DNA of 60,783 nucleotides, taken from IMG/VR virus record IMGVR_UViG_3300042922_000610, positions 1 to 60,783 of that record, one strand, 5' to 3'. The notes beneath the pieces are model-generated. The model made no database searches. It was not told the DNA's origin and saw only the letters and a list, made by a program, of their open reading frames with translations. A program made the position numbers and the translations under genes. Positions 1 to 60,783 of this stretch are shown piece after piece. Source of the DNA: a virus. Numbering within the stretch: the first letter of the stretch is position 1; each line of letters starts with the position of its first letter.

Positions 1-33
1 GCCCCTATCCCTAACCGGATAGGGGCTTTTTTT
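1..33 (+). terminator. Intrinsic terminator at the end of the late/lysis operon
   Basis: A perfect 10-bp stem, GCCCCTATCC (1-10) with GGATAGGGGC (17-26), has a 6-nt loop and is followed by seven T. On the circle it lies about 40 bp after the last lysis gene and just before the next operator-promoter, so it separates late transcription from the accessory unit. Confidence 0.92.
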
Positions 34-42
34 GTTTGCGCC

Positions 43-71
43 TTGACAAATTTGTAAAAACAGACTAATGT
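43..71 (+). promoter_or_regulatory. Operator-promoter 1: TTGACA -35 fused to ACAAATTTGT
   Basis: TTGACA (43-48) and TAATGT (66-71) are spaced 17 bp, as in a sigma-70-type promoter. The palindrome ACAAATTTGT (46-55) overlaps the -35 box, so a bound repressor would block RNA polymerase. The same arrangement recurs at 1546, 25808, 25950 and 34287, and the palindrome also at 15634 and 14951. It drives the GIY-YIG gene at 101. Confidence 0.85.
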
Positions 72-100
72 TTTTGTCCTTTTATCTTCGGGTTGGCTCC

Positions 101-604
101 ATGAAATTTACAAAACAGCGAGGCGGCGCACCGGTCGCCGCGAACGATAACAGCGAGTTTCGTTTCTACGTTTATGCGTGGCTCCATCCAGACGGCCGTC
201 CCTTCTATGTCGGGAAAGGCAGTGGTCGGCGCGACACGCAACCTAAAAGCGGCAACCGTATCTTCAATGGCACTGTCGCGAAAATACGCAAAGAAGGCGG
301 CGAGCCTACAGTTGTTCGCTGGCATGAGGGACTGCGCGAGGTGGATGCTCACCGCCTGGAGGTGGCGTATATCAAACTATTTGGCCGGAGGAACAACAGT
401 ACGGGTGTATTGGCAAATCTTACGGACGGCGGTGAGGGATCGAGCGGAGCTGTTGTTGGAAGTGAAACGCGAGCCAAGATGAGTTCCGCCCAACTGGGCC
501 GGACGCACAGCCCAGAAACTCGCGCCAAGATCGGTGAGGCGAATAGCCGTAGGACGCAAACCCCAGAGACTAGGGCAAAGATCAGCGAAGCGAGACGCGG
601 ATAG
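101..604 (+). CDS. GIY-YIG homing endonuclease, N-terminal part (truncated by amber codon)
   Basis: Residues about 20-45 carry a GIY-YIG nuclease signature (FYVYAWLHPDGRPFYVGKGS). NUMOD3-type DNA-binding repeats follow (ETRAKMSSAQLGR, ETRAKIGEANS, ETRAKISEARRG). This is the domain order of phage homing endonucleases related to I-TevI and Seg, which nick or cut double-stranded DNA at a cognate site. ATG 101 is chosen because an upstream ATG at 68 lies inside the -10 box; no strong Shine-Dalgarno is visible. Translation stops at TAG 602-604, yet the same frame stays open to 937 and continues with another NUMOD3 repeat and an AP2 domain. The gene is probably a recently broken longer enzyme. It has its own operator-promoter. 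Confidence 0.85.
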   Translation: MKFTKQRGGAPVAANDNSEFRFYVYAWLHPDGRPFYVGKGSGRRDTQPKSGNRIFNGTVAKIRKEGGEPTVVRWHEGLREVDAHRLEVAYIKLFGRRNNSTGVLANLTDGGEGSSGAVVGSETRAKMSSAQLGRTHSPETRAKIGEANSRRTQTPETRAKISEARRG

Positions 605-646
605 AGGAATTCTAATTTTGGCAAGCCGATTAGTCCGGAACTTCGC

Positions 647-937
647 TTGAGGATTATTGAGTCGAATCGGACTAGGGAAGTTAGCGAGGAAACGCGAGCC
701 AAGATTAGCGAAGCTAACCGCATGGCACCGCCTAGAAACGAGTTCAAGGGCGTTCGAGCGTTCCACAATAAATGGCGCGCATCCGTTACTGTCGACGGAG
801 AGCACCGCCACTTAGGCACCTACTCTACGCCTGAAGAAGCCGCTCGCGCCTATGACAGGGCAGCCATTGAGGCATGGGGGCTCGGCAATTGCTACCTGAA
901 TTTCGGCATGACCGAAGTTAACGCCAGCCGCGCATAA
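647..937 (+). CDS. NUMOD3-AP2 tail of the split GIY-YIG homing gene
   Basis: This is in the same frame as the GIY-YIG gene and separated from it only by TAG 602-604. Bases 605-646 also translate into NUMOD3-like sequence (NSNFGKPISPE). The product holds one NUMOD3 repeat (SEETRAKISEANR) and an AP2/ERF-like DNA-binding domain (FKGVRAFHNKWRASVTVDG, then HLGTYSTPEEAARAYD). A TTG at 647 or an ATG at 722 could start a separate DNA-binding protein, but neither has a convincing ribosome site. It is most simply the C-terminal half of a pseudogene, or a product made by amber readthrough. Confidence 0.6.
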   Translation: MRIIESNRTREVSEETRAKISEANRMAPPRNEFKGVRAFHNKWRASVTVDGEHRHLGTYSTPEEAARAYDRAAIEAWGLGNCYLNFGMTEVNASRA

Positions 938-948
938 CGTGGCGAACC

Positions 949-1188
949 TTAATCGGTTGCGGGCCTTTTTTTATTGCTCGCTTTCGGGCGTGGCGGATTG
1001 TCGTATATTTTTTTGAACCTTGGACGCGGCTCTTTCGGGGCTGGCGTCACCTCCTCCAGACATTTTTCGTGCAGCGTGACTGGATATTCGTAGCCGCGAA
1101 TCCAGATGGTCACGAAGCCATTCGTACCGATGCGCGACACCTCACCCTCGACTTTGACGCGGTCGCCCTTCGCAATCTTCCTCGGCAT
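949..1188 (-). CDS. Small SH3/KOW-like protein of unknown function
   Basis: A 79-residue basic protein. The first half is a short beta-rich segment (KGDRVKVEGEVSRIGTNGFV) like a KOW or SH3 barrel; the tail is rich in Lys, Arg and Pro. It starts at an ATG preceded by a clear GGAGGAG site. It runs against the flanking genes and ends 12 bp from the AP2 fragment. Such small beta-barrels often bind nucleic acid, but that is inference. Confidence 0.6.
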   Translation of the reverse strand: MPRKIAKGDRVKVEGEVSRIGTNGFVTIWIRGYEYPVTLHEKCLEEVTPAPKEPRPRFKKIYDNPPRPKASNKKRPATD

Positions 1189-1263
1189 GTTCCTCCTCCG
1201 TTTTCACGACTATAACGCACGAGCCTATTGTTCTTGATTTGTTCATGCAATAATTAGCCTATC

Positions 1264-1530
1264 ATGGTAGAAACGATCGGCGAGGCATTCAGTCTAGGTT
1301 GGAAGCTGACAGCGCGGTGCGCCTACGGCACCCGCGAAGGCTTGAAGTCGGTGCGGCGGTGCACGTGGACCTACGATCTCGACATGCTCACGCTCGTGTC
1401 GACGCGCGGGCGCGACTTTCCTCTGGCTCTTTTGGCCAGCCGCTTGCGCTGTCCGCGGTGCGGCTCGCGTTCGGTTTCCGTGGTGTTCATTCCGCCAGGC
1501 GAGAACGATAGGCGGCGCGGGGCTGCGTAG
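1264..1530 (+). CDS. Conserved rhizobial-type zinc-ribbon protein
   Basis: 88 residues. The middle (RGRDFPLALLASRLRCPRC) and the CPRCGSRSV zinc knuckle near the C-terminus resemble a small protein family I associate with Rhizobiales genomes and phages. Only one Cys pair is visible, plus Cys 19 and Cys 33. Function is unknown. It ends just before operator-promoter 2. Confidence 0.65.
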   Translation: MVETIGEAFSLGWKLTARCAYGTREGLKSVRRCTWTYDLDMLTLVSTRGRDFPLALLASRLRCPRCGSRSVSVVFIPPGENDRRRGAA

Positions 1531-1545
1531 CGTCGATAATAAACC

Positions 1546-1574
1546 TTGACAAATTTGTAGAACTGACATAAGGT
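1546..1574 (+). promoter_or_regulatory. Operator-promoter 2: start of the accessory operon
   Basis: TTGACA (1546-1551), 17-bp spacer, TAAGGT (1569-1574). The palindrome ACAAATTTGT (1549-1558) overlaps the -35 box. It reads into the protease and the roughly 7.4-kb rightward operon ending at the terminator near 9067. Confidence 0.85.
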
Positions 1575-1587
1575 GCAGATACCACAT

Positions 1588-1639
1588 CCGCACGGCTACC
1601 AACCATGCGGCACCACCACCACAGCAAGAGGAGACCGGC
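1588..1639 (+). promoter_or_regulatory. Hairpin leader and SD of the protease gene
   Basis: CCGCA (1588-1592) pairs with TGCGG (1606-1610), with GG/CC continuing after one mismatch, around a CTACCAA loop. CACCACCACCAC and AAGAGGAGAC follow, then ATG 1640. It is one of ten leaders in this genome with an ACC-containing loop upstream of an AGAGGAGAC ribosome site. No T-run follows, so it is not a terminator. Confidence 0.6.
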
Positions 1640-2281
1640 ATGAGAAGATACCTATACGCCTTCCTCGCATTCATCGTTTTTGCCGCCACTGCGGCATACT
1701 CCACCAACGCCGGAAGCGTTGCTCCGCCGGCGGCAAACTCCGTCGTCAAGATCCAACGTCCAGACAGCCACGGCTCCGGCGTTCACATCGGCAACGGCTC
1801 GTTTCTGACAGCTTGGCACGTCGTCAAGGACGCAAAAACCGTGTCGATCAAGACCAGCGACGGCAAGACCGTCGGCGCGAAAGTGCTCTGGTTCGCTGAG
1901 GAATACGACATCGCCATGCTGAGCGCTGACGGCGCCGGTATCTCTTCCTCTCCGCTTACCTGCCGTGCCGCCAATGACGACGAGCCTATCGTGGCGAAGG
2001 GCAATCCGCTCGCGCTCGAGTTCGTTTCCGCATACGGCCACATCAGCGGCAAGGCCCGAAAGACGGGGCCGTGGGCGTCCGTCTATATCACCGACATCAC
2101 GACAGTTATGGGGATGTCAGGTGGCGGCGTCTTTGACGCTGCTGGCAACGTGCTCGGCATCAACGTCGGCGTTGCGGCCGCACCGATGAAGGTCAGCGGT
2201 GGATGGGTGCCGTCGATTACGGGATTCGGCATGGTCGTGCCGTCGGCTGACGTGTGCAAGTTGCTGGCGAGGGCGGCATGA
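1640..2281 (+). CDS. Secreted trypsin-like serine protease (S1 family)
   Basis: 213 residues. An N-terminal signal peptide (residues 1 to about 25, cleavage near NAG) is followed by a chymotrypsin-fold protease with the full triad: His60 in TAWHVV, Asp90 in YDIAML and Ser160 in GMSGGG. The oxyanion motif is GxSGGG where GxSGGP/S is usual. It should act in the periplasm or outside the cell on an unknown substrate. It is the first gene after operator-promoter 2 and overlaps the ExbB-like gene by 4 bp, so the two are translationally coupled. Phage structural proteases have a different fold, so a role in lysogeny, envelope modification or exclusion is more likely; this is inference. Confidence 0.85.
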   Translation: MRRYLYAFLAFIVFAATAAYSTNAGSVAPPAANSVVKIQRPDSHGSGVHIGNGSFLTAWHVVKDAKTVSIKTSDGKTVGAKVLWFAEEYDIAMLSADGAGISSSPLTCRAANDDEPIVAKGNPLALEFVSAYGHISGKARKTGPWASVYITDITTVMGMSGGGVFDAAGNVLGINVGVAAAPMKVSGGWVPSITGFGMVVPSADVCKLLARAA

Positions 2282-2700
2282 ACACCACCCTCGCCAAACT
2301 CACCATCCTCAACACCTGCTGGGCCGCACTCGTCGTCTGGGCATCGTTCATGGGGTATGTCACGTTCGTTTTCGAACATGATATCTCCCGCCTCAGCTAC
2401 GTCATCACGGCAGTCTTTGCCGCAGCTCTTCTGGCCGCATTCGCGGGCCGCACGGCGCACCTTCACCGAACCGAAGTCTGGCTCGTGACGCTCGGCCTGA
2501 TCGGCAACGTCATCGGCTTCATCATCGCCTTACAGGAGATCGACACAGGCTCGCTCGGCACGGCGGACGGCGTGCAGCGCGTTGCCGCCAGCTTGTTGGC
2601 TGGCATGGGCGTCGCGTTCTGCTCGACGCTAGTGGGCGCTGTGGCCGCACTCTGGACGTCCACGGTTGCGTGGGTGCTCGGCGTTGAGGAGGTGGCGTGA
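2278..2700 (+). CDS. MotA/TolQ/ExbB-like membrane protein
   Basis: 140 residues with about four hydrophobic segments (5-31, 39-60, 67-87, 105-135). The last two match the conserved core of proton-channel stators: a GLIGNVIGFIIAL segment, then LLAGMGVAFCSTLVGAVAAL. Full TolQ or ExbB proteins are about 230-250 residues with a large cytoplasmic loop; this protein lacks the loop and tail. Its ATGA overlap with the protease and the nearby one-helix DLWV protein at 2897 suggest it forms an ion-driven inner-membrane complex. I recall similar short ExbB-like plus DLWV pairs in other phages and alphaproteobacteria, without a known function. Confidence 0.75.
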   Translation: MNTTLAKLTILNTCWAALVVWASFMGYVTFVFEHDISRLSYVITAVFAAALLAAFAGRTAHLHRTEVWLVTLGLIGNVIGFIIALQEIDTGSLGTADGVQRVAASLLAGMGVAFCSTLVGAVAALWTSTVAWVLGVEEVA

Positions 2701-2900
2701 TGCTGCATTACTACCTCTTCAGTTTCGCCCTGAGTGACGGCGGCTTTGCCCGCGTCACCATGGGATGGGATGATCTGCCTGTAACGGAGAGCAAACTCAG
2801 GGAAGCGCGCGATGCCGCCATCGGGCATAAAAACGCTTCGGCATGCCCGCTAGCGGTCAGCTACCTTGGCTGCATGACGCCTTCGCAGGCCACGTCATGA
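2700..2900 (+). CDS. Small protein between the ExbB-like and DLWV genes
   Basis: 66 residues, no membrane helix or recognised domain. It starts at ATG 2700, overlapping the previous stop (TGATG), and overlaps the next gene by 4 bp, so all three are translated as a unit. Two Cys lie near the C-terminus. Function unknown. Confidence 0.6.
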   Translation: MLHYYLFSFALSDGGFARVTMGWDDLPVTESKLREARDAAIGHKNASACPLAVSYLGCMTPSQATS

Positions 2901-3445
2901 ACGGCGTCCTCTTTCGTGACCTGCTCATGAACATGCTGTTGGGCTTGGTGGCGATCGTCGTCATCACGCTCTCGAGCATCAACCCCAAAGCCGAAGCCGC
3001 CGACCCCATCGACCCGCCGGGCAACCTCGTCGCGTCAATAGCATGGCCAGCAGGATCGATCGACGTCGATCTCTGGGTCGGCCACAGCGACGAGGCGGTC
3101 GGTTTTCGCTTCAAGAGCGGAAAGGTCTGGTCCTTGCTGAGGGACGATCTCGGTATCGCGAACGACAGCACGTCTTTGAACTTCGAATCCGCATTCACGC
3201 GAGGCCTGCCAGACGGCGAATACGTCATCAACGTTCGCTGTTACGGCTGCGCCGGCAAGGTGCCGGTTCCCGTCAATGTCGAGGTGCGGCTAGCCGAGGG
3301 AGGCATGATTTACCGCGATGTCATCGAGCTCGTCGCCGATAAGCAGGAGCGCACAGCCGTTCGGTTTCGGATGCGCGACGGCAAGGTCGTCGCGGGTTCG
3401 GAGTCGAGTGTTTTGAAGATGTTGAGCAATAAGGGGGAGAAGTGA
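2897..3445 (+). CDS. One-helix membrane protein with DLWV domain (ExbD/TolR-position partner)
   Basis: 182 residues. A short cytoplasmic start is followed by one membrane helix (about 12-30, LLGLVAIVVITL) and a periplasmic domain. The domain has the hallmarks IAWPAGSIDVDLWVG, RDDLGIANDS and PDGEYVINVRCYG, a pattern I know from proteins paired with ExbB-like channels. Topology (one helix plus periplasmic domain) matches ExbD/TolR/MotB, but the periplasmic domain is unrelated to a peptidoglycan-binding OmpA domain. With the product of 2278 it probably forms a stator-like complex that transmits force or signals across the periplasm; that is inference. Confidence 0.7.
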   Translation: MNGVLFRDLLMNMLLGLVAIVVITLSSINPKAEAADPIDPPGNLVASIAWPAGSIDVDLWVGHSDEAVGFRFKSGKVWSLLRDDLGIANDSTSLNFESAFTRGLPDGEYVINVRCYGCAGKVPVPVNVEVRLAEGGMIYRDVIELVADKQERTAVRFRMRDGKVVAGSESSVLKMLSNKGEK

Positions 3446-3657
3446 TGGCACACATAAAAATAGAGTGGCTGACCGATTACAGCGATTGCGAGACGTGCGG
3501 CGGCAACTACGCAGATGGCGCACGCGTCACAATAGACGGCGCCGTTGCTCTCGACCTTGAGCCAGTCGCGCATTGCTACGGCGGCCAGCATTACGGCGAG
3601 CGCGACGTGTTCAAGCGCGTTCTCGAACATCTTGGCCATACGGTGGAGGTGGAGTGA
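3445..3657 (+). CDS. Small conserved hypothetical protein
   Basis: 70 residues with a CETCGG motif near residue 13 and two His in the middle. It starts at ATG 3445, overlapping the preceding stop, after a GGGGGAG ribosome site. A GTG at 3442 is an alternative. It belongs to the envelope cassette by position; no function is recognised. Confidence 0.6.
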   Translation: MAHIKIEWLTDYSDCETCGGNYADGARVTIDGAVALDLEPVAHCYGGQHYGERDVFKRVLEHLGHTVEVE

Positions 3658-3827
3658 TGGAAGTCACCAATAGATTTATCGCTGGCGCAGCGCTCGGCTC
3701 CATTCTTACAGCGGCTGCTGGAGCGGTGGCCGCGTCATTCGGAATGGGTTCGGTAAATGGCATTGTGGTGGCGGCCTTCGTCGGAGTCGTTGCTGGCGCG
3801 GCTAGCGTTGTCGGTGGTGCCATATGA
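3657..3827 (+). CDS. Tiny two-helix membrane protein
   Basis: 56 residues, almost entirely two hydrophobic segments rich in Gly and Ala (AGAALGSILTAAAGAVAA and GIVVAAFVGVVAGAASVVGG). It resembles a holin or glycine-zipper protein in shape, but the lysis genes are far away at 59 kb. It overlaps both neighbours, so it is part of the same coupled cassette. Confidence 0.6.
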   Translation: MEVTNRFIAGAALGSILTAAAGAVAASFGMGSVNGIVVAAFVGVVAGAASVVGGAI

Positions 3828-4255
3828 CCCCCGCCATCACACTCTGGCTAGCCTTCGTGCTAGCGGCCGGCACCATCTGCTGGTTCGCACCGCGCACCGC
3901 GTATCCCTTCGTGATCGTCGCTGCCCTCTGCCTGCCGGCAAGCTTCACGACGCTCGGCCACGCAACGCCATACGCGCCGCCACCCGGCCACTACACGGTC
4001 CTCGGTGCGCGCATCGACGTTGACGTTGCCATCTGGGTGCTGCTCGACGACGGGCAGGGCGGAGCGCCGCGGTACTACAAGCTGCCCTATTCGACCGCCA
4101 CGGCAAACAAACTGCAGAAGGCGCAGGACATGGCCGTGGGCAACGGCGGCACGGTTGGTGCGCAGATCGGCGAAGACGGCTCGCCAGGCTTCGCCGAAGA
4201 AGGCGGGCAGTCGGAAGAACCGAAGCAGGTTGAAACGCCGATGTTAGCGCCATGA
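3824..4255 (+). CDS. Membrane-anchored protein of the envelope cassette
   Basis: 143 residues. Two hydrophobic segments lie at about 5-20 and 26-45, followed by a soluble domain (TPYAPPPGHYTVLGARIDVD) and a Gly/Glu-rich tail. It starts in an ATGA overlap with the previous gene. No family is recognised; the topology suggests the soluble part is held at the membrane. Confidence 0.65.
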   Translation: MTPAITLWLAFVLAAGTICWFAPRTAYPFVIVAALCLPASFTTLGHATPYAPPPGHYTVLGARIDVDVAIWVLLDDGQGGAPRYYKLPYSTATANKLQKAQDMAVGNGGTVGAQIGEDGSPGFAEEGGQSEEPKQVETPMLAP

Positions 4256-4368
4256 CAGAGCTCGGCTGGCAATTCTTGGAAATAGCGATATGGGCGACGC
4301 TGGGCTTCGGCGTCATCTGCGGCGTCTGCGCCTACGGGCTTTATCGGCTTGGGCCGGAGGAGGATTGA
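4252..4368 (+). CDS. 38-residue single-helix membrane peptide
   Basis: The reading frame starts at ATG 4252, overlapping the previous gene by 4 bp (ATGA), and ends at TGA 4366. The product has one hydrophobic helix (IAIWATLGFGVICGVCAYGL) and a short acidic tail (GPEED). The ATGA overlap and tight spacing to the gene at 4372 support expression. It is the last membrane protein of the cassette. Confidence 0.55.
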   Translation: MTELGWQFLEIAIWATLGFGVICGVCAYGLYRLGPEED

Positions 4369-4371
4369 GGG

Positions 4372-4737
4372 ATGGTAAGACACGGTGAAGCACCATTTCT
4401 GGAATGCAGCAGCAGAGGCGACCGACGGTTCTCCGCATTCTACGCACGCATACGCTCGCGTGAAAACAGGAGCATTGAAGACATCTATCAGGCGGCCAAG
4501 GTCTTCGAGGACGGCAAAACCGGCCTTGACTGGCTATCCGCAAAAGGCAAGCGGGCCGTGAACATGGACGAGGTGCGGGCTCTGTATTCGCGCCTTTGGG
4601 ATGAGTACATCGGCGAAAATCCTGCGCTTCTCAGCGTCATTCGGGCCGCATCCGGCCTCTCCGATGTGTTCGGTCAGGCAGGCAATGCGTGCCAAGCGAC
4701 TGAGCTTTGGCGGATTCGAAATATGGAGCAAGCATGA
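4372..4737 (+). CDS. Conserved phage protein (RFSAFYAR...GLSDVFGQ family)
   Basis: 121 residues with well-defined conserved blocks (FSAFYARIRS, YQAAKVFEDG, AKGKRAVNMDEV, ATELWRIRNM) that I recognise from many tailed phages without an assigned role. A GGAGGA site lies just upstream. It overlaps the metallophosphoesterase by 4 bp, a neighbour that may be functionally linked. Confidence 0.7.
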   Translation: MVRHGEAPFLECSSRGDRRFSAFYARIRSRENRSIEDIYQAAKVFEDGKTGLDWLSAKGKRAVNMDEVRALYSRLWDEYIGENPALLSVIRAASGLSDVFGQAGNACQATELWRIRNMEQA

Positions 4738-6005
4738 CCACCCTCACACAAGAAGAACTTCTCCGCAGAGCGGACGCCTACCGCGAGCACGGCAGCTATA
4801 AGAAGGCCGCCAAGGCGCTCGGCATCGGCAAGTCCGCCCTGCAGGAGTGCCTGACCAAGGCGGCTGAGCAAGGCAGGCTCGGAACGGATCCGGTACTTCC
4901 TGGCTATGCCATAAAGAGCATCGCCAGCAAGACGGCCGATGGCGCATGGGTGAAGCAGACGAAGGCGGCGGGCGAAGTGTTCGAAATGCCGGAAGGGTTT
5001 GCCCACAAGCGCATTTCCAACCTTTCGGACGGGCAGGGCCGCACGATCGCGCGCTGGGATATCGTCGAGAAAGACAAGGAGCAGCAACTTGCTGCCATGA
5101 AGGCGGCTGTCGAGGCGTTCAAGGACGAACTGCCGCGCGAGGCACCTGTGGCTCGGATTGCCCGCGCCAACGTCGACCTTCTGAACTTCTATGCCCTGAC
5201 CGATGCGCACTTTGGAGCGCTGTCATGGGCTGAAGAAACGGGAGCGGACTGGGACTTGGGCATCGCCGAAAACTGCGTCACCGACTGGTTCGCTGCCGCC
5301 ATCGACCTTGCTCCCGCGGCATTCACCGGCGTCCTGGCGCAGATGGGCGACCTGGCACACTACGACGGCATGGAGAGCAAGACGCCGACGAGCGGCCACA
5401 TCCTTGACGCCGATAGCAGGTTCCAGAAGGTGGTGCGCGTCATTATCCGCACCTTGCGCCGCATCGTCCGCATGATGCTCGAGAAGCACGAGCGCGTGCA
5501 CATTATCATGGCCGACGCTAACCACGATCCGGCGAGCGGGGCCTGGCTGCGCGAAATGTTCGCGGCGTTCTATGAGGATGAGCCGCGCGTGACCGTCGAT
5601 AGCTCGGCCAGCACCTACTACGTTGTCGAGCACGGCAAGACGTCGCTCTTCGTGCATCACGGCCATCGCCGGAATGTCGGCAACGTCGATTCTGTGTTCG
5701 CCGGCAAGTTCCGCGACATCTACGGTCGCACGCAGTTCTCATATGCCCACCTCGGGCACCTTCACAGCGACGAACTTAAAACCACCAACCTCATGAAGGT
5801 GGAGAGGCATGAAACGCTCGCTGCTCCTGACGCCTACGCTGCGAACGGCGGTTGGCTGTCTGGTCGGTCTGCGAAGGTCATCACATATTCGGCGCGCCAC
5901 GGCGAGGTGTCACGCCTGACGCTTTCGCCGCAGATGGTCGATGGCTGGTCTGGCCGGAAGGCTGCGAATGACAACGTGCCGGCGGCTGAGAGGAGGGCAG
6001 CGTGA
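4734..6005 (+). CDS. HTH-fused calcineurin-like metallophosphoesterase
   Basis: 423 residues. Residues about 5-45 form a helix-turn-helix (SYKKAAKALGIGKSALQECL). From about 150 the five metal-binding blocks of the metallophosphatase superfamily appear in order: TDAHFG, GDLAHYDG, a GNHD-like ANHD, HHGH, and GHLHSDE. The enzyme should be a two-metal phosphodiesterase or nuclease. HTH plus metallophosphatase proteins are common in phage early regions, and I infer a role in cutting or processing nucleic acid. The C-terminus carries the recurring ANDN peptide. ATG 4734 is chosen for the ATGA overlap with the gene before it. Confidence 0.8.
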   Translation: MTTLTQEELLRRADAYREHGSYKKAAKALGIGKSALQECLTKAAEQGRLGTDPVLPGYAIKSIASKTADGAWVKQTKAAGEVFEMPEGFAHKRISNLSDGQGRTIARWDIVEKDKEQQLAAMKAAVEAFKDELPREAPVARIARANVDLLNFYALTDAHFGALSWAEETGADWDLGIAENCVTDWFAAAIDLAPAAFTGVLAQMGDLAHYDGMESKTPTSGHILDADSRFQKVVRVIIRTLRRIVRMMLEKHERVHIIMADANHDPASGAWLREMFAAFYEDEPRVTVDSSASTYYVVEHGKTSLFVHHGHRRNVGNVDSVFAGKFRDIYGRTQFSYAHLGHLHSDELKTTNLMKVERHETLAAPDAYAANGGWLSGRSAKVITYSARHGEVSRLTLSPQMVDGWSGRKAANDNVPAAERRAA

Positions 6006-6190
6006 TCGATGTTCCTGCATACTACATGCCCATGCCCGTTGATGCTGACGGCAATGGGCCTGCGGATGAGTACGACACCGTCTCCACAATCCATCAGGTT
6101 TGGGACGCAAACTGCTTCACCGTTTGCGAAGCGCCTACCGAAGAGCTGGCGCGAATGATTGCCGAGTGCATCAACAAGCACTCCGCTTAA
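6002..6190 (+). CDS. Small acidic hypothetical protein
   Basis: 62 residues starting at GTG 6002, which overlaps the TGA of the metallophosphoesterase. The C-terminal half (EAPTEELARMIAECINKHSA) looks like an amphipathic helix. No domain recognised. Confidence 0.55.
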   Translation: MIDVPAYYMPMPVDADGNGPADEYDTVSTIHQVWDANCFTVCEAPTEELARMIAECINKHSA

Positions 6191-6200
6191 CCACCACCCT

Positions 6201-6248
6201 GCTGCCGGCCACCAACCGGCAGCAATCACCACGAAAGAGGAGACTTTC
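6201..6248 (+). promoter_or_regulatory. Hairpin leader with CCACCAA loop
   Basis: A perfect 8-bp stem, GCTGCCGG (6201-6208) with CCGGCAGC (6216-6223), closes a CCACCAA loop. It is followed by CACCACG and AAGAGGAGAC before ATG 6249. It sits inside an operon and has no T-run, so it more likely acts on translation or mRNA stability than as a terminator. Confidence 0.65.
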
Positions 6249-6461
6249 ATGAATTACGGACAGGCCATTGAGGCCATGAAGAGAGGCGGAACGGCGTGGC
6301 GAGACAGTGCGCCAGACGCGATCGTGTTTATAGCGCATCACGGCACCCCGCTGGAATATATGTCGAAGATCACGCCGGATGGACAAGCCGTATTCCAGCC
6401 GACGACGAGGGACCAACTTGCCGAAGACTGGCTCGTCTCCGACGCGGATGAGGTGGCGTGA
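6249..6461 (+). CDS. Tad2-like protein (DUF2829), candidate anti-Thoeris
   Basis: 70 residues. The layout MNYGQAIEAMKRGG ... FIAHHGTPLEYM ... TTRDQLAEDWLV matches the DUF2829 family, to which the phage anti-defence protein Tad2 belongs. Tad2 proteins sequester the cyclic ADP-ribose-type signals made by Thoeris ThsB, and this one probably binds a small nucleotide signal. Length is a little under that of described members. ATG 6249 has the strong AAGAGGAGAC site; an upstream in-frame start would read through the hairpin leader. It lies beside an HNH-AP2 gene in the accessory operon. Family assignment is by eye from the conserved N- and C-terminal blocks. Confidence 0.7.
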   Translation: MNYGQAIEAMKRGGTAWRDSAPDAIVFIAHHGTPLEYMSKITPDGQAVFQPTTRDQLAEDWLVSDADEVA

Positions 6462-6940
6462 TGGTCACGCAGGAACGGTTAAAAGAACTCCTGCACTACA
6501 ATCCCGATACGGGAGTGTTCACGCGACGGGTGTCAGTCGCGCGCGGAGGCAAGGCCGGCGACACCGTGGGCACGGTCCAAAAGAAGGGGTATGTCGTCAT
6601 CAAAATTGACGGCAAGGTGTACTACGCGCACCGCCTTGCATGGCTCTATATGACTGGCGAGTGGCCCGCCAATGAGATCGACCACAAAAACTTGGATAAA
6701 TCATTCAATGCTTGGGGCAATCTCCGGGAGGCTACCAGTTCGCAAAATGCAGCCAACCGGCTTGGGTGGAGCGCGACGGGCTTTAAGGGCGTAGCTAAGA
6801 GCGGCAGCGGGTACAGGGCGGAAATCCAGGTTAATGGCAAGCGCCGCAATTTGGGGTCTTTCCGCACACCAGAGGAGGCACACGCTGCGTACGTCGAGGC
6901 AGCAAATAACAACTTCGGAAAATTTGCGAGGGCCTCATGA
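6461..6940 (+). CDS. HNH homing endonuclease with C-terminal AP2 domain
   Basis: 159 residues. The HNH core (AHRLAWLYMTGEWPANEIDH, then LREATSSQNAANR) is followed by an AP2 domain (FKGVAKSGSGYRAEIQVNG and NLGSFRTPEEAHAAY). This is the standard free-standing phage homing endonuclease layout. ATG 6461 overlaps the previous stop and the gene overlaps the HD hydrolase by 4 bp. The AP2 part resembles that of the fragment at 647-937, so the two may share an origin. Confidence 0.85.
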   Translation: MVTQERLKELLHYNPDTGVFTRRVSVARGGKAGDTVGTVQKKGYVVIKIDGKVYYAHRLAWLYMTGEWPANEIDHKNLDKSFNAWGNLREATSSQNAANRLGWSATGFKGVAKSGSGYRAEIQVNGKRRNLGSFRTPEEAHAAYVEAANNNFGKFARAS

Positions 6941-7494
6941 ATACGCACGTACGTCACGGCGACTTCATGCAGGTTGCTTCCGGGCGCAAGTTCTGGCCGC
7001 TAGATCCGCGACCCGAAGAAGTCTTCATTGAGGACATCGCGCACAGCCTCTCGATGCAATGCCGATACGCGGGCCATTGCGAGCGCTTCTACTCGGTTGC
7101 TGAGCATTCTGTGCACCTCGCCCGTCATCTGCGCTGGGAGGGCGTAGAGGTGGCGCTGTGGGCGCTGCTTCACGACGCCAGCGAAGCGTACCTCGTCGAC
7201 GTGCCGCGACCAGTGAAGCCATTCCTCGTCGGCTACAAGGACGCGGAGCGGCAGGTTATGGCGGCCATAACTCGCCGCTTCGACATGCAGGAGGAAATGC
7301 CCGCGGTCGTTCACGACGCTGACAATCGAATAATAGGCGACGAGCTCGTCAATATGGCGCCCATGGAATGGCACGCGCGCTACGACGACCCGCTCGGCGT
7401 CAATATCCGGTGCTGGTATCCGTGGCAGGCGAAGGAAGAATTTCTCGCAACTTTCGAGGCGCTGATGGATTGCAGGGCGAGGGGGATGGAGTGA
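6937..7494 (+). CDS. HD-domain phosphohydrolase (YfbR-like nucleotidase)
   Basis: 185 residues. The HD metal-binding motifs appear as CERFYSVAEHSVHLARHL and ALLHDASEAYLVDVPRPVK, with a later conserved Asp in HDADNRIIGDE. Related YfbR-type enzymes remove phosphate from deoxynucleoside monophosphates. Phage copies probably adjust nucleotide pools or hydrolyse signalling nucleotides; the dNMP kinase at 8086 supports a nucleotide role. Confidence 0.8.
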   Translation: MNTHVRHGDFMQVASGRKFWPLDPRPEEVFIEDIAHSLSMQCRYAGHCERFYSVAEHSVHLARHLRWEGVEVALWALLHDASEAYLVDVPRPVKPFLVGYKDAERQVMAAITRRFDMQEEMPAVVHDADNRIIGDELVNMAPMEWHARYDDPLGVNIRCWYPWQAKEEFLATFEALMDCRARGME

Positions 7495-7706
7495 TGGCTG
7501 ATTTCACGACCGACGTAATTCGCAAAATCTGGAACGACAACACCGGCACGTCGTACACGGTGCGGCCCGATTCGGATGGGCTAGATCTTGTGCAGTTGGA
7601 CTGCGAGGAACTGTCATCCTTTATGATCTTCCATCCTGCGGAGGCAAGGAAGGTTGCGGACGCTCTTGCCGCCTGCGCCGACGAAATGGAGGCTCGCAAG
7701 TCATGA
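7494..7706 (+). CDS. Small hypothetical protein
   Basis: 70 residues, starting at ATG 7494 in an overlap with the HD gene (GTG 7491 is possible). The sequence suggests a beta-rich half (TSYTVRPDSDGLDLVQLDC) and a C-terminal helix. Ends in a 4-bp overlap with the next gene. No family recognised. Confidence 0.55.
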   Translation: MADFTTDVIRKIWNDNTGTSYTVRPDSDGLDLVQLDCEELSSFMIFHPAEARKVADALAACADEMEARKS

Positions 7707-8089
7707 ACCAGTTTTATGTTGGTCAAGAGGTTGTCTGCATCGATGACAAGGTGCCGCTTGAGGGAGGCGCCATCGTCAAGGACGCCGCAATCACCGAGGG
7801 CCAGGTCTATCGCATAAGGTGGGTGGGCATGGCCTCGCACTACGTCTTCGGCGACTATCTCGGCGTGAAGCTTGAAGGCGTCGACAGCAAGTTCGGCGAG
7901 GCGTGGGGCGTGAAAGATGCGCCGTTTGCGGCTCGTCGGTTTCGGCCGCTGGTCAATGATCCAATCGCGATCTTTCGGCAAATCGCCGCGGATCCGCATG
8001 GCTACAAGGTGACTGGGCCGGAAGGGCCGCTGCATCCAGATGGGCCGCTGCCTGACGACGTTCGCGAGAAAGAAGAGGAGAAGGTATGA
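7703..8089 (+). CDS. Hypothetical protein with KOW/SH3-like N-terminus
   Basis: 128 residues. It begins FYVGQEVVCIDD and contains EGQVYRIRWVG, a pattern of small beta-barrels also seen in the products of 949, 15969 and 16247 in this genome. The tail is Pro/Gly-rich and charged. ATGA overlaps join it to both neighbours. Confidence 0.6.
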   Translation: MNQFYVGQEVVCIDDKVPLEGGAIVKDAAITEGQVYRIRWVGMASHYVFGDYLGVKLEGVDSKFGEAWGVKDAPFAARRFRPLVNDPIAIFRQIAADPHGYKVTGPEGPLHPDGPLPDDVREKEEEKV

Positions 8090-8781
8090 CCGAGCACGAC
8101 ATCCCGGCATGGACGCCGCACGGCGAGCTTACCGCCCTGCCTACCTACACCCCGCCTTCCGAATTGCGCGCGCTCGGAGCGGCAAGCGGGAAGCCCGTAC
8201 ATGTCGGAGTGGACTTTGCTGCCGGTCCTGACCGCACGGTACGCTGGCCAGCCAACGACAACTACCCTCGCCTGGTAGCGCTCACAGGCGCGGCCGGCAG
8301 CGGCAAGTCGACAGCGACTCGCTACCTCGTCGAGCATCACGGCTATACGCTTGTGAAGTTTGCGGGGCCGTTGAAAGATATGTGCCGCGCGCTTGGCCTC
8401 GACGATCGCCAGATTGAAGGCGATCTGAAGGAGGTGCCGTGCGACATCCTGGCGGGGCGCACTCCGCGGCACGCCATGCAGACCCTCGGCACGCAATGGG
8501 GAAGGGACTGCATCGCGGAAGACTTCTGGATCCGCTTATGGAAGATGCGCTCCGTCCAGCACAAGCGCGTCGTCGTCGACGACTGCCGATTCCCCAACGA
8601 GGCCGAGGCCGTCCGCAAGCTCGGCGGCATAATCATCAAGCTCGAGGGCAGGGGCGGGATTGCCGGCAACCACGCCAGCGAGGCGGGATGCGGCCAGCAC
8701 GATGCGGTTGTCGTGAACGACGGGTGTGTCACGGAGCTTTACGCGGCTGTTGAGCAGGAAGTCAGGGGGTGGGCGGCGTGA
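8086..8781 (+). CDS. Deoxynucleoside monophosphate kinase
   Basis: 231 residues. A Walker A loop (GAAGSGKS, residues 68-75) sits after a 60-residue extension carrying ANDN. LVKFAGPLKDMCRALGL, TLGTQWGRDCI and VVVDDCRFPNEAEAVRKLGG are typical of the T4 gp1 / adenylate-kinase-like dNMP kinases. The enzyme phosphorylates dNMPs, feeding phage DNA synthesis. The long N-terminal extension is unusual for the family. Confidence 0.82.
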   Translation: MTEHDIPAWTPHGELTALPTYTPPSELRALGAASGKPVHVGVDFAAGPDRTVRWPANDNYPRLVALTGAAGSGKSTATRYLVEHHGYTLVKFAGPLKDMCRALGLDDRQIEGDLKEVPCDILAGRTPRHAMQTLGTQWGRDCIAEDFWIRLWKMRSVQHKRVVVDDCRFPNEAEAVRKLGGIIIKLEGRGGIAGNHASEAGCGQHDAVVVNDGCVTELYAAVEQEVRGWAA

Positions 8782-8951
8782 AGGGCAGCCGCGAGCACAA
8801 GCGATATATGGCGCTCTTGCGTAGCGCTCGGGGGAAGCCCAACGGCGTGGTGGGGTCTTGGGCGATGGATGATCTCAGGCTATTCAAGCTGGAGACAGAC
8901 AAGAAGTGGCGAAAGGTAAAGCGCCGTCCTCGCGATGGCTACGCCGCATAA
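8778..8951 (+). CDS. Small basic protein at the operon end
   Basis: 57 residues, very basic. It starts at GTG 8778 in a GTGA overlap with the kinase stop. The C-terminus (KKWRKVKRRPRDGYAA) could bind nucleic acid. It is the last gene of the operon started at 1546; the terminator follows at 9040. Confidence 0.55.
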   Translation: MKGSREHKRYMALLRSARGKPNGVVGSWAMDDLRLFKLETDKKWRKVKRRPRDGYAA

Positions 8952-9039
8952 CCGTCGGAAAAATAAAAAACCCACCAAACCGTCTTAACGCGGCATGCGG
9001 CTCCTAGAGCATTGTGGGTTAATCGCGACCGTTGCCACA

Positions 9040-9067
9040 GCCTCGCCTTACTGGCGGGGCATTTTTT
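9040..9067 (+). terminator. Intrinsic terminator of the accessory operon
   Basis: An 8-bp stem (9040-9047 with 9053-9060, one G-T pair), 5-nt loop TTACT and a run of six T after one A. It ends the rightward unit and faces the leftward gene at 9084. Confidence 0.8.
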
Positions 9068-9083
9068 CATCCTGCTGGCGCAG

Positions 9084-9371
9084 CTATTCCGCTGCTTCAA
9101 GCATCTTCACTTCAATGGGAGGTTTCTTGCGGAGCCCCATAAGCGGGCAGCGAGCGAATTTAAGTCTGCATCCGGTACATTCCGGCTCGCTTGCGGACAT
9201 CGGAACCAGAACCTCTGAGAGCATCCATCGGTATCTTCGTGGTCCCAACTCAATCTCTCGGAGATGATACTGCTCTTTGCCCCCAGTCGTCCTGCTTCTG
9301 CCAATCACGATAGATGCCATCATTCCCGATTTGTGATTGACACACTGCCCCTCATCAAATGCAAAACTCAT
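9084..9371 (-). CDS. Small conserved hypothetical protein
   Basis: 95 residues. The N-terminal part (FAFDEGQCVNHKSGMMASIV) resembles a small beta-barrel family seen in rhizobial genomes. The C-terminus has Cys residues spaced C-x2-C and C-x5-C (ECTGCRLKFARC). ATG 9371 is used; TTG 9380 has a slightly better-placed GAGGG site. Confidence 0.6.
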   Translation of the reverse strand: MSFAFDEGQCVNHKSGMMASIVIGRSRTTGGKEQYHLREIELGPRRYRWMLSEVLVPMSASEPECTGCRLKFARCPLMGLRKKPPIEVKMLEAAE

Positions 9372-10020
9372 TTCATGCAACCCTCACGTATTTACTGGTT
9401 ACGTCCCTCGCTTTGAATGTTCGTTGCGCTTCGTCACGCGCGCAACCTAAAGATTTTAGGGTTTTGTCATAAATGCGTACCGTTCACTCCCATGTGATTC
9501 GGCGATCGGCGCCGAGCCGGGAGTTAGTAACACGCCGTGTAGACATGCCGGTGGCTTTTAGCGCTCCGGCGAGCCGGAGATGCCTGGACATAACGCACCG
9601 CTCCCGGCCCTAAAAGCCAAGGCGAATGCGCCAGCCGCTAAGCTGCGCAAGGGTTCGGCATGCACGGTAGGCGTGCGCGCCTATACACGGTCAGGGTTAC
9701 TAAGCCCGCAACAATTAATACGCCTTTCGGGCTACGACGCAACTAGGCCGACTGGCTTATTGTGGCCAATCTTGGGCGTGTTGCGAAATGGTTGTCAGAG
9801 TGTTGCGGAAGGCGGGATCTGCGGAGCCAGATCGGCACATCGTATGACTATTGGCGGCGAGAGGCGGCAGAACGCAGTGAGAACATGCGTCTTTATGCGC
9901 TGTACAGCTTTTGTACGTAAACGAGCGTTTTTCGGTACATCTTCGCGCTTTGTTCCGTACACCGACGAAGGCTTGCGCGTGCTGCGCTTCAGCCAAGTTA
10001 TTGATTTTCTTGAAGGTTAA
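9372..10020. other. Long intergenic region left of attP, with nested inverted repeats
   Basis: No convincing gene on either strand. A perfect 10-bp inverted repeat, TGGCTTTTAG (9552-9561) with CTAAAAGCCA (9610-9619), encloses an inner hairpin CTCCGGC/GCCGGAG (9564-9579). Nearer attP, several GTAC-centred repeats occur (around 9901-9920, 9933 and 9957), matched by others at 10130-10147 on the far side; these look like integrase arm sites. The dyad could be a structured RNA, but no promoter is obvious. Confidence 0.45.
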
Positions 10021-10069
10021 TGGTGCTGCTAGAGAGATTTGAACTCTCGGCCTCTCCCTTACCAAGGGT
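10021..10069 (-). other. attP: attP core: 3' half of a tRNA-Thr(GGT)
   Basis: Read on the minus strand, this segment is the 3' half of a tRNA: anticodon stem-loop CCCTTGGTAAGGG (anticodon GGT, Thr), variable loop, T-arm GAGAGTTCAAATCTCTC and acceptor end TAGCAGCACCA. The 5' half is absent, so it is not a working tRNA. A tRNA 3' end next to a tyrosine integrase is the classic attP arrangement, in which integration rebuilds the host gene. GTAC-type repeats on both sides fit integrase arm sites. Confidence 0.85.
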
Positions 10070-10160
10070 TTTGTTTAAAGTCTATTTTGACTTTGCTTGT
10101 AGGGTGTTCAGCGTGGCTTAAATTGTGCTTGTACAAGATTTGTACATATTCGCGAAATGG

Positions 10161-10188
10161 GCAAAAGAAACCCCGCCGAAGCGGGGTT
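10161..10188 (-). terminator. Terminator of the leftward integration operon
   Basis: An 8-bp stem AACCCCGC/GCGGGGTT with a CGAA/TTCG loop, followed on the minus strand by TTTCTTTT. It overlaps the stop codon of the gene at 10187 and lies about 90 bp before attP. Confidence 0.75.
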
Positions 10189-10426
10189 ATTGTTTGAGGG
10201 CTGCGTCGATCAAGTGATCCCAGATGTCGAGAGCGCGGAACCCATCAGCATCCGCATTGCTTGCGGCCTCATTCATGGCGTCGGTAGGTTCGCGCATGGC
10301 TCTAATGATGTCGCGCGCAGTTTCCTCATAATTCTTCCACAACGGCATGTCGGCATAAGTGGCGTTCTTGTCACCATACTCTGCGGCGCACAGCACCTTC
10401 GCCACCCGCTCAATCATCTCGCTCAT
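10187..10426 (-). CDS. Small conserved protein after the integrase
   Basis: 79 residues, acidic and helical, beginning MSEMIERVAKVLCAAEYGD. The opening pattern (MIERVAKVL then RDIIRAMREPTDAM) is a small family common in alphaproteobacterial phages. It overlaps the integrase stop (ATGA) and is the last gene before the terminator. Function unknown. Confidence 0.65.
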   Translation of the reverse strand: MSEMIERVAKVLCAAEYGDKNATYADMPLWKNYEETARDIIRAMREPTDAMNEAASNADADGFRALDIWDHLIDAALKQ

Positions 10427-11577
10427 GCTTCCCTCCTCTTCTCCAAGTCCGTCCTGCGCCCAGTCCCTTCCGCCAGCCTACCTGAACACGCCAGCGGATC
10501 TTCCAGCCACGGCAGTGCGCGCCAGGTATCGGGCACTGGCAGCCTGTTGATTGCCTCGATGAGAGGCGCCTGCGGCACGTGGGTGTAGTGGCGGCTCATG
10601 TCGTCGGCTGCGTGGCCGAGTATCTGATCCTTGATGTGCGGGTGGACGCCAGCCACGACGAGGCCAGTAGAGCATGAGTGGCGGCCCGTATACGGCGCGA
10701 TGTCCTTAATGCCCGACCGTCGGCGAGCGCCGTTGATTGCCGACTTCAAGCCTCCGCCGCCTCGCCCCTCCTCGTCGGTCGCAATCTGCTCGTACGGTTC
10801 GCCACGCGGCGTGCGGAAGAGTCGGGGCTCCTTGTCTAGTCCTGGCCGCTTGAGAAGCGATGCGAAGATCGGCACCAAGAACTCATGCATAGGGATGCCG
10901 CGCGGCTCGCCAGTCTTAGTTTTGTAAAGAGAAATCCACCGCCCAGTAACGTTGACCTCTTCTACCTCAAGAGCAAATAGCTCGATCGGTCGCATGCCGC
11001 TATAGAAGAGCGTAGTCATCAGCATTGCCGGCCCTGGCGACATAGCGGCGATGAATCGTGCCGCATGCTCGTATTCAACCGGGAACGTGCCAGCGCGGCG
11101 CTTTGTGATCCGAACGACATTCGTGCCCTTTGGCTTCCTCGGGCGCGACCATTGGCGAACGTCGGCCCAGCCGTTCTTAACGGCGTGGTTCCAGACAGCC
11201 ACAAACGGCGTGTAGCACTGGCGATTGCGAGTCTCCGGCTGCGCCGTCGGGTACAGCTTGCGGGCCGCGTCGTCGAGATCGTTCTGCTGGATGTCCTTTA
11301 GTGGCGTGTTGTAGAAGTGCCCTAGCAGCCCATCGTCCAGCCCGCCAATGAAGCGAGCGTCGCCGCCAGCCTTCAGGTACGATTCGACTGCCTGCGCGAA
11401 TGTGCGCGTGGCCTTCGGCCCGAAGACGTGGTCGCTTACGAGGCCAGCTTCTTTTTTGACCCTGATTGCTTCCGCGACTTCTTTGTCGTGAGTGCGAGTA
11501 GACTCGCGGACAGCTTGTCCATGGACGGTGCCGGAGATCCACCAGACCTTACCGCGCTTGTAGAGTTTGAGGGGCAT
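10423..11577 (-). CDS. int: Tyrosine-family site-specific integrase
   Basis: 384 residues. An N-terminal arm-binding segment (LYKRGKVWWISGTVHG) and a core-binding SAM-like domain (about 60-150) lead into the catalytic domain. Catalytic residues visible: Arg in SGMRPIEL, Arg/His in YTGRHSCSTG, His in LGHAADD and the nucleophile Tyr in RHYTHV. The second box reads TGRH where HxLRH is usual. It integrates and, with the excisionase-like protein, excises the phage at attP 10021-10069, in a leftward operon governed by CI operators at 13707-13739. Confidence 0.93.
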   Translation of the reverse strand: MPLKLYKRGKVWWISGTVHGQAVRESTRTHDKEVAEAIRVKKEAGLVSDHVFGPKATRTFAQAVESYLKAGGDARFIGGLDDGLLGHFYNTPLKDIQQNDLDDAARKLYPTAQPETRNRQCYTPFVAVWNHAVKNGWADVRQWSRPRKPKGTNVVRITKRRAGTFPVEYEHAARFIAAMSPGPAMLMTTLFYSGMRPIELFALEVEEVNVTGRWISLYKTKTGEPRGIPMHEFLVPIFASLLKRPGLDKEPRLFRTPRGEPYEQIATDEEGRGGGGLKSAINGARRRSGIKDIAPYTGRHSCSTGLVVAGVHPHIKDQILGHAADDMSRHYTHVPQAPLIEAINRLPVPDTWRALPWLEDPLACSGRLAEGTGRRTDLEKRREA

Positions 11578-11765
11578 CGAAGAACGTCCTTTATGGCTTC
11601 AATGTCTGTTTCGGTGAAGAGAATGTCGCGGCCGCGCACCATGCACAAGCCGTGCTGCTTGGCGATCTTGGCGACGCCTCTATTCGTGAGCCGCAAATGG
11701 TCGGCGGCCTCCGACAGCGTGTAGATGCTGCCCGAGGGCTTGTTATCGTTGGCGGGCTGCTTCAC
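11436..11765 (-). CDS. Excisionase-like helix-turn-helix protein
   Basis: 109 residues from GTG 11765. Residues about 13-60 (IYTLSEAADHLRLTNRGVAK ... RDILFTETDIEAI) form an HTH_17/MerR-like DNA-binding domain of the kind found in excisionases. The tail is Ser/Lys-rich. Its reading frame overlaps the start of the integrase by 142 bp, so translation is coupled. A directionality factor is likely from position; a transcriptional role is possible. Confidence 0.65.
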   Translation of the reverse strand: MKQPANDNKPSGSIYTLSEAADHLRLTNRGVAKIAKQHGLCMVRGRDILFTETDIEAIKDVLRCPSNSTSAVRSGGSPAPSMDKLSASLLALTTKKSRKQSGSKKKLAS

Positions 11766-11950
11766 GGCGTCGCCCCCTTCGGATAGCACTTGCCGTGAAG
11801 GTAGGCGTTGTGAGGCTCGTCGACACCGTAGTGCATCTCGCGCAGTTCCTTGTTGGCTGCCTCGCAGGCTTCCTTGGTGTCGAACTCCGCAGAAACTGAG
11901 AAAGAACCAAACATCTTTGATATGAGGGCGAAAACGAGAACGTACTTCAT
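11762..11950 (-). CDS. Small secreted or membrane-anchored protein
   Basis: 62 residues with an N-terminal hydrophobic segment (YVLVFALISKMFGSFSVSA) that looks like a signal peptide, then a short Cys-containing domain (Cys at about 29 and 55). It overlaps both neighbours by 4 bp. Function unknown. Confidence 0.6.
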   Translation of the reverse strand: MKYVLVFALISKMFGSFSVSAEFDTKEACEAANKELREMHYGVDEPHNAYLHGKCYPKGATP

Positions 11951-12144
11951 GCGGCGGCCTCGTTAGTTGCCGCCTCAAGTTCCTTGCGGTGCCCGTCTGC
12001 TTGCTCGAACGTATCAAAGGCGCCGGAGCAAAGGCGCGTACGCATGCCCTCGCTGGTGACGAACGTTTCAATAAGACGATACGGCCGCAGCACATCTTCC
12101 GGAGCAACTATCTTCATGACTTGTATGAAGGAGGTCTTTGCCAT
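11947..12144 (-). CDS. Small hypothetical protein
   Basis: 65 residues from ATG 12144 (GTG 12147 possible). Contains a beta-rich start and a helical C-terminus (DTFEQADGHRKELEAATNE). Its start overlaps the stop of the preceding gene. No family recognised. Confidence 0.55.
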   Translation of the reverse strand: MAKTSFIQVMKIVAPEDVLRPYRLIETFVTSEGMRTRLCSGAFDTFEQADGHRKELEAATNEAAA

Positions 12145-12344
12145 CACGCCGCCTCCCTCTCGCGCCCATAGCCCAGCAGCTCGAGCTTATCGGCAATCCG
12201 CCGCAGGTTGTCGGCCACAGCCTGCCGGCGATAGCCCTTGTTGTCATTTGCGGCCGCTACCTGGCGCAGCGAGGCAGGGCAAAGGTTGTCGGCGATCGCA
12301 CGCTCGACGGTGAGGAGGGGGGTGTTATTGTTTGCGTGTCTCAT
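12144..12344 (-). CDS. Small hypothetical protein with ANDN motif
   Basis: 66 residues. The start has the recurring leader GCCACCAC ... AGAAGGAGAC, and a TTGCGC/GCGCAA hairpin lies upstream (about 12370-12386). The central part reads VAAANDNKGYRRQAVADNL, with the genome-wide ANDN peptide. Function unknown. Confidence 0.6.
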   Translation of the reverse strand: MRHANNNTPLLTVERAIADNLCPASLRQVAAANDNKGYRRQAVADNLRRIADKLELLGYGREREAA

Positions 12345-12403
12345 GATGTCTCCTTCTGTGGTGGCTGCCGCATTGCGCGGGGCGCAATCGGGCAGGGTGG
12401 TGG

Positions 12404-12565
12404 TTATCTTCTCGCGTCTGCCGCCATCTGCCGGTCTAGCGCGTAAGCCTGGTAGGCCGTTCCGGTCGCCAGCAACGCAGCGCCGATGGCGATAATCACG
12501 TACATGCAGTAGCGCGCGCCGACGGTTAGGTAGGTGTCGTTGGGCCTCGTTCTGGCGTTTGGCAT
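12404..12565 (-). CDS. Small single-helix membrane protein
   Basis: 53 residues from ATG 12565. A membrane segment (MYVIIAIGAALLATGTAYQA) lies at about 21-40, followed by a charged tail. The start overlaps the stop of the preceding 36-residue membrane peptide (TGATG). The pair resembles other coupled tiny membrane genes in this phage. Confidence 0.5.
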   Translation of the reverse strand: MPNARTRPNDTYLTVGARYCMYVIIAIGAALLATGTAYQAYALDRQMAADARR

Positions 12566-12675
12566 CACAGCACGCGCCTCCGCTCGGTTGGCGCCGTGGC
12601 GCGCAGGTGCTGCAGCATGGCGAACAACGTGGCGATGCCGACGACGGTTATGATGGTGATGACTAGCTCCGCCAT
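12565..12675 (-). CDS. 36-residue membrane peptide
   Basis: Starts at ATG 12675 after an AAGGAGGGG site. One helix (LVITIITVVGIATLFAMLQ) and a basic tail. Overlaps the stop of the upstream Cys-rich protein and the start of the next gene by one base each. No known function. Confidence 0.5.
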   Translation of the reverse strand: MAELVITIITVVGIATLFAMLQHLRATAPTERRRVL

Positions 12676-12818
12676 CACTGCCCCTCCTTCGCGGAAAGGG
12701 CGGCGCGGGCGGCTGCGACGAGAGGGAAGACGCCGATGCAGACGCACTTGTCTCCGAGTGAGCAACCAATGGGGCCAATCTCGCGGTCGAACCCACCGTC
12801 GTGCTCGCAGCGGTTCAT
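12675..12818 (-). CDS. 47-residue Cys-containing protein
   Basis: Starts at ATG 12818 in an ATGA overlap with the gene before, with GGAGGGG seven bases upstream (a second ATG at 12824 is too close to that site). Four Cys (NRCEHDG ... GCSLGDKCVC) may bind metal. Overlaps and ribosome site support it. Confidence 0.5.
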   Translation of the reverse strand: MNRCEHDGGFDREIGPIGCSLGDKCVCIGVFPLVAAARAALSAKEGQ

Positions 12819-13420
12819 TTCCATGCCCCTCCGATCAACTCGGCTATTGCGGCTTCGGCTTCCTCCAGCTCCACGCGGCTCCCTTCACCGATAGCGGGTC
12901 GGCGGTTCCACTTCTCGGCCGCTCTGGAACGGGCGGCGCGGGCGAAACGGCGGGCCATGTCTTTGGACATTTCGTTGGCGTCGTCCCACGGCGTCACCTC
13001 AACGGCTTCCCATCCAGCTTTCGCCGCCGCCTCGATCAATTCTTCCTCACGTCGAGAGTCGGGGAAGCGGGCGGCGGCGGCCACATCAACCAACTGGTTC
13101 CACGCGCCGACGAGTATGCGAGCGTGCTGCGGCGAGTTCGGGCTGTTCCCGGTGTGCGCCAGAACCGTGTTCGTTCCTTCGAGATAAACGCCGTGGATTG
13201 CCGTCTCTTCGGCTTCGGTGTTGAAGTATTCGCGGGTGATGCGGAGCGTGTCGCGCATGTCCTCGACGTGCTTCTCGTCGGTCTGGTGGAGCGATGTTCC
13301 CCATTCGACCCGGCCCATAGAGAGGAGGCTGTCGATCACGTCTTCGGGAAGCTCGATCGTCACGCGCTCCGCCGCTGCATTCATCGCGTCTATCGCCGCG
13401 CGGTGTTTCTCACTCTGCAT
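12815..13420 (-). CDS. Hypothetical phage protein
   Basis: 201 residues from ATG 13420 (ATG 13432 possible). The second quarter contains NTVLAHTGNSP followed by HARILVGAWNQLVDVAAA, a motif found near the C-terminus of many small phage early proteins, where it precedes a helical segment. The rest is charged and helical. It lies early in the CI-controlled leftward operon. Function unknown. Confidence 0.6.
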   Translation of the reverse strand: MQSEKHRAAIDAMNAAAERVTIELPEDVIDSLLSMGRVEWGTSLHQTDEKHVEDMRDTLRITREYFNTEAEETAIHGVYLEGTNTVLAHTGNSPNSPQHARILVGAWNQLVDVAAAARFPDSRREEELIEAAAKAGWEAVEVTPWDDANEMSKDMARRFARAARSRAAEKWNRRPAIGEGSRVELEEAEAAIAELIGGAWK

Positions 13421-13622
13421 GGCGACCACCATCGGCCATCAACGCAGCCCAAGCGTTGTGCTCGTCGATCCGAGCGCGGTGCGCGTGGTGGTCAAGACGG
13501 TCGCGCCGGTATGCGCGGGGGCGTCCGTGCTTCTTGGCCTTATGGTCGGCGCGGCGCATCGGCTCGGCGCTGCATGCCGCTACGTGGAAATCGTCAAAAT
13601 CATCCGCAGAAGGTCTGTACAT
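13410..13622 (-). CDS. First gene of the leftward operon; His-rich basic protein
   Basis: 70 residues, rich in His, Arg and Asp, with no recognised fold. ATG 13622 is preceded by GAGGAGACGACC, the shared ribosome-site motif. It lies 76 bp downstream of the TTGACT-TATAAG promoter covered by CI-type operators, as lambda N lies after PL. Whether it is an antiterminator is speculative; its basic character would allow RNA binding. Confidence 0.55.
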   Translation of the reverse strand: MYRPSADDFDDFHVAACSAEPMRRADHKAKKHGRPRAYRRDRLDHHAHRARIDEHNAWAALMADGGRHAE

Positions 13623-13697
13623 GGTCGTCTCCTCATGGCCGCGCTGGGCCGGTGGTGGTGCGCCTTGGTGAGCCCGTATCGGGCAGCGCTGAGGAGA

Positions 13698-13739
13698 CTT
13701 ATAAGCCTACAATCGATTGTAGTCAACAATCAATTGTAG
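13698..13739 (-). promoter_or_regulatory. Leftward early promoter with two tandem operators
   Basis: On the minus strand, TTGACT (13726-13721) and TATAAG (13703-13698) are 17 bp apart. A perfect 16-bp palindrome CTACAATCGATTGTAG (13707-13722) fills the spacer. A second, imperfect copy (13724-13739) covers the -35 box; centres are 17 bp apart. This is the layout expected of phage repressor operators at PL and controls the operon ending in int. Confidence 0.85.
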
Positions 13740-13745
13740 GTGCCG

Positions 13746-14492
13746 CTACCAGTATTTGCCGGCTAGTACAATTGGGTGAACGCTCACAACCTGTTCACGC
13801 GTGAAATCAATCTTCTTGTTGGGATTGTACTGCTGGAGGACCAGTTTATTGGCGGTCCAGCCTACGAATTCCTTCACGAATCCCCTCGGCGGCGCACCTT
13901 CGTCCTCGCGGTCGCGATGAACCTGCACGACGACGTCGTCACCTCGACGAGCGGGCTTGGTGGGATGAACCCAGACGGTCTCACCTGGGCGGAAGCGCGG
14001 CACCATCGATTCGCCGTCGATATAGACAGCGTATGCGTTAGGCACGTTCTCGAGTGATGGCGGGCAGTCGACGTAATCCAAAACCGACCCGTTGAAAATG
14101 TACTCTCCGTCTTCTCCGCCCACGGCTTCTCCTAACACTGGCAGCAGTTTCTTCTTGCGCGGCTCCATATTCGCTTGCTCGCCGATCGTAGCATTTGGCT
14201 CGGTGGGGTAGCGCGCCATTTCCCTGTACCGCGAGATCGTCTCGCTGATGGAGGGCGGCAGCTTCGTATTCCGCTCAGGGTCGCGGCCAGCCTCCTTCAT
14301 CAGTTCCCGCATCTCCGCCTCGTCGATCTTCAGTTCGCGCGCGATCTCGCGCCAGGCCGTGGATGAAGCCACGCGGCCAGCAAACAAATTGTTGATCGCC
14401 TGTTGCGTCAGTCCGACTCGGCGAGCTAGCTCTGCCTGCGCGATTCCAGCCTCCGCCAGCTTCTGTGTAAGCGTGTCCGTTAAGCGGCTCAT
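13746..14492 (-). CDS. CI-type repressor with intact S24 (LexA-like) peptidase domain
   Basis: 248 residues. Residues 12-60 form an XRE-type HTH (AELARRVGLTQQAINNLFAG). The C-terminal S24 domain has the nucleophile Ser162 in DGESMVPRFRPG and the general base Lys207 in GFVKEFVGW. A plausible autocleavage site is Val124-Gly125 (GEAVGGEDG), so RecA-stimulated self-cleavage and SOS induction are expected. ATG 14492 has an AAGGAG site. Operators with CTACAATC half-sites lie just after its 3' end (13707-13739), and related CTACAATTG and ACCATTGT/ACAATGGT dyads just before its start. It should maintain lysogeny by silencing the leftward operon and regulating itself. Confidence 0.88.
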   Translation of the reverse strand: MSRLTDTLTQKLAEAGIAQAELARRVGLTQQAINNLFAGRVASSTAWREIARELKIDEAEMRELMKEAGRDPERNTKLPPSISETISRYREMARYPTEPNATIGEQANMEPRKKKLLPVLGEAVGGEDGEYIFNGSVLDYVDCPPSLENVPNAYAVYIDGESMVPRFRPGETVWVHPTKPARRGDDVVVQVHRDREDEGAPPRGFVKEFVGWTANKLVLQQYNPNKKIDFTREQVVSVHPIVLAGKYW

Positions 14493-14522
14493 TGATAAAT
14501 CTCCTTGCCGAACAAGCGATTA

Positions 14523-14616
14523 AACCATTGTAGCCAAAAAGGCAAACAATGGTACTTGACCTTTTGGGCTAACAATTGTAGTTGTTGATTGTAACCAGCG
14601 AACCAGCCAATGGTTC
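14523..14616. promoter_or_regulatory. Operator cluster upstream of cI
   Basis: Contains the dyad ACCATTGT (14524-14531) with ACAATGGT (14546-14553), the palindrome ACAATTGT (14572-14579), a TTGATTGTAAC half-site (14585-14595) and CCAATGGT (14607-14614). A -10-like TACAAT on the minus strand lies within the first dyad, fitting the cI promoter. A rightward -35-like TTGACC is at 14556, but no clean partner -10 was found. Confidence 0.6.
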
Positions 14617-14676
14617 CAACAAAAAAGCCAACAGGGCGAAAGAACTCTAAGAACGGCAAAATGAAGGAGAAGTGAC

Positions 14677-14736
14677 ATGCGGCATAACGAAAACACGAAA
14701 GAGAGAAGAGATGCACAGAAAGGCCAACCACCGTAG
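14677..14736 (+). CDS. 19-residue charged micro-ORF in the cro position
   Basis: ATG 14677 follows AAGGAG with seven-base spacing. The peptide is charged (MRHNENTKERRDAQKGQPP) and is followed by a strong terminator at 14745. It reads away from the operators upstream of cI, where a cro gene or a leader would be expected. Too short for confident coding; it may mark a short regulatory transcript. Confidence 0.3.
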   Translation: MRHNENTKERRDAQKGQPP

Positions 14737-14744
14737 TTACCGAA

Positions 14745-14777
14745 CGCTGCCCGCCTCGCTCGCGGGTGGCGTTTTTT
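14745..14777 (+). terminator. Intrinsic terminator between the two repressor genes
   Basis: A 10-bp stem CGCTGCCCGC (14745-14754) with GCGGGTGGCG (14762-14771), including two G-T pairs, 7-nt loop, then six T. It would end any rightward transcript starting at the cI operator region after about 180 nt. Confidence 0.75.
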
Positions 14778-14800
14778 GCGTGTCGGCCAAACACAACTAC

Positions 14801-14847
14801 GGGGCTCTTGAACCTTTCGGCCGGCACCACCCGTAAACAAGAGCCCC
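14801..14847. repeat. Perfect 10-bp inverted repeat
   Basis: GGGGCTCTTG (14801-14810) and CAAGAGCCCC (14838-14847) with a 27-nt loop. No T-run on either side, so it is not a standard terminator. It lies between cI and the second repressor and could stabilise the 3' end of the repressor transcript or bind a protein. Confidence 0.6.
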
Positions 14848-14949
14848 ATTAGTTCCTACTAGTTCGCGGAGGAGACTGACTGACGCCTGACGGCCGCGAG
14901 CTTTCGATATCGCCACCACAGCGACGCGTTACTGTTACCACCGGTTTCG

Positions 14950-14961
14950 CAAATTTGTCAA
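14950..14961 (-). promoter_or_regulatory. Operator copy (one mismatch) between the repressor genes
   Basis: On the minus strand TTGACAAATTTGC: the TTGACA -35 box is at 14961-14956 and the operator core differs from ACAAATTTGT at its last base. A weak -10 (GTAACA, 17 bp; TAACAG at 18 bp) lies at 14938-14932, reading toward cI. A TATAAT at 14964 reads the other way but lacks a good -35. The site could let the second repressor control cI transcription. Confidence 0.55.
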
Positions 14962-14981
14962 GCTATAATGTGCACCGCACG

Positions 14982-15587
14982 CTATTGGCCCACGGTCGCA
15001 ACACGCTCGGAAAGGACGACTGCATGCACCGCCTGAACATCGTCGACGACGAGCCGCCCGCCGCCGTACTGGCTAATCTCGGCGCGTCCACTTTCAAGCG
15101 CCTCGAGCCGCCCCAGCCACGCAACACCGCCCTTGCCGTGCACAATCACTTCGTTGCCGATTCGCGGCCAGACGGCTGGATCCAGCCACGCTTTCGTGCC
15201 GTAGAGCAGCGCAGGCTCCATGACGTTCGTGCCGATTGTCACGCTGTAGCGCCCCTCGGGGATGCGCTTTCGGCCGGCGTTGACAGGATCGAACTTGAAT
15301 TTGCCCTCCTTGCGGTCGGACACGCGCCCGTATTCGCGCGCCCTGTCCAGCCGTGGCAACTTCGTGTTGCCGGTGCTTTCGCGGGCCTCCTCGCAAAGCT
15401 CCTCGAGCATGTCGATCGATATGTTGAGGAATTTTGCCAGCGGGCCGTACAGGTTGGGGCGCGGAATCGAGCCGTGCTTCCACGTGCTGTAGGTCTGCTG
15501 GCGCACGCCAATTTCGGCGGCAGCTTCTCGGTCGGTCTGGCTGCGCCGACCTTGCTCATTCAGCAACATCTGGGAAAGGCGTGACAC
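14982..15587 (-). CDS. Second repressor: XRE HTH fused to a degenerate S24 domain
   Basis: 201 residues. GTG 15587 is chosen because GGAG lies eight bases upstream; a longer reading frame would translate the operator itself. Residues about 3-60 form an XRE HTH (RREAAAEIGVRQQTYSTWK-like order: REAAAEIGVRQQTYSTWKHG). The C-terminal half aligns with S24 peptidases (TNVMEPALLYGTKAWLDP, RIGNEVIVHG, AWLGRLEAL). The nucleophile Ser is replaced by Val122 (NVMEP for xSMEP) and the Lys region reads GRL (Arg160). It should still dimerise but not self-cleave, so it would not be SOS-inducible by cleavage. An ACAAATTTGT operator lies 47 bp upstream of its start, so it is the best candidate to bind the seven-site family. 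Confidence 0.82.
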   Translation of the reverse strand: MSRLSQMLLNEQGRRSQTDREAAAEIGVRQQTYSTWKHGSIPRPNLYGPLAKFLNISIDMLEELCEEARESTGNTKLPRLDRAREYGRVSDRKEGKFKFDPVNAGRKRIPEGRYSVTIGTNVMEPALLYGTKAWLDPAVWPRIGNEVIVHGKGGVAWLGRLEALESGRAEISQYGGGRLVVDDVQAVHAVVLSERVATVGQ

Positions 15588-15609
15588 GGCTATTGCTCCA
15601 ACCGGTATG

Positions 15610-15646
15610 TTAACACTACAACCAGCAACTATTACAAATTTGTCAA
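15610..15646. promoter_or_regulatory. Divergent operator for the second repressor and the rightward early operon
   Basis: ACAAATTTGT at 15634-15643. Rightward: TTAACA (15610-15615), 17 bp, TACAAA (15633-15638), the -10 lying inside the operator. Leftward: TTGACA (15646-15641) at the -35 position of the repressor gene, though its -10 is not obvious. One bound dimer could shut the early operon and autoregulate the repressor. Confidence 0.75.
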
Positions 15647-15717
15647 ACCGCGTCAACCATCGCGGCTGACAGGGCGGGGAAGCCCGCATCTACACCACCA
15701 CGACAAGAGGAGACAAT

Positions 15718-15972
15718 ATGGACGATACGGAACAAATGCGCGCCCTGCAGACAGAGGGCGTATCCCTCAGACAAATCGGCATGAGATTCGGGCTTACTGG
15801 CACGGCGGTCTTTTATCGCCTCGGCGGCGTTCGCAAGCTGCGCAGCGGCCCGCCTCCTGCAGCCAACGACAACAAGATCGTCAAGATGGTCGCGCACAAC
15901 GGCGGCTGCTCGACGACGAGCGGCATGGTGCCGGTTTCGCTGCCTCGCGTTGGCGTGAAGGTGGCGGCATGA
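15718..15972 (+). CDS. Small HTH protein, first gene of the rightward early operon
   Basis: 84 residues. Residues about 5-35 (MRALQTEGVSLRQIGMRFGL) are a resolvase/sigma-4-like HTH; the rest is a linker with ANDN and a short basic tail. Leader has a GCGGG/CCCGC hairpin (15674-15687), CACCACGAC and AAGAGGAGAC. Its place at the start of the early operon suggests a Cro-like or activator role, unproven. Confidence 0.65.
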   Translation: MDDTEQMRALQTEGVSLRQIGMRFGLTGTAVFYRLGGVRKLRSGPPPAANDNKIVKMVAHNGGCSTTSGMVPVSLPRVGVKVAA

Positions 15973-16247
15973 GCGATTACTGCGAGGATTGCGACCGCCA
16001 CTATTTCGGCTACGGCGACAGGGTAAGGCTGGTCCAGAACCACATGCTGCTTGGCCAGGTGATCGGCGAGCGCAACTGGCATCAGGAGTATCTGGTACGA
16101 CTTGGAGCGACCGTCTCTGCCATTTGGTTTGAGAGTGTCGAGCTCGAGCCGGATCCTGATTTTGAGGACGACGGCACTGCCGCCGCTGGTGATGGCGGCG
16201 AAAACAACGTCATTCCGTTTCCGAAGAAGGCAGGAGGGCTCCACTAA
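15969..16247 (+). CDS. Small SH3/KOW-like protein
   Basis: 92 residues. Begins with a CEDCDRHYFGYGDRVRLVQN block: a possible Cys pair, then a beta-barrel start. The acidic middle and a basic C-terminus (IPFPKKAGGLH) follow. ATGA overlap with the HTH gene and TAATG overlap with the next gene imply coupled translation. Confidence 0.6.
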   Translation: MSDYCEDCDRHYFGYGDRVRLVQNHMLLGQVIGERNWHQEYLVRLGATVSAIWFESVELEPDPDFEDDGTAAAGDGGENNVIPFPKKAGGLH

Positions 16248-17173
16248 TGGGTAAGTTTAAGGTTGGGGATCGGGTTCTGGCGAAAAATCGCGGCTACGAA
16301 GACGGCGAGCATGAGGCCGTTGTCATTTCTGACGACAATGGCTCCGTCCTCGTCGAATTCAACGACGGATGGACCGGCGGCCACGATGCGCAGATACACG
16401 ACAACCGAGAAAACCGATGGTATTCCTCATACGACGAACTCGAACTGCTGCCAGTTGCGGAGCAACCCGCAGCATGGCAGCCGAAGGTCGGCGATCGGGT
16501 GCGGTTTACCGACAAGTGTGACGCCTTTTGGTGGTTCGGCCCGCATACTGGACACAAGGAAGGCGCCGTCTCCGGCCCATCTTCGTATCCAGGCTATCAG
16601 TTCGAGGTCAAGATCGACGGCGAGGACCACCCTGCGCACGTCGATATGAGGCACATCGAACCGCTGCCCGTTGCAGCAGAGGCGCAACCCGCAGCGCTGA
16701 ATATCGAAGCCGGCAAGTTCTACCGCACGCGCGACGGGCGGAAGGCGGGTCCAGCCGAAGCGCGCGACCCTGATGACTACGATACCTATCCGTGGCGCGT
16801 GCCCGTTGACGATGACGATGGGCATTACGTCTACACCGACGACGGCAAGTATAACGTGGCTTTCGGCTCCACGCGTCACGACCTCATCGCCGAATGGGTC
16901 GACGAGCCCGCCGCCAAGGCAACCGTCGGCGCACAGGTCGACACCATCGCCGAGGAATACGGGCCGGTTGTTGCCGCGAGCAACGATAACGCCCCCAAGG
17001 CCAGCACCGCCGGCTTCACCATCCCGCTGTTTGAGGACGACGGACAGCCGCGAAAACTAGTGAAAACTAAAGGCGGATACGGCTTCGAACTAGCCCGTTT
17101 CGGCAACTACGCGTGGGTTGATACGGGACAGACCGCGCCGATCACGCTCAAGGTCTCGGATATCGCCGCCTAA
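16247..17173 (+). CDS. Multi-module SH3-like acidic protein
   Basis: 308 residues. Two similar modules start FKVGDRVLAKN (residue 4) and PKVGDRVRFTD (about 80), each a KOW/SH3-like barrel. A third block (EAGKFYRTRDGRKAGPAEA, about 157) is a motif found in phage proteins. A fourth beta segment ends the protein. It is strongly acidic, which suggests DNA mimicry or protein binding; no function is known. It lies in the early operon among replication genes. Confidence 0.6.
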   Translation: MGKFKVGDRVLAKNRGYEDGEHEAVVISDDNGSVLVEFNDGWTGGHDAQIHDNRENRWYSSYDELELLPVAEQPAAWQPKVGDRVRFTDKCDAFWWFGPHTGHKEGAVSGPSSYPGYQFEVKIDGEDHPAHVDMRHIEPLPVAAEAQPAALNIEAGKFYRTRDGRKAGPAEARDPDDYDTYPWRVPVDDDDGHYVYTDDGKYNVAFGSTRHDLIAEWVDEPAAKATVGAQVDTIAEEYGPVVAASNDNAPKASTAGFTIPLFEDDGQPRKLVKTKGGYGFELARFGNYAWVDTGQTAPITLKVSDIAA

Positions 17174-17196
17174 ACCCCACCAACCGCCACCACAGC

Positions 17197-17233
17197 GCCT
17201 CCTGCTCACCGGCAGGAGGCAGAGGAGACAGAT
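17197..17233 (+). promoter_or_regulatory. Hairpin leader with TCACCG loop
   Basis: A 9-bp perfect stem GCCTCCTGC (17197-17205) with GCAGGAGGC (17212-17220) and loop TCACCG. The 3' arm runs directly into AGAGGAGAC, so pairing could influence access to the ribosome site of the gene at 17234. Confidence 0.65.
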
Positions 17234-17431
17234 ATGAATATTGCAGGAGCAATTGCCGCCTTGTTCGGCATCATCGTGTGGGCAACCATCGTTGCCGGTT
17301 CGCTGGCCGCGTGGGTTACTCACGTCATCGTCTGCATCAAAGCGAGCGCTTGGATTCTGCTCGCCTTCGGCTGTGTCGTTGCGCCGGTTGGCGTCGTTCA
17401 CGGCTTCGGTATCTGGGTTGGGATTTTCTGA
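17234..17431 (+). CDS. Small membrane protein (two helices)
   Basis: 65 residues, nearly all hydrophobic: IAALFGIIVWATIVAGSLAA and AWILLAFGCVVAPVGVV segments. The start has the AGAGGAGAC site. It overlaps the next membrane gene (TGATG). Function unknown; first of a run of tiny membrane proteins next to recombination genes. Confidence 0.6.
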   Translation: MNIAGAIAALFGIIVWATIVAGSLAAWVTHVIVCIKASAWILLAFGCVVAPVGVVHGFGIWVGIF

Positions 17432-17661
17432 TGACCGCCTCCAGACGCGATCCCCCACTCACCGCGCCACCCCTCGACTACGTGCCCACCGCACCAGTCC
17501 ACAAGCCACGGCGCGCGATCCGCCGCTCGTTGCGTGCCGCCATTTGCGGTGGCGTAGCCGGCCTTGTGGCGTTCTTTGCTCCCTTCGCCGTGCTCGTCAT
17601 GATCGGGCTGGCCGTCGGCTGGGCGGTGTTCTGCGACCTGATGGCTCGTCGACATGAGTAG
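17431..17661 (+). CDS. Small membrane protein with basic N-terminus
   Basis: 76 residues: a Pro/Arg-rich cytoplasmic start and one long or two short helices (AGLVAFFAPFAVLVMIGLAV). Translationally coupled to the genes on both sides. No family recognised. Confidence 0.55.
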   Translation: MTASRRDPPLTAPPLDYVPTAPVHKPRRAIRRSLRAAICGGVAGLVAFFAPFAVLVMIGLAVGWAVFCDLMARRHE

Positions 17662-17785
17662 CGGCCGCCTCTTGGCACCGCATCTGCTGCCGGATGCGGA
17701 CGGCCCACAATGGCCGCACGACCGCGTCGTCTACATCTGCGCTGCCCTCGCTGTCGTTGTCGGCATTGTCGGGCTTTTCACCTAA
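17654..17785 (+). CDS. 43-residue single-helix membrane peptide
   Basis: Starts at ATG 17654, eight bases inside the previous gene, and ends at TAA 17783. One C-terminal helix (VYICAALAVVVGIVGLFT). Coupling to the upstream gene and the clean stop before the next leader support it. Confidence 0.45.
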   Translation: MSSGRLLAPHLLPDADGPQWPHDRVVYICAALAVVVGIVGLFT

Positions 17786-17808
17786 CCACCCACCACTGAG
17801 GAGACGAA

Positions 17809-18597
17809 ATGGCAATTTCACTTAGCTCGCTCAAGAGCACCAAAAGAAACGACCCGCCCGTCGTTCTGCTGTACGGCGTCGACGGTATCGGCAAGACCAG
17901 CCTCGCCGCTGAATTCCCCGACCCGATCTATCTCGCCACGGAAGGCGAGCGGCCGCCGTCTGATGTCGAACTGGCGACGCCAGGCACTATCGAAACCTTC
18001 GACGACCTGCTCAACGTCTTCGGCGAATTGCTCACCGAAGATCACGACCGGCGCACGGTCATCATCGATTCGCTTGATGGCCTCGAGCCGCTGGTATGGC
18101 GGGCAACATGTGCGCGGCTTGGCCTTAACAGCATCGAGGAAGCTGGCTTCGGCAAGGGCTACGTCGAGGCCGACACGGAGTGGAACGAATACCTCTCCGC
18201 CGTATCCGCCCTCGCACAGGCCGGCATGTACGTCGTGCAGCTTGCCCATCCGGAGATCGTGCGCTTCGACAGCCCTACGACTGACCCGTACAACCGCTAC
18301 ACGATCAAGCTGCACAAGCGCAGCAACGCCCTAGTGCGCGAAAAGGCCGACGTCGTCGCGTTCATGAACTACCGCATCTCCATCAAGGAGAAGGAAGTCG
18401 CACGCCAGACGAAGGTTGCCCACGCGGAGGGCGGCAAGGAGCGCCAGGTGCACCTGAACGAGGGCGCCGGCTTCAACGCCAAGAATCGCTACTCGATGCC
18501 AGACACGATCTCTTACCGCAAAGGGCAGGGCTTCACCGAACTGGCGAAATACTGGCCGGTTGCCAACGGCAACGCTGCAGCGAAGGTGGCGGCGTAA
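17809..18597 (+). CDS. Sak4-like RecA-fold ATPase (single-strand annealing)
   Basis: 262 residues. Walker A GVDGIGKT (residues 23-30), a Walker B region (RTVIIDSLDGLEP) and the phage-type RecA core with YVVQLAHPEIV identify the AAA_24/Sak4 group of Rad51-like phage recombinases. Such proteins anneal or exchange strands together with a single-strand binding protein, here likely the DUF669 product at 18869. Good AGGAGAC ribosome site; TAATG overlap with the next gene. Confidence 0.82.
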   Translation: MAISLSSLKSTKRNDPPVVLLYGVDGIGKTSLAAEFPDPIYLATEGERPPSDVELATPGTIETFDDLLNVFGELLTEDHDRRTVIIDSLDGLEPLVWRATCARLGLNSIEEAGFGKGYVEADTEWNEYLSAVSALAQAGMYVVQLAHPEIVRFDSPTTDPYNRYTIKLHKRSNALVREKADVVAFMNYRISIKEKEVARQTKVAHAEGGKERQVHLNEGAGFNAKNRYSMPDTISYRKGQGFTELAKYWPVANGNAAAKVAA

Positions 18598-18833
18598 TGG
18601 AAAAGATCGTTGCTTCTTTCCTTGCGGTTATCGCCATCGCGTTCATTGCGCCGCTGGCCGGCGTGTTGATCGGCTCATTTACTGGATGGGTCGTCGGCCT
18701 CGTCTTTAGCGAGACAATCCTGTCTTTTCTCTCGCGGTTCGGCGTCGACACCGCTGGACTAGCCGTTTGGCAAATCGGCGCCGCCATGGGGTTCTTGGGC
18801 AGCTTCCTGCGAACCACCGTCAGCAAAACCTAA
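18597..18833 (+). CDS. Small membrane protein
   Basis: 78 residues with two or three hydrophobic segments (FLAVIAIAFIAPLAGVLIGS, TGWVVGLVF, IGAAMGFLGSF). Overlaps the Sak4 stop (TAATG). It is odd to find it between two DNA-recombination genes; function unknown. Confidence 0.55.
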   Translation: MEKIVASFLAVIAIAFIAPLAGVLIGSFTGWVVGLVFSETILSFLSRFGVDTAGLAVWQIGAAMGFLGSFLRTTVSKT

Positions 18834-18868
18834 CCACCCACCAACCACCACCACAGAAGGAGACTTAA

Positions 18869-19462
18869 ATGGCCAAGATTGGCGTAAGAATCGAAGCGAC
18901 CGAAGAGGGCACCGAGCAGCGTTCCGGTGATTTTCCGAACCTGCCGAATGGCGTTTACTCGCTTGAGATGGAGGCCGGCGACGTCATCGAGAAGGACAAG
19001 GACACGCCGCAGCACGTCATTACGGTGAAGATGACAGCACAGGTCGTCGAGCCGGCCGAGTTTGCTGGTCGCAAGATGTTCGTCAACTACAACATTCAGC
19101 ATCCGAATTCCCAAGCGCAGGACATCGGTAACAGGCAGTTCCAGTGCCTTCTTCGCGCTCTTGAGCTCACCGAGGTTCCGGGGGACGATACGGACAATCT
19201 GCTGTTCAAGTCTTTCACGGCGACAATCGGCATGGGCAAGGACAGCAAGGAGAAGAACGCCGACGGCTCTCCGAAGTACGCTGCTCGCAATGAGATCAAG
19301 CGCTACTGGTTCCCTGATCAGGGTGACACCCCCGCCATCGGCGTGACTGGTCCTGCACCTGAAGCACGCGCACCAGCAAACGACAACCGCGCTCCCGCCG
19401 CGCAGCAGCAGGCGGCACGTCCTGCGGCTACGGGCAACAGGCCGTGGGGTAGCAAGAAGTAA
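18869..19462 (+). CDS. DUF669 protein, likely single-stranded DNA-binding
   Basis: 197 residues. The core (LPNGVYSLEMEAGDVIEKDK ... HVITVKMTAQVV ... QFQCLLRALELTEVPG) matches the phage DUF669 family, found beside Sak/Sak4 annealing proteins and thought to act as an SSB-like partner. The C-terminal tail is Ala/Pro-rich with ANDN, ending in RPWGSKK in place of the acidic SSB tail. Leader CACCACAGAAGGAGAC. Confidence 0.78.
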   Translation: MAKIGVRIEATEEGTEQRSGDFPNLPNGVYSLEMEAGDVIEKDKDTPQHVITVKMTAQVVEPAEFAGRKMFVNYNIQHPNSQAQDIGNRQFQCLLRALELTEVPGDDTDNLLFKSFTATIGMGKDSKEKNADGSPKYAARNEIKRYWFPDQGDTPAIGVTGPAPEARAPANDNRAPAAQQQAARPAATGNRPWGSKK

Positions 19463-19474
19463 CAACGCCTATGC

Positions 19475-19523
19475 GGCGGGTCGTCACCAGCGGCCCGCCA
19501 TCCACCACACAAGAGGAGACAAA
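19475..19523 (+). promoter_or_regulatory. Hairpin leader with TCACCAG loop
   Basis: GGCGGGTCG (19475-19483) pairs with CGGCCCGCC (19491-19499), one G-T pair, around TCACCAG. CCACCACACAAGAGGAGAC follows before ATG 19524. Confidence 0.6.
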
Positions 19524-19928
19524 ATGAAGCGCATTTTTCTTGCCGTTGCGTTGGCCGCGACGGCGTTCCTGGCAGGCTGCACCGACGCTGACGTCGCGTC
19601 GCAGAACATTTCAAAGGCGGCCGACAACTTCGAAGTCAACCGCCGCGTCGTTTTCTATAACGGCATCACTGGCGACTACATCCTGACGGTCGAGGGGCTT
19701 TGCTCTCTCGGCAATGCTGACGCGGCGCGCGAGGTGACGATCACCTGCAAGACCGGGCCGCGCGCATACAAGAAGCACTTTCTCGGCCTGTCCGACAATG
19801 TGACCTTCTTCGCGGAGCAGTTGGAGCCGGCTGCAGTCAGCGCCTACCACTACCGCGTGACCTTCAAGCCGCAGACGATCATTCCTGACATCGATTTCCG
19901 CGGCGATGCGGAAGAGTTGGTGAACTGA
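19524..19928 (+). CDS. Phage beta-sandwich lipoprotein
   Basis: 134 residues. Signal peptide with a lipobox (LAGC; mature Cys19) and a compact beta domain (VVFYNGITGDYILTVEGLCS, KKHFLGLSDNVTFFAEQLEP) that I recognise as a lipoprotein family widespread in tailed phages. It should be anchored in the cell envelope. Small phage lipoproteins such as T5 Llp block receptors and exclude superinfection; a similar role here is plausible but not shown. Expressed with early genes. Confidence 0.78.
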   Translation: MKRIFLAVALAATAFLAGCTDADVASQNISKAADNFEVNRRVVFYNGITGDYILTVEGLCSLGNADAAREVTITCKTGPRAYKKHFLGLSDNVTFFAEQLEPAAVSAYHYRVTFKPQTIIPDIDFRGDAEELVN

Positions 19929-19930
19929 CC

Positions 19931-20332
19931 ATGGGCGACAAGAACTTCAAATGGTGGGCCGCAGATTCGGAAGACGCGGAAATCTTCCAAGGCCCATACG
20001 ACAGCCGCGAGGAGGCAATTCAGGTCGGCGAAACAGACTTCGACGGCGAGGATTTCTACATCGTAGAGGCAGACAAATCCGTGATGCGTGCCAACTTTGA
20101 CGGAGAGCGATACGCCGAGCGCATCATGGAAGATATGATCGAAAATAACGGCGAATGTTTCAATGAATACGGCGAAGCAGACCCTTGGGCCGATTACGCC
20201 AATCCGCACCGTTCGCTCGGCAACGCCATTGAGAAGGCAGTCGAGGACTGGCTTGCCGCCCATCCCGGCAAGACATGGTCGTTCGGCACAATGCGCAACG
20301 GCGAAACCATTGAGGCCAAACAGGACGCCTAA
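19931..20332 (+). CDS. Acidic hypothetical protein
   Basis: 133 residues, very acidic, starting KWWAADSEDAEIFQGPYDSR with EEAIQVGETDF. The first 40 residues recall a small phage domain; the rest is helical. It follows the lipoprotein by three bases. Function unknown. Confidence 0.6.
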   Translation: MGDKNFKWWAADSEDAEIFQGPYDSREEAIQVGETDFDGEDFYIVEADKSVMRANFDGERYAERIMEDMIENNGECFNEYGEADPWADYANPHRSLGNAIEKAVEDWLAAHPGKTWSFGTMRNGETIEAKQDA

Positions 20333-20341
20333 CCACCACAC

Positions 20342-20388
20342 CGCTGCACGGCCACCACCGTGCGGCGCCACCACAAGAGGAGACCACC
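20342..20388 (+). promoter_or_regulatory. Hairpin leader with CCACCA loop before dnaN
   Basis: A 10-bp stem CGCTGCACGG (20342-20351) with CCGTGCGGCG (20358-20367), one G-T pair, loop CCACCA. CCACCACAAGAGGAGAC and ATG 20389 follow. Confidence 0.65.
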
Positions 20389-21441
20389 ATGCGCCTACTC
20401 ATAGGCAAACAGGAACTCGCGCGCGTTATGGCCAACGTCGGCCGTGTCGTCGAGAGCCGCAACACCATTCCGATTCTCGGTCACGTCATGCTGGCTGCGG
20501 CTGGCGGGGGGCTTGCCGTAACTGGAACCGACCTCGACATCGTCGCGACTGCATCGGCAACTGCTGACATCGAGAAGGACGGCGCCGTCTGCGTCGACGC
20601 CAAACTCTTCGGGGACATAGTTAAAAGAATAAGCGGCGACATTTCGCTCAGCCTTGAGGCTGAAAAGCTGATTGTGAAATCAGGCCGTAGCCGTTTCTCG
20701 CTGGCAACGCTCCCCGCCGCAGACTTCCCCGACCTCGGCGGCGGCACGTTCACGGCGGAATTCGATCTGGACATCGCAGCGATGTTCGCTCCGGTTTCGT
20801 TCGCCATCAGCAACGAGGAGACCCGATTTTACCTGAACGGAGTCTACTTCCAATCGACGGAAGGGGATTCGTCTGTTGCGGTAGCAACCGACGGGCATCG
20901 GCTGGCGCGCAACTTCGGTCCAGCCTTGCCAACCTTTGCCGGCATCATCGTGCCGCGGAAGACGGTAAGTTTGCTGCCGAAGGGCGAGGTTCGCGTCTCG
21001 GTCTCCGATACCAAGATCCGCATCGTGGCCGGTGACTTCGTGCTCACGAGCAAGCTGATCGATGGCACATTCCCCGATTATAACCGCGTCATACCCACAC
21101 AGAACGACAAATCCGTTGCCGTCGATCGTGATGCCATGATGGGTGCAGCCGAACGCGTCGTTACCGTCTCGTCGGAAAAGAGCCGCGCGGTGAAACTGGC
21201 AATCGCGCCAGGATCGATCGGGCTTTCTGCGCGCTCCGATGTCGGCGATGCGCAGGACGAGGTGGCGGCCGACTATACCGGCGAGCCCTTCGACATGGGC
21301 TTCAACAGCCAGTATTTGCGCGACGTGTTCGGCGTTCTGCCGGTCGGTCAAGTCAATATGCAACTCGCCGAAGGTGCGCCAGCGCTCATCACTGGCGGCG
21401 CCGAGGGGCTGTTGCTGCTCTTGATGCCGATGCGCGTATGA
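20389..21441 (+). CDS. dnaN: Phage-encoded DNA polymerase III beta sliding clamp
   Basis: 350 residues, slightly shorter than bacterial DnaN (about 370). Clamp hallmarks: ESRNTIPILGHVML near the start, FYLNGVYFQ and VATDGHRLAR in the second domain, LIDGTFPDYNRVIP, and the conserved C-terminal LMPMRV. A homodimeric ring should encircle DNA and hold a polymerase or nuclease. No DNA polymerase III alpha subunit is encoded, so it probably recruits the host polymerase or phage enzymes. It sits inside the recombination/replication operon, coupled by ATGA to the next gene. Confidence 0.88.
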   Translation: MRLLIGKQELARVMANVGRVVESRNTIPILGHVMLAAAGGGLAVTGTDLDIVATASATADIEKDGAVCVDAKLFGDIVKRISGDISLSLEAEKLIVKSGRSRFSLATLPAADFPDLGGGTFTAEFDLDIAAMFAPVSFAISNEETRFYLNGVYFQSTEGDSSVAVATDGHRLARNFGPALPTFAGIIVPRKTVSLLPKGEVRVSVSDTKIRIVAGDFVLTSKLIDGTFPDYNRVIPTQNDKSVAVDRDAMMGAAERVVTVSSEKSRAVKLAIAPGSIGLSARSDVGDAQDEVAADYTGEPFDMGFNSQYLRDVFGVLPVGQVNMQLAEGAPALITGGAEGLLLLLMPMRV

Positions 21442-21728
21442 CCAGCGTAGCGGGGCAGGAAGGCGGGCTGTGGCGGCCCGCTAACGGAACTGATGGCGCC
21501 GATTTTGAGCGCAAGTGGTGCGCGCATTGCTTGGAGTCGACACCGAACGTTTGGGAAGACGAATTCGGAAACGAGGTCGTGAGCGGCTGCGATATCGTTG
21601 ACGCCACGTTCATGGGGCACGTCCTTGCGCTGGAATGGATCATCCGCGACGGCATGCCGTGGTGCAAGGCGTTTCGGCAGGATCCGGAACGGCCGTCGCG
21701 GTGCCTGTTTACGAAGGAGATGTTTTGA
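21438..21728 (+). CDS. Small hypothetical protein
   Basis: 96 residues with two Cys in WCAHCLES and a conserved-looking acidic middle. Overlaps dnaN by 4 bp and the nuclease gene by one base. No recognised domain. Confidence 0.6.
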   Translation: MTSVAGQEGGLWRPANGTDGADFERKWCAHCLESTPNVWEDEFGNEVVSGCDIVDATFMGHVLALEWIIRDGMPWCKAFRQDPERPSRCLFTKEMF

Positions 21729-22705
21729 TGGCACCTCTGCCGCGCCCCCAAGCATCCACCGTTTCCGCGATTTACAAGGCGTACGAGGAGCGCAACGAAC
21801 AGCGAGACGGAAAAACGATTCCCGCCTCGCAGCTTGCCGAAGAGTGCAGCAGGAAGCTTTTCTACGACTTCCGCTGGACGACGCCGCACGAGCACATACC
21901 TGGCCGCACGCTGCGCATCTTCGAAACCGGCAACATCGAGGAAGACCGCTGGATTGAAAACCTGCGCATGATCGGATGCGAGGTTGTCGATCGCGCGCCA
22001 GACGGCCGTCAAATCCGCGTCGATCTGGCTGGCGGCCACGTCGGCGGCTTTCTCGATTCCGAGATCCTTGGCTTGCCGGAGGCGCCGAAGACTTGGCATG
22101 TGGGCGAAATAAAAAGTCACAATCTGAAGAGCTTCACGGCCCTGAAGAAGGATGGCGTTCGCGTCAGCAATCCGCTGCATTTCGGGCAGATGCAGGTTTA
22201 CATGCATGCGCGAGGGCGCGACAGGGCGGTCTATCTCGCAGTATGCAAAGACAACGACGAGCTCTATGCAGAGCGGATCCATTACGATCTGGAATACTGC
22301 CTGCGGCTGCTTGCAAAGGCGGAGCGCATTATCAACGCGCACGAGCCGCCGGCAAAACTGCACGAAGATCCGACTGCCAAGATGGCCTTCGCCTGCGGAT
22401 GGTGCAAGCACCGCGGCATCTGCCACGAGGACGCATGGCCGCGCTCAAATTGCAGGACATGCCTTTATGCGTCTCCGGAGCAGGGCGGCACATGGTCCTG
22501 TTCACGCTTCAACAAGCCCTTGTCGCTCGACGAGCAGAAGGCGGGATGCCCTGCCCATTTGTTTTTGCCGGCGCTGATTCCAGGCGAACAACTAGATTGC
22601 GACGAGGCCGCCGAAACAGTGACGTACAGGCTGCGCAGCGGTCAAATCTACGTAGACGGCGCCGCGAACGACAACGACCCGCCCATTGCCGCGCAAGCGG
22701 CGTGA
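21728..22705 (+). CDS. PD-(D/E)XK nuclease, Cas4/RecB-like with Cys cluster
   Basis: 325 residues. The nuclease motifs are GGHVGGFLDSEILG (Asp) and VGEIKSHN (ExK). A C-terminal Cys-rich region (FACGWCKHRGICHE, NCRTCLY, TWSCSRF, GCPAHLF) could hold an iron-sulfur or zinc site, as in Cas4/AddB-like exonucleases. With Sak4 and DUF669 it would form an exonuclease-annealase recombination set. ATG 21728 overlaps the previous TGA. Confidence 0.75.
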   Translation: MAPLPRPQASTVSAIYKAYEERNEQRDGKTIPASQLAEECSRKLFYDFRWTTPHEHIPGRTLRIFETGNIEEDRWIENLRMIGCEVVDRAPDGRQIRVDLAGGHVGGFLDSEILGLPEAPKTWHVGEIKSHNLKSFTALKKDGVRVSNPLHFGQMQVYMHARGRDRAVYLAVCKDNDELYAERIHYDLEYCLRLLAKAERIINAHEPPAKLHEDPTAKMAFACGWCKHRGICHEDAWPRSNCRTCLYASPEQGGTWSCSRFNKPLSLDEQKAGCPAHLFLPALIPGEQLDCDEAAETVTYRLRSGQIYVDGAANDNDPPIAAQAA

Positions 22706-22711
22706 CCACTA

Positions 22712-22748
22712 CGGCCTCACCAGCCGAACACCACAAAGAGGAGACGAT
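22712..22748 (+). promoter_or_regulatory. Short hairpin leader with CTCACCA loop
   Basis: CGGC (22712-22715) pairs with GCCG (22723-22726) around CTCACCA; CACCACAAAGAGGAGAC follows before ATG 22749. The stem is only 4 bp, but loop and spacing match the other leaders. Confidence 0.5.
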
Positions 22749-23258
22749 ATGCAACCCGCAATAGCACCCGCCACCGAACAAGCAAGGCCAGCGTGGTATG
22801 ACCAAAAGCTAGTCGAGCACACGCATCTCATTCGCAGCATAGCCTACAAGCGCCGCTATGGTGTCATGGCCGAAGAGCTAGTGCAGGATATTTATGTCTC
22901 AGCCTTGCAGCGGTGGCACTACTACGATGAAAAGCACGAATTCGGAATCTGGATCAGGCTTGTAGCTAGCCACGTCATGGCCAGACAACGAGAGAAGGCT
23001 GGCCGTATCAAGCGAACAGCTAAGTTGGTGCCGATCAAGGACGTGAGCCCCGCCACGCCGCCGACCCAGCATGACTATGCAGAGTTGTCGGAAACGTTAC
23101 GACGTCTTTCCGGCACGCGCGATAGCGACGTGCTCATGCGTTACGCCATGGGCGAAGAACTGGGCGAGATAGCTGTCGACTACGGGGTTAGTAGGAATCG
23201 CATTCACCAACTTTGCCAGCGCGAGCGCGAGCGATTGGCGGCGAGGGCCGCGGCATGA
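22749..23258 (+). CDS. Sigma-factor-like protein (ECF type)
   Basis: 169 residues. Region 2 is visible at about 25-70 (IRSIAYKRRYGVMAEELVQD, then SALQRWHYYDEKHEFGIWIR). Region 4 HTH lies at about 125-165 (YAMGEELGEIAVDYGVSRNR, IHQLCQRERERL). The two-domain architecture and length fit an ECF sigma factor. It could direct RNA polymerase to phage middle or late promoters, which would explain why no obvious sigma-70 promoter precedes the head genes; this is inference. Confidence 0.72.
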   Translation: MQPAIAPATEQARPAWYDQKLVEHTHLIRSIAYKRRYGVMAEELVQDIYVSALQRWHYYDEKHEFGIWIRLVASHVMARQREKAGRIKRTAKLVPIKDVSPATPPTQHDYAELSETLRRLSGTRDSDVLMRYAMGEELGEIAVDYGVSRNRIHQLCQRERERLAARAAA

Positions 23259-24040
23259 GCCACGCGAACGATAACAAAAAGCGGCGTGCAAAGCCCGGCG
23301 AGGCAAGGGCCTGGTTGGATGACGTAATTGCGCGCAAGGATGAAATTAAAGGCTGCGTCTTCTGGCCGTTCTCACGAGACCAAAAGGGCTACGCAAAAAT
23401 CAATGTTGGCGGCAAGCCCGACAATGCACATCGCGTGGTTTGCAAGGCCGTTAAGGGTGAACCGCCGACGCCTAGCCATCAGGCAGCCCATAATTGCGGC
23501 AATGGAAAGTTTGGCTGCATCAGCCCTGACTGCTTGCGGTGGGCCACTCAAATCGAGAACGAGGCGGACAAAATCATCCACGGCACACGCCTGATGGGGC
23601 AGGACGTCAGCAACTCCAAAATCACAATAGAAACGGCGCGCATGATCCATGTCCTGCGGGCAAAGGGAATGACGCAGGAGGAGATTGCGTCGTCCCTCGA
23701 TATCCTGCGCCAGCAGGTCAGCCGGATCGCGTCTGGCGACAGGTGGGCGCATATTCACCCCGACAATGACAGCGTGACCGCCTCCATGGTTTCAGATGTT
23801 GCAAGCAATCGTTCCACTGCCGATTGTCGCGTCTCTATTTCCGATTCCCAGGTTAGGCAAGCGCACGTCCTTCGCGCGTTAGGTCAAACCTACGAAGAAA
23901 TCGGCAAAGCTCTAGGGATGGATACCAAGCAGGCGAACCGCATTGTTCGCGGAGATCGTCGGCGGAATCTGCATCCTGAAAATGATCCAGTAACCGCACG
24001 AATGATAGCGGAAGCGACCAGTGAAAAGGTTGCCGCATAA
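23255..24040 (+). CDS. HNH endonuclease with duplicated C-terminal HTH module
   Basis: 261 residues. HNH-like core at about 55-110 (DNAHRVVCKAVKGEPPTPSH, QAAHNCGNGKFGCISPDCLR). Two copies of a helix-turn-helix unit follow: ETARMIHVLRAKGMTQEEIA ... GDRWAHIHPDND and SQVRQAHVLRALGQTYEEIG ... GDRRRNLHPEND. The repeats probably read DNA. It resembles a free-standing homing endonuclease inserted between the sigma-like and helicase genes, with ATGA and TAATG overlaps to both. Confidence 0.78.
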   Translation: MSHANDNKKRRAKPGEARAWLDDVIARKDEIKGCVFWPFSRDQKGYAKINVGGKPDNAHRVVCKAVKGEPPTPSHQAAHNCGNGKFGCISPDCLRWATQIENEADKIIHGTRLMGQDVSNSKITIETARMIHVLRAKGMTQEEIASSLDILRQQVSRIASGDRWAHIHPDNDSVTASMVSDVASNRSTADCRVSISDSQVRQAHVLRALGQTYEEIGKALGMDTKQANRIVRGDRRRNLHPENDPVTARMIAEATSEKVAA

Positions 24041-25770
24041 TGGCCCTCCGATACTACCAACGCGAGGCCGTCGACTCGGTATTCGACTATTGGCAAGAGG
24101 AGGCCGGCCACCCCCTCATCGACATGGCAACAGGGACGGGCAAGAGCATGACTCTTGCCACGCTCTTTCAGGAGCTTGTAACAGGCTGGCCCGACATGCG
24201 GCTCGTTTGCGTTACGCATGTGGTTGAGCTTGTCGAGGCCAACTTCAAGGAACTGCTAGGTATTTTCCCGTTTGCCCCAGCAGATTTGTACGCATCCGCC
24301 CTTGGTCGGAGGAGTGCGCGAGCGCAGATACTGTTTGCTCAGTTGCAGACCGTCTACAGCAAGGCGGCCGAGATCGGCTGGGTTGACGTATTGGCGATCG
24401 ACGAAGTGCACCTCGTTCCGAACGACGCCAACACGATGTATCGCATCTTCATTGATGCCTTGCTGGCCATTAACCCAGATATGAAGATCGTTGGCCTGTC
24501 TGCCACACTTTTCCGCCTGGATAGCGGGCGATTGGATGAAGGCGATGACCGCCTATTTAGTAAGGTCGTCTACAGCTACGATATTCGCCGCGGCATTGAC
24601 GATGGCTACCTGACCCCCATTACGTCCAAGCCGACGCAGACAAAGCAGGACACGTCGGCCGTTCCGATGCGCGGCAACGATCTCGCCAAGGGAGCGCTGC
24701 AAAAGGCTGTCGACAAGGATTGGCTCAACCGGCAGATCATGGAAGAGGTGATGGACACGGAGGGCCATCGAAAGACCGCGCTGTTCTTCTGCGCCGGCAT
24801 CGAGCACGCGACGCACATGCGCGACATCGTGCGCGACATGGGCAAGACTTGCGAGGTGCTGTCTGGAAACACGCCAAAGACCGAGCGGCGAAACATGATC
24901 GAGGCGCTGAAGCGCGGCGAGATATGGGCCATCAGCAATGACAATGTAATGTCCACTGGCACCAATGTGCCTGGCATTGATCTCATAGTTGACGCGGCCA
25001 GAACAAAGTCGGCAAGCCGTTATGTCCAACGCGTCGGGCGCGGTACTAGGGTGGTCTACCCTCGCGGGTTCGACGCCGAGTCAGCGAGTGCAGAAGAGCG
25101 GCGAGCGGCTATCGCGGGACATGTGAAGCCGAACTGCCGATACATGGACTTTGCCGGCAATATCGCCGAGCACGGCCCAGTCGACATGATTACTCCGAAG
25201 AAGCCGGCGAAGGGCGAGGGCACTGCGCCGATCAAGGTATGCCCGCAATGCGAGGAGATTTTGCACGCCTCGCTTCGCGTCTGCTGGTGCTGTGGCAATG
25301 AGTTTGAGTTTGACGACACTCCGAAGCTGCAAACGCGGCCGACCGATGCTCCAATCATCTCCACACAGGAGCCTGATTGGCGACGGGTGACATCGCGAAA
25401 ATTCGCATTCCATCCCGGCAAGGCCGGAAAGGTCGATTCGGTGAAGGTCACGTATTTCGCTGGCTATACCGCCATCAACGATTGGCTCGGGCCGGCGCAC
25501 ACTGGTTTCTTTAAGACAAAAACTGACCGATGGTGGCTCGCTCACGGGGGCTCCCGGCCAATGCCCAAGACACCTCTCGAGTTTTTAGAGCGCCAGGGGG
25601 AGTTGAATGAAACAGCCGAGATTTCGGTGATTCCGAATAAAAAGTACTGGAATGTAAAGGACTACAAGGCCGGAGAGGCGAAAGCTCCCGCAAACGACAA
25701 CCACGAACCACCCGCAAACGACAATCGCCCAAGCTGGGCGTGGGAGCTAGAGGCCGATGTACCATTTTAG
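24040..25770 (+). CDS. Superfamily 2 DNA helicase
   Basis: 576 residues. Motif I ATGTGKS (30-36), motif II DEVH, motif III SATLFR, and motif VI QRVGRGTRV define an SF2 (UvsW/SSL2-like) helicase. A Cys4 zinc finger (CPQCEEI ... CWCCGNEF) and a C-terminal domain follow. The tail holds two ANDN peptides. It probably drives branch migration or origin melting in phage replication and recombination. Confidence 0.85.
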   Translation: MALRYYQREAVDSVFDYWQEEAGHPLIDMATGTGKSMTLATLFQELVTGWPDMRLVCVTHVVELVEANFKELLGIFPFAPADLYASALGRRSARAQILFAQLQTVYSKAAEIGWVDVLAIDEVHLVPNDANTMYRIFIDALLAINPDMKIVGLSATLFRLDSGRLDEGDDRLFSKVVYSYDIRRGIDDGYLTPITSKPTQTKQDTSAVPMRGNDLAKGALQKAVDKDWLNRQIMEEVMDTEGHRKTALFFCAGIEHATHMRDIVRDMGKTCEVLSGNTPKTERRNMIEALKRGEIWAISNDNVMSTGTNVPGIDLIVDAARTKSASRYVQRVGRGTRVVYPRGFDAESASAEERRAAIAGHVKPNCRYMDFAGNIAEHGPVDMITPKKPAKGEGTAPIKVCPQCEEILHASLRVCWCCGNEFEFDDTPKLQTRPTDAPIISTQEPDWRRVTSRKFAFHPGKAGKVDSVKVTYFAGYTAINDWLGPAHTGFFKTKTDRWWLAHGGSRPMPKTPLEFLERQGELNETAEISVIPNKKYWNVKDYKAGEAKAPANDNHEPPANDNRPSWAWELEADVPF

Positions 25771-25807
25771 GATAATACGAAATGCACACCTAGCACGATT
25801 AGGTGCG

Positions 25808-25836
25808 TTGACAAATTTGTAGAGCCGAACTATTTC
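25808..25836 (+). promoter_or_regulatory. Operator-promoter 5, before a micro-gene
   Basis: TTGACA (25808-25813), 17 bp, TATTTC (25831-25836); ACAAATTTGT at 25811-25820. It lies just after the helicase and drives the 26-codon gene at 25865. Confidence 0.75.
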
Positions 25837-25864
25837 TGCCGCATCGCAACAACGGAGGTGCGGC

Positions 25865-25945
25865 ATGATTCTACACGGCGAACAAAGCAGAAGATGGCGA
25901 GTGACGAAAGCCAAGCGCATAAGACGGCCGGCGCGTGGGCGCTGA
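25865..25945 (+). CDS. 26-residue highly basic peptide gene
   Basis: ATG 25865 has a strong CGGAGGTG site seven bases upstream. The peptide (MILHGEQSRRWRVTKAKRIR and six more) is over one third Arg/Lys. It lies between two identical operator-promoters (25808 and 25950), so it is a separately regulated unit. It could bind RNA or DNA, or act as a leader. Small size limits confidence. Confidence 0.5.
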   Translation: MILHGEQSRRWRVTKAKRIRRPARGR

Positions 25946-25949
25946 AAGG

Positions 25950-25978
25950 TTGACAAATTTGTAGAAATGAATTAAGAC
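25950..25978 (+). promoter_or_regulatory. Operator-promoter 6
   Basis: TTGACA (25950-25955), 17 bp, TAAGAC (25973-25978); ACAAATTTGT at 25953-25962. It starts the unit beginning with the gene at 26029 (Gp157 and methyltransferases). Confidence 0.82.
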
Positions 25979-25988
25979 TGGACCAAAC

Positions 25989-26028
25989 CGCGGAGTACCG
26001 CCCGCGAGCACCACAAGAGGAGACAGAT
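25989..26028 (+). promoter_or_regulatory. Hairpin leader with ACC in loop
   Basis: CGCGG (25989-25993) with CCGCG (26002-26006) around AGTACCGC; CACCACAAGAGGAGACAGAT follows, then ATG 26029. It is the first element of the operator-promoter 6 transcript. Confidence 0.55.
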
Positions 26029-26280
26029 ATGATTGCCGAGGAAAGAAGAAGACCGGACGCCGACGAGGCGCAGAACCAACCGCGCATTGTTGCGGAAGCA
26101 ACAAGCGGCGGTGAGTGGCTGCAGCACGACTTGTCGAAGCGCAGACCAGTAGAACTAGACGAGATGGTCATTACCCGCTGCGCTGGCGATTGGCGAGAAG
26201 AGGCGGAGGAGTGGGGCGCTAGCCCAGCCAACAAAGTAGATTGGGAAGCCGTGCTGGAATACCGAGTGGTGGCAGCATGA
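26029..26280 (+). CDS. Small acidic hypothetical protein
   Basis: 83 residues; very acidic, with GEWLQHDLSKRRPVELDEMV in the middle. First gene after operator-promoter 6 and hairpin leader; ATGA overlap with Gp157. Function unknown. Confidence 0.55.
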   Translation: MIAEERRRPDADEAQNQPRIVAEATSGGEWLQHDLSKRRPVELDEMVITRCAGDWREEAEEWGASPANKVDWEAVLEYRVVAA

Positions 26281-26810
26281 CCCGCCCAGCCAACGATAAC
26301 CGCCAAGCGCAATTCCTAGCCGCCGACGTCGCCAACCTGGCGGCCGAGATTGACGCGCTTTTTGCTGCCTATCCCGACCTTCAAGAGGACTCCGAACTCC
26401 GCGCCGACATGCTGGAGGGCGAAACAAATTTGCATGCCGTGCTTGAGAGGCTTCTGTCTATGGAGCGAGAAGCGGTAAGCATGGCTGCCGCCGTGAAGAC
26501 GCGCATTGACGAACTGACTGCCCGCCGGCAACGCGCGGAGCGGAAAAAGGACGCGATGCGGTCGCTAATGTTACGCCTACTAAAAAGCGCCGATCTGCAG
26601 AAAGTGCCGCTCACCGAGGCTACGGTCAGTGTGACGAAGGGCCGGCAGTCGGTCGAGATCGTCGACGAGGCGCGATTGCCTAAGAAGGTACTGAAGATCG
26701 TCACCACGCCTGACAAAACGGCGATAAAAGCGCTGCTGGACGCCGGCAAGAAGGTGCCTGGGGCGCAGTTGAAGGCGGGCGACGATACGATCTCGGTGCG
26801 CGCCGCATGA
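26277..26810 (+). CDS. Siphovirus Gp157-family protein
   Basis: 177 residues. A long helical coiled-coil start (about 15-90) leads to a beta-rich C-terminus with LTEATVSVTKGRQSVEIVDE and EARLPKKVLKI, the signature of the Gp157 family. Members have been linked to phage resistance in streptococci and lie in early operons, but their biochemical role is unclear. The N-terminus has ANDN. Confidence 0.8.
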   Translation: MTRPANDNRQAQFLAADVANLAAEIDALFAAYPDLQEDSELRADMLEGETNLHAVLERLLSMEREAVSMAAAVKTRIDELTARRQRAERKKDAMRSLMLRLLKSADLQKVPLTEATVSVTKGRQSVEIVDEARLPKKVLKIVTTPDKTAIKALLDAGKKVPGAQLKAGDDTISVRAA

Positions 26811-27001
26811 GCATCACCGATTGCGACCACGTCTGCGCCCGGTGCGGAGAGCACATGACGGTATGCTTCCTGTGTGCTGACCAGCCTTCTGCCGTAGTTC
26901 GCATTGGCAGCCCGCAACAGAGAAGAGAAGACGACGCCGAGATTGCCGCGCAGGAGCGCGCAATACGGCGTGCCGCAGCCCGTCGGCAAGGTTGGCTCTA
27001 A
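26807..27001 (+). CDS. Small zinc-ribbon protein
   Basis: 64 residues. Cys pairs CARCGEH and CFLCADQ probably bind zinc. The C-terminal half is a charged helix (DDAEIAAQERAIRRAAARRQ). ATGA overlap with Gp157. Function unknown. Confidence 0.6.
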   Translation: MSITDCDHVCARCGEHMTVCFLCADQPSAVVRIGSPQQRREDDAEIAAQERAIRRAAARRQGWL

Positions 27002-27008
27002 CCGCCCC

Positions 27009-27098
27009 ACTGCCGCGCCCTAGCGCGCAGTCAACCACCAACACCACCCGCGCGCCACCAACGCGCGGGACACCACACCTAGAGGAGACAACAGCCCC
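27009..27098 (+). promoter_or_regulatory. Double-hairpin leader before the DNA methyltransferase
   Basis: First hairpin 27009-27031 (ACTGC and GCGC arms, bulged C, CCTA loop). Second hairpin: CCCGCGCG (27047-27054) with CGCGCGGG (27062-27069), perfect 8 bp, loop CCACCAA. CACCACACCTAGAGGAGAC follows before ATG 27099. Neither hairpin has a T-run. Confidence 0.65.
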
Positions 27099-28421
27099 AT
27101 GGGCAACAATGGCATCACACAGATGCACGACGGGAGAGTCGTGCTCCATCAGGCAGACTGCCGCGACGTTCTGCGCGGCATCGCCGACAATTCGATCGAC
27201 TCGGTGGTCACGGATCCACCCTACGCGCTCGTTTCCATCCAGAAGCGTTTCGGTAAGCCGGGTTCAGCCCCGGCCAAAGACGTTTATGGACGTGGCGCCG
27301 CCGGGTTCATGGGCAAGCAGTGGGATACCGGCGAAGTCGCATTCAACGAGGAATTCTGGGCCGAAGTGCTGCGCGTGCTCAAGCCTGGCGGGCATGTCGT
27401 CGCGTTCTCCGGCACGCGGACCTATCACCGCATGGCGGTGGCGATCGAGGATGCCGGCTTCGAAATCCGCGACCAGTTGGGCTGGGTGTATGGTTCTGGG
27501 TTTCCGAAGTCGCACAACCAGCACGGCGACTGGGAAGGGTGGGGAACAGCGCTGAAGCCCGCGTGGGAGCCTATCGCGCTGGCGCGCAAGCCGCTCGACG
27601 GGACGGTTGCGGCCAATCTCGCAGAGTGGGGCGTGGGCGCGATCAATGTTGATGGGTGCCGGGTCGGTGATGAGGTAGTCGGCTGGGGCGGTGGCGCTGC
27701 TGGCGGCAACACATGGAACGATGAGAACTGCGGCCTCGCCAAGGGCGGCGAGGCGCGCCCGGTAGTCGGCCGCTGGCCCGCCAACATCGTCCACGACGGC
27801 AGCGACGAGGTGCTGGCGGCGTTTCCTGACACCAAGAGCGGCAGCCGTAAGGCGGGCGAGTACGGGCTGATGGGATACCACGGCGCGGACGCTGCACCCA
27901 TGCCAGCGATTGATGGCGACTCCGGTTCTGCAGCCCGCTTCTTCTATTGCGCCAAGGCCAGCCGTGCTGATCGGGATGCTGGGCTAGACCACCTGCCGAA
28001 GAAAGCTGGCGGCATGGTGTCGAACACCAGTGGCCAGCACATCACTCGCCGCGATGAGGGCTATGAGCCGACGCCCCGCGCCAACACCCACCCCACCGTC
28101 AAGCCAACCAGCCTCATGCAGTGGCTCTGCCGCCTCATCACGCCTCCCGGCGGCGTCATTCTGGATCCATTCATGGGCTCTGGCTCGACGGGCAAGGCCG
28201 CTGTGCTGGAGGGTTTCCAGTTTATCGGCTGCGAGCGCGAGGACGAATACATGCCGATCGCCACGGCGCGCATTGCGTGGGCAATCGGTGCGGTCAGCCA
28301 GGACGAGCCAGAACAGCGGCCCGTTGCAGCGGTAGCGCAACCAGCCGCCGCTCCTGCTGCGGCGAACGACAATCAACCCGCAGACTTGTTCTCGGCCGCT
28401 CCGCTGGCAGGTGCCGCATGA
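27099..28421 (+). CDS. DNA N6-adenine/N4-cytosine methyltransferase
   Basis: 440 residues. The catalytic DPPY motif is near residue 46 (VVTDPPYALVS) and the SAM-binding motif is at the C-terminal side (ILDPFMGSGSTGKAAVLEGF), the beta-class order. A long variable region between them should hold the target recognition part. No cognate restriction enzyme is nearby, so it is an orphan enzyme, likely protecting phage DNA or altering regulation. The tail carries ANDN and a QPADLF sequence that loosely resembles a clamp-binding motif. Confidence 0.88.
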   Translation: MGNNGITQMHDGRVVLHQADCRDVLRGIADNSIDSVVTDPPYALVSIQKRFGKPGSAPAKDVYGRGAAGFMGKQWDTGEVAFNEEFWAEVLRVLKPGGHVVAFSGTRTYHRMAVAIEDAGFEIRDQLGWVYGSGFPKSHNQHGDWEGWGTALKPAWEPIALARKPLDGTVAANLAEWGVGAINVDGCRVGDEVVGWGGGAAGGNTWNDENCGLAKGGEARPVVGRWPANIVHDGSDEVLAAFPDTKSGSRKAGEYGLMGYHGADAAPMPAIDGDSGSAARFFYCAKASRADRDAGLDHLPKKAGGMVSNTSGQHITRRDEGYEPTPRANTHPTVKPTSLMQWLCRLITPPGGVILDPFMGSGSTGKAAVLEGFQFIGCEREDEYMPIATARIAWAIGAVSQDEPEQRPVAAVAQPAAAPAAANDNQPADLFSAAPLAGAA

Positions 28422-28765
28422 TCTTCACCAAAACATCACTACCCGACGGCACGCCATCCATCTGTGCCTGTTGCGGTCGCCACTCTGTCGGAATCGGCCT
28501 CGGCAAAGCCCCCGGTGACGAGCGCTACCTCTGCGGCGAGTGCATCCTGCTCATCGAGCAAATCAAGTCGGTGCGGCGCTGGGACATCTACGAGATGCAG
28601 GCGCGCAAGGGCGGCATGGATGCCGCAGCTGGCCTGGTGGAGGAGTTCGGCTCTGACCTTGGCGAGTGGAGTGAGGAGCAGGTTTTAATCTTCGTTGGCA
28701 CTGTATGGCGTGGATGTGTGGATCGGTTGCATGAGTTGTTGAGATCTGGGGAGGCGCCGTTTTGA
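28418..28765 (+). CDS. Zinc-finger hypothetical protein
   Basis: 115 residues. Cys pairs CACCGRH and CGECILL suggest a zinc ribbon at about 15-45. The C-terminal helical part (SEEQVLIFVGTVWRGCVDRL) matches a small family in rhizobial phages. ATGA overlap with the methyltransferase. Confidence 0.6.
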   Translation: MIFTKTSLPDGTPSICACCGRHSVGIGLGKAPGDERYLCGECILLIEQIKSVRRWDIYEMQARKGGMDAAAGLVEEFGSDLGEWSEEQVLIFVGTVWRGCVDRLHELLRSGEAPF

Positions 28766-28971
28766 TGAATCTGAAAATCAGCAATACCGCGCCAGAGCAC
28801 TGGCACGACGCCATCGAAGTGGCTCAAAAATTCAGCGCCGACTACCCGGAACGCAACGGGTTCTATGCCGGCGTCGCATTCCTCGACCTTAGCGGCAAGA
28901 GGCCGCCTTTCTATGCGTATCGCACAAAGACGTCGATCGTCGTTCGCGGTGATTTGGAGGGTGCGCAATGA
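28765..28971 (+). CDS. Small hypothetical protein
   Basis: 68 residues from ATG 28765 (TTG 28762 possible), coupled to genes on both sides. Contains EHWHDAIEVAQKF and ends in a beta segment. No domain recognised. Confidence 0.5.
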   Translation: MNLKISNTAPEHWHDAIEVAQKFSADYPERNGFYAGVAFLDLSGKRPPFYAYRTKTSIVVRGDLEGAQ

Positions 28972-30524
28972 ACCACGCAAACGACAACCTGCCGATTGCT
29001 CACGCAACCGGACTCACGTTCCTCTCCGTATGCTCAGGCATCGAAGCCGCATCGGTCGCCTGGCACCCGCTCGGCTGGCGTGCCGTGGCCTATTCGGAAA
29101 TCGAGAAGTTCCCGTCGGCCGTGCTTGCTCACCATTACCCCGACGTGCCGAACCTCGGCGACTTCACCAAGATCGACGTGCGCACGCTCCAGCGCGTTGA
29201 CATCCTCGCTGGCGGCACGCCTTGCCAGGCATTCAGCGTGGCCGGCCTTCGGCAGTCCCTCGCCGACGAGCGCGGCAACCTTTCACTCGAATTCGTGAGG
29301 CTTGCGCATGAGCTTGCAGCTAACAATGGACTTCGGAATGTCGTCTGGGAAAACGTCGTCGGCGTCCTCAGCACCAAAGACAACGCCTTCGGCTGCTTCC
29401 TCGCAGGACTTGTGGGCGCAGATTCCGCCATCGACCCGCCGTCAAGACGCGGGTGGGCTCGTCACGGTATGGTCGCTGGACCTAAAGGACGGGCCGCGTG
29501 GGCTGTCAAGGATGGGCAATTTTTCGGAGTGGCCCAACGACGCCGCCGTGTCATCGTTGTCGCAGATTTTGGAAACGGGGCAGATCCCGCCTCGGTTCTT
29601 TTTGAGCCGGACGGCGTGTTCAGGGATTCTCCGCCGAGCCGAGAAGCGGGGAAAGACGTTGCCCCCACAATTAGCGCACGCACTAAGGGCGGTGGCGGAC
29701 TCGGAACCGACTTCGATCTAGATGGCGGGTTGGTTGAGTACGCGATTCAGGCGGGCGCCTTGCGGACCAATCCGGCGAGCGGGCCTGATGGTGTTGGCGT
29801 GCAGGAGCGCATTGCCTACACGCTTGAGGCGCGTTCGGAGGTGCAGGCTGTCTACGCCCCCGAAATAGCGCGTTGCGTCGCAACGCGCGAAGGTTCTTCG
29901 CAGGACTATGAGTCGACCACGATGGTGGCGGTCGGCGTCCACGGCGACGTAGCGCACACTCTCAAAGCAGAAGGTGCCGACGCGAGCGAGGACGGGACGG
30001 GACGAGGGACGCCTGTTATCGCGTTCTCCGCCAAAGACTATGGCGCAGATGCGTCGGTCGACTTAGCGCCGACCTTGCGTAGTGGCAACCACAGCGAAAG
30101 TCATGCGAATGGCGGTGTGATGCCCGCGATTGCGTTTAATTGGTATGCGTCTGCCTCGCAGAGCTTGCCGGTTGAAAGCTTCTTGCCGCCGTTGAAGACG
30201 ACCATGCAGCCAGCAGTTCTGACTTCCGCCGTCCGCCGTCTCACACCCATGGAATGCGAGCGCCTGCAGGGTTTTTGGGACAACTACACCCGCATTCCGA
30301 TCAGACGATACAAGGCGAAGAAAGTCACGCGCACGCGTCCGGAAGATATGTGGGAATGCATCGACGGGCAATGGTGGCTCATGGCTGCCGACGGCCCACG
30401 CTACAAAGCACTCGGCAATAGCTGGGCCGTGCCGAAGTTCGCGTGGCTCGGCAAGCGCATACAGGCGCTGATGCCTGTTGCGCGGGAAGCCGCAAACGAC
30501 AACACCACCGAGGAGACCGCGTAA
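28968..30524 (+). CDS. DNA cytosine-5 methyltransferase
   Basis: 518 residues. Motif I (FLSVCSGIEAASVAWHPLGW), motif IV GGTPCQAFSVAG with catalytic Cys, motif VI WENVVGVLS, and motif VIII QRRRRVIVV are clear. Motifs IX-X at the C-terminus (RRLTPMECERLQGF, YKALGNSWAV) are intact. The region between, about residues 230-420, is a large target-recognition segment. An orphan enzyme placed close to an N-methyltransferase; both would mark phage DNA against host restriction. ANDN occurs at both ends. Confidence 0.92.
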   Translation: MNHANDNLPIAHATGLTFLSVCSGIEAASVAWHPLGWRAVAYSEIEKFPSAVLAHHYPDVPNLGDFTKIDVRTLQRVDILAGGTPCQAFSVAGLRQSLADERGNLSLEFVRLAHELAANNGLRNVVWENVVGVLSTKDNAFGCFLAGLVGADSAIDPPSRRGWARHGMVAGPKGRAAWAVKDGQFFGVAQRRRRVIVVADFGNGADPASVLFEPDGVFRDSPPSREAGKDVAPTISARTKGGGGLGTDFDLDGGLVEYAIQAGALRTNPASGPDGVGVQERIAYTLEARSEVQAVYAPEIARCVATREGSSQDYESTTMVAVGVHGDVAHTLKAEGADASEDGTGRGTPVIAFSAKDYGADASVDLAPTLRSGNHSESHANGGVMPAIAFNWYASASQSLPVESFLPPLKTTMQPAVLTSAVRRLTPMECERLQGFWDNYTRIPIRRYKAKKVTRTRPEDMWECIDGQWWLMAADGPRYKALGNSWAVPKFAWLGKRIQALMPVAREAANDNTTEETA

Positions 30525-30838
30525 TGGAGTGGCAAGCAAGGCGACGCAAGACCTACGACGAGCGCTACCCGAAGGAGAGGCCTTGGCACTGGTGGTTTGC
30601 TTGGCGCCCAGTCACCGTTTACCGTCGCACGTTTTGGCTGTGCTGGGTGCCTCGCCGCTTTGTGCGGTATACCATATGGGGCAGTCCGACGTATAAGGCG
30701 GAATACGCCTACCCAGAGCATTCCATCTGCGGAAACGTGCTTGGCGAGGCCAAGGGTCGGAAGCATGGGCCGAACAAGGGCTATCCGGAAGGGTCGCCAA
30801 TCCGCACATTGAATAAGAGCAAAGTCTCCCATGCGTGA
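30524..30838 (+). CDS. Trp/Arg-rich hypothetical protein
   Basis: 104 residues with a striking Trp/Arg/Tyr content in the first half (RPWHWWFAWRPVTVYRRTFW). ATG 30524 overlaps the C5-methyltransferase stop; the ribosome site is the CACCACCGAGGAGAC copy inside the end of that gene. Converges with the leftward HTH gene, overlapping its 3' end by 58 bp. Confidence 0.55.
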   Translation: MEWQARRRKTYDERYPKERPWHWWFAWRPVTVYRRTFWLCWVPRRFVRYTIWGSPTYKAEYAYPEHSICGNVLGEAKGRKHGPNKGYPEGSPIRTLNKSKVSHA

Positions 30839-30990
30839 AGCAAGGCGTTCACCCATGGCGGTATCTCGCGATCACCAGCCTTCCACCGACGTACGGTACG
30901 CGCGTCCACTCCTGAGTGGCGCGCTAATGCCGTTTGCCAGCGCGGGCCAAACAACGCGAAGGCGCGCTTCTCTAGTTCGGAGGGGGTCAC
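30781..30990 (-). CDS. Small XRE-like HTH protein
   Basis: 69 residues from GTG 30990. The HTH is GPRWQTALARHSGVDARTVR then RWKAGDREIPPW, a type common in rhizobial genomes. Coupled by GTGA to the gene before it. It may regulate the divergent promoter region at 31260-31305. Confidence 0.65.
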   Translation of the reverse strand: MTPSELEKRAFALFGPRWQTALARHSGVDARTVRRWKAGDREIPPWVNALLHAWETLLLFNVRIGDPSG

Positions 30991-31229
30991 AGCGCAGCCA
31001 CGTAGACGTCAACGACCCGCACCTCGGCACCAGTGTCGCGATTGATCAGCACGCGCCCGACCTTGCGGCGTTCTCCGACGGCGTAATTGTCGGCCTGACC
31101 GCGCGTTGCAGTCTGGTAGCTGCGGGACGTGCCATCAGCGAACAGCGTCACGACTTCGAACTTCTTCGGCATTGCCTGCATGCGGGCGATGAGTGCGGCG
31201 GAAGCTGCGGAAAGGTTGTTGGCGTTCAT
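30987..31229 (-). CDS. Small hypothetical protein with its own promoter
   Basis: 80 residues (helical start, then TLFADGTSRSYQTATRGQAD and a beta-rich end). The leader is GCCACAGAGGAGACGAGC. Transcribed leftward from a near-consensus promoter at 31288-31260, against the direction of the replication genes around it. Confidence 0.6.
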   Translation of the reverse strand: MNANNLSAASAALIARMQAMPKKFEVVTLFADGTSRSYQTATRGQADNYAVGERRKVGRVLINRDTGAEVRVVDVYVAAL

Positions 31230-31259
31230 GCTCGTCTCCTCTGTGGCGTTGGTAAGTGC

Positions 31260-31288
31260 ACATTAGGACCATTGGCCCTATCTGTCAA
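31260..31288 (-). promoter_or_regulatory. Leftward sigma-70-type promoter with ACCATTGG dyad
   Basis: Minus strand TTGACA (31288-31283), 17 bp, TAATGT (31265-31260). The spacer holds ACCATTGG (31268-31275), also present as CCAATGGT at 14607-14614 upstream of cI. It serves the 31229/30990 pair and lies back to back with the primase gene. Confidence 0.8.
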
Positions 31289-31305
31289 TAGGAGTTTTTC
31301 ACATA

Positions 31306-33522
31306 ATGCAGCCGCTTGAACTAGCTCTTTCCTACACCGCCCAAGGATGGCCCGTATTTCCCTGCCGTGCGGCCGCCAGCGAATACGTCGACGCGCACAC
31401 TGGCGAAATCATCACCATGGGTGAGAAGACGCCGCTAACGAGCAATGGCTTCAAGGCCGCGACCCGATTCCAACGCATCATCGAAAGATGGTGGTCGGAC
31501 TGGCCAGACGCAGCCGTCGGTCTGCCAACCGGATCATCGACAGGCTTCTTCGCTCTCGACATCGACAACAAGCCAGGCGGAGCCAACGGTTTCGACTGGC
31601 TTTCCGATATGGAGGCGGAGCATGGCCCGTTGCCCGAGACGGCACGAGTAACCAGTCCGAACGGCGGTCTGCACATCTACTTCAAATACGTAGTGGGTAC
31701 TCGCAACCGCGGCGCTCTTGGCGCTGGCGTGGATATTCGCTCCGAGGGCGGCTATGTGCTGGCTGCCGGCAGCACGATGCACGACGGTCGCTCTTATAAG
31801 TGGGTAGGCGACACTCGCGAAATCGCCGATGCGCCGCCATGGCTGCTGGACCTACTGCTGCCGAAGTCGGCGCCTGTCCGCACGTCGCACCAGCTCACGG
31901 CCGTAACAAACAACGCCTACGTCGACGCGGCTGTCGATCGGGAGTTGGCCGAGCTCGCATCGGAGCCCATGGGCAATCGCAACAACGCCCTAAATGATGC
32001 CGCCTTTTCGCTGGGCACGTTCGTCGGCGCGGGCGCATTGCCGGAGGCAGAGGCGCGTGCCTTGCTGCAAGACGTAGCGCGCGGCTGGGGCAGGGATTGG
32101 TCGCGGTGCTGCAAGACCATCGAGAACGGCCTTAAGGCTGGCATGCAAAACCCGCGACAGATACCCGAACCGCAAATGCCGGCGCAGGACAACACGCGGC
32201 TGGTGGATATCACGCGGATGATCGCCAACGGGCTGGCGAAGGGGCGCAATTCTATACAGGAAGATGCATCAACAGCGCGCTTTGATGCAGAGGACTATAT
32301 CAGTGAGGACGTGCCGCCCACTTCGGCCACAGAGGCCGAGCCAGCAAACGACAACCAGCCAGGCCCGCCCACAACCGCCATCACCGCCACCGCGTTCAAG
32401 TGGATCGACCCCAAGACCCTGCCGCGGCGCGAGTTCGCTTACGGCAATCACCTGATCCGTAAATACGTTTCGGTAACGGTCAGTCCTGGCGGCCTTGGCA
32501 AGACCAGCCTCAGTCTTGCCGAATCGTTGGCGATGTCATCCGGCAAAGCGCTGCTCGGCATCAAGCCGCCGCAACGGCTCAAGGTCTGGGTGTTCAACGC
32601 AGAGGATCCTCGCGACGAAATGGAGCGCCGCATCATGGCTGCGTGCATCCATTACAATCTCACGCCGAAGGACATCGAAGGCCATATCTTCTTGGACAGC
32701 GGCCGCGAGCAAGAGCTCGTCGTGGCTGTCGACGACAAGAAGGCCGGCGTTCGCATCCAGCAGCCGATTGTTGAGGCGGTCGTCGAGCAGATCGAGCGGC
32801 ATGGCATCGACGTCATGATCGTCGACCCGTTCGTGTCAACGCACGGCGTGAACGAAAACGACAACGGCGCGATCGACAAGGTGGCGAAGCTATGGGCGCA
32901 GATCGCAGACCATACCAACTGCGCCATCGACATCGTGCACCACCTGCGCAAGGTGGCAGACCGCGAGGCAACCGTCGAGGACGCTCGAGGCGCCGTATCG
33001 CTGATCGGCGCGGCTCGGTCGGTGCGTGTGCTCAACCGAATGTCTGAGGACCAGGCCAGCGAGGCTGGAGTGTCGCGTGAGGAGCGTTTCGGCTACTTCT
33101 CTGTCACGTACGGCAAGTCCAACCTCACGCCTCTGTCTTCGCGGCTGGATTGGCGCCATCTCGTCAGCGTGCCTTTGGGCAATGGGCGCGGGCTCACCAA
33201 GCCGCAGGACTTCGCGCCTGTGGTGGCGGAGTGGCGGTGGCCGTCGGCGGAGGAAGTAGCCAACGAACTCACCGCAGAGCAAGTGGCGCACATCCGCTCG
33301 CTGGTTGATAACGGCCAGTACAAGGAATCGCCGCGCGCGAAGAACTGGGTAGGCGGTGCGGTGGCGTATGCGCTGGCGCTCGACCTTGAGGATGAGAGCA
33401 ACAGGCGCCGCGCAACCACGATCGTAAAGGCTCTGATGAAGGAGGGCACGCTTGTGAAGGTCGAAGAGCACGACCCTGTGCGGCGGGAAATGGGGACGTT
33501 TATTCGCTCGGCTGCGGCGTAA
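31306..33522 (+). CDS. Primase-polymerase fused to a RepA-like ATPase/helicase
   Basis: 738 residues. Residues 1 to about 190 form a bifunctional prim-pol domain (GWPVFPCRA, GLPTGSSTGFFALDIDN with metal-binding Asp residues, SPNGGLHIYFKY). Residues about 365-620 form an AAA/RepA-type hexameric ATPase (Walker A SPGGLGKTSL, Walker B DVMIVDPFV, and a conserved HHLRK). The protein should prime and unwind DNA at the phage origin. ATG 31306 has an AGGAG site. The repeat-rich region right after it is the likely origin. Confidence 0.88.
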   Translation: MQPLELALSYTAQGWPVFPCRAAASEYVDAHTGEIITMGEKTPLTSNGFKAATRFQRIIERWWSDWPDAAVGLPTGSSTGFFALDIDNKPGGANGFDWLSDMEAEHGPLPETARVTSPNGGLHIYFKYVVGTRNRGALGAGVDIRSEGGYVLAAGSTMHDGRSYKWVGDTREIADAPPWLLDLLLPKSAPVRTSHQLTAVTNNAYVDAAVDRELAELASEPMGNRNNALNDAAFSLGTFVGAGALPEAEARALLQDVARGWGRDWSRCCKTIENGLKAGMQNPRQIPEPQMPAQDNTRLVDITRMIANGLAKGRNSIQEDASTARFDAEDYISEDVPPTSATEAEPANDNQPGPPTTAITATAFKWIDPKTLPRREFAYGNHLIRKYVSVTVSPGGLGKTSLSLAESLAMSSGKALLGIKPPQRLKVWVFNAEDPRDEMERRIMAACIHYNLTPKDIEGHIFLDSGREQELVVAVDDKKAGVRIQQPIVEAVVEQIERHGIDVMIVDPFVSTHGVNENDNGAIDKVAKLWAQIADHTNCAIDIVHHLRKVADREATVEDARGAVSLIGAARSVRVLNRMSEDQASEAGVSREERFGYFSVTYGKSNLTPLSSRLDWRHLVSVPLGNGRGLTKPQDFAPVVAEWRWPSAEEVANELTAEQVAHIRSLVDNGQYKESPRAKNWVGGAVAYALALDLEDESNRRRATTIVKALMKEGTLVKVEEHDPVRREMGTFIRSAAA

Positions 33523-33718
33523 AAATACAACCTGCGCCGCTCAGAAAATACAACCTAAGATAATGCACGGTAATAGCTGCACAGTAGCGTAAAAATCGCC
33601 CCTTTATCCGGGCAAACACGCTCTGCTCATTTGCACAGTAATACACCTTGTTACTGTGCATGATGAGCGTGCGGCGCACAGTTGGCCCAGTAGTCTAACT
33701 GTGCAACTGGGCACCTGA
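33523..33718. other. Repeat-rich intergenic region, candidate replication origin
   Basis: No gene. TGCACAGT-type words recur: 33578, 33632 and 33675, plus the inverted forms ending at 33660 and 33704. TGCACAGTAA (33632-33641) and TTACTGTGCA (33651-33660) form a perfect inverted repeat; GCACAGTT/AACTGTGC (33676-33704) and GCCCAGT/ACTGGGC (33685-33712) are interleaved. ATACAACCT occurs at 33526, 33548 and 33734. The position just downstream of the primase-helicase suits an origin; operator function is the alternative. Confidence 0.5.
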
Positions 33719-33765
33719 ATCGGCCACCAACCGATACAACCTGAAACCACCACACAGGAGACACC
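33719..33765 (+). promoter_or_regulatory. Hairpin leader with CCACCAA loop
   Basis: ATCGG (33719-33723) with CCGAT (33731-33735) around CCACCAA, then ACCACCACACAGGAGACACC and ATG 33766. Loop identical to those at 6209 and 27055 although the stem sequence differs. Confidence 0.6.
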
Positions 33766-34290
33766 ATGGCCCGCCAAGTACAAACCACCCGCATGAACGG
33801 CAAGCGCGTCCGCATCGTCACGACAACCAGCAAGGACGGCGGAACGAAGGTGACCGTGAAGGCGGCGCCGCTCGAGGAATGGATTCTGCAGGCTGCCGGG
33901 GTCCGCGCCCTGAAGGCCATGCCGGAATATGCGGCCAGCGCTGAGAAGGTTGCGGCAAACGATAACGCGGCTCGCCACAGCTTTACAATCGCTGGCGACA
34001 TGAATGGCGACTATCGCAGCAAGCGAGCGGCAGTGAAGGCGCAAGCCACCGGCATTGCGGCTGGCGATCCAGATTTGCGCGTGTATCTGCCTGGCGGCGT
34101 TCTTCGCCTCATCGAGTACAAGAATGCGGAAGGCACGCTTACGACAAGCCAGAAGATCCGCCACCCGCTCCTTGCCTCGCTTGGCCATCCTGTCGTCACG
34201 CTCAAGGTTGCGACGGAGGAAGAGGCGGCAGAGCGTACGGTAGGTTTGGTTCGAGGCTGGCTGGCCGAGGTCGATGCACTTGCGGCTTGA
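33766..34290 (+). CDS. VRR-NUC nuclease-domain protein
   Basis: 174 residues. The C-terminal half carries the VRR-NUC core: GDPDLRVYLPGG, RLIEYKNAEGTLTTSQ with the E-x-K pair, then HPLLASLGHPVVTL. Such domains cut branched DNA or act as structure-specific nucleases in phage replication modules. N-terminus is basic; ANDN in the linker. Operator-promoter 7 overlaps its stop codon. Confidence 0.78.
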   Translation: MARQVQTTRMNGKRVRIVTTTSKDGGTKVTVKAAPLEEWILQAAGVRALKAMPEYAASAEKVAANDNAARHSFTIAGDMNGDYRSKRAAVKAQATGIAAGDPDLRVYLPGGVLRLIEYKNAEGTLTTSQKIRHPLLASLGHPVVTLKVATEEEAAERTVGLVRGWLAEVDALAA

Positions 34291-34315
34291 CAAATTTGTA
34301 GAAATACGGTATATT
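34287..34315 (+). promoter_or_regulatory. Operator-promoter 7
   Basis: TTGACA (34287-34292), 17 bp, TATATT (34310-34315); ACAAATTTGT at 34290-34299. The -10 is the closest to consensus of the series. It overlaps the stop of the nuclease gene and reads into 34373. Confidence 0.83.
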
Positions 34316-34320
34316 ATAGT

Positions 34321-34365
34321 GTTGCGGTCACCTGCCGCAACATTTTCACCACAGGAAGAGGAGAC
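34321..34365 (+). promoter_or_regulatory. Hairpin leader with TCACCTG loop
   Basis: GTTGCGG (34321-34327) with CCGCAAC (34335-34341), perfect 7 bp, loop TCACCTG. The transcript of operator-promoter 7 would begin at about this hairpin. CACCACAGGAAGAGGAGAC follows. Confidence 0.65.
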
Positions 34366-34372
34366 ATGGCGT

Positions 34373-34549
34373 ATGGAGACCTACTACATCGTCATCGATG
34401 AAGAACTGGATGAAGTAGTGGCGATGAATTGGCACGTTGAGCTCTACGGAAGAAAATCCGACGCCAGGAGCCGGGTGAAAGAGGTACTGGACAGAATCTC
34501 TAAGAAGTGCGGCGGAATGGAGCTTAGAAACGATGGGGAGCCTGCATGA
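34373..34549 (+). CDS. Small acidic hypothetical protein
   Basis: 58 residues. The ATG best placed for the GAGGAGAC site is 34366, but that frame stops after 11 codons; the long frame uses ATG 34373, so the two overlap out of frame. The product (YYIVIDEELDEVVAMNWHVE) is acidic. ATGA overlap with the next gene supports the long frame. Confidence 0.5.
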   Translation: METYYIVIDEELDEVVAMNWHVELYGRKSDARSRVKEVLDRISKKCGGMELRNDGEPA

Positions 34550-35487
34550 GCCGCCATGGATCTCTCGCCGAGCAACTATCTGCTTTTCGTCGATACGTCA
34601 CTGAACCAGATCACGAGCCGGAGCCAATACAGACGAACTGGTCGGTAATACCGGCCAACGACAACAACCCAGAGGATTTGGAGGATATGAAAGCCGAGCG
34701 GCTCTGGGATATTTCGCCGTCGCCAGAGGAGATCATGCGGCAAGTCGGGAAGGGCGATGTGGAATACGGCACCCACATCGACGACGACGACAAGCAACAC
34801 AAGGTCATTGTTCGCATGGGTCGCCTGCGCTTCAGCGACGGTACGCAAACGGAGCAAGGTTTCAAGCTTTCCATCGACGGTCAGGTGGTTGCGGCGCAGA
34901 TCCGCATGCCAGTCGGGGCGATGCTAGGAATGACCGACAAGGAACGAGCGCAGCGAGGCGGAGATGACAACCCAGAAGATCTCAAGTGCAGCAATGATTA
35001 TTTCGCGGGAAAGGCGACGGAGTACAGACCTGCAGGCCTGTTTAAAGCGACGCCCTCGAAGCCGGTAAGGAAAACCAAACGCCAAGAGAGAACGGCGAGC
35101 ACGAGCAAGGCGGAAGATCGCAAGATGCTGGCTGACGCCATGGCCAAGACAACCGTGCCAATCACTAAATGCCCTGACGGCTTCCCGGCGCTCCCAACCA
35201 AGCTGGCACACCTCTTCCCCGGTCTGGTTAAGGTTGCTACCGGAGATTCAGGCTCTCAGTCTTGGGAAGATACAGTCATCGAGCGCGAGAATCGGAGCGA
35301 ATGGTTCAGGTGGGTCGATGGGCTTAAGCCGAAGGACAAGGCCGTGTTGGAGGCTGGCAAGTCCGCCAGGTCATTTGAAGAACTTGGGGGTGGAGAACCG
35401 AAAAGAACTGCCATTCGGCGCGGGAAGAAGGCGCTCATTGCGGCAAACGACAATTTGATGGCTGCTATCAAGGCTTGCGCGGCATAG
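34546..35487 (+). CDS. Hypothetical phage protein
   Basis: 313 residues with two ANDN peptides, an acidic N-terminal half and a basic, helical C-terminal half (SKPVRKTKRQERTASTSKAE). No family recognised. It is the last gene of the early/middle block, before the packaging region, so it could be a late regulator; this is a guess from position only. Confidence 0.55.
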   Translation: MSRHGSLAEQLSAFRRYVTEPDHEPEPIQTNWSVIPANDNNPEDLEDMKAERLWDISPSPEEIMRQVGKGDVEYGTHIDDDDKQHKVIVRMGRLRFSDGTQTEQGFKLSIDGQVVAAQIRMPVGAMLGMTDKERAQRGGDDNPEDLKCSNDYFAGKATEYRPAGLFKATPSKPVRKTKRQERTASTSKAEDRKMLADAMAKTTVPITKCPDGFPALPTKLAHLFPGLVKVATGDSGSQSWEDTVIERENRSEWFRWVDGLKPKDKAVLEAGKSARSFEELGGGEPKRTAIRRGKKALIAANDNLMAAIKACAA

Positions 35488-35660
35488 TGGCACTTTCCGA
35501 CAAGTTGTCACCTTTATAGGTGAAGGGGTGGCGCAGAAAAGCTGTCACCCCACACCTTTCCGGCCGCACAGATTGTTTGCGACGGACGCTCGGCCAGAGA
35601 TGAGCCGGGCGTAACTATTGGCAGGTCCACACGGTGCACAGTTACGACGCTGCACGGTGG
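35488..35660. other. Intergenic region with inverted repeats before the packaging genes
   Basis: No gene seen. A large imperfect stem pairs 35518-35530 (AGGTG, GGGGTG) with 35546-35557 (CACCCC, CACCT). TGTCACC occurs at 35506 and 35544. TGCACAGTTA (35636-35645) repeats the word found in the candidate origin at 33.6 kb, and CACGGTG occurs twice (35630, 35653). It may be a regulatory or replication site. Confidence 0.4.
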
Positions 35661-35828
35661 ATAACCAAAGGCCCACCGCTATGGGAGCCGCCTGCATTCA
35701 ATGGAACCGCCTACGCCTCTCTACGATGCGCACCCTTGGCGGTCACTCCACAGCCCAGCGCCTCTGCTTCGGCACGCGTTGGCCTTCATTACCCTAGCGC
35801 GTCCTCCTCTCGCAGCTTGGGTAATCCG

Positions 35829-35875
35829 CGGCAGGCTCCCTTAAATGGTTGAGCCTGCCGCTTCTTGTTTTTTTT
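35829..35875 (+). terminator. Strong intrinsic terminator before the HNH/packaging block
   Basis: A 10-bp stem CGGCAGGCTC (35829-35838) with GAGCCTGCCG (35851-35860), 12-nt loop, and a run of T (35867-35875). It ends early/middle transcription, so the genes from 35977 need their own promoter or antitermination. Confidence 0.85.
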
Positions 35876-35880
35876 GCATC

Positions 35881-35976
35881 GGCGCGATTCTCGACCTCTC
35901 GCGCTGATCTTAGGCGGGTGGGCTTCGGCTCACCCGCTTTCAACATGAGGTCGATCCCAAACATGGAGTCGAGACC
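35881..35976 (+). ncRNA. Structured RNA leader, copy A, upstream of an HNH gene
   Basis: P1: GCGCG/CGCGC closes a 13-nt loop ATTCTCGACCTCT. P2: a 10-bp stem GCGGGTGGGC/GCTCACCCGC with a TTCG tetraloop. GAGGTCGA (35947-35954) is complementary to TCGACCTC of the P1 loop, making a pseudoknot. GTCGAGA beside the ribosome site (GGAGTCGAGACC) can pair with the same loop instead. Copy B at 36908-36999 keeps every pairing with different stem sequences. Confidence 0.7.
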
Positions 35977-36612
35977 ATGGGAAAAGCGAATGATTTAACG
36001 GGCGCAAGATTCGGGCGTCTTCTTGTCGTTGGCAAATCGGCCCACAAAGACGGCAAGAACACGCACTGGGATTATGTTTGCGACTGTGGAAATACAGGCC
36101 ACGCGCATACGGCCCGCCTCAACGGCGGGCAGCGCAGTTGTGGTTGCCACACAAAAGAAGCGATTGGTCCGCGCTCAATAACCCACGGGCAGACGGTCGG
36201 GTGGAAGTGGACGACAACATACCGATGCTACCGCGCAATGATCGCAAGGTGCATCTACCCAAGCCAAATGTACTACGACGATTACGGCGGTCGTGGCATT
36301 AAGGTTTGCGACAGGTGGATGCATGGCGAAAATGGTATGTCTGGATACGAATGCTTTGTTGCTGATATGGGCGAGAAGCCGCGCGGCTTAACCATCGACC
36401 GCAAGAACAATGACGGCAACTACGAGCCAGGCAATTGCCGATGGGCCACGCAGTCTGAGCAGATGTTAAACACCCGCGCTTCCAAGGTTACGCCGGAGAT
36501 GGCCGATCAAATACGGCTTGCATATAAAATCGGTGAAACGCAGATCAGGATTGCGCTTAGGTTTGGGCTTTCGCAATCTCATGTCTCAACCGTCATCAAG
36601 CAGGCAGCCTGA
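35977..36612 (+). CDS. Phage HNH-type endonuclease with C-terminal HTH
   Basis: 211 residues. The N-terminus (DLTGARFGRLLVVGKSAHKD ... CDCGN ... RSCGCH) and centre (YDDYGGRGIKVCDRW, GLTIDRKNNDGNYEPGNCRW) match a very common phage family annotated as HNH or AP2-like endonucleases. A C-terminal HTH (QIRIALRFGLSQSHVSTVIK) probably helps target DNA. ATG 35977 lies directly after the structured leader, with its GGAG site inside that leader. It may be a mobile homing gene inserted before the packaging HNH gene, whose start it overlaps. Confidence 0.82.
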   Translation: MGKANDLTGARFGRLLVVGKSAHKDGKNTHWDYVCDCGNTGHAHTARLNGGQRSCGCHTKEAIGPRSITHGQTVGWKWTTTYRCYRAMIARCIYPSQMYYDDYGGRGIKVCDRWMHGENGMSGYECFVADMGEKPRGLTIDRKNNDGNYEPGNCRWATQSEQMLNTRASKVTPEMADQIRLAYKIGETQIRIALRFGLSQSHVSTVIKQAA

Positions 36613-36904
36613 CCGCAGATCTGACGATGCACGCCAGCGGAGAAGGTTGTATAAAACCGCCCGCTGGCGTCGCATCCGACATAACCAGCTATCGCTGCAT
36701 CCGCTGTGCGCATGGTGTCTTGAGCGTGACGAAGTCACCGAGGCAACCGAAGTGCATCACGCTGTACCGCACAAGGGCAACGAGGAGATCTTCTGGAATG
36801 GCCCGTTCGTCAGCACGTGCACGCCCTGCCACTCGTCGAGAGGACAGCTAGAGGACCATGGCAAGACGGTCGTGGTGTATGGCGCGGATGGGTGGCCGAT
36901 TTAG
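36581..36904 (+). CDS. HNH endonuclease of the packaging module
   Basis: 107 residues. HNH core: LCAWCLERDEVTEATEVHHA then NGPFVSTCTPCHSSR. Small HNH proteins in front of TerS/TerL are usual in HK97-like phages, where they assist terminase in cos cleavage. It starts at ATG 36581 inside the preceding gene and lacks a clear ribosome site. The HNH gene and leader at 36908 now separate it from terS. Confidence 0.82.
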   Translation: MSQPSSSRQPDRRSDDARQRRRLYKTARWRRIRHNQLSLHPLCAWCLERDEVTEATEVHHAVPHKGNEEIFWNGPFVSTCTPCHSSRGQLEDHGKTVVVYGADGWPI

Positions 36905-36907
36905 ATA

Positions 36908-36999
36908 ACTCGCGATTCTCGACCTCTCGCGAGCTTGGGTGGCGGGAAGTTTCGGCTTCCCGTCACTACCAATATGGGGTCGAACAGGGAGTCGAGACC
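36908..36999 (+). ncRNA. Structured RNA leader, copy B, upstream of a second HNH gene
   Basis: P1: CTCGCG/CGCGAG closes the same 13-nt loop ATTCTCGACCTCT as copy A. P2: GGCGGGAAGT/GCTTCCCGTC with TTCG. GGGGTCGA (36977-36984) pairs with the P1 loop, with one G-T pair. GGAGTCGAGACC ends exactly at the TTG start. Stem bases differ from copy A but pairing is kept, which supports a real RNA structure. It begins three bases after the preceding stop codon. Confidence 0.7.
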
Positions 37000-37791
37000 T
37001 TGTCCATGATGGATGATTTATTTGGATGCCCGCCTAGGGCAGCGAATGACAATGTTCGGGATCGCTCTGTCGAGAAGCCACGCGACAGGAGGGCTGAACA
37101 CGAACGGCGTCTAGCGCGATCGCCTGACCGTGTTTGCGAACACTGCGGGGCCGTATTCAAGAAGGTGCAAAAGGACAAGCTGCCTCCGCGATACTGCTCC
37201 AAGGTATGCAGTGGCAGCGCCGGTATGGCCGCTATCCATGCGGGAAGGCTGCCTTGTCCAGTTTCATATTCGGTGTACAGACCGCTGTGCGGGTGTTGCG
37301 GTGTGCGCTTTACCGCATCGAATAGATTGGCACGGTTGTGTTCTGATGAGTGTAGAGCGGAAGACGCGCGCGTAAAGGCTCGCAAGTACGCTGAAGCAAA
37401 CGATAACCGGGACAGATCGGCAAGGCCATGCGCAGAGTGCGGCGACCCATTCATTCCAGAATACGGGAACAAGAAGAGCAAATACTGCTCAGATAACTGC
37501 ATGAAGCGGGCCACTCGACGCGTATCAAAGGGCTTGCGTAAAGCAAGGATGAGGGCAACGATAGTTGAGCCTGTCAATCCCATTGCTGTCTTCGACCGTG
37601 ATGGATGGATGTGCCAACTGTGCGGCGTTGAGACGCCAAGAGAATTGCGCGGAACTTACGACAATGCTGCGCCCGAACTGGACCATGTCGTGCCCCTGTC
37701 AAAGGGTGGCGCTCATACATACGACAACACTCAGTGCTCTTGTCGCGAGTGCAATCAGCGTAAGAGCGACATCATGCCAATGGTCGCGTGA
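37000..37791 (+). CDS. HNH endonuclease with zinc-ribbon N-terminus
   Basis: 263 residues from TTG 37000, the position matching the ATG of copy A (ATG 37006 is an alternative). Three Cys-rich zinc-binding blocks (CEHCGAVF ... CSKVC, CGCCGVRF ... CSDEC, CAECGDPF ... CSDNC) lead to a C-terminal HNH domain (CQLCGVETP ... LDHVVPLSKGG ... CRECNQRKSD). It is not homologous by eye to the HNH gene at 35977, yet shares its RNA leader. Two ANDN peptides occur. Probably a homing or defence-type nuclease inserted between the packaging HNH and terS. Confidence 0.8.
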   Translation: MSMMDDLFGCPPRAANDNVRDRSVEKPRDRRAEHERRLARSPDRVCEHCGAVFKKVQKDKLPPRYCSKVCSGSAGMAAIHAGRLPCPVSYSVYRPLCGCCGVRFTASNRLARLCSDECRAEDARVKARKYAEANDNRDRSARPCAECGDPFIPEYGNKKSKYCSDNCMKRATRRVSKGLRKARMRATIVEPVNPIAVFDRDGWMCQLCGVETPRELRGTYDNAAPELDHVVPLSKGGAHTYDNTQCSCRECNQRKSDIMPMVA

Positions 37792-37794
37792 TTG

Positions 37795-37865
37795 ATGGCC
37801 CCACAAAGGGGAGGGGGTACCGAAGGGTTGCTCGCTTGCCCGGTCGGGGGACCGGCGGGGGCCAT
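37795..37865. other. Candidate cos / packaging site upstream of terS
   Basis: Nested dyads: outer ATGGCCCC (37795-37802) with GGGGCCAT (37858-37865), inner CCGGTC (37840-37845) with GACCGG (37850-37855) around GGGG. The segment is very GC-rich and lies between the HNH genes and terS, where cos is found in many HK97-like phages. A terminator is less likely because the T-run is 9 bases away. The cut position cannot be read from sequence. Confidence 0.4.
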
Positions 37866-37905
37866 TCTTGCACATTTTTTCAATTGAAATGTTGAGGGTA
37901 GGGCG

Positions 37906-38289
37906 ATGGCTAGGCCAAGGACGCCGAAGGCCAAGGCCGAAATCACCGGCCACGCCAGCAAGCAGAAAACAAAGTTTGAGGCCCGCAACGAGCCCACTGT
38001 CGCCGACAGCGTCGGGGAGCCGTTCGACTGGCTAAATGAGTTCGCGCAGAAGGCATGGCGCGAGATTGCATCTGAGGTGCCCTGGCTCAATTCGAGCCAC
38101 CGAGGCCATCTGGCGATTGCCGCAAATATCCGCGGCCGGATGATGAAGGGTGAAGACGTTGGCGTGCAAGCCATGAACCTTCTGCGCCAGTGCTACGGTC
38201 AAATGGGCGCGACGCCGGCTGATGCCAGCAAGGCTGGAGCTAAACCGGATGGCGAAAGCAAAGACCCCGCAGACGAGTTCTTCGACTAG
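37906..38289 (+). CDS. terS: Terminase small subunit
   Basis: 127 residues. Basic N-terminus (MARPRTPKAKAEITGHASKQ), central helical domain (WLNEFAQKAWREIASEVPWL), and acidic C-terminus (DPADEFFD), as in HK97-like small terminases of about this size. It recognises the packaging site and recruits TerL, whose start it overlaps. Confidence 0.78.
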   Translation: MARPRTPKAKAEITGHASKQKTKFEARNEPTVADSVGEPFDWLNEFAQKAWREIASEVPWLNSSHRGHLAIAANIRGRMMKGEDVGVQAMNLLRQCYGQMGATPADASKAGAKPDGESKDPADEFFD

Positions 38290-40198
38290 CGTTCCGGCGC
38301 ATTTTAATCCGACGTATCCGACTGGCCCGGTTGATGAATACGCCGAGGCCGTCCTAAGCGGCACTATCATCGCTGGCCCGCACGTGCGGAACGCATGCCG
38401 ACGTCATCGGGACGATCGCAAGAACGGTCCTGCTCGCGGCATTCACTGGGATCCGGAGGCTGCTGATCGCGTCTTGCGGTTCTTTCCTGCTGTGCTTCGC
38501 CTGAACGGCGGCCAGTTCGAAGGGCGGCCGTTCCATCCGCACATTTCGCAGCAGTTCAAGATTGGCTCCATCTTTGGATGGAAGCGCGTTGAGTCTGACG
38601 GCGCAATCCTGCGCCGCTTCCGTCGCGCTTACATCGAGGAAGGGAAGGGCAACGGCAAGTCGCCTCTGGCGGCCGGCATCGGGCACTACTGCCTCACGGC
38701 TGACGGGGAGGCGGCGGCTGAAATCTATGCTGCGGCGGCCAACAAGGATCAGGCTTTCGTTCTATTTCGCGACGCTGTCGCGATGTACGAGCAGTCGCCT
38801 GCGCTTAAGTCCAAGCTGACGCCATCGGGCGGCAACCCTATCTGGAACCTATCGTATCTGAAGAAGCGATCGTTCTTTCGGCCGATCTCGCGCGAAGGCG
38901 CCCACTCTGGGCCACGTCCATACATCGCACTTTGCGACGAAATCCACGAGCATCCCGATGGCAAGGTCATCGAAATGCTCGAGCGCGGCTTCAAGTTTCG
39001 TCGCCAGCCGCTGCTGTTCATGATTACGAACTCGGGCAGCGATCGGAATTCGATTTGCTGGGACGAGCACCAGCACGCGGTGAAGGTTGCTGCGGGCACG
39101 CAGACGCCCGACGACGATTTCACTTATGTCGGCGAGGTTATCGACGACACCACGTTTTCGTATGTCTGCGCGCTCGACAAGGACGACGATCCGTTCACGG
39201 ATCCGACCTGCTGGCAGAAGGCAAACCCGCTCTTCGGTGTGACGCTGAAGCACGATTACCTTGCTGGCGTCGTCAACCAGGCGAAGGATATCCCGTCTAA
39301 GCGTAACGGAATTCTGCGGCTGCACTTCTGCGTCTGGACGGAGGCCGACACGGCGTGGATTCCTCGGCCCATCCTCGAAAAAGTGATGGTCGACTTCGAC
39401 CCATACGCCGAACACGAAGGCAGGCCAATAACTGCGGCTGGCCTCGATTTGTCGGGCGCGAAGGATTTGACGGCTGCGGCCTTCATTGTTGAGACCGGAA
39501 CCAAGCGCGTGCAGCGCGAGGACGGTACCGAGGCGGACCTGCCAACCTACGATCTATGGATTGAGGCTTGGACGCCGAGAGAGACGATGGATGAGCGGTC
39601 CAAACAGGACCACGTGCCCTATCGCCTCTGGAATGAGACGCATCACCCCGGCACCACATGGCCCTACATCCATGCTCCGGACGGAAAGCGAGTTCGCTAC
39701 GACCATGTTGCTGCACTTTTCGCACGCATCAATACCGAGCATGGTATTGGCGTTTTGGCTTACGATAACTACGCCTTCGACAAGTTCGCGGAAGAGCTCG
39801 ACGCCTATGGCGTGGATATACCGACCGTAAGCCACCCGCAGGGCGGCAAGAAACGCGCGCAGCCATCGGCTGAGAAGGTTGCGGCCGCAGAGGCGGCGGG
39901 CCTGCCGAAGCCGCTAGGGCTTTGGATGCCTGGCAGCGTTTCGGCGCTTGAAACGCTCATCCTTGAGGAGCGCATCAGGCTGCGCAGATCTCCGGTTCTG
40001 CTTGGCGCCTTGATGGGTGTGGCGATCGAAACCGACCCACTTATGGGCAACCAGTGGTTCAGCAAGAAGAAGTCGACGGTTCGCATCGACCCTGCGGTTG
40101 CTGCCGCGATGGCGGTTGGCGCTGCGGTTGATGGGACGCCTGAGCCTGTCTTTGTGGCGAGTCCATGGGACGACCCGGAATTTTCTCTAGCGGCATAG
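38249..40198 (+). CDS. terL: Terminase large subunit
   Basis: 649 residues from ATG 38249. ATPase: Walker A region EEGKGNGKSPLAAG and Walker B YIALCDEIHE. The nuclease domain shows Asp motifs AAGLDLSGAKDLTAAAF and GVLAYDNYAFDKF. This is the HK97/lambda-cos type of large terminase that cuts and pumps DNA into proheads. Overlaps terS by 41 bp. Confidence 0.93.
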   Translation: MAKAKTPQTSSSTSVPAHFNPTYPTGPVDEYAEAVLSGTIIAGPHVRNACRRHRDDRKNGPARGIHWDPEAADRVLRFFPAVLRLNGGQFEGRPFHPHISQQFKIGSIFGWKRVESDGAILRRFRRAYIEEGKGNGKSPLAAGIGHYCLTADGEAAAEIYAAAANKDQAFVLFRDAVAMYEQSPALKSKLTPSGGNPIWNLSYLKKRSFFRPISREGAHSGPRPYIALCDEIHEHPDGKVIEMLERGFKFRRQPLLFMITNSGSDRNSICWDEHQHAVKVAAGTQTPDDDFTYVGEVIDDTTFSYVCALDKDDDPFTDPTCWQKANPLFGVTLKHDYLAGVVNQAKDIPSKRNGILRLHFCVWTEADTAWIPRPILEKVMVDFDPYAEHEGRPITAAGLDLSGAKDLTAAAFIVETGTKRVQREDGTEADLPTYDLWIEAWTPRETMDERSKQDHVPYRLWNETHHPGTTWPYIHAPDGKRVRYDHVAALFARINTEHGIGVLAYDNYAFDKFAEELDAYGVDIPTVSHPQGGKKRAQPSAEKVAAAEAAGLPKPLGLWMPGSVSALETLILEERIRLRRSPVLLGALMGVAIETDPLMGNQWFSKKKSTVRIDPAVAAAMAVGAAVDGTPEPVFVASPWDDPEFSLAA

Positions 40199-40206
40199 GA
40201 GGCCGT

Positions 40207-41493
40207 ATGAAGTGGCCATTTAGCCGCCAAACGGCGAACAATGCGTCGGAATCGCGCGCAAGTCCGGAAACCGAGACAGTTCCGGTAAGCGCCGAGAATT
40301 TCCTCGCATTCTTCGGTGTTCAGTCTGGCAATCTGCCTAATGTGACGATCGACACGGCGCTGAATGTGCCGGCGGTTTTCGCTGCCGTCGCATTCTTGTC
40401 GCGCACGTTGGCTGCCCTCCCGCGTCATGCCTATCGGGACACGAAGGGCGGCGCAAAACGCGTCGGCGGTAAGCTCGAGACGGTCGTCAACATCGCCCCG
40501 AACGACATTATGGGGTCGTTCAAGTTCTGGCAGTACTTCTGGCAGCAGGTGTTTTCCGGCGGGCGCGGTCTGGCCTGGATTGAGCGGACGCCGCAGGGCA
40601 TTGACGCGCTGTGGCCGATGGATCCATCCAAGACAAACATCAAGCGCGTCGGCTTCACCGTCACTTATGAGTTTGACGGCAAGACCTACCCGGCTCGCGA
40701 TGTCATTGACGTCCCGTTCATGCTGCAGACCGACGGCCTGAAGCACTACGGGCCGATCACGAAGGCAGCCAAGGCTATTCAGCTTGCGTTGGCAATGAAC
40801 GACTACGGCAGCAATTTCTTTGCAGGCGGCGGCGTTCCACCGCTTGCGCTTAAAGGTCCGCTGCCGACTGGCGCTGAGGCCATGAAGCGCGCGCAGGCGG
40901 ACATTAAGCGCTCCGTCGACGCCGCGAAGAACGCAAACGAGCCGATCTTCCCTATACCGCCTGGCTATGATCTCGACCCGGTAGGGCTGGATCCTGCCAA
41001 GGGGCAGATGATCGAGGCTCGCCGCTTCCAAGTCGAAGAAATCGCGCGAGTTTGGCAGTTGCCTCCTGTGTTCCTGCAGGATCTCAGCCGCGCGACGTTC
41101 AGCAACGTAGAGCAGCAAGACCTGCACCTCGTCAAGCACCTTATCGGCCAGTGGGCCAAGGCGCTTGAGGATGAAATGAATCTAAAGATGTTCGGCCGCG
41201 GCAATAGCGGCCGCTACATCGAGCATGCGTTGGATGGGCTCATGCGAGGCGACTTCAAGAGCCGCATTGAAGGCATCGCGAGGGCGATTCAGACTGCGCA
41301 GATGACGCCGAATGAGGCGCGCGCACTCGAGAACCGACCGGCAATGCCGAACGGCAACGATCTGCTTGTGCAAGGGGCTACCGTGCCCCTTGGCTCGCAG
41401 CCGACGAATGCGGTGCAAGGTGGATCTTCATCAGCGGATGAAGAGCCTCTGACCGCCAACGACAATCAAGAAGACGAGGCGGAAGCCGCATGA
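40207..41493 (+). CDS. Portal protein (HK97 family)
   Basis: 428 residues. ATG 40207 follows AGGAGG. The portal core (NVPAVFAAVAFLSRTLAALP, GLAWIERTPQG, ARRFQVEEIARVWQLPPVFL, ATFSNVEQQDLHLVKH) is typical. The dodecameric ring forms the DNA channel at the head vertex. ANDN near the acidic C-terminus. Confidence 0.93.
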   Translation: MKWPFSRQTANNASESRASPETETVPVSAENFLAFFGVQSGNLPNVTIDTALNVPAVFAAVAFLSRTLAALPRHAYRDTKGGAKRVGGKLETVVNIAPNDIMGSFKFWQYFWQQVFSGGRGLAWIERTPQGIDALWPMDPSKTNIKRVGFTVTYEFDGKTYPARDVIDVPFMLQTDGLKHYGPITKAAKAIQLALAMNDYGSNFFAGGGVPPLALKGPLPTGAEAMKRAQADIKRSVDAAKNANEPIFPIPPGYDLDPVGLDPAKGQMIEARRFQVEEIARVWQLPPVFLQDLSRATFSNVEQQDLHLVKHLIGQWAKALEDEMNLKMFGRGNSGRYIEHALDGLMRGDFKSRIEGIARAIQTAQMTPNEARALENRPAMPNGNDLLVQGATVPLGSQPTNAVQGGSSSADEEPLTANDNQEDEAEAA

Positions 41494-42134
41494 GTGAATT
41501 CGAGAAGCGCATTGCGCAGCAGGTTGAGCTGCGCGCCGACGAGAGCGGCGTTACGACGCTCACTGGCTACGCTGCCGTGTTCAATTCGCCCACGGATATT
41601 GGCGGATATTTCACGGAGCAGATAGCTCCTGGTGCCTTCGCCGACACCATCAAGGGTGACGTCCGCTGCCTGTTCAATCATCAGAGCGGCAATGTTCTTG
41701 GGCGCACCAAGAGCAGCACGTTGCGGCTCTGGGAGGACGAGCACGGCCTGCGGTTTGAAGTCGATCTTCCCGATACTGCTCTCGGCAGAGATGTCGGTAC
41801 GCTGGTTAAGCGCGGCGACGTGAGCGGATGCTCATTCGACTTCAGGGCGCTAAAGCAGTCCTGGGATGACACCGTCGACCCGCCCAAGCGCACGCTGGAG
41901 AAGGTCGAAATCAGTGAGGTTTCGATCGTTACGTTTCCGGCTTACGCGGACACCACGGTCGGCGTGCGCTCGCTAGAGGCCATCCGCGCAGAGGCTGAGG
42001 AAGCCAAGGCGGAGGAGAGGCGCAAGGCCGACAACGCAGTTGCCGCGGCACGGCGTGTAGCCAGCAAGCGCGCAGCAATGGAGCAAAAGTTTCGGGGCAT
42101 CCAGTCGCTGAGCGACGGGCAGGACGCCTCGTAG
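41490..42134 (+). CDS. Prohead maturation protease (HK97 family)
   Basis: 214 residues. LTGYAAVFNSPTDIGGYFTE, the catalytic-region VRCLFNHQSGNVLGR (His) and EISEVSIVTFPAY (Ser) match HK97-type prohead proteases. It removes the scaffold-like N-terminus of the capsid protein. ATGA overlap with the portal gene. Confidence 0.9.
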   Translation: MSEFEKRIAQQVELRADESGVTTLTGYAAVFNSPTDIGGYFTEQIAPGAFADTIKGDVRCLFNHQSGNVLGRTKSSTLRLWEDEHGLRFEVDLPDTALGRDVGTLVKRGDVSGCSFDFRALKQSWDDTVDPPKRTLEKVEISEVSIVTFPAYADTTVGVRSLEAIRAEAEEAKAEERRKADNAVAAARRVASKRAAMEQKFRGIQSLSDGQDAS

Positions 42135-42209
42135 TCACCCGGCAGAGCCGGAGGGCATGGACGATCGTCCTGCCATTTCACCAAAAACCACCACAGATTG
42201 GAGATCAGC

Positions 42210-43475
42210 ATGTCCCTTACCGACCTGCAGGAGAAGCGCGGCCGTCTTATGACGCAGGCCCGCGAAGCCCTGAACGAAATCACCGCCAACACCGACGAAG
42301 CCCGCTCCGCCGAACTCGATGCTCGCCACGACGCAATCATGGCCGACTTCGACAAGATCGAGAAGCAGATTGAGCGCGAAGAGCGTCAGGCTGCCATCGA
42401 GGCTCGCTTTGCCGAGCGCCAGAAGGAAAAGCGCCCGGTTGCCGACTCTGAGGCCCGCGGCCAGGACGTCGGCGAGAAGAAGGAATATCGTGAGGTATTC
42501 TACAAGTTCCTCGCCAGCGGCGCAGACCTCGGCGAGCTCGAAGCTGAAGAACGCGCCGTCCTGAAGGCTGGCGTTCAGTCTGCCAAGGAATTCCGCATGC
42601 AGACGACCGGCACGAATACTGCCGGCGGATACACGGTTCCGGTTGAGCTCGCCGACTTCATTGTGAAGTCGATGAAGGACTGGGGGCCCATGTACAATGA
42701 AGACATCGCTACCGTCATCTCGACGAGCTCCGGCAACATCATCAACATCCCGACCGTTGATGACACGGCCGTAACTGCCGTCGCGCACACCGAAGGCACT
42801 GCTCTTACTGACGATGGTGGCAAGGACGCGACTTTCGGCCAGAAGCAGCTTGGCGCTTACGTCTACGACACCGAGTTCGTCAAGTTCTCGATGGAGCTGG
42901 CTCAGGATTCCATCTTCAACATGGAGTCGCTGCTCGGAGCACTTCTCGGTGAACGTCTCGGCCGCATTGCCAACAACCAGCTGACGGTCGGCGACGGCAC
43001 TGGCGACCCGAACGGCGTCGTTACCGCTTCCTCGCTCGGCAAGACTGCAGCCGCTGCCGCTGCTCTGGCATCCGACGAGCTCATTGACCTGCTGCACTCG
43101 GTCAACGCGGCTTACCGCCGTTCGCCGAAGGCTCGCTGGATGTTCGCTGACACCACGCTCGCGGCTATCCGCAAGCTGAAGGACGGTCAGAACAACTACC
43201 TCTGGCAGATGGGCAACGTTCAGACGGGCGAACCCGGCACGCTGCTCGGCTATCGCTACGAGATCAACGACGACGTTCCGGCGATCGCTGCTTCGGCTAA
43301 GCCGGTTATCTTCGGCGATTTCTCGAAGTACTTCGTTCGCAAGGTTGGCTCGCCGGTCATCGGCGTTCTGCGTGAGCGCTTCTGGCCGGATCTCGGAATT
43401 GCCGGCCTCATCCGCTTCGACGGCGAGCTCGGCGACACCGCGGCGGTGAAGCACCTTGTAATGGCTGCTGCCTAA
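42210..43475 (+). CDS. Major capsid protein (HK97 fold)
   Basis: 421 residues. The first about 120 residues are a charged coiled-coil delta domain that acts as scaffold. The mature part begins around TTGTNTAGGYTVPVELADFI and contains the capsid core (FVKFSMELAQDSIFNMESLL, LTVGDGTGDPNGVV, VNAAYRRSPKARWMF, LGYRYEINDDVP). ATG 42210 has a GGAG site in an ACCACCACAGATTGGAGAT leader. Confidence 0.94.
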   Translation: MSLTDLQEKRGRLMTQAREALNEITANTDEARSAELDARHDAIMADFDKIEKQIEREERQAAIEARFAERQKEKRPVADSEARGQDVGEKKEYREVFYKFLASGADLGELEAEERAVLKAGVQSAKEFRMQTTGTNTAGGYTVPVELADFIVKSMKDWGPMYNEDIATVISTSSGNIINIPTVDDTAVTAVAHTEGTALTDDGGKDATFGQKQLGAYVYDTEFVKFSMELAQDSIFNMESLLGALLGERLGRIANNQLTVGDGTGDPNGVVTASSLGKTAAAAAALASDELIDLLHSVNAAYRRSPKARWMFADTTLAAIRKLKDGQNNYLWQMGNVQTGEPGTLLGYRYEINDDVPAIAASAKPVIFGDFSKYFVRKVGSPVIGVLRERFWPDLGIAGLIRFDGELGDTAAVKHLVMAAA

Positions 43476-43520
43476 TTTTGGATGGCGGGCTTCGGCCCGC
43501 CTCCTACCTTGGGAGATGTC

Positions 43521-43751
43521 ATGAAAATCAAGATGTTGGTCAGCCTAGCTGGCACTGAATATTCGCTTGGTCCTGGCGATGAGCGTGACTTTCCGCAGAA
43601 CGAAGCGATTCGGCTGATCGACGCTGGCTACGCCGTTCCGGTTGCTGAGGAAAAGACAGAGCGCGCAGTCGCGCAGCCTGCCGCAGAGAGGCGCAAGAAG
43701 GGCAAGGCTGATGTGGTATCCAACGAAAATAACGATCCCGGCGACGAGTGA
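43521..43751 (+). CDS. Small head-region protein
   Basis: 76 residues. N-terminal KIKMLVSLAGTEYSLGPGDE with EAIRLIDAGYAVPV is a common small domain between capsid and connector genes. The tail is charged. Function unknown; possibly a head assembly accessory. Confidence 0.65.
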   Translation: MKIKMLVSLAGTEYSLGPGDERDFPQNEAIRLIDAGYAVPVAEEKTERAVAQPAAERRKKGKADVVSNENNDPGDE

Positions 43752-44256
43752 GCCGGTCACGACCGCAGACGCAAAGCGTCGTCTGCGCATAGATTTTAGT
43801 GACGACGACGCCGACATCGACTTGATGATCGAATCGGCGCGCGATCACGCAGAAAAATACTGCAATACGCGCTTCGCGACACAAACCGTTGAGATGAAGT
43901 GCGACGGTTTCTGTGATCTCGAACGGCTACCAGAAGCGCCAATTTCGTCGATCACTTCCATCTCATACGTCGACACCGACGGCGCTACGCAGACGCTGGC
44001 GACCAGCGTTTACGAACTGCGGAACGACGGGCTAGAGGCGGCGATCGTCACGAAATATGGCCAGCAGTGGCCAGCGATCCAGCCTGGCTCGCGCATCACC
44101 GTGACTGCGGTTGTCGGTTACGCAGAGGCTCCTGCGGCCGTGAAGCACGCAATCCTGCTGTTTATCGCTGATGCCTACGAGGTTCGCGAGAACGCGAAAA
44201 TTGACGATTGGACGGCGTTTGACGCCCTCCTGACAAATTTTAGACGCGGCGCGTAG
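43711..44256 (+). CDS. Head-tail connector protein (gp6-like)
   Basis: 181 residues from ATG 43711. AKRRLRIDFSDDDADIDLMI, then ARDHAEKYCNTRFATQTVEM is the hallmark of gp6/phiE125 gp8-type connectors that attach below the portal. Overlaps the preceding gene by 41 bp. Confidence 0.85.
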   Translation: MWYPTKITIPATSEPVTTADAKRRLRIDFSDDDADIDLMIESARDHAEKYCNTRFATQTVEMKCDGFCDLERLPEAPISSITSISYVDTDGATQTLATSVYELRNDGLEAAIVTKYGQQWPAIQPGSRITVTAVVGYAEAPAAVKHAILLFIADAYEVRENAKIDDWTAFDALLTNFRRGA

Positions 44257-44273
44257 GCCGCAGAGGGATTCAT

Positions 44274-44690
44274 ATGGCAGACCTTACGATCACCGCTGCG
44301 AACGTAGTCGCAGGCTCCGGCGCACGCGTTGAGCACGGCACAGCGGGCGCAACAATCACGGCTGGGCAGGTTGTCTATCTGGACAGCACCACGACGGGCA
44401 AGTGGCAACTTGCCGACAACAACTCCGCGACAGCAGCCGTTCGCTCGCCCCGCGGCATCGCGCTCAACGGCGCTTCGCTGAATCAGCCTATCGCTGTTCA
44501 GACCGACGGCCCGCTTACAATCGGCGCGACGCTTACTGCCGGCGTGGCCTATTACCTCAGCGACACGCCTGGCGGTATTTGCCCGGTTGCCGATCTCACC
44601 TCTGGCGAATATCCGACCCTGCTCGGGCTTGCGACGTCCACGTCGGTGCTTGATGTCGACATCCAGAATAGCGGCGTGGCTCTGGCTTAA
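44274..44690 (+). CDS. Putative head decoration or minor head protein
   Basis: 138 residues, Ala/Thr/Gly-rich and beta-rich (ITAGQVVYLDSTTTGKWQLA, TLTAGVAYYLSDTPGGICPV). Sequence style and location between connector and adaptor genes suggest a capsid decoration protein or spike. No catalytic motif. Confidence 0.6.
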   Translation: MADLTITAANVVAGSGARVEHGTAGATITAGQVVYLDSTTTGKWQLADNNSATAAVRSPRGIALNGASLNQPIAVQTDGPLTIGATLTAGVAYYLSDTPGGICPVADLTSGEYPTLLGLATSTSVLDVDIQNSGVALA

Positions 44691-44692
44691 TC

Positions 44693-45040
44693 ATGGCCAA
44701 GGGAGGCGCTGGCAAACTGCAGGAGCGCGTCTCCCTTTTCAAGCGGGGCGAGCTCGACGATGGGTATGGCAACACCGTAACAGATTGGATTCTGCAATTC
44801 GAGGCGGCCGCGAGTTACACGCATCTGAAGGGCGGCGAGGCTGTCATGGCATCGCGCTTGGCGAACAAACATCCGGTTGCTGTGCGCCTTCGGAGCAGCG
44901 CAGCCGCTCGGCAGATCACGGCCGATTGGAAAGTGACCGACAAGCGGACTGGCGTTGAATACGCCATTCACGACGTCACGCACGACGCCGATCGAGCTTA
45001 CATCGATCTTCTTTGCGAGTCGGGGGTGGCCATTGGTTAA
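44693..45040 (+). CDS. Head-tail adaptor / head closure protein
   Basis: 115 residues: KLQERVSLFKRGELDDGYGN, then ITADWKVTDKRTGVEYAIHD and VTHDADRAYIDLLCESGVAI. Pattern and place match SPP1 gp16-like / HK97 closure proteins, which seal the head and join the tail. Confidence 0.8.
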   Translation: MAKGGAGKLQERVSLFKRGELDDGYGNTVTDWILQFEAAASYTHLKGGEAVMASRLANKHPVAVRLRSSAAARQITADWKVTDKRTGVEYAIHDVTHDADRAYIDLLCESGVAIG

Positions 45041-45449
45041 GGGCGTCCGAGAGCTGAACAAGGCAGTCGCCGCCATGCCGAAGCGCGTCGAGAATGCGGC
45101 GCGCAAGGCGATGGAAAAGGGCGCCGACGAACTTGTCGCGATGATGAAGCGGTTGGTTCCCGTAGACAGCGGCGATCTTCGCAATAGCATCGCGTGGAAG
45201 TGGGGCGAGCCCCCGAAGGGCGCGATTGTCTTAGCCGAGAGCGCGCCGACCGAACGCGGCCTAAAAATCACCGTTTACGCAACTGATTTTAAGGCTCGCT
45301 GGATCGAATTTGGCACCGTGAAGATGGGCGCGCAGCCGTTCTTCTTCCCTTCGTATCGGTCACTGCGCAAGCGCATTCGTTCAAGAATCCAGCGCGAGAT
45401 GAAAAAAGCCATCAAGTTCGTTGGTCCGGTCACGCAGGGTGAAACATGA
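45033..45449 (+). CDS. Tail completion protein (HK97 gp10-like)
   Basis: 138 residues from TTG 45033 (ATG 45075 would remove 14 residues). ARKAMEKGADELVAMMKRLV, PVDSGDLRNSIAWKWGEPPK and ARWIEFGTVKMGAQPFFFPS are characteristic of HK97 gp10 family proteins. Acts at the head-proximal tail end. Overlaps genes on both sides. Confidence 0.82.
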   Translation: MVKGVRELNKAVAAMPKRVENAARKAMEKGADELVAMMKRLVPVDSGDLRNSIAWKWGEPPKGAIVLAESAPTERGLKITVYATDFKARWIEFGTVKMGAQPFFFPSYRSLRKRIRSRIQREMKKAIKFVGPVTQGET

Positions 45450-45853
45450 GCGCGTCAGCCGAACTGCAAAAGTTGCTATTCGACACGCTGCGCAACGACG
45501 CGGCGGTCATGGCCATCGCTGGCGGAGTTTACGACCGCGTGCCCGCCTCGCCGTATGGGACTCGCACCGCCTATATTTCGTTCGGCCCGTCCGACGTCGT
45601 TGACGACAGCGCCGAGTGTATCAGCGCGGGTGAGCATACGTTCCAATTGGACGTATGGTCCAAGGCGGTTGGCCAGGTCGAGGCCAAGAGGCTTGTGGAC
45701 CTGATTTACAAGGCGCTGCACGAGCAAGACCTGACGCTTACCGAAAACGCGCTGGCAGAAATCCGCGTCGACTTTCGACGGGTGTTTCTAGATCCAGACG
45801 GACTGACGACGCACGGCGTCGTGACGGTGACGGCCAGCATCGAGGAAGCGTGA
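45446..45853 (+). CDS. Tail terminator / completion protein (DUF3168)
   Basis: 135 residues. LQKLLFDTLRNDAAVMAIAG, VYDRVPASPYGTRTAYISFG and GEHTFQLDVWSK match DUF3168, the tail-terminator-like proteins that cap the growing tail tube. Confidence 0.82.
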   Translation: MSASAELQKLLFDTLRNDAAVMAIAGGVYDRVPASPYGTRTAYISFGPSDVVDDSAECISAGEHTFQLDVWSKAVGQVEAKRLVDLIYKALHEQDLTLTENALAEIRVDFRRVFLDPDGLTTHGVVTVTASIEEA

Positions 45854-46035
45854 TGGCCTGGATGATTGTTCACCGCGATGTGAACTGGAGCCGGCCAAAA
45901 TCCAAACTCAGCTTCAACGCCAAACCGAAGTCCGAGCCGCAATCGTGGCCTCGAGATTTTGTTGAATACGCCGCCTCCACAGGACGAGCGACCAAGGTGC
46001 CGCCTCCAAGGCGGAAATCCAAAACGGGCGCGTAG
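45853..46035 (+). CDS. Small basic tail-region protein
   Basis: 60 residues, basic, no recognised domain (NWSRPKSKLSFNAKPKSEPQ). ATG 45853 overlaps the previous stop. Lies just before a short terminator-like hairpin. Function unknown. Confidence 0.5.
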   Translation: MAWMIVHRDVNWSRPKSKLSFNAKPKSEPQSWPRDFVEYAASTGRATKVPPPRRKSKTGA

Positions 46036-46049
46036 CCCACTACCAAACG

Positions 46050-46071
46050 GCCGCCACTGAGCGGCTTTTTT
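46050..46071 (+). terminator. Weak intrinsic terminator before the tail tube gene
   Basis: A 5-bp stem GCCGC/GCGGC with a 6-nt loop, followed by six T. Probably only partial, as the tail operon continues 14 bp later; it may lower readthrough. Confidence 0.5.
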
Positions 46072-46084
46072 ATTGGAGAAATCA

Positions 46085-46531
46085 ATGGCACGCGCCACTA
46101 CTGCAAATTTCGCGCAAATGGTCCTCGAGGTCGAAGTGACCGAGGGCTCCGGCGTTTATTCCAAGCTTTGCGGCTTGACGTCTAGGGGCGTCAACCGTCA
46201 GTCGAACATGTCGACGTCCGAAGTTCCCGACTGCGCAGACGAAACCCTCCCTGCCGCCGTTGAGCGAGCCGTGCAGTCGCAGGAAGTCACCGTTTCGGGC
46301 TCTGGAGTTTGGGCGGCCGAAAGCCACGAGGTGATGCTCGATTGGTGGTATTCCGGCGCGACGAAGAGCGTTCGGATTCAGCACGTCAATGCCGCCGTCG
46401 GAGACACCGAATACGAGACGGGCAACGCTTATCTCGTGTCGATTTCCAACCAGGCAGAGCGCGGCACCAAGGTGACGGCCGAGATCTCGGTAGAATTCGA
46501 CGGCATCCCGACCCGCACGGCTAAGGCGTAA
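46085..46531 (+). CDS. Major tail tube protein
   Basis: 148 residues, ATG 46085 after TTGGAGAAATCA. Beta-rich with LTSRGVNRQSNMSTSEVPDC, then SQEVTVSGSGVWAAESHEVM and GTKVTAEISVEFDGIP, as in TP901-1/GTA-type tube proteins. It polymerises around the tape measure. Confidence 0.85.
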   Translation: MARATTANFAQMVLEVEVTEGSGVYSKLCGLTSRGVNRQSNMSTSEVPDCADETLPAAVERAVQSQEVTVSGSGVWAAESHEVMLDWWYSGATKSVRIQHVNAAVGDTEYETGNAYLVSISNQAERGTKVTAEISVEFDGIPTRTAKA

Positions 46532-46534
46532 CGC

Positions 46535-46888
46535 ATGCGCGGTGCAGAGGAGATTGTTTGGCCAGGCGGGGAGCATTCTTTCCGCCTGGGCATCGGCGAA
46601 TTGCGGGCTATCGAGCAGAAGTGCGACGCCGGCTGCGCAGTTGTGCTTATGAGGCTGCTTTCGTCGCAATTCAAGATCGACGACGTTTATCAGCCCATTA
46701 GGCTGGGCCTCATAGGCGCCGGCATGTCGGAGCGCGACGCGCAGAAGACTCTGGAAGCGGCGCTTGACGTGGCGAGCCCTTACTCACTGGCGATACCTGC
46801 TGCTGAGATCCTGCGCCGGTTCTTCATGTGGGAGACTCCTGACCAGCCGGGGGAGCAAGAGGCGGGGATAGCGGCGGAAAGCAACTAG
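46535..46888 (+). CDS. Tail assembly chaperone (GTA gp10-like)
   Basis: 117 residues. FRLGIGELRAIEQKCDAGCA and IRLGLIGAGMSERDAQKTLE match gene-transfer-agent gp10-like chaperones located between tube and tape measure genes. It probably binds the tape measure during assembly. The next gene lies in the -1 frame and could be joined by frameshifting. Confidence 0.78.
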   Translation: MRGAEEIVWPGGEHSFRLGIGELRAIEQKCDAGCAVVLMRLLSSQFKIDDVYQPIRLGLIGAGMSERDAQKTLEAALDVASPYSLAIPAAEILRRFFMWETPDQPGEQEAGIAAESN

Positions 46889-46905
46889 ACCCGCTGCCAA
46901 ACGGC

Positions 46906-47097
46906 ATGACGCGCTGGAGCTCATATTACGGCGCCGGAGCGGTTATGGGCTTCACGCCTAGCGATATCGACGACATGACGTTGTGGGAATTCGACTGCTG
47001 TTACGAGGGCTACCAGAAGGCGCACCAGACGGAAGAGCAGGCTCCTCCGCCGATGGCCGACGACCAGTTGGCTGAACTCGGCGTGCAGGGTTTCTAA
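46906..47097 (+). CDS. Second tail assembly chaperone ORF
   Basis: 63 residues; VMGFTPSDIDDMTLWEFDCC is typical of the short phage chaperone that follows gp10 in GTA-like tails. The frame is open from 46843, so it overlaps the end of the previous gene in the -1 frame. No ribosome site precedes ATG 46906. Either a -1 frameshift (a G-rich stretch CCGGGGGAG lies at 46847) or reinitiation would express it. Confidence 0.7.
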   Translation: MTRWSSYYGAGAVMGFTPSDIDDMTLWEFDCCYEGYQKAHQTEEQAPPPMADDQLAELGVQGF

Positions 47098-47261
47098 TTT
47101 TCGCCAAGTCGGCGCAGCGTTTCCTTGTTTTGCTCTAGCAAGGCGTTGATCTGAGCATCACGAGAATACTTGGCGTTATATTCCAGCGACGCCAAGTAGC
47201 CTCCCCCGCCGATGATCACGACGCAGGCTGAAGCTATCAGCATTTTGAGCCAAGTATCCAT
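47094..47261 (-). CDS. Reverse-oriented small membrane protein (moron)
   Basis: 55 residues from ATG 47261 with a GAGGGAACC site. One helix (LIASACVVIIGGGGYLASLE), then a short coiled coil (AQINALLEQNKETLRRLGEN). Minus-strand TGGACA (about 47312-47307), 17-bp spacer and GATAGT could be its own promoter, overlapping the tape measure start region. It stands alone against the late operon, as independent morons do; a role in exclusion is possible but unproven. Confidence 0.6.
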   Translation of the reverse strand: MDTWLKMLIASACVVIIGGGGYLASLEYNAKYSRDAQINALLEQNKETLRRLGEN

Positions 47262-47323
47262 GGTTCCCTCTTTTTTGAGCGCACTATCGCAGATTGTGCC
47301 GCTGTTGTCCATAAAGGTGAATA

Positions 47324-49906
47324 ATGGCAGCCAATGACGATACCGCTCGCCTTTTAGTTTCCATCGAGGCGACGCAGGCGCGGTTTGCCAAAGATATGGC
47401 CAGAATTGCGAAGGCGGCGGGAGACACGGCAAGCGGTGTCGAGCGTACCTTCCAAAAAGCCAATGACAATGTCGGCAGGAGTTTTGAGAACGCCGGACGC
47501 AAGGCTACTTCGTCAATGCGCCAGTCAAGCGCGGCCGTCTCCAACCTGTCATTCCAGCTTAACGACATCGCGATGGGACTTGCCTCTGGCACGTCTCCAT
47601 TCACGATCATGGTGCAGCAGGGCAGCCAGGTATCGCAAGTGCTGCAGGGTAGCGGTGGCCTGCTCGGTGCCGTGAAGACGCTCGGGGGCGCCTTCGCGAC
47701 CATGGTCAATCCAGTTTCTCTGGCATCGTTTGCCTTGATTGGCTTGACTGGCGCTGCGGTGCAGTACCTCACGACGCTGGGCTCTGGTGTGCCGGAAGCT
47801 GAGGAGCTTCTGAAGGAGCATGCCAACGTCATCAAGTCGTTCGATGAGGCGTGGGGCGTAGCGGAGAAGGGCGTCAAGGAATATTCAGACGCCGTAAAGC
47901 AAATCGAACTCCAGAAGCTGCGCGACGAATTCGGCAGCCTGCAGGCAGCCATCAAGTCGGCCGGCGATGACTTGGCCGGTGAAATCCTCGGAATCTCAGT
48001 CGATGAGTTTGGCGGCGCGACAAAGTCGGTCGCGGATTTCAATAAAGCGCTTACTCTGCTTGAGCAGGACATTCCCGACTTTCGACAGTTCTCGATTGAG
48101 ATGGGAAAGATCGAGGACATGACCGGCATCCCGAACAATATTCGGGAACTCGCCAAGCAATTGCGCCTGTCAGCGCAGGAGTCGCTGCCGCTTCAAGATG
48201 CCCTAGAGGAAGCCGACAAGCGCCTCAACGTTATCCGCTTGAGCGCAGAGGAAGCAAAAGCCGCATTTGCAGCGCTAACGTCATCTGCGCTTGGAATGGG
48301 CACGGCTGGAGGCGATGCGGTCGGCACGATCGCCGCTAAGGTCAAGAACGATCTTATTCCGGCGATGACGCAGGCCATTCAGCAGGTTGCTGAGTATGCG
48401 AAAAATTTCAGTTCGCTGCAGGAGCAGGTGAATAAGACGCCTCTAGGCCAATTGTCGCCCATCTTCTCTGGCGGCGGACAGTTCCTCAACGAAGACCAGA
48501 ACAACACGTTCCGCGCCGGTGAAGAGCAATACCGCATAGCCGGCGAGAGCGCTGCGGCGCAGATGGTCAAGGGCTTTGAAGGCTTCATCTCTAAAGCGAA
48601 ATGGGACGTTAATGCATTCCGTGCGGGCTTCGGCTCGGATACGGTCACGCGCGCCAACGGCGCCATTGAGAAAGTCACCAAGGACACGGTCGTTTCGCTT
48701 GCCGACGCGCAGCGCGACCTTGAGCGGCGCCTCGTCGAGTTCCAAGCGGGAATTCAGCAGGCGGTCGGCGTTGACACTTGGAACAGCCTGAACGAAGCGC
48801 AGCAAGCCGCGCTTACTTCGATTGCCTATAACTACGGCGAGCTGCCGCAGCGTATCGTTGCAGCGATCGAAAGTGGCGGCGGCGCTGAAGCTGTAGCAAA
48901 CGCGATTGCTGGACTAGGGGGCGACAACGGCGGCATAAACAAGCGCCGGCGCAATGAAGAGGCGCAAGCTTTTCTGTCCGGCACAGGCATCTCCATGAAG
49001 GAAGCCGGGCTGGGCGGCAGCGGGAAAAAGACGCCAGCCGAGTTGTTCCAAGGTGACGTTCAGCAGATCCAGGCGCGTATCGCGGCACTTAATGCAGAGT
49101 TCGAAGCGCAATCTCGCCTCAACCCTCTTGTTACCGACTACGGCTATGCCGTTGAGAAGGCGAGAATAGAGCAGCAATTGCTGGCGGAGGCGCAAAAGGC
49201 TGGACTAGAGGTAACTCCGGAACTTCAGGCGCAAATCTCTGCCCTCGCCGAGAACTACGCCAAGGCATCGTCGGCCAGCGAGCGTCTAAAGGATTCTCAG
49301 CAAAAAGCTGTCGACGCCGCAAAGCAGTTCTCTGGCTTGGGGCAGGAGGTTGTCGGCGGCTTTATCAGTGACTTGCGCAGCGGCGCGTCCGCGGCAGAGG
49401 CGCTTAGTAATGCCCTAAACAAAGTGCTCGACAAGATCATCGACATCGGGCTCGAGAGCCTGTTTTCGGGTGGTCTTTTTGGCGGGGGTGGAGGTGGCGG
49501 CGGCCTTTTGGGCGGTTTTCTCATCCCCGGCATTCTGCATAAGGGGGGCGTTGCGGGCAGCGATGGTTACGGCCACGGCCGTGCCGTTTCTCCTTCGGCT
49601 TTCTCTGGTGCCAAGCGCTATCACACAGGCGGTGTCGCCGGCCTGATGCCAGGCGAGGTGCCGGCTATCCTCCAGCGTGGCGAGGTTGTCCTGCCACGCG
49701 GCACGAAGATGGGCGGCCAGCAGGGCGTTCAGGTTTCTGTTGGCGTTGCCGTCGACGACGAAGGCAAGCTGCAGGCTTACGTCAAGAAGGTAAGCCAGCA
49801 GGAAGTGGCTAGCGCGTCTCCTAAGATCATTTCTGCGGCTAATCAGCAGGCTCCTGCGGCAGTAGCTCAACATCAGCGAACCAAGGGCGGAGCGGAGTGG
49901 CGTTAA
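47324..49906 (+). CDS. Tape measure protein with embedded lysozyme-like domain
   Basis: 860 residues. N-terminus (LLVSIEATQARFAKDMARIA) and FQLNDIAMGLASGTSPFTIM are typical of rhizobial/GTA tape measures. Residues about 410-550 form a GH24-like muramidase domain: KGFEGFISKAKWDVNAFRAG, then ANGAIEKVTKDTVVSLADAQ and LTSIAYNYGELPQR. It should open peptidoglycan during DNA entry. A Gly-rich segment and MPGEVPAILQRGEVVLPR end the protein. Length sets a tail of roughly 120-130 nm by the usual 1.5 Angstrom per residue rule. Confidence 0.88.
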   Translation: MAANDDTARLLVSIEATQARFAKDMARIAKAAGDTASGVERTFQKANDNVGRSFENAGRKATSSMRQSSAAVSNLSFQLNDIAMGLASGTSPFTIMVQQGSQVSQVLQGSGGLLGAVKTLGGAFATMVNPVSLASFALIGLTGAAVQYLTTLGSGVPEAEELLKEHANVIKSFDEAWGVAEKGVKEYSDAVKQIELQKLRDEFGSLQAAIKSAGDDLAGEILGISVDEFGGATKSVADFNKALTLLEQDIPDFRQFSIEMGKIEDMTGIPNNIRELAKQLRLSAQESLPLQDALEEADKRLNVIRLSAEEAKAAFAALTSSALGMGTAGGDAVGTIAAKVKNDLIPAMTQAIQQVAEYAKNFSSLQEQVNKTPLGQLSPIFSGGGQFLNEDQNNTFRAGEEQYRIAGESAAAQMVKGFEGFISKAKWDVNAFRAGFGSDTVTRANGAIEKVTKDTVVSLADAQRDLERRLVEFQAGIQQAVGVDTWNSLNEAQQAALTSIAYNYGELPQRIVAAIESGGGAEAVANAIAGLGGDNGGINKRRRNEEAQAFLSGTGISMKEAGLGGSGKKTPAELFQGDVQQIQARIAALNAEFEAQSRLNPLVTDYGYAVEKARIEQQLLAEAQKAGLEVTPELQAQISALAENYAKASSASERLKDSQQKAVDAAKQFSGLGQEVVGGFISDLRSGASAAEALSNALNKVLDKIIDIGLESLFSGGLFGGGGGGGGLLGGFLIPGILHKGGVAGSDGYGHGRAVSPSAFSGAKRYHTGGVAGLMPGEVPAILQRGEVVLPRGTKMGGQQGVQVSVGVAVDDEGKLQAYVKKVSQQEVASASPKIISAANQQAPAAVAQHQRTKGGAEWR

Positions 49907-50614
49907 ATGGCTGAAATCATCCAATGGCCCATCTGCGCCCTTCGCCCGCAACAGGCCAGCGCGAACCTTGTTCCGTTCTCCCGCAGTGGCGGGCGAACGC
50001 TGGGAGGCATTGAGCCGAGCACTCGGACGGACTTGGGTTTCTGGGAGATCGACTATGGCAACATCGTCGTATCGAACAAAAACCGAGACCAATGGCAAAC
50101 GTGGAATGCGATTCGGCAGAAACTCGGCGGCCGCTCCGGTCTGATCGCGGTCCGTGTCCGTTCTAGCCTGTCGGCGCCGTATGTCTCCGGCAAGTTCGAG
50201 CCTGTCATCGAGACCGACCATAGCGACGACTCGCCGTTTGACGACGACACACCGTACACGCAGGGCGCCATTTCGGTCGTCACCGACGGCGTGACGCCGG
50301 TAGGCGCAACGTCTATCCGCCTGCGCATCATCAACGCCGACGCCAACCTCGTGGGCGTGCGCTTCAGTTACAACCACGCGCTCTACGAAACCGGACCCGT
50401 CACCAGCATAAGCGGCGACATTTGGACCGTGCCGATTTCACCGTCGGTGCGTGAGCTTATTCCTGCCGGCGCCGATCTCGAGTTCGACCAGCCGACGTGC
50501 CTCTGCCACCTGGCGGAGGACCGCGGCATGGACATCGACCAGAACGCGGTTGGGAAATTCTCGTTGCCGTCTGTCTCGTTTGTGGAAGCGGTTGATTATT
50601 GGTCGAACCTCTAG
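49907..50614 (+). CDS. Distal tail protein
   Basis: 235 residues, beta-rich, beginning EIIQWPICALRPQQASANLV, with GGRTLGGIEPSTRTDLGFWE. The location directly after the tape measure and the pattern suggest a distal tail or tail tip hub protein. It starts right after the tape measure stop (TAAATG). Confidence 0.65.
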   Translation: MAEIIQWPICALRPQQASANLVPFSRSGGRTLGGIEPSTRTDLGFWEIDYGNIVVSNKNRDQWQTWNAIRQKLGGRSGLIAVRVRSSLSAPYVSGKFEPVIETDHSDDSPFDDDTPYTQGAISVVTDGVTPVGATSIRLRIINADANLVGVRFSYNHALYETGPVTSISGDIWTVPISPSVRELIPAGADLEFDQPTCLCHLAEDRGMDIDQNAVGKFSLPSVSFVEAVDYWSNL

Positions 50615-50625
50615 GGGAGGGCTGC

Positions 50626-50802
50626 ATGTACAAGGTTGTTGATCTTATTGAAGACGAGCGCACGACCGTAGAGAGCACACTGAACGAGTGGGAAGCCAAC
50701 GGTTACGAGCCGTTTCAGGTGATACGGCGAGCCACCTACAGTTGGCGGATGATTTTCCGCAAGCAGGCGGACGACGGGCGGGCAGGCGACAATGCCGATT
50801 AA
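50626..50802 (+). CDS. Small DUF4177-like protein
   Basis: 58 residues: YKVVDLIEDERTTVESTLNE, then WEANGYEPFQVI recalls DUF4177-type mini-domains. ATG 50626 follows GGGGAGGG. Found within the tail-tip block; role unknown. Confidence 0.6.
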   Translation: MYKVVDLIEDERTTVESTLNEWEANGYEPFQVIRRATYSWRMIFRKQADDGRAGDNAD

Positions 50803-51364
50803 ATCGCTGCGCATCCTCTGCGACGCGGAGCTTCCGGAAGAGACCATTCGCGTGTGGGATGGCTCGGGCGGCAGGTTCGTCGACAGCGAGGGCAATATCT
50901 ATCGGCCGGCGCAGTTCACAGAGGACGCGCTGCAGTCGATCGAGGCGGCCATCAACGGCGAGGCGTTCACGCTGGCGCTGTCGCTCATCTCGATCAGCCA
51001 ATCGGCCGCCGATAGCATCTGGGACTACGACGAGACGAGCTCGGTGCAGGGATCACCATTCGTGGTGAAGCTGCAAATCCTCGACGAGGACGAGCAGCCC
51101 GACGGCGATCCGATTGTCGTGTTTACCGGCGAGATCGATAACCTCGATGTTGTTGACGAATCCAGTGCTGACGGCATTCGGTCGATGGTGAATATCGAAA
51201 TCACCAACCGCTTCACGCTGCGCACTGTGACGAACGGCGCGGTCTTGTCCGACGTCGACCAGCGAGCGCGCTCGGCCATCCTGAACCCATCTGCGGCCGA
51301 CGACGAGTTCTGTAAACGCGTGCCGCTGATGCGTGACCAGACAATCAAGTGGCCGAACTGGTAG
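50792..51364 (+). CDS. Minor tail / tail assembly protein
   Basis: 190 residues, mostly beta. Blocks ALQSIEAAINGEAFTLALSL and PIVVFTGEIDNLDVVDESSA and RVPLMRDQTIKWPNW resemble siphophage tail-tip assembly proteins. Overlaps the NlpC-like gene by 16 bp. Confidence 0.65.
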   Translation: MPIKSLRILCDAELPEETIRVWDGSGGRFVDSEGNIYRPAQFTEDALQSIEAAINGEAFTLALSLISISQSAADSIWDYDETSSVQGSPFVVKLQILDEDEQPDGDPIVVFTGEIDNLDVVDESSADGIRSMVNIEITNRFTLRTVTNGAVLSDVDQRARSAILNPSAADDEFCKRVPLMRDQTIKWPNW

Positions 51365-51780
51365 CGACTACCAACGGGCAATTAGCGGACAGGCTCGCTG
51401 CGTTCCTCGCCGACAACAATGCTCGCCCATGGCAGCCAGGCCACGTTGATTGCTGCATGGTTCTCGCAGACTGGGCCATCTGGCTCGGCCACGCGGATCC
51501 GGCGACGCACCTGCGCGGCACCTACGACAGCGAAGACGGCTTTCGCGCCATCATAGCGGCCCACGAGGGCGCCGTCGCGCTCGTGGCGACCTGTGTTGCC
51601 AACATCAACGGCAAACACGTCCAGCGGCCCGTACGTGGCGCCATCGGCGTCATCGGCAGCCCATCCAACATCCATCGCCAATTCGGCGCAATCCATGACG
51701 GCGAAGGCTGGCTTGTGCGCATGCACGGCGGCTTCGGTCGCATGACCGCGAAAACTCTAGCGGCCTGGGAAATCCAGTAG
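51349..51780 (+). CDS. NlpC/P60-like tail-tip peptidase (DUF6950-type)
   Basis: 143 residues from GTG 51349. A Cys in PGHVDCCMVLADWAIWLGH and a His in HRQFGAIHDGEGWLVRMHGG fit a compact NlpC/P60-like cysteine peptidase in the tail tip. It may cut peptidoglycan peptides during entry; catalytic assignment is tentative. Confidence 0.68.
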   Translation: MAELVATTNGQLADRLAAFLADNNARPWQPGHVDCCMVLADWAIWLGHADPATHLRGTYDSEDGFRAIIAAHEGAVALVATCVANINGKHVQRPVRGAIGVIGSPSNIHRQFGAIHDGEGWLVRMHGGFGRMTAKTLAAWEIQ

Positions 51781-51805
51781 CCGCGCATTTGCGGCTAGGA
51801 GCACC

Positions 51806-54307
51806 ATGCCAGGCATCATTGAAACGATCTCGCTGATCGTGTCGTCGCTTGCGACCACGACGCTTGCGGCGAACGCGCTTTATCTCGGCACGTCTGCGCT
51901 GATCTACGGCGGCTTGGCACTTGGCGCAGCAGCCCTTCAGGGCGCTTTCGCCTCCAAGCCGGCTGTGCCGAAACCAGACGACGGCAGCTACAACCTGAAG
52001 CAAAGCGTTCCTTCGCTTGCCTACGTGCTGGGCCGCGCCAAGAAGGGCAGCGACTATGTCTTCCTCGAGGAGGTGGGTGGCAAGGCGCACCACATCATGG
52101 TGTGGGCCGGTCACCGCATACAGGGATTTGTGCAGCATTACCTGCACGACGACAAGGTAACGCTCAACGCCGACGGCGGTGTCACCGATCCTGGCCATTA
52201 CGACAAGGACGGCGTCAGCTTCGTCCACATAAAGACGAAGCTCGGCTTAAACGCCGAGACTGCCTATTCGGAAGTTGTCACGGCATTCCCGACGATTTGG
52301 AATAACAACTGTCGCGGCGATGGACTCGCGTCCGTCTACATGACGTGCAGGACGGTTGATCAAAAAGAATTCCTCGATGTCTATCCCAACCAAATGCCGG
52401 AGCACTCGGCGGTAGGCGACGGCGCGCTTCTCTATGACCCGCGCAAGGACAGCACGCAGGGGGGCTCTGGGGCGCACCGTACGAACAACCCGAACACATG
52501 GGAGTTCTCGACGAACCTTGCGCTGATGCGCCTATGGCACCTCTGCCACCCCGTCGGTGGCAAGATGGCCTACGAGAACATGTATCTGCCCGACTGGGCG
52601 AATGCGGCGAACGTCTGCGACCAGAACGTCACGAACCGCACTGGCGGAACTGAGAAGCGCTATCACGGCGGCTTCTGGTTCCGCGCCAGCAACGACCCGA
52701 TCGAAGTCGGGCGCATCATGGACGAGGCGGCCGAGCTTGTCGTCTATGAGCGAGCCGACGGCAAGATCGGCGTGCATGCCGGCGAGTTCGTGACGCCTGA
52801 CGTGCGGTTGACCGCTGAGAACGTCTACAGCATCCGCGTCGACAAGAACAAGCGCCGCGCAAACACGGTGCTCGGCGTGCGCGGGCGGTACGTCAACACC
52901 GCGAAGGACTACATCACGGAAGACGCCGCGATCTATGGCGACCCATATGCCGTCGTCGACGACAATACGGAGCGCACGCGGACTTTCGAGAATGCGGCTA
53001 TCCAAAGCCACAACCACTGCCAGCGCAAGCAGAAACTGACCTTCGTCCGCGCCAATGCGAGACGGGTGTCGGTGGTGGCGGATTACACGGCCGACGGCGC
53101 GCGAGACATTCCGTACCGGCGCTTCGTGACGTTGCATTACCCCAGCCGAGGACTGGCTGAGGCTGTCGTGGAGATCACATCCAGTGTGACGATCGACCTG
53201 CGCAACATGCGCATTTCGTTCTCGGGCATTCTGGTTTCATCGTCTTTGTATGCCTTCGATGCCGCCACGGAAGAAGGCGAGCCCGGCGAATCCGTCGAGC
53301 CCTTGCCGGATTCTGGCGTACCTGTGCCTACGAGCTTTGTGCCTGTAGTGCAAAGAGATGTTGTTTCGGGGGGCGCGACAGCAGCCTACATTTTGGCCAC
53401 TTGGGACTTTGTCGACGACACACTGACTTATGAACTCGAGTATGATCGATTAACTGGGTCTACGGGCGTTCAGTCGGCGTTCTCGGAAGCTGGCGAAACA
53501 CAGGTTCGCACCAGCTACCTCGTGGACGGTGAAGAGTATCGCGTCAGGTTGAGAGCGTGGGGCGGTGGGACGAAGTCCGACTGGACCGATTACGTGCTGT
53601 TGACCGCTGTCGCCGATCCAGTTGCGCCGCAAGCGCTGTCTTCCTTCATCGTTTCAGATGCTGAGCCGCACCTTGGCAGGGCCAAGCTGTCCGTTGCTAC
53701 GGTAAACGATGCGAAGGTTAAATCCGTCGTCCTTTACCGCGTGGCGACAGGAGTTGCGTTCGACCCGGACACGGCCGCTCAGGTCGCCACTCTGGCAGTC
53801 GGGCCATCCTCGTCGTATTCGCATACAGACGGCGACGACACCCGCGTCAACCTGCTGTCAAACCCTGGGTTCGATACAGACACTGTTTGGACAAAAGGAA
53901 CGGGCTGGACGATCAGCGGCGGCAAGGCGCATCACGCGGCCGGTAGCCAAACGGGCATATCCCAGGCCATCAGCTTGTCAGCTGGTGTGGTTTACCGAAG
54001 CGCCTACACGTTGAGTGCCCGCACCGGAGGCTCCTTCCGAGCGCAGCTGCTCAGCACCCCTAACGTGCAGGGTGCGATCCGTTCCGCAAACGGCACTTGG
54101 CTAGACAGGCTGACTGCAACCGCGTCGAGCACCGCTTACAACATTCTCTCCACGTCGGATGGTGTCGCTGATCTCGACGATGCAATTCTCTTCGCCGAAT
54201 CGGCTTCCTGCGCGCCGCAGGGGGTCTGGGACTACTACGCCATTCCTCTAAACGGGTCAGGCCTGAACGGCCCGCAGAGCGGCCCGGTGACCGTCACGAT
54301 CATCTAA
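51806..54307 (+). CDS. Tail tip host-specificity protein (central fibre/J-like)
   Basis: 833 residues. Two hydrophobic segments near the N-terminus (TLAANALYLGTSALIYGGLA) precede a long domain with SLAYVLGRAKKGSDYVFLEE and VGRIMDEAAELVVYERADGK typical of J-like hub proteins. Residues about 500-630 look like FN3-type modules. From about 680, LLSNPGFDTDTVWTKGTGWT is a carbohydrate-binding-like fold. AGGAG site before ATG 51806. Confidence 0.8.
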   Translation: MPGIIETISLIVSSLATTTLAANALYLGTSALIYGGLALGAAALQGAFASKPAVPKPDDGSYNLKQSVPSLAYVLGRAKKGSDYVFLEEVGGKAHHIMVWAGHRIQGFVQHYLHDDKVTLNADGGVTDPGHYDKDGVSFVHIKTKLGLNAETAYSEVVTAFPTIWNNNCRGDGLASVYMTCRTVDQKEFLDVYPNQMPEHSAVGDGALLYDPRKDSTQGGSGAHRTNNPNTWEFSTNLALMRLWHLCHPVGGKMAYENMYLPDWANAANVCDQNVTNRTGGTEKRYHGGFWFRASNDPIEVGRIMDEAAELVVYERADGKIGVHAGEFVTPDVRLTAENVYSIRVDKNKRRANTVLGVRGRYVNTAKDYITEDAAIYGDPYAVVDDNTERTRTFENAAIQSHNHCQRKQKLTFVRANARRVSVVADYTADGARDIPYRRFVTLHYPSRGLAEAVVEITSSVTIDLRNMRISFSGILVSSSLYAFDAATEEGEPGESVEPLPDSGVPVPTSFVPVVQRDVVSGGATAAYILATWDFVDDTLTYELEYDRLTGSTGVQSAFSEAGETQVRTSYLVDGEEYRVRLRAWGGGTKSDWTDYVLLTAVADPVAPQALSSFIVSDAEPHLGRAKLSVATVNDAKVKSVVLYRVATGVAFDPDTAAQVATLAVGPSSSYSHTDGDDTRVNLLSNPGFDTDTVWTKGTGWTISGGKAHHAAGSQTGISQAISLSAGVVYRSAYTLSARTGGSFRAQLLSTPNVQGAIRSANGTWLDRLTATASSTAYNILSTSDGVADLDDAILFAESASCAPQGVWDYYAIPLNGSGLNGPQSGPVTVTII

Positions 54308-54365
54308 CCAATCCATCCATTCCAACGCGCTTGGTGCTGCCAAGCCAATCCTGCATGGGGAGTTC

Positions 54366-57068
54366 ATGGGTACCGAAATAAGTACAGCTTTCCGCCGAGC
54401 ATGGCGCCTCTATTCGACCGATGGCGTTCCCTCCTCTGGCGCGCATAGACCAAACAAGAAGGAAATATTCGAAGCTGGCGATACCGTGCAAAGTGTCGTT
54501 GATGGTGTTTCTGGTGATGTGGAAGGTGTTCAACAGAATATTTCCGATCTCCAAGACCAGGTAGCACAGCTGCAGGACTCGCAAGGTGCTGACGCCATCG
54601 CGGCGACCACGAAAGTTGCCTTGGATGCACTGGCAACGACGCTTGGCCTCGGCACGGCCGATCAGGGTAAGATCGGGCGCGTTTATGAAGACGCGACGGC
54701 TGCGAACAATGGCGACTATACCTGGACGGGATCTGCTTGGTCCTATGTCGGTCTTGATCGGATTGGCAAGGTCGAGGCAGCGGTCTCAGCGCCCATCAGC
54801 AGCTTCGATGGCGACCTGATCTACGACGAGAATGGTGTTCTAGGCATAGGTAAGACGCTCTATGTGCCGCGCGCGATGTATGCCCGCGTCGGCTCAACGG
54901 TTCTCAGCGGGTCATTCGGTACGGCTTCGTTGGCGATCCCGACGCACGTTGCCATGACGGCCACGAATAATTCCCTAGCGACCGTCTACATCGATCTCGA
55001 TGACGCTGCAAATCCCGTTAAAGTCGCCAATTTTAGCACTTTGCCAACTACGGCGAAGCCGAACAAAATCATCATTGTCGCTGAAATTCGGTCCGGCCGT
55101 GTGAAGAGCCCTCATCAGATTTTGAAGGTCGATGAGAATATCCGCGACCGGATCACGCCGCGCTTCCCGCTTGTCGTCGATGGCGATAAGTTGCTGATAC
55201 CGGCCTTCTATCACTATCGCCGAAGCACGAGTTTTACGCTCTACGCTCCCTCGGACGGTTCTCTCTACTGGGAGTTCGACCTGTCGACGAGTGCGTCGAG
55301 CGAGGTTCGTTTCTACTTCGATCGTATTGCGGCAGATGCAGGGGGCGTGCCTGTCAAGGCGGTCACTGGTACATCGTATCCGACCTTCCCCGACGGTGAG
55401 CTTACGGTGTTGATCGCGACCTCTCTGAATCGGGTCGTCAAGACCGACCATCCGATTTCTGGTCACGTCGCCGGCGGCGTTTTGCCAAATCTCTTTGCTC
55501 GTGGCAATGATCCAGACCGTGCTGCTCTGTTCGCGGGCGATACGGTCTTGACGGACGTTACGGATGTCGCGCTGACGGCTCTCGGAATTACCAGGGGTGT
55601 GACCGGCGCCGACGCCTTCTATGGAGCAAAGCTGGCTGACGATACACCAGCAGAAGGGTTCTTTTTTGCGCGCCTGTACATTGAAGCGAGCGTGGCAGAC
55701 ACATTCCAATCCCCGCGCCTCTATTTTCTGGATGATGGTGGCGCGACCCTATCGTCCTCCAGCCTTCTCCTCGAGAAGAAGCTTTCAACCACCGCAGCGC
55801 TCTACCTCATCATGGGACGTTACAGCCTGGCTAAGCGTCCGGCCTTTTTTAACATCGGCACTTCGCAGACAGCAGATCAAGTCAAGATCGCTGGAGCACA
55901 GGTCTATATTGGATCGGATTTCTACGGTTGGATACCGCGTGGCTCCTATCCGTTGGCGCGAAATGGCGACATCCTCTATGGGCCGCGGCATTTCTCTGTA
56001 GCCGGGCGTGAGCTGCCGTTCTTCCTCGAAGGGCTTGTCGCCGAGCGCGAGGAAGGTGAACACTTTCGCCTTGCGGTTTCCAAGGAGGCTGCGAACGCAG
56101 CGGCATTACCGTACGTGCTCACCGGAAGCGAGATGTTGATGCTTGACTATGCCAAGGCTACGGGGGCGGTGACACTCTCAGTGGAAGGCGAGCCTGGCAA
56201 TCGCAGCCGGCGGTTCCAGCGCAGTGTCGATATCAAGAGGGCCACCGGCCCGGTGGCCGGCACGGCAACCATTCTCGCTATCGGTGACAGCATCACTAAT
56301 CGGTTCTTCCTCGACAAACTCGATGCGAAGCTCGCCGCAATTGGGGTGACGCCGACCTTCATCGGCACCATCGACAATGCCGGCGAGAACGGCGAGGGAC
56401 GCGAGTCCTGGGAGTGGTCCGACTTCATCTATGCCGAGACACAGTTCGCTCCGGTGGCGGCAGGCGACGAGGCGATCTATCTCGCGCGCTCGAACGACGG
56501 CGACACCCAACTTTCGACAGACCGCTGGAACTTCAATCCGTTCATCAAAGCGGCGGCGGCAGGTCCTGGGGTCCACAACGGCTATGCCTTCGACCTTGAT
56601 TTCTACCTCGATCGGTTCTCGCTCGCCGACCCAGACTATGTGCTGATCAACCTCGGCACGAACGACATCAACCAAGCAGAACCGGCGGCAGCGCTGCTGC
56701 AGATCCGGCAGGGGCTTGAAGTCATTATCCCGAACATTCGGGCAAGCCGGCCGGCGGCGCGGATCGGCATAGGTCTGCCGAATGTGCCACGCTCAAACCG
56801 TTCGGACGGGAAATGGCGCGACGAGCAGGTGCCTGCGATCAAACTCATCCTCGACTATGTCGACGGGCTTGCCGACGCCAATATCGACATCCTGTCATAC
56901 TGGGCGCACATGTCGGCAAATGTCGGATGGTCGACGGCAATAGTATCGAGCGACGCCGGACAGACGCTGGCGACAATCTCCGACGATCTGCACCCGCAAG
57001 ACATCAACCGCCACTTCATGGCGGAGGTGGCGGCGCAGTGGATAGCATGTAAGGAGGCGGGCCTTTAG
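54366..57068 (+). CDS. Tail fibre with C-terminal SGNH/GDSL hydrolase
   Basis: 900 residues. A coiled coil (VEGVQQNISDLQDQVAQLQD) near residue 45 is followed by beta-rich fibre domains. The C-terminal about 280 residues are an SGNH hydrolase: block I AIGDSITN, Gly and Asn in LINLGTNDINQ, and catalytic Asp/His in SDDLHPQDINRH. It may remove acyl groups from a surface polysaccharide used as receptor. Rhizobial exopolysaccharides and lipopolysaccharides are acetylated, but the substrate is unknown. A hairpin with weak T-run overlaps its stop. Confidence 0.85.
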   Translation: MGTEISTAFRRAWRLYSTDGVPSSGAHRPNKKEIFEAGDTVQSVVDGVSGDVEGVQQNISDLQDQVAQLQDSQGADAIAATTKVALDALATTLGLGTADQGKIGRVYEDATAANNGDYTWTGSAWSYVGLDRIGKVEAAVSAPISSFDGDLIYDENGVLGIGKTLYVPRAMYARVGSTVLSGSFGTASLAIPTHVAMTATNNSLATVYIDLDDAANPVKVANFSTLPTTAKPNKIIIVAEIRSGRVKSPHQILKVDENIRDRITPRFPLVVDGDKLLIPAFYHYRRSTSFTLYAPSDGSLYWEFDLSTSASSEVRFYFDRIAADAGGVPVKAVTGTSYPTFPDGELTVLIATSLNRVVKTDHPISGHVAGGVLPNLFARGNDPDRAALFAGDTVLTDVTDVALTALGITRGVTGADAFYGAKLADDTPAEGFFFARLYIEASVADTFQSPRLYFLDDGGATLSSSSLLLEKKLSTTAALYLIMGRYSLAKRPAFFNIGTSQTADQVKIAGAQVYIGSDFYGWIPRGSYPLARNGDILYGPRHFSVAGRELPFFLEGLVAEREEGEHFRLAVSKEAANAAALPYVLTGSEMLMLDYAKATGAVTLSVEGEPGNRSRRFQRSVDIKRATGPVAGTATILAIGDSITNRFFLDKLDAKLAAIGVTPTFIGTIDNAGENGEGRESWEWSDFIYAETQFAPVAAGDEAIYLARSNDGDTQLSTDRWNFNPFIKAAAAGPGVHNGYAFDLDFYLDRFSLADPDYVLINLGTNDINQAEPAAALLQIRQGLEVIIPNIRASRPAARIGIGLPNVPRSNRSDGKWRDEQVPAIKLILDYVDGLADANIDILSYWAHMSANVGWSTAIVSSDAGQTLATISDDLHPQDINRHFMAEVAAQWIACKEAGL

Positions 57069-57079
57069 GGGCCCGCTTT
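57057..57079 (+). terminator. Terminator-like hairpin at the end of the tail fibre gene
   Basis: GCGGGCC (57057-57063) with GGCCCGC (57070-57076), loop TTTAGG, then only TTT. It overlaps the stop codon and lies before the leftward moron genes. Confidence 0.55.
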
Positions 57080-57117
57080 CTAGAGCGATCGTGAAGGGTA
57101 CACCCGATGATCCTCAG

Positions 57118-58218
57118 TCAGGCAGGAAGTTTGTAGGCTTCCACATACAGGGATTCGTCAGGCATGGTGTTATCGAACAACGTGGTATCACACATAGGCG
57201 CGGCCAAAGATCCGCCGTAGACGCTTGATCGAACGAGTTCAAAGCCTGCCTCTTTCATCGCGGCTGTCACCTTATCAACCGTCCACCAATTGATGTGCCG
57301 TGCGATATTGTTGATCGAAAAATCGACATGGCCACATAGCCAGTCGAGGAACTGCTCTTTCGGGAGTTCTGCGAACTTGACCTTAATCTCGTTCCACAAC
57401 TCCTCATTTTCATCCCGTACGCGCGGGGAATTGGTGAGCCCCGTGGCGACCGCCATTTTGAGGTAATCCAGAGGGTCGGCTGACAGCCTTTCGACGCCGT
57501 GCCGCTCGAACCAAGCGAGTGCGCGGTGAAAGAAGCGATCAGTGTTGTTCAACCTTGCGGCCGTGTAAAAAAGATCGGCATTGGGGCATGTGACGCGAAA
57601 GATGCCGCCTGGCTCAAGACACCGGTATGCCTCTCGAAACATTCTGAAAACGTAGTGGTCTTTGATGTGCTCGATCGTGTGGCTGGTGTAGGCAACAGCC
57701 ACGGACGCGTCCTCAAAGGGGATTCGTTCATCAGTGATGATGTTGTATTCGACGTACGATCCCTTACGGTGCGATTTGTAATGATCGCTGGAGACGTCAA
57801 GGTTCGTCCACTTGTCGTGGTAGAAGTGGCCCGCGCCGATATTGATCAGCCTCTTTCCGGCGTAGGCGCGATAGGCAAGATCATCACGATAGGCGCTTCT
57901 GTTGAGGCCTCTGAAAACATCGACCCTCTTTCTCAGGGATGCTATGTTTTTCTCGTGATCGGCGACGACGCTTTGCAGATCGACAACCTCGGCTCCACCA
58001 CTCGGTGAATTGACTAAGGTAAAATTGCCGTGCTTCTCGGTGACGACGTCGAACTCGGAGAGCAACTCGCTAAGCATTACTCTCTTGCTGTGGGCCAAAT
58101 CCCAGCTGTTCATAAGCTCTGGCTCAAGCATCGAAGGTTCGAATTTCTTCTCCTGCTCGACACAGGCATTAAGTCTGTTCTCAATGAGGGAGCGAAGCCT
58201 CCTCGCATTCTCAACCAT
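57118..58218 (-). CDS. SAM-dependent methyltransferase, probable glycan-modifying moron
   Basis: 366 residues. A helical N-terminal part (1 to about 115) precedes a class I methyltransferase: motif I region LINIGAGHFYHDKWTNLDVS, VAYTSHTIEHIKDHY and EAYRCLEPGGIFRVTCPNAD. Methyltransferases of this subtype often act on surface sugars. Running opposite to the late genes and next to the polysaccharide-acting fibre, it may alter the host surface in lysogens and hinder superinfection; this is inference. The start ATG 58218 follows a GGGG stretch with moderate fit. Confidence 0.78.
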   Translation of the reverse strand: MVENARRLRSLIENRLNACVEQEKKFEPSMLEPELMNSWDLAHSKRVMLSELLSEFDVVTEKHGNFTLVNSPSGGAEVVDLQSVVADHEKNIASLRKRVDVFRGLNRSAYRDDLAYRAYAGKRLINIGAGHFYHDKWTNLDVSSDHYKSHRKGSYVEYNIITDERIPFEDASVAVAYTSHTIEHIKDHYVFRMFREAYRCLEPGGIFRVTCPNADLFYTAARLNNTDRFFHRALAWFERHGVERLSADPLDYLKMAVATGLTNSPRVRDENEELWNEIKVKFAELPKEQFLDWLCGHVDFSINNIARHINWWTVDKVTAAMKEAGFELVRSSVYGGSLAAPMCDTTLFDNTMPDESLYVEAYKLPA

Positions 58219-58322
58219 TTTCTGCAGCCCCTTTTGCGGTCGTGGGGCGCTTTCTAGCAGAGTTCGACGGCAACGTCAGCGAGATTGTGGTCGTGTCGAG
58301 AGCCCCGCGCGAAGTTTAATTT

Positions 58323-58919
58323 TCACTCCTCGGGTGACGTTTGATTTCCTGCCCCGAGGAGATCGTTCGGATCAATACCGTTTTCCTTCCAAACATGCGC
58401 CACATGCTTTCCGAATAGACTCGCAATCTCTGCCTGCAGTTCGCGGGTACGGCCTGATGCCTCCTTAATTTGATCAATAGTATATATAATATATTTTTCT
58501 GAATTTTTCCGCGGATCAGCGTTTCTACTAATCCGAGGTCTGCACTCGATCTGCTCAATAGACCACGGAGGGCAAACAACATGTGTTCTGTGAACGATAT
58601 CATTTCTCATCTGAGACATTTGTTTCAGATTAACAGATAGATTCTCTATATCAATTCTTTCGTCAGGTAATGCTTCCAAAGCAACTTTTTTTAGAGTTTC
58701 GAGATTGCAAGAGAACGCCAAAGCTTCGTTGATTTCTTCAAGAGGAGTAATCTCCTGGAGGACCGTCCCGTATAAACGATTATACATCTCGTTTCTATGT
58801 GAGAGTCCTCTGGCTTGGAAAATGACGTTTTGCTCAATCTTGGCCCATTCGATTATAAATTCTCCAATTGCCGCTTTGATTTCAGACTCCGCTTTGATGC
58901 AGTCATCTCGAAAACTCAT
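58323..58919 (-). CDS. HEPN-like (RX4H) protein, candidate exclusion/toxin moron
   Basis: 198 residues from ATG 58919 (an AAGGGG site upstream). Fully helical, with EFIIEWAKIEQNVIFQARGL and the RX4H motif Arg105-His110 (MRNDIVHRTHVVC), the signature of HEPN ribonuclease domains used in toxins and abortive infection. The gene is markedly more AT-rich than its neighbours (58450-58800), so it was probably acquired recently. A TTGACA box (58979-58974, minus strand) could start it independently. It may cut RNA in response to another phage. Non-catalytic HEPN proteins also exist, so activity is unproven. Confidence 0.65.
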   Translation of the reverse strand: MSFRDDCIKAESEIKAAIGEFIIEWAKIEQNVIFQARGLSHRNEMYNRLYGTVLQEITPLEEINEALAFSCNLETLKKVALEALPDERIDIENLSVNLKQMSQMRNDIVHRTHVVCPPWSIEQIECRPRISRNADPRKNSEKYIIYTIDQIKEASGRTRELQAEIASLFGKHVAHVWKENGIDPNDLLGAGNQTSPEE

Positions 58920-59086
58920 GTCTGGTGCACCCCTTGGTAAATAAGGGCCGAGAAAATCTTGTAACGTCTTTTCTGTCAATTGTCGGCAGAGCGTTCCGGA
59001 CGGCACTGGTGAAGCCTCCCCAAACTCATGGACTTATAGACCCCCTACCGCACCCCACTAACCACCACCACATCGCAGGAGACACT

Positions 59087-59728
59087 ATGGACCGCGCGAA
59101 ATTCTTCGCTGCGGTGCGCTCACCTCTGTTCGCCGGCAAGCTATCCGACGCGCAGGTGAGGGGCATCGACGCAATTCTTGACGAGGCCGAGCGCCGCGGC
59201 ACTTCTCTAAGGCACCTGGCTTACATGCTCGCAACCGTCTTTCTCGAGACTGCCAAGACGATGCAGCCGATCGCGGAATATGGCAAGGGCGCGGGCCGCA
59301 AGTACGGCGTTAAAGGCAAGTACGGGCAGGTTCCCTATGGGCGCGGCTATGTCCAACTGACGTGGGACTCGAACTACGAGCGCGCCGATAAGGAGCTTGG
59401 CCTCAAAGGCGCGTTGCTGCGCAATTTTAATCTCGCGATGCGGCAGGACATTGCGGCCAAAATCATGTTCGAGGGCATGACCGCAGGCTGGTTCACCGGG
59501 CGCCGGCTTGCGGATTACATCGTCGGCGACAAGGCCGATTACGTCGGCGCGCGCCGGATCATCAACGGCACGGACAAGGCCAAGACGATCGCGGGGCATG
59601 CAGCCGTGTTCGAGGCGGCGCTGAAGGCTGGCGGCTACGGCACCCGCGCCGTTGTTCCGGCCGCTGGCGGCTTCTGGGCCGCGCTCGGCCGCTTCCTGCT
59701 CGCGCTCATCAAAGGGGGCAAGAAATGA
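59087..59728 (+). CDS. Endolysin (GH19-like muramidase/chitinase fold)
   Basis: 213 residues, ATG 59087 with ACCACCACCACATCGCAGGAGAC leader. HLAYMLATVFLETAKTMQPI (catalytic Glu in this block) and VPYGRGYVQLTWDSNYERAD match GH19-like phage endolysins. A C-terminal hydrophobic segment (GGFWAALGRFLLALIKGGKK) could anchor it in the membrane. First gene of the lysis block. Confidence 0.85.
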   Translation: MDRAKFFAAVRSPLFAGKLSDAQVRGIDAILDEAERRGTSLRHLAYMLATVFLETAKTMQPIAEYGKGAGRKYGVKGKYGQVPYGRGYVQLTWDSNYERADKELGLKGALLRNFNLAMRQDIAAKIMFEGMTAGWFTGRRLADYIVGDKADYVGARRIINGTDKAKTIAGHAAVFEAALKAGGYGTRAVVPAAGGFWAALGRFLLALIKGGKK

Positions 59729-59925
59729 CCGTCTGGATAAGGATCGCCCTCTACATGATTGCGGGCTGGCTTTATGGCTCCGGCTACATCGGCGAGGAAG
59801 TCAGGGCCATGATTACCGAGGATCCCGCCATCGCAGCCTCCATCGAGGCGGGCATTGTTGCCGCCATCGGCGCCATTCCCGTCGCGTGGTGGCAGTGGGC
59901 CAAGAAGATGGGGCGGCCGACGTGA
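59725..59925 (+). CDS. Holin-like membrane protein
   Basis: 66 residues with two helices (VWIRIALYMIAGWLYGSGYI and GIVAAIGAIPVAWWQWA) and a short charged tail. ATGA overlap with the endolysin and position suggest a class II-type holin. Confidence 0.72.
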   Translation: MTVWIRIALYMIAGWLYGSGYIGEEVRAMITEDPAIAASIEAGIVAAIGAIPVAWWQWAKKMGRPT

Positions 59926-60335
59926 TGTGGCTGCTCCGCTGGATTGCCGGCAAACTGACTGGCGACCTCGTAGGCGCGCTTGAGCGGGCACATGCTGCCC
60001 GCCTTGCCGCTGCAAACGACGCGCAGCGCATCGCTGCTGAGATCCAAATTAAAACGATCGAGGCCAAGATGGCGGCCAGCGCTGAGAGCGCGGCCGTCGT
60101 CAAGGAAGGCATGCAGCACAAGGTGTTCTGGATCCCCTGGCTGATCGCGTCCGTGCCGTGCGCGGCGTGGTTCGGCTGGGGCATGCTGGATTCGCTTGCG
60201 GGTGGGGCTTTGCCAGACGTGACCGCTTTACCGCCGCAACTCAAGGGTTATTCAGACGTGGTTTTCCAGAATATTTTCTATGCCGGCGCTGGCGTTGTTG
60301 GCGTTTCCGCTCTTGCAGGGGCGCTGAAAAGATGA
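59925..60335 (+). CDS. Membrane protein of the lysis block (second holin or spanin-like)
   Basis: 136 residues. An N-terminal helical, charged segment (about 10-65) is followed by two membrane helices (FWIPWLIASVPCAAWFGWGM and FYAGAGVVGVSALAGAL). Pattern is common in lysis modules of alphaproteobacterial phages. ATG 59925 overlaps the holin stop. Confidence 0.68.
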   Translation: MWLLRWIAGKLTGDLVGALERAHAARLAAANDAQRIAAEIQIKTIEAKMAASAESAAVVKEGMQHKVFWIPWLIASVPCAAWFGWGMLDSLAGGALPDVTALPPQLKGYSDVVFQNIFYAGAGVVGVSALAGALKR

Positions 60336-60616
60336 CGGGCGCCGAGATAATGTATGCCGTCGGCTTCTTCGTCGGCGTGTTCGGAGCCATTTTTGGCGTG
60401 TGGAAGTTTGTCGACGGAAAGATAGGAGCGGTACGCGATGAGCTATCTGCTCATCGTTTGCATGTCGCCGAATCCTACGTCACGAAGGCTGGAATGCAGG
60501 AACAGACCGCGCAAATCATGCGCGCGATCGAGGGTGTCGGCAATCGAATCGACGCTTTCGGGGAACGGCTAGACAGGGTTTTCGAGCAGCGCACCAGCCG
60601 CTCCACCAGAACATAA
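60332..60616 (+). CDS. Small membrane protein with coiled coil, last lysis gene
   Basis: 94 residues: one helix (AVGFFVGVFGAIFGVWKFVD), then a helical coiled-coil tail (QIMRAIEGVGNRIDAFGERL). One-helix plus periplasmic coil resembles an inner-membrane spanin subunit, but no outer-membrane lipoprotein partner is visible nearby. ATGA overlap with the gene before it. Confidence 0.6.
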   Translation: MTGAEIMYAVGFFVGVFGAIFGVWKFVDGKIGAVRDELSAHRLHVAESYVTKAGMQEQTAQIMRAIEGVGNRIDAFGERLDRVFEQRTSRSTRT

Positions 60617-60656
60617 AAGCGAGCGCGGCTCATTGCTGCGGTAGTCGCGCCAACTC

Positions 60657-60783
60657 GCCCCTATCCCTAACCGGATAGGGGCTTTTTTTGTTTGCGCCTT
60701 GACAAATTTGTAAAAACAGACTAATGTTTTTGTCCTTTTATCTTCGGGTTGGCTCCATGAAATTTACAAAACAGCGAGGCGGC
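60657..60783. repeat. Terminal direct repeat, right copy
   Basis: Identical to 1-127, including the terminator (60657-60689), operator-promoter and the first 27 bases of the GIY-YIG gene. It shows that the sequence is circular or circularly permuted and should be trimmed once. Confidence 0.93.

Follow-up and report, generated by a model that had tools for sequence, protein, structure and literature searches.

The question raised by this locus is why two HNH nuclease genes of different families, situated next to the terminase genes of a virus, should be preceded by similar leader sequences. The stretch of DNA analysed here, hereafter referred to as the window, comprises 60,783 nt of the IMG/VR record IMGVR_UViG_3300042922_000610. 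An earlier note, made from these letters without database searches, had claimed that two leaders of about 95 nt end exactly at the start codons of two nuclease genes of different families. Both parts of this claim hold: the leaders abut ATG 35977 and TTG 37000, respectively, and the genes that follow them belong to PHROG 374 (P0001) and PHROG 1271/PF01844 (P0003). The small HNH gene P0002 between them is a resident gene rather than cargo, and its true start is probably located just upstream, inside P0001. The genes coding for the small terminase (PHROG 83), the large terminase and the portal protein are found 3' of the nuclease cassettes. The coordinates of all features are listed in Table 1.

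Table 1. Features of the two leader RNAs and their nuclease genes in the window. Duplex energies are those of isolated duplexes, pseudoknot loop penalties left out.
Feature	Coordinates	Strand	Remarks
Leader RNA copy 1, full element	35879..35976	+	abuts ATG 35977; 99.1 bits to model R1
Copy 1 P1	35879-35887 with 35899-35907	+	9 bp; loop UUCUCGACCUC 35888-35898
Copy 1 P2	35912-35923 with 35928-35939	+	UUCG loop
Copy 1 PK1 element GAGGUCG	35947..35953	+	pairs with loop CGACCUC; -10.8 kcal/mol
Copy 1 Shine-Dalgarno GGAG	35965-35968	+	overlaps PK2 element GUCGAGA 35968-35974
Copy 1 PK2 element GUCGAGA	35968-35974	+	pairs with loop UCUCGAC; -11.6 kcal/mol with SD
Nuclease cargo 1, P0001	35977..36612	+	PHROG 374 HNH; C-terminal helix-turn-helix-like match
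P0002, small HNH gene adjoining terminase genes	36599..36904	+	resident gene, not cargo
Slot-2 insertion (leader 2 + cargo 2), approximate extent	36905..37805	+	relative to leaderless L144; right edge ±~20 nt
Leader RNA copy 2, full element	36909..36999	+	abuts TTG 37000; 83.6 bits to model R1
Copy 2 P1	36909-36915 with 36927-36933	+	7 bp; loop UUCUCGACCUC 36916-36926
Copy 2 P2	36938-36950 with 36955-36967	+	UUCG loop
Copy 2 PK1 element GGGGUCG	36976..36982	+	one G-U pair with loop
Copy 2 Shine-Dalgarno GGGAG	36987-36991	+	overlaps PK2 element GUCGAGA 36991-36997
Nuclease cargo 2, P0003	37000..37791	+	zinc-ribbon HNH, PF01844/PHROG 1271; TTG start

Each leader is built, in this order, of the hairpins P1 and P2, the element GAGGUCG or GGGGUCG, then GGAGUCGAGACC and the start codon. 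Both copies fold more stably than their dinucleotide shuffles (z = -4.1 for leader 1 and -2.9 for leader 2), and the conserved P1 loop and GGAGTCGAGACC have no other exact occurrence in the window. As had been noticed earlier, P1 and P2 differ in sequence between the copies yet stay paired, and the P1 loop is the same in both; the loop is, however, not a 13-mer but the 11-mer UUCUCGACCUC, since A35887 pairs with T35899 and A36915 with T36927. The proposal that two pairings compete for this one loop also stands. The two downstream elements (GAGGTCG/GGGGTCG and GTCGAGA in the DNA) are each complementary to the P1 loop over 7 nt, and the two resulting pseudoknots, PK1 and PK2, have four loop bases in common (positions 5-8) and are thus mutually exclusive, whereas positions 2-4 and 9-11 of the loop provide separate 3-base toeholds. 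A Rho-independent terminator or attenuator at P2 was rejected as an explanation: none was called in either copy, and no U tract follows P2 of copy 2.

The leader is a widespread RNA family. Model-based and pattern searches together led to the identification of ~54 leaders in 53 viral records. The exact pattern matched 36 IMG/VR contigs, and relaxed patterns combined with protein-anchored searches gave 52 contigs besides the window, random coding-sequence matches having been removed by inspection; most of the pattern matches in genome contigs likewise turned out to be coding-sequence coincidences and were discarded. In addition, the leader is present in Sinorhizobium phage NV1.1.1 and in genomes of Rhizobium, Agrobacterium, Xaviernesmea, Shinella and Ochrobactrum (Rhizobiaceae/Brucellaceae prophages), with two more genomes contributed by the search of the family. 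Model R1 separates true members (at least 39 bits) from everything else (at most 27 bits). When the best 10 candidates per genome were scored, one strong match was obtained among 397 genomes of the order, the rest scoring no higher than 27 bits, and three among 395 genomes of the family; with this number of candidates scored, absence from the two samples is weak evidence. Hence, the covariance-model search proposed in the earlier note does yield homologues, which lie upstream of nuclease genes and carry compensatory changes.

None of the 4227 families of Rfam 15 gave a match overlapping either leader, at the gathering threshold across the window or at a permissive one within 35480-37010, and known families such as ROSE, riboswitches and HEARO, among others, were ruled out in the absence of any matching curated covariance model. 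No leader-like sequence was found in PLSDB plasmids, and no earlier description of the leader in the open-access literature, a search which did not extend to the main 2017 survey of bacterial RNA motifs. A sequence-free structural descriptor applied to all fetched loci returned 373 matches with both pairings versus 159 in reversed controls; the matches listed were mostly known members, and no new family was recognised among them.

Pairing statistics were obtained from an alignment of 34 distinct sequences. P1 is paired in 98.7% of the cells, with changes on both sides in 8 of its 9 pairs, the only pair without covariation being the invariant A-U closing pair, and P2 is paired in 86%, with changes on both sides in 7 of 10. 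The alignment contains 68 G-U but 3 A-C cells, which argues for selection on the sense-strand RNA; a structure of the minus strand or of the DNA was rejected on this ground and on account of weak minus-strand model scores. As for the pseudoknots, 99.2% of the PK1 cells and 100% of the PK2 cells are paired, the latter with three pairs changed on both sides, while partners slid by 1-3 columns as a control were only 16-51% paired. Breaks of a pair in single copies were seen in PK1 (L039, L336) and in PK2 (L056).

Two groups of variants are the most informative for the pseudoknots. In class B (L288, L289, L290, L296, L338, L340 and L344; loop UUCUUGACCUC, elements GAGGUCA and GUCAAG), of which no representative was found among GenBank phages, the loop has changed from C to U, and both elements have changed correspondingly from G to A. 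In class C (L291 and L215; loop UCUUCGACCUC, elements GAGGUCG and GUCGAAG), the loop has CU in place of UC, for which PK2 alone compensates, having AG in place of GA. A Monte Carlo simulation in which equally many transitions were placed at random gave a joint p of 2e-5, or ~3e-7 if any substitution was allowed, although the pseudoknot covariation (p ~2e-5) rests on only two evolutionary events, those of classes B and C. Significant covariation, which had also been raised in the earlier note, was obtained in part: under an R-scape-like tree-based null, E<0.05 over all column pairs was reached by one P1 pair and by no pseudoknot pair, while the top 16 of ~4,500 column pairs included further P1 pairs as well as the pair that PK2 forms at loop position 5. 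The compensatory changes themselves are found in P1, P2 and both pseudoknots, and, as far as aligned sequences can tell, they lend support to both competing pairings.

The loop and the two elements hardly vary in sequence and are more conserved than base pairing alone demands, as might be expected if the leader were bound by an RNA-binding protein, of phage or host origin, which recognises one pseudoknot, the second being secondary or formed in the bound state only. Protein-bound autoregulation is exemplified by T4 gene 32 and by ribosomal proteins, and pseudoknotted autoregulatory leaders are known in phage; the conservation of the second element, too, might reflect the binding of a factor and not a switch. 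However, those loop changes that do occur are compensated, which keeps the pairing logic, and no regulator gene evidently co-occurs. We regard such a binding site as an unlikely principal function, and one that does not exclude a switch.

Every leader found is followed directly by an ORF of nuclease type, which in L010, L069 and L072 has been reduced to a remnant by frameshift or truncation, and in all copies found the start codon, ATG, TTG or GTG, has GGAG ~8 nt upstream. Judged by sequence, the gene 3' of every leader is of the homing type and belongs to the HNH, GIY-YIG or PD-(D/E)XK nucleases. The cargos include P0003-like HNH proteins, P0001-like HNH proteins (PHROG 374), HNH_3 proteins (P0005, PHROG 99), another HNH_3-like protein (P0006), a PHROG-655 homing-endonuclease-like protein (L076) with a related ORF in L044, a PD-(D/E)XK protein (P0004) with a PF11645 match below its cut-off, and the cargo of L051, in which NUMOD3 and an AP2-like domain were detected with Pfam and a GIY-YIG-like N-terminus was read by eye. 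They thus appear to span at least seven families and three nuclease superfamilies, the third superfamily resting on the by-eye reading of L051. The view that the leader is common to unrelated genes is therefore borne out far more widely than in the two copies from which it arose, and so is the argument against simple gene duplication: duplication of leader plus gene was rejected because the cargos are unrelated.

The diversity of the cargos also disfavours the suggestion of the earlier note that the leader is a site bound by the nuclease, whether as a guide-like RNA of the IscB omega RNA/HEARO kind or for autorepression. The cis location beside an HNH gene would be in line with it, as would the fact that the HNH domain of P0003 weakly matches IscB. 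Nevertheless, this match (26 bits) is far below the cut-off of 175, there is no Rfam match, and one leader serves HNH, GIY-YIG and PD-(D/E)XK proteins without a shared domain, so that binding by the encoded nuclease seems scarcely credible. An IscB/omega RNA system proper was rejected on the same IscB score, the other cargos being unrelated to IscB.

Several further observations concern the nucleases. The PD-(D/E)XK gene of L069 (Ochrobactrum sp. Q0168) is frameshifted and its leader is mismatched in both P1 and P2, a decay consistent with upkeep of the leader only alongside a working gene. The HNH_3 nuclease P0005, which is leader-bearing, has a leaderless relative (52% identity) in the window, at 6458-6940 (+). 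Many cargos, e.g. those of L051, L028 and L001, end in QxSLF, QLRLFG or QLSLF, which is reminiscent of the bacterial sliding-clamp-binding motif. Meanwhile, ANDN..EANAA-like tails, such as PAPANDNNNDEANAA, terminate several ORFs of ~430-440 codons at terL loci, and the nuclease of L017 ends in AANDNVNKFKCEAA; tails of these types resemble the alphaproteobacterial SsrA tag, AANDN...AA. ANDN as a cassette-specific tag was rejected: it is denser in cargos but common in other proteins of these phages.

The leader adjoins a P0002 homologue at all loci with flanks of sufficient length to judge. Two slots can be distinguished, one before P0002 (slot 1) and the other after the P0002 stop codon and before terS (slot 2), and the window has both. 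When 64 loci with related TerL were scanned, the leader was found in 8, each time followed by a nuclease gene. Locus L144, with TerL 95% and TerS 90% identical to those of the window, is leaderless and lacks both insertions. Its difference from the window at slot 2 consists of leader 2 and P0003, the edges being located directly after the P0002 stop codon and within ~20 nt of the P0003 stop codon. The slot-1 insertion is seen in L154 as compared with L153 and L144, and the leader begins in this slot where the T tract of a preceding hairpin ends. Since relatives at the same site have neither leader nor gene, the leader and the nuclease gene are one inserted unit. Nucleases without a leader also occupy these slots (L163, L149, L146), indicating that the leader belongs to certain cassettes and not to the site. 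Moreover, leader and gene recombine as modules: the homology of L002 and L024 (89%) extends up to the start codon and is followed by PD-(D/E)XK or HNH genes, and the class C leader precedes a P0001-like gene in L342 and a P0003-like gene in L345.

The position of the leader at the 5' edge of insertions, together with the L002/L024 homology that stops exactly at the start codon, so that leaders can be recombination arms, might be taken as a sign of a DNA element, i.e. a recombination or homing site or a single-stranded DNA hairpin serving cassette mobility or gene replacement. Such an element would leave the above selection on the sense RNA unaccounted for, as well as a structure which stops at the start codon with the SD built in and the related nucleases present in the same slots without a leader. 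That leaders can serve as homology arms may be a side effect, and we find a DNA element very improbable.

The surroundings of the cassettes show other features. An abiF RNA (RF03085, 40.9 bits, above gathering) is located at 35707-35743 (+) of the window; it is absent from ten related loci, and no AbiF/Abi_2 gene is present in the viral record that carries it. It is possibly an orphan RNA partner of AbiF and a counter-defence candidate. A second conserved two-hairpin element, at 35779-35877 (+) in the window and also at L039, L144, L153, L154, L158, L161, L178 and L215, lies directly 5' of leader 1 or P0002. It comprises a hairpin with the anti-SD-like loop CCTCCTCT, then a terminator-like hairpin and a T tract; its stems differ between phages while the loop CCTCCTCT is kept, and it has no Rfam match in the window. 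Clusters of tRNA genes are found just 5' of the leader or P0002 at L001, L005, L006, L144, L146, L163, L169, L196, L288 and L296; in L288 and L296 the tRNA ends ~17 nt before the leader, and tRNA processing could set the 5' end of the leader there. Finally, a conserved stretch 5' of terS (37800-37905 of the window, matched in L144, L154 and L157) contains GGGGCCATTCTTGCACATTTTTTCAATTGAAATGTTGAGGGT, and its position and conservation are suggestive of a putative cos site.

The fold of the RNA, its conservation, both complementarities, the position of the start codon and the insertion of leader with gene, all documented by sequence comparison, can be accommodated in a single model. The leader RNA and a homing-type endonuclease gene would together make up a mobile cassette, with the leader as its 5' untranslated region, and this cassette would insert either before or after the small HNH gene adjoining the terminase genes. 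P1 would present the 11-nt loop, the ACCUC of which equals part of the 16S anti-Shine-Dalgarno and may mimic it. PK1, formed by the loop and the upstream decoy GAGGUCG, would arise first during transcription and leave the SD and the start codon free, while PK2, formed by the same loop and the SD-overlapping GUCGAGA, would block initiation; a conserved pairing that sequesters the SD is possible, as PK2 overlaps it. Because they share loop bases and each has a 3-nt toehold of its own, PK1 and PK2 can be converted into each other by toehold exchange. From this arrangement we infer which way the switch works, PK2 repressing translation and PK1 permitting it.

For canonical copies, the energies of the isolated duplexes, computed with pseudoknot loop penalties left out, are ~-10.8 kcal/mol for PK1 and ~-11.8 kcal/mol for PK2 with the SD, and such near-equality would be expected of a bistable switch. 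In the variants L047, L051 and L052, PK2 together with the SD forms a longer duplex of 10-11 contiguous bp (-17.8 to -18.5 kcal/mol), and the duplex energies of class B lean to PK1 over PK2 by ~2.4 kcal/mol, so that not every copy is balanced. A static 5' structure that enhances translation or stabilises the mRNA (standby site, RNase protection) and adopts one state in vivo would agree with the strong SD and start codon at a fixed distance and with the stable, GC-rich P2 closed by a UUCG loop. It leaves unexplained why the complementarity of a single loop to two competing elements has survived sequence change, and why complementarity to the SD-overlapping segment is conserved; hence, we hold it to be improbable. 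The reading that we favour, and consider rather probable, is that of a cassette-borne bistable translational switch with a permissive PK1 state and an SD-blocking PK2 state. Such a switch would presumably limit or time the synthesis of a toxic nuclease, and control of this kind might let unrelated nucleases share one leader. Only tentatively can the leader be regarded, more broadly, as a mobile bistable toehold-exchange riboregulator, that is, a general expression module which serves three nuclease superfamilies and doubles as a homology arm for gene replacement at the packaging locus.

A free-standing homing endonuclease has to keep its own toxicity in check, and one small RNA solution to this problem seems to be common to nucleases without common ancestry, which implies that what defines the mobile unit is its RNA and not its protein. 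As a putative natural two-pseudoknot switch of compact size, the leader offers clean, opposite predictions for single mutants. The host range is narrow, the phages concerned being those that infect rhizobia and related bacteria; for rhizobial and Brucella-type phages, the covariance model is a means of finding nuclease cassettes of any family, many of them annotated only as hypothetical proteins.

Among known systems, HEARO/IscB omega RNA is likewise an RNA upstream of an HNH ORF, but the leader differs from it in size and structure, has no Rfam match and serves cargo beyond one protein family. Pseudoknot translational regulators, such as the T4 gene 32 leader, SD-sequestering riboswitches of the preQ1 type and the S15 and alpha-operon leaders, also have a pseudoknot near or at the SD and competing states; here, in contrast, a single hairpin loop is contested by two alternative partners, again without an Rfam match. 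In T4, control of the homing endonucleases I-TevI, I-TevII, I-TevIII, segB and mobE is exerted by hairpins that sequester the RBS (PMC2988022). The leader resembles these in preceding homing-type endonuclease genes of phages as a 5' RNA structure that involves the SD, and in the presumed delay or limit of nuclease synthesis. However, the T4 hairpins are simple and gene-specific, with timing derived from a late promoter inside the hairpin (PMC2988022), whereas the leader is one conserved two-hairpin, two-pseudoknot module which is common to unrelated nucleases, travels with them and has no promoter match in its region (sigma-70-like scan of 35480-38000, rhizobial phage late promoters being outside the models of the scan). 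The region upstream of the terminase has been described as a hot spot at which several classes of nuclease gene occur (PMC10448857); the diverse nucleases found here upstream of the terminase conform to this picture, and the keyword-matched passages of that report describe neither a shared leader RNA nor an insertion unit with one. By analogy, the logic of an SD-blocking leader would itself be already known from the T4 homing endonucleases, while a conserved pseudoknot module inside the inserted unit, common to unrelated nucleases, seems to be new.
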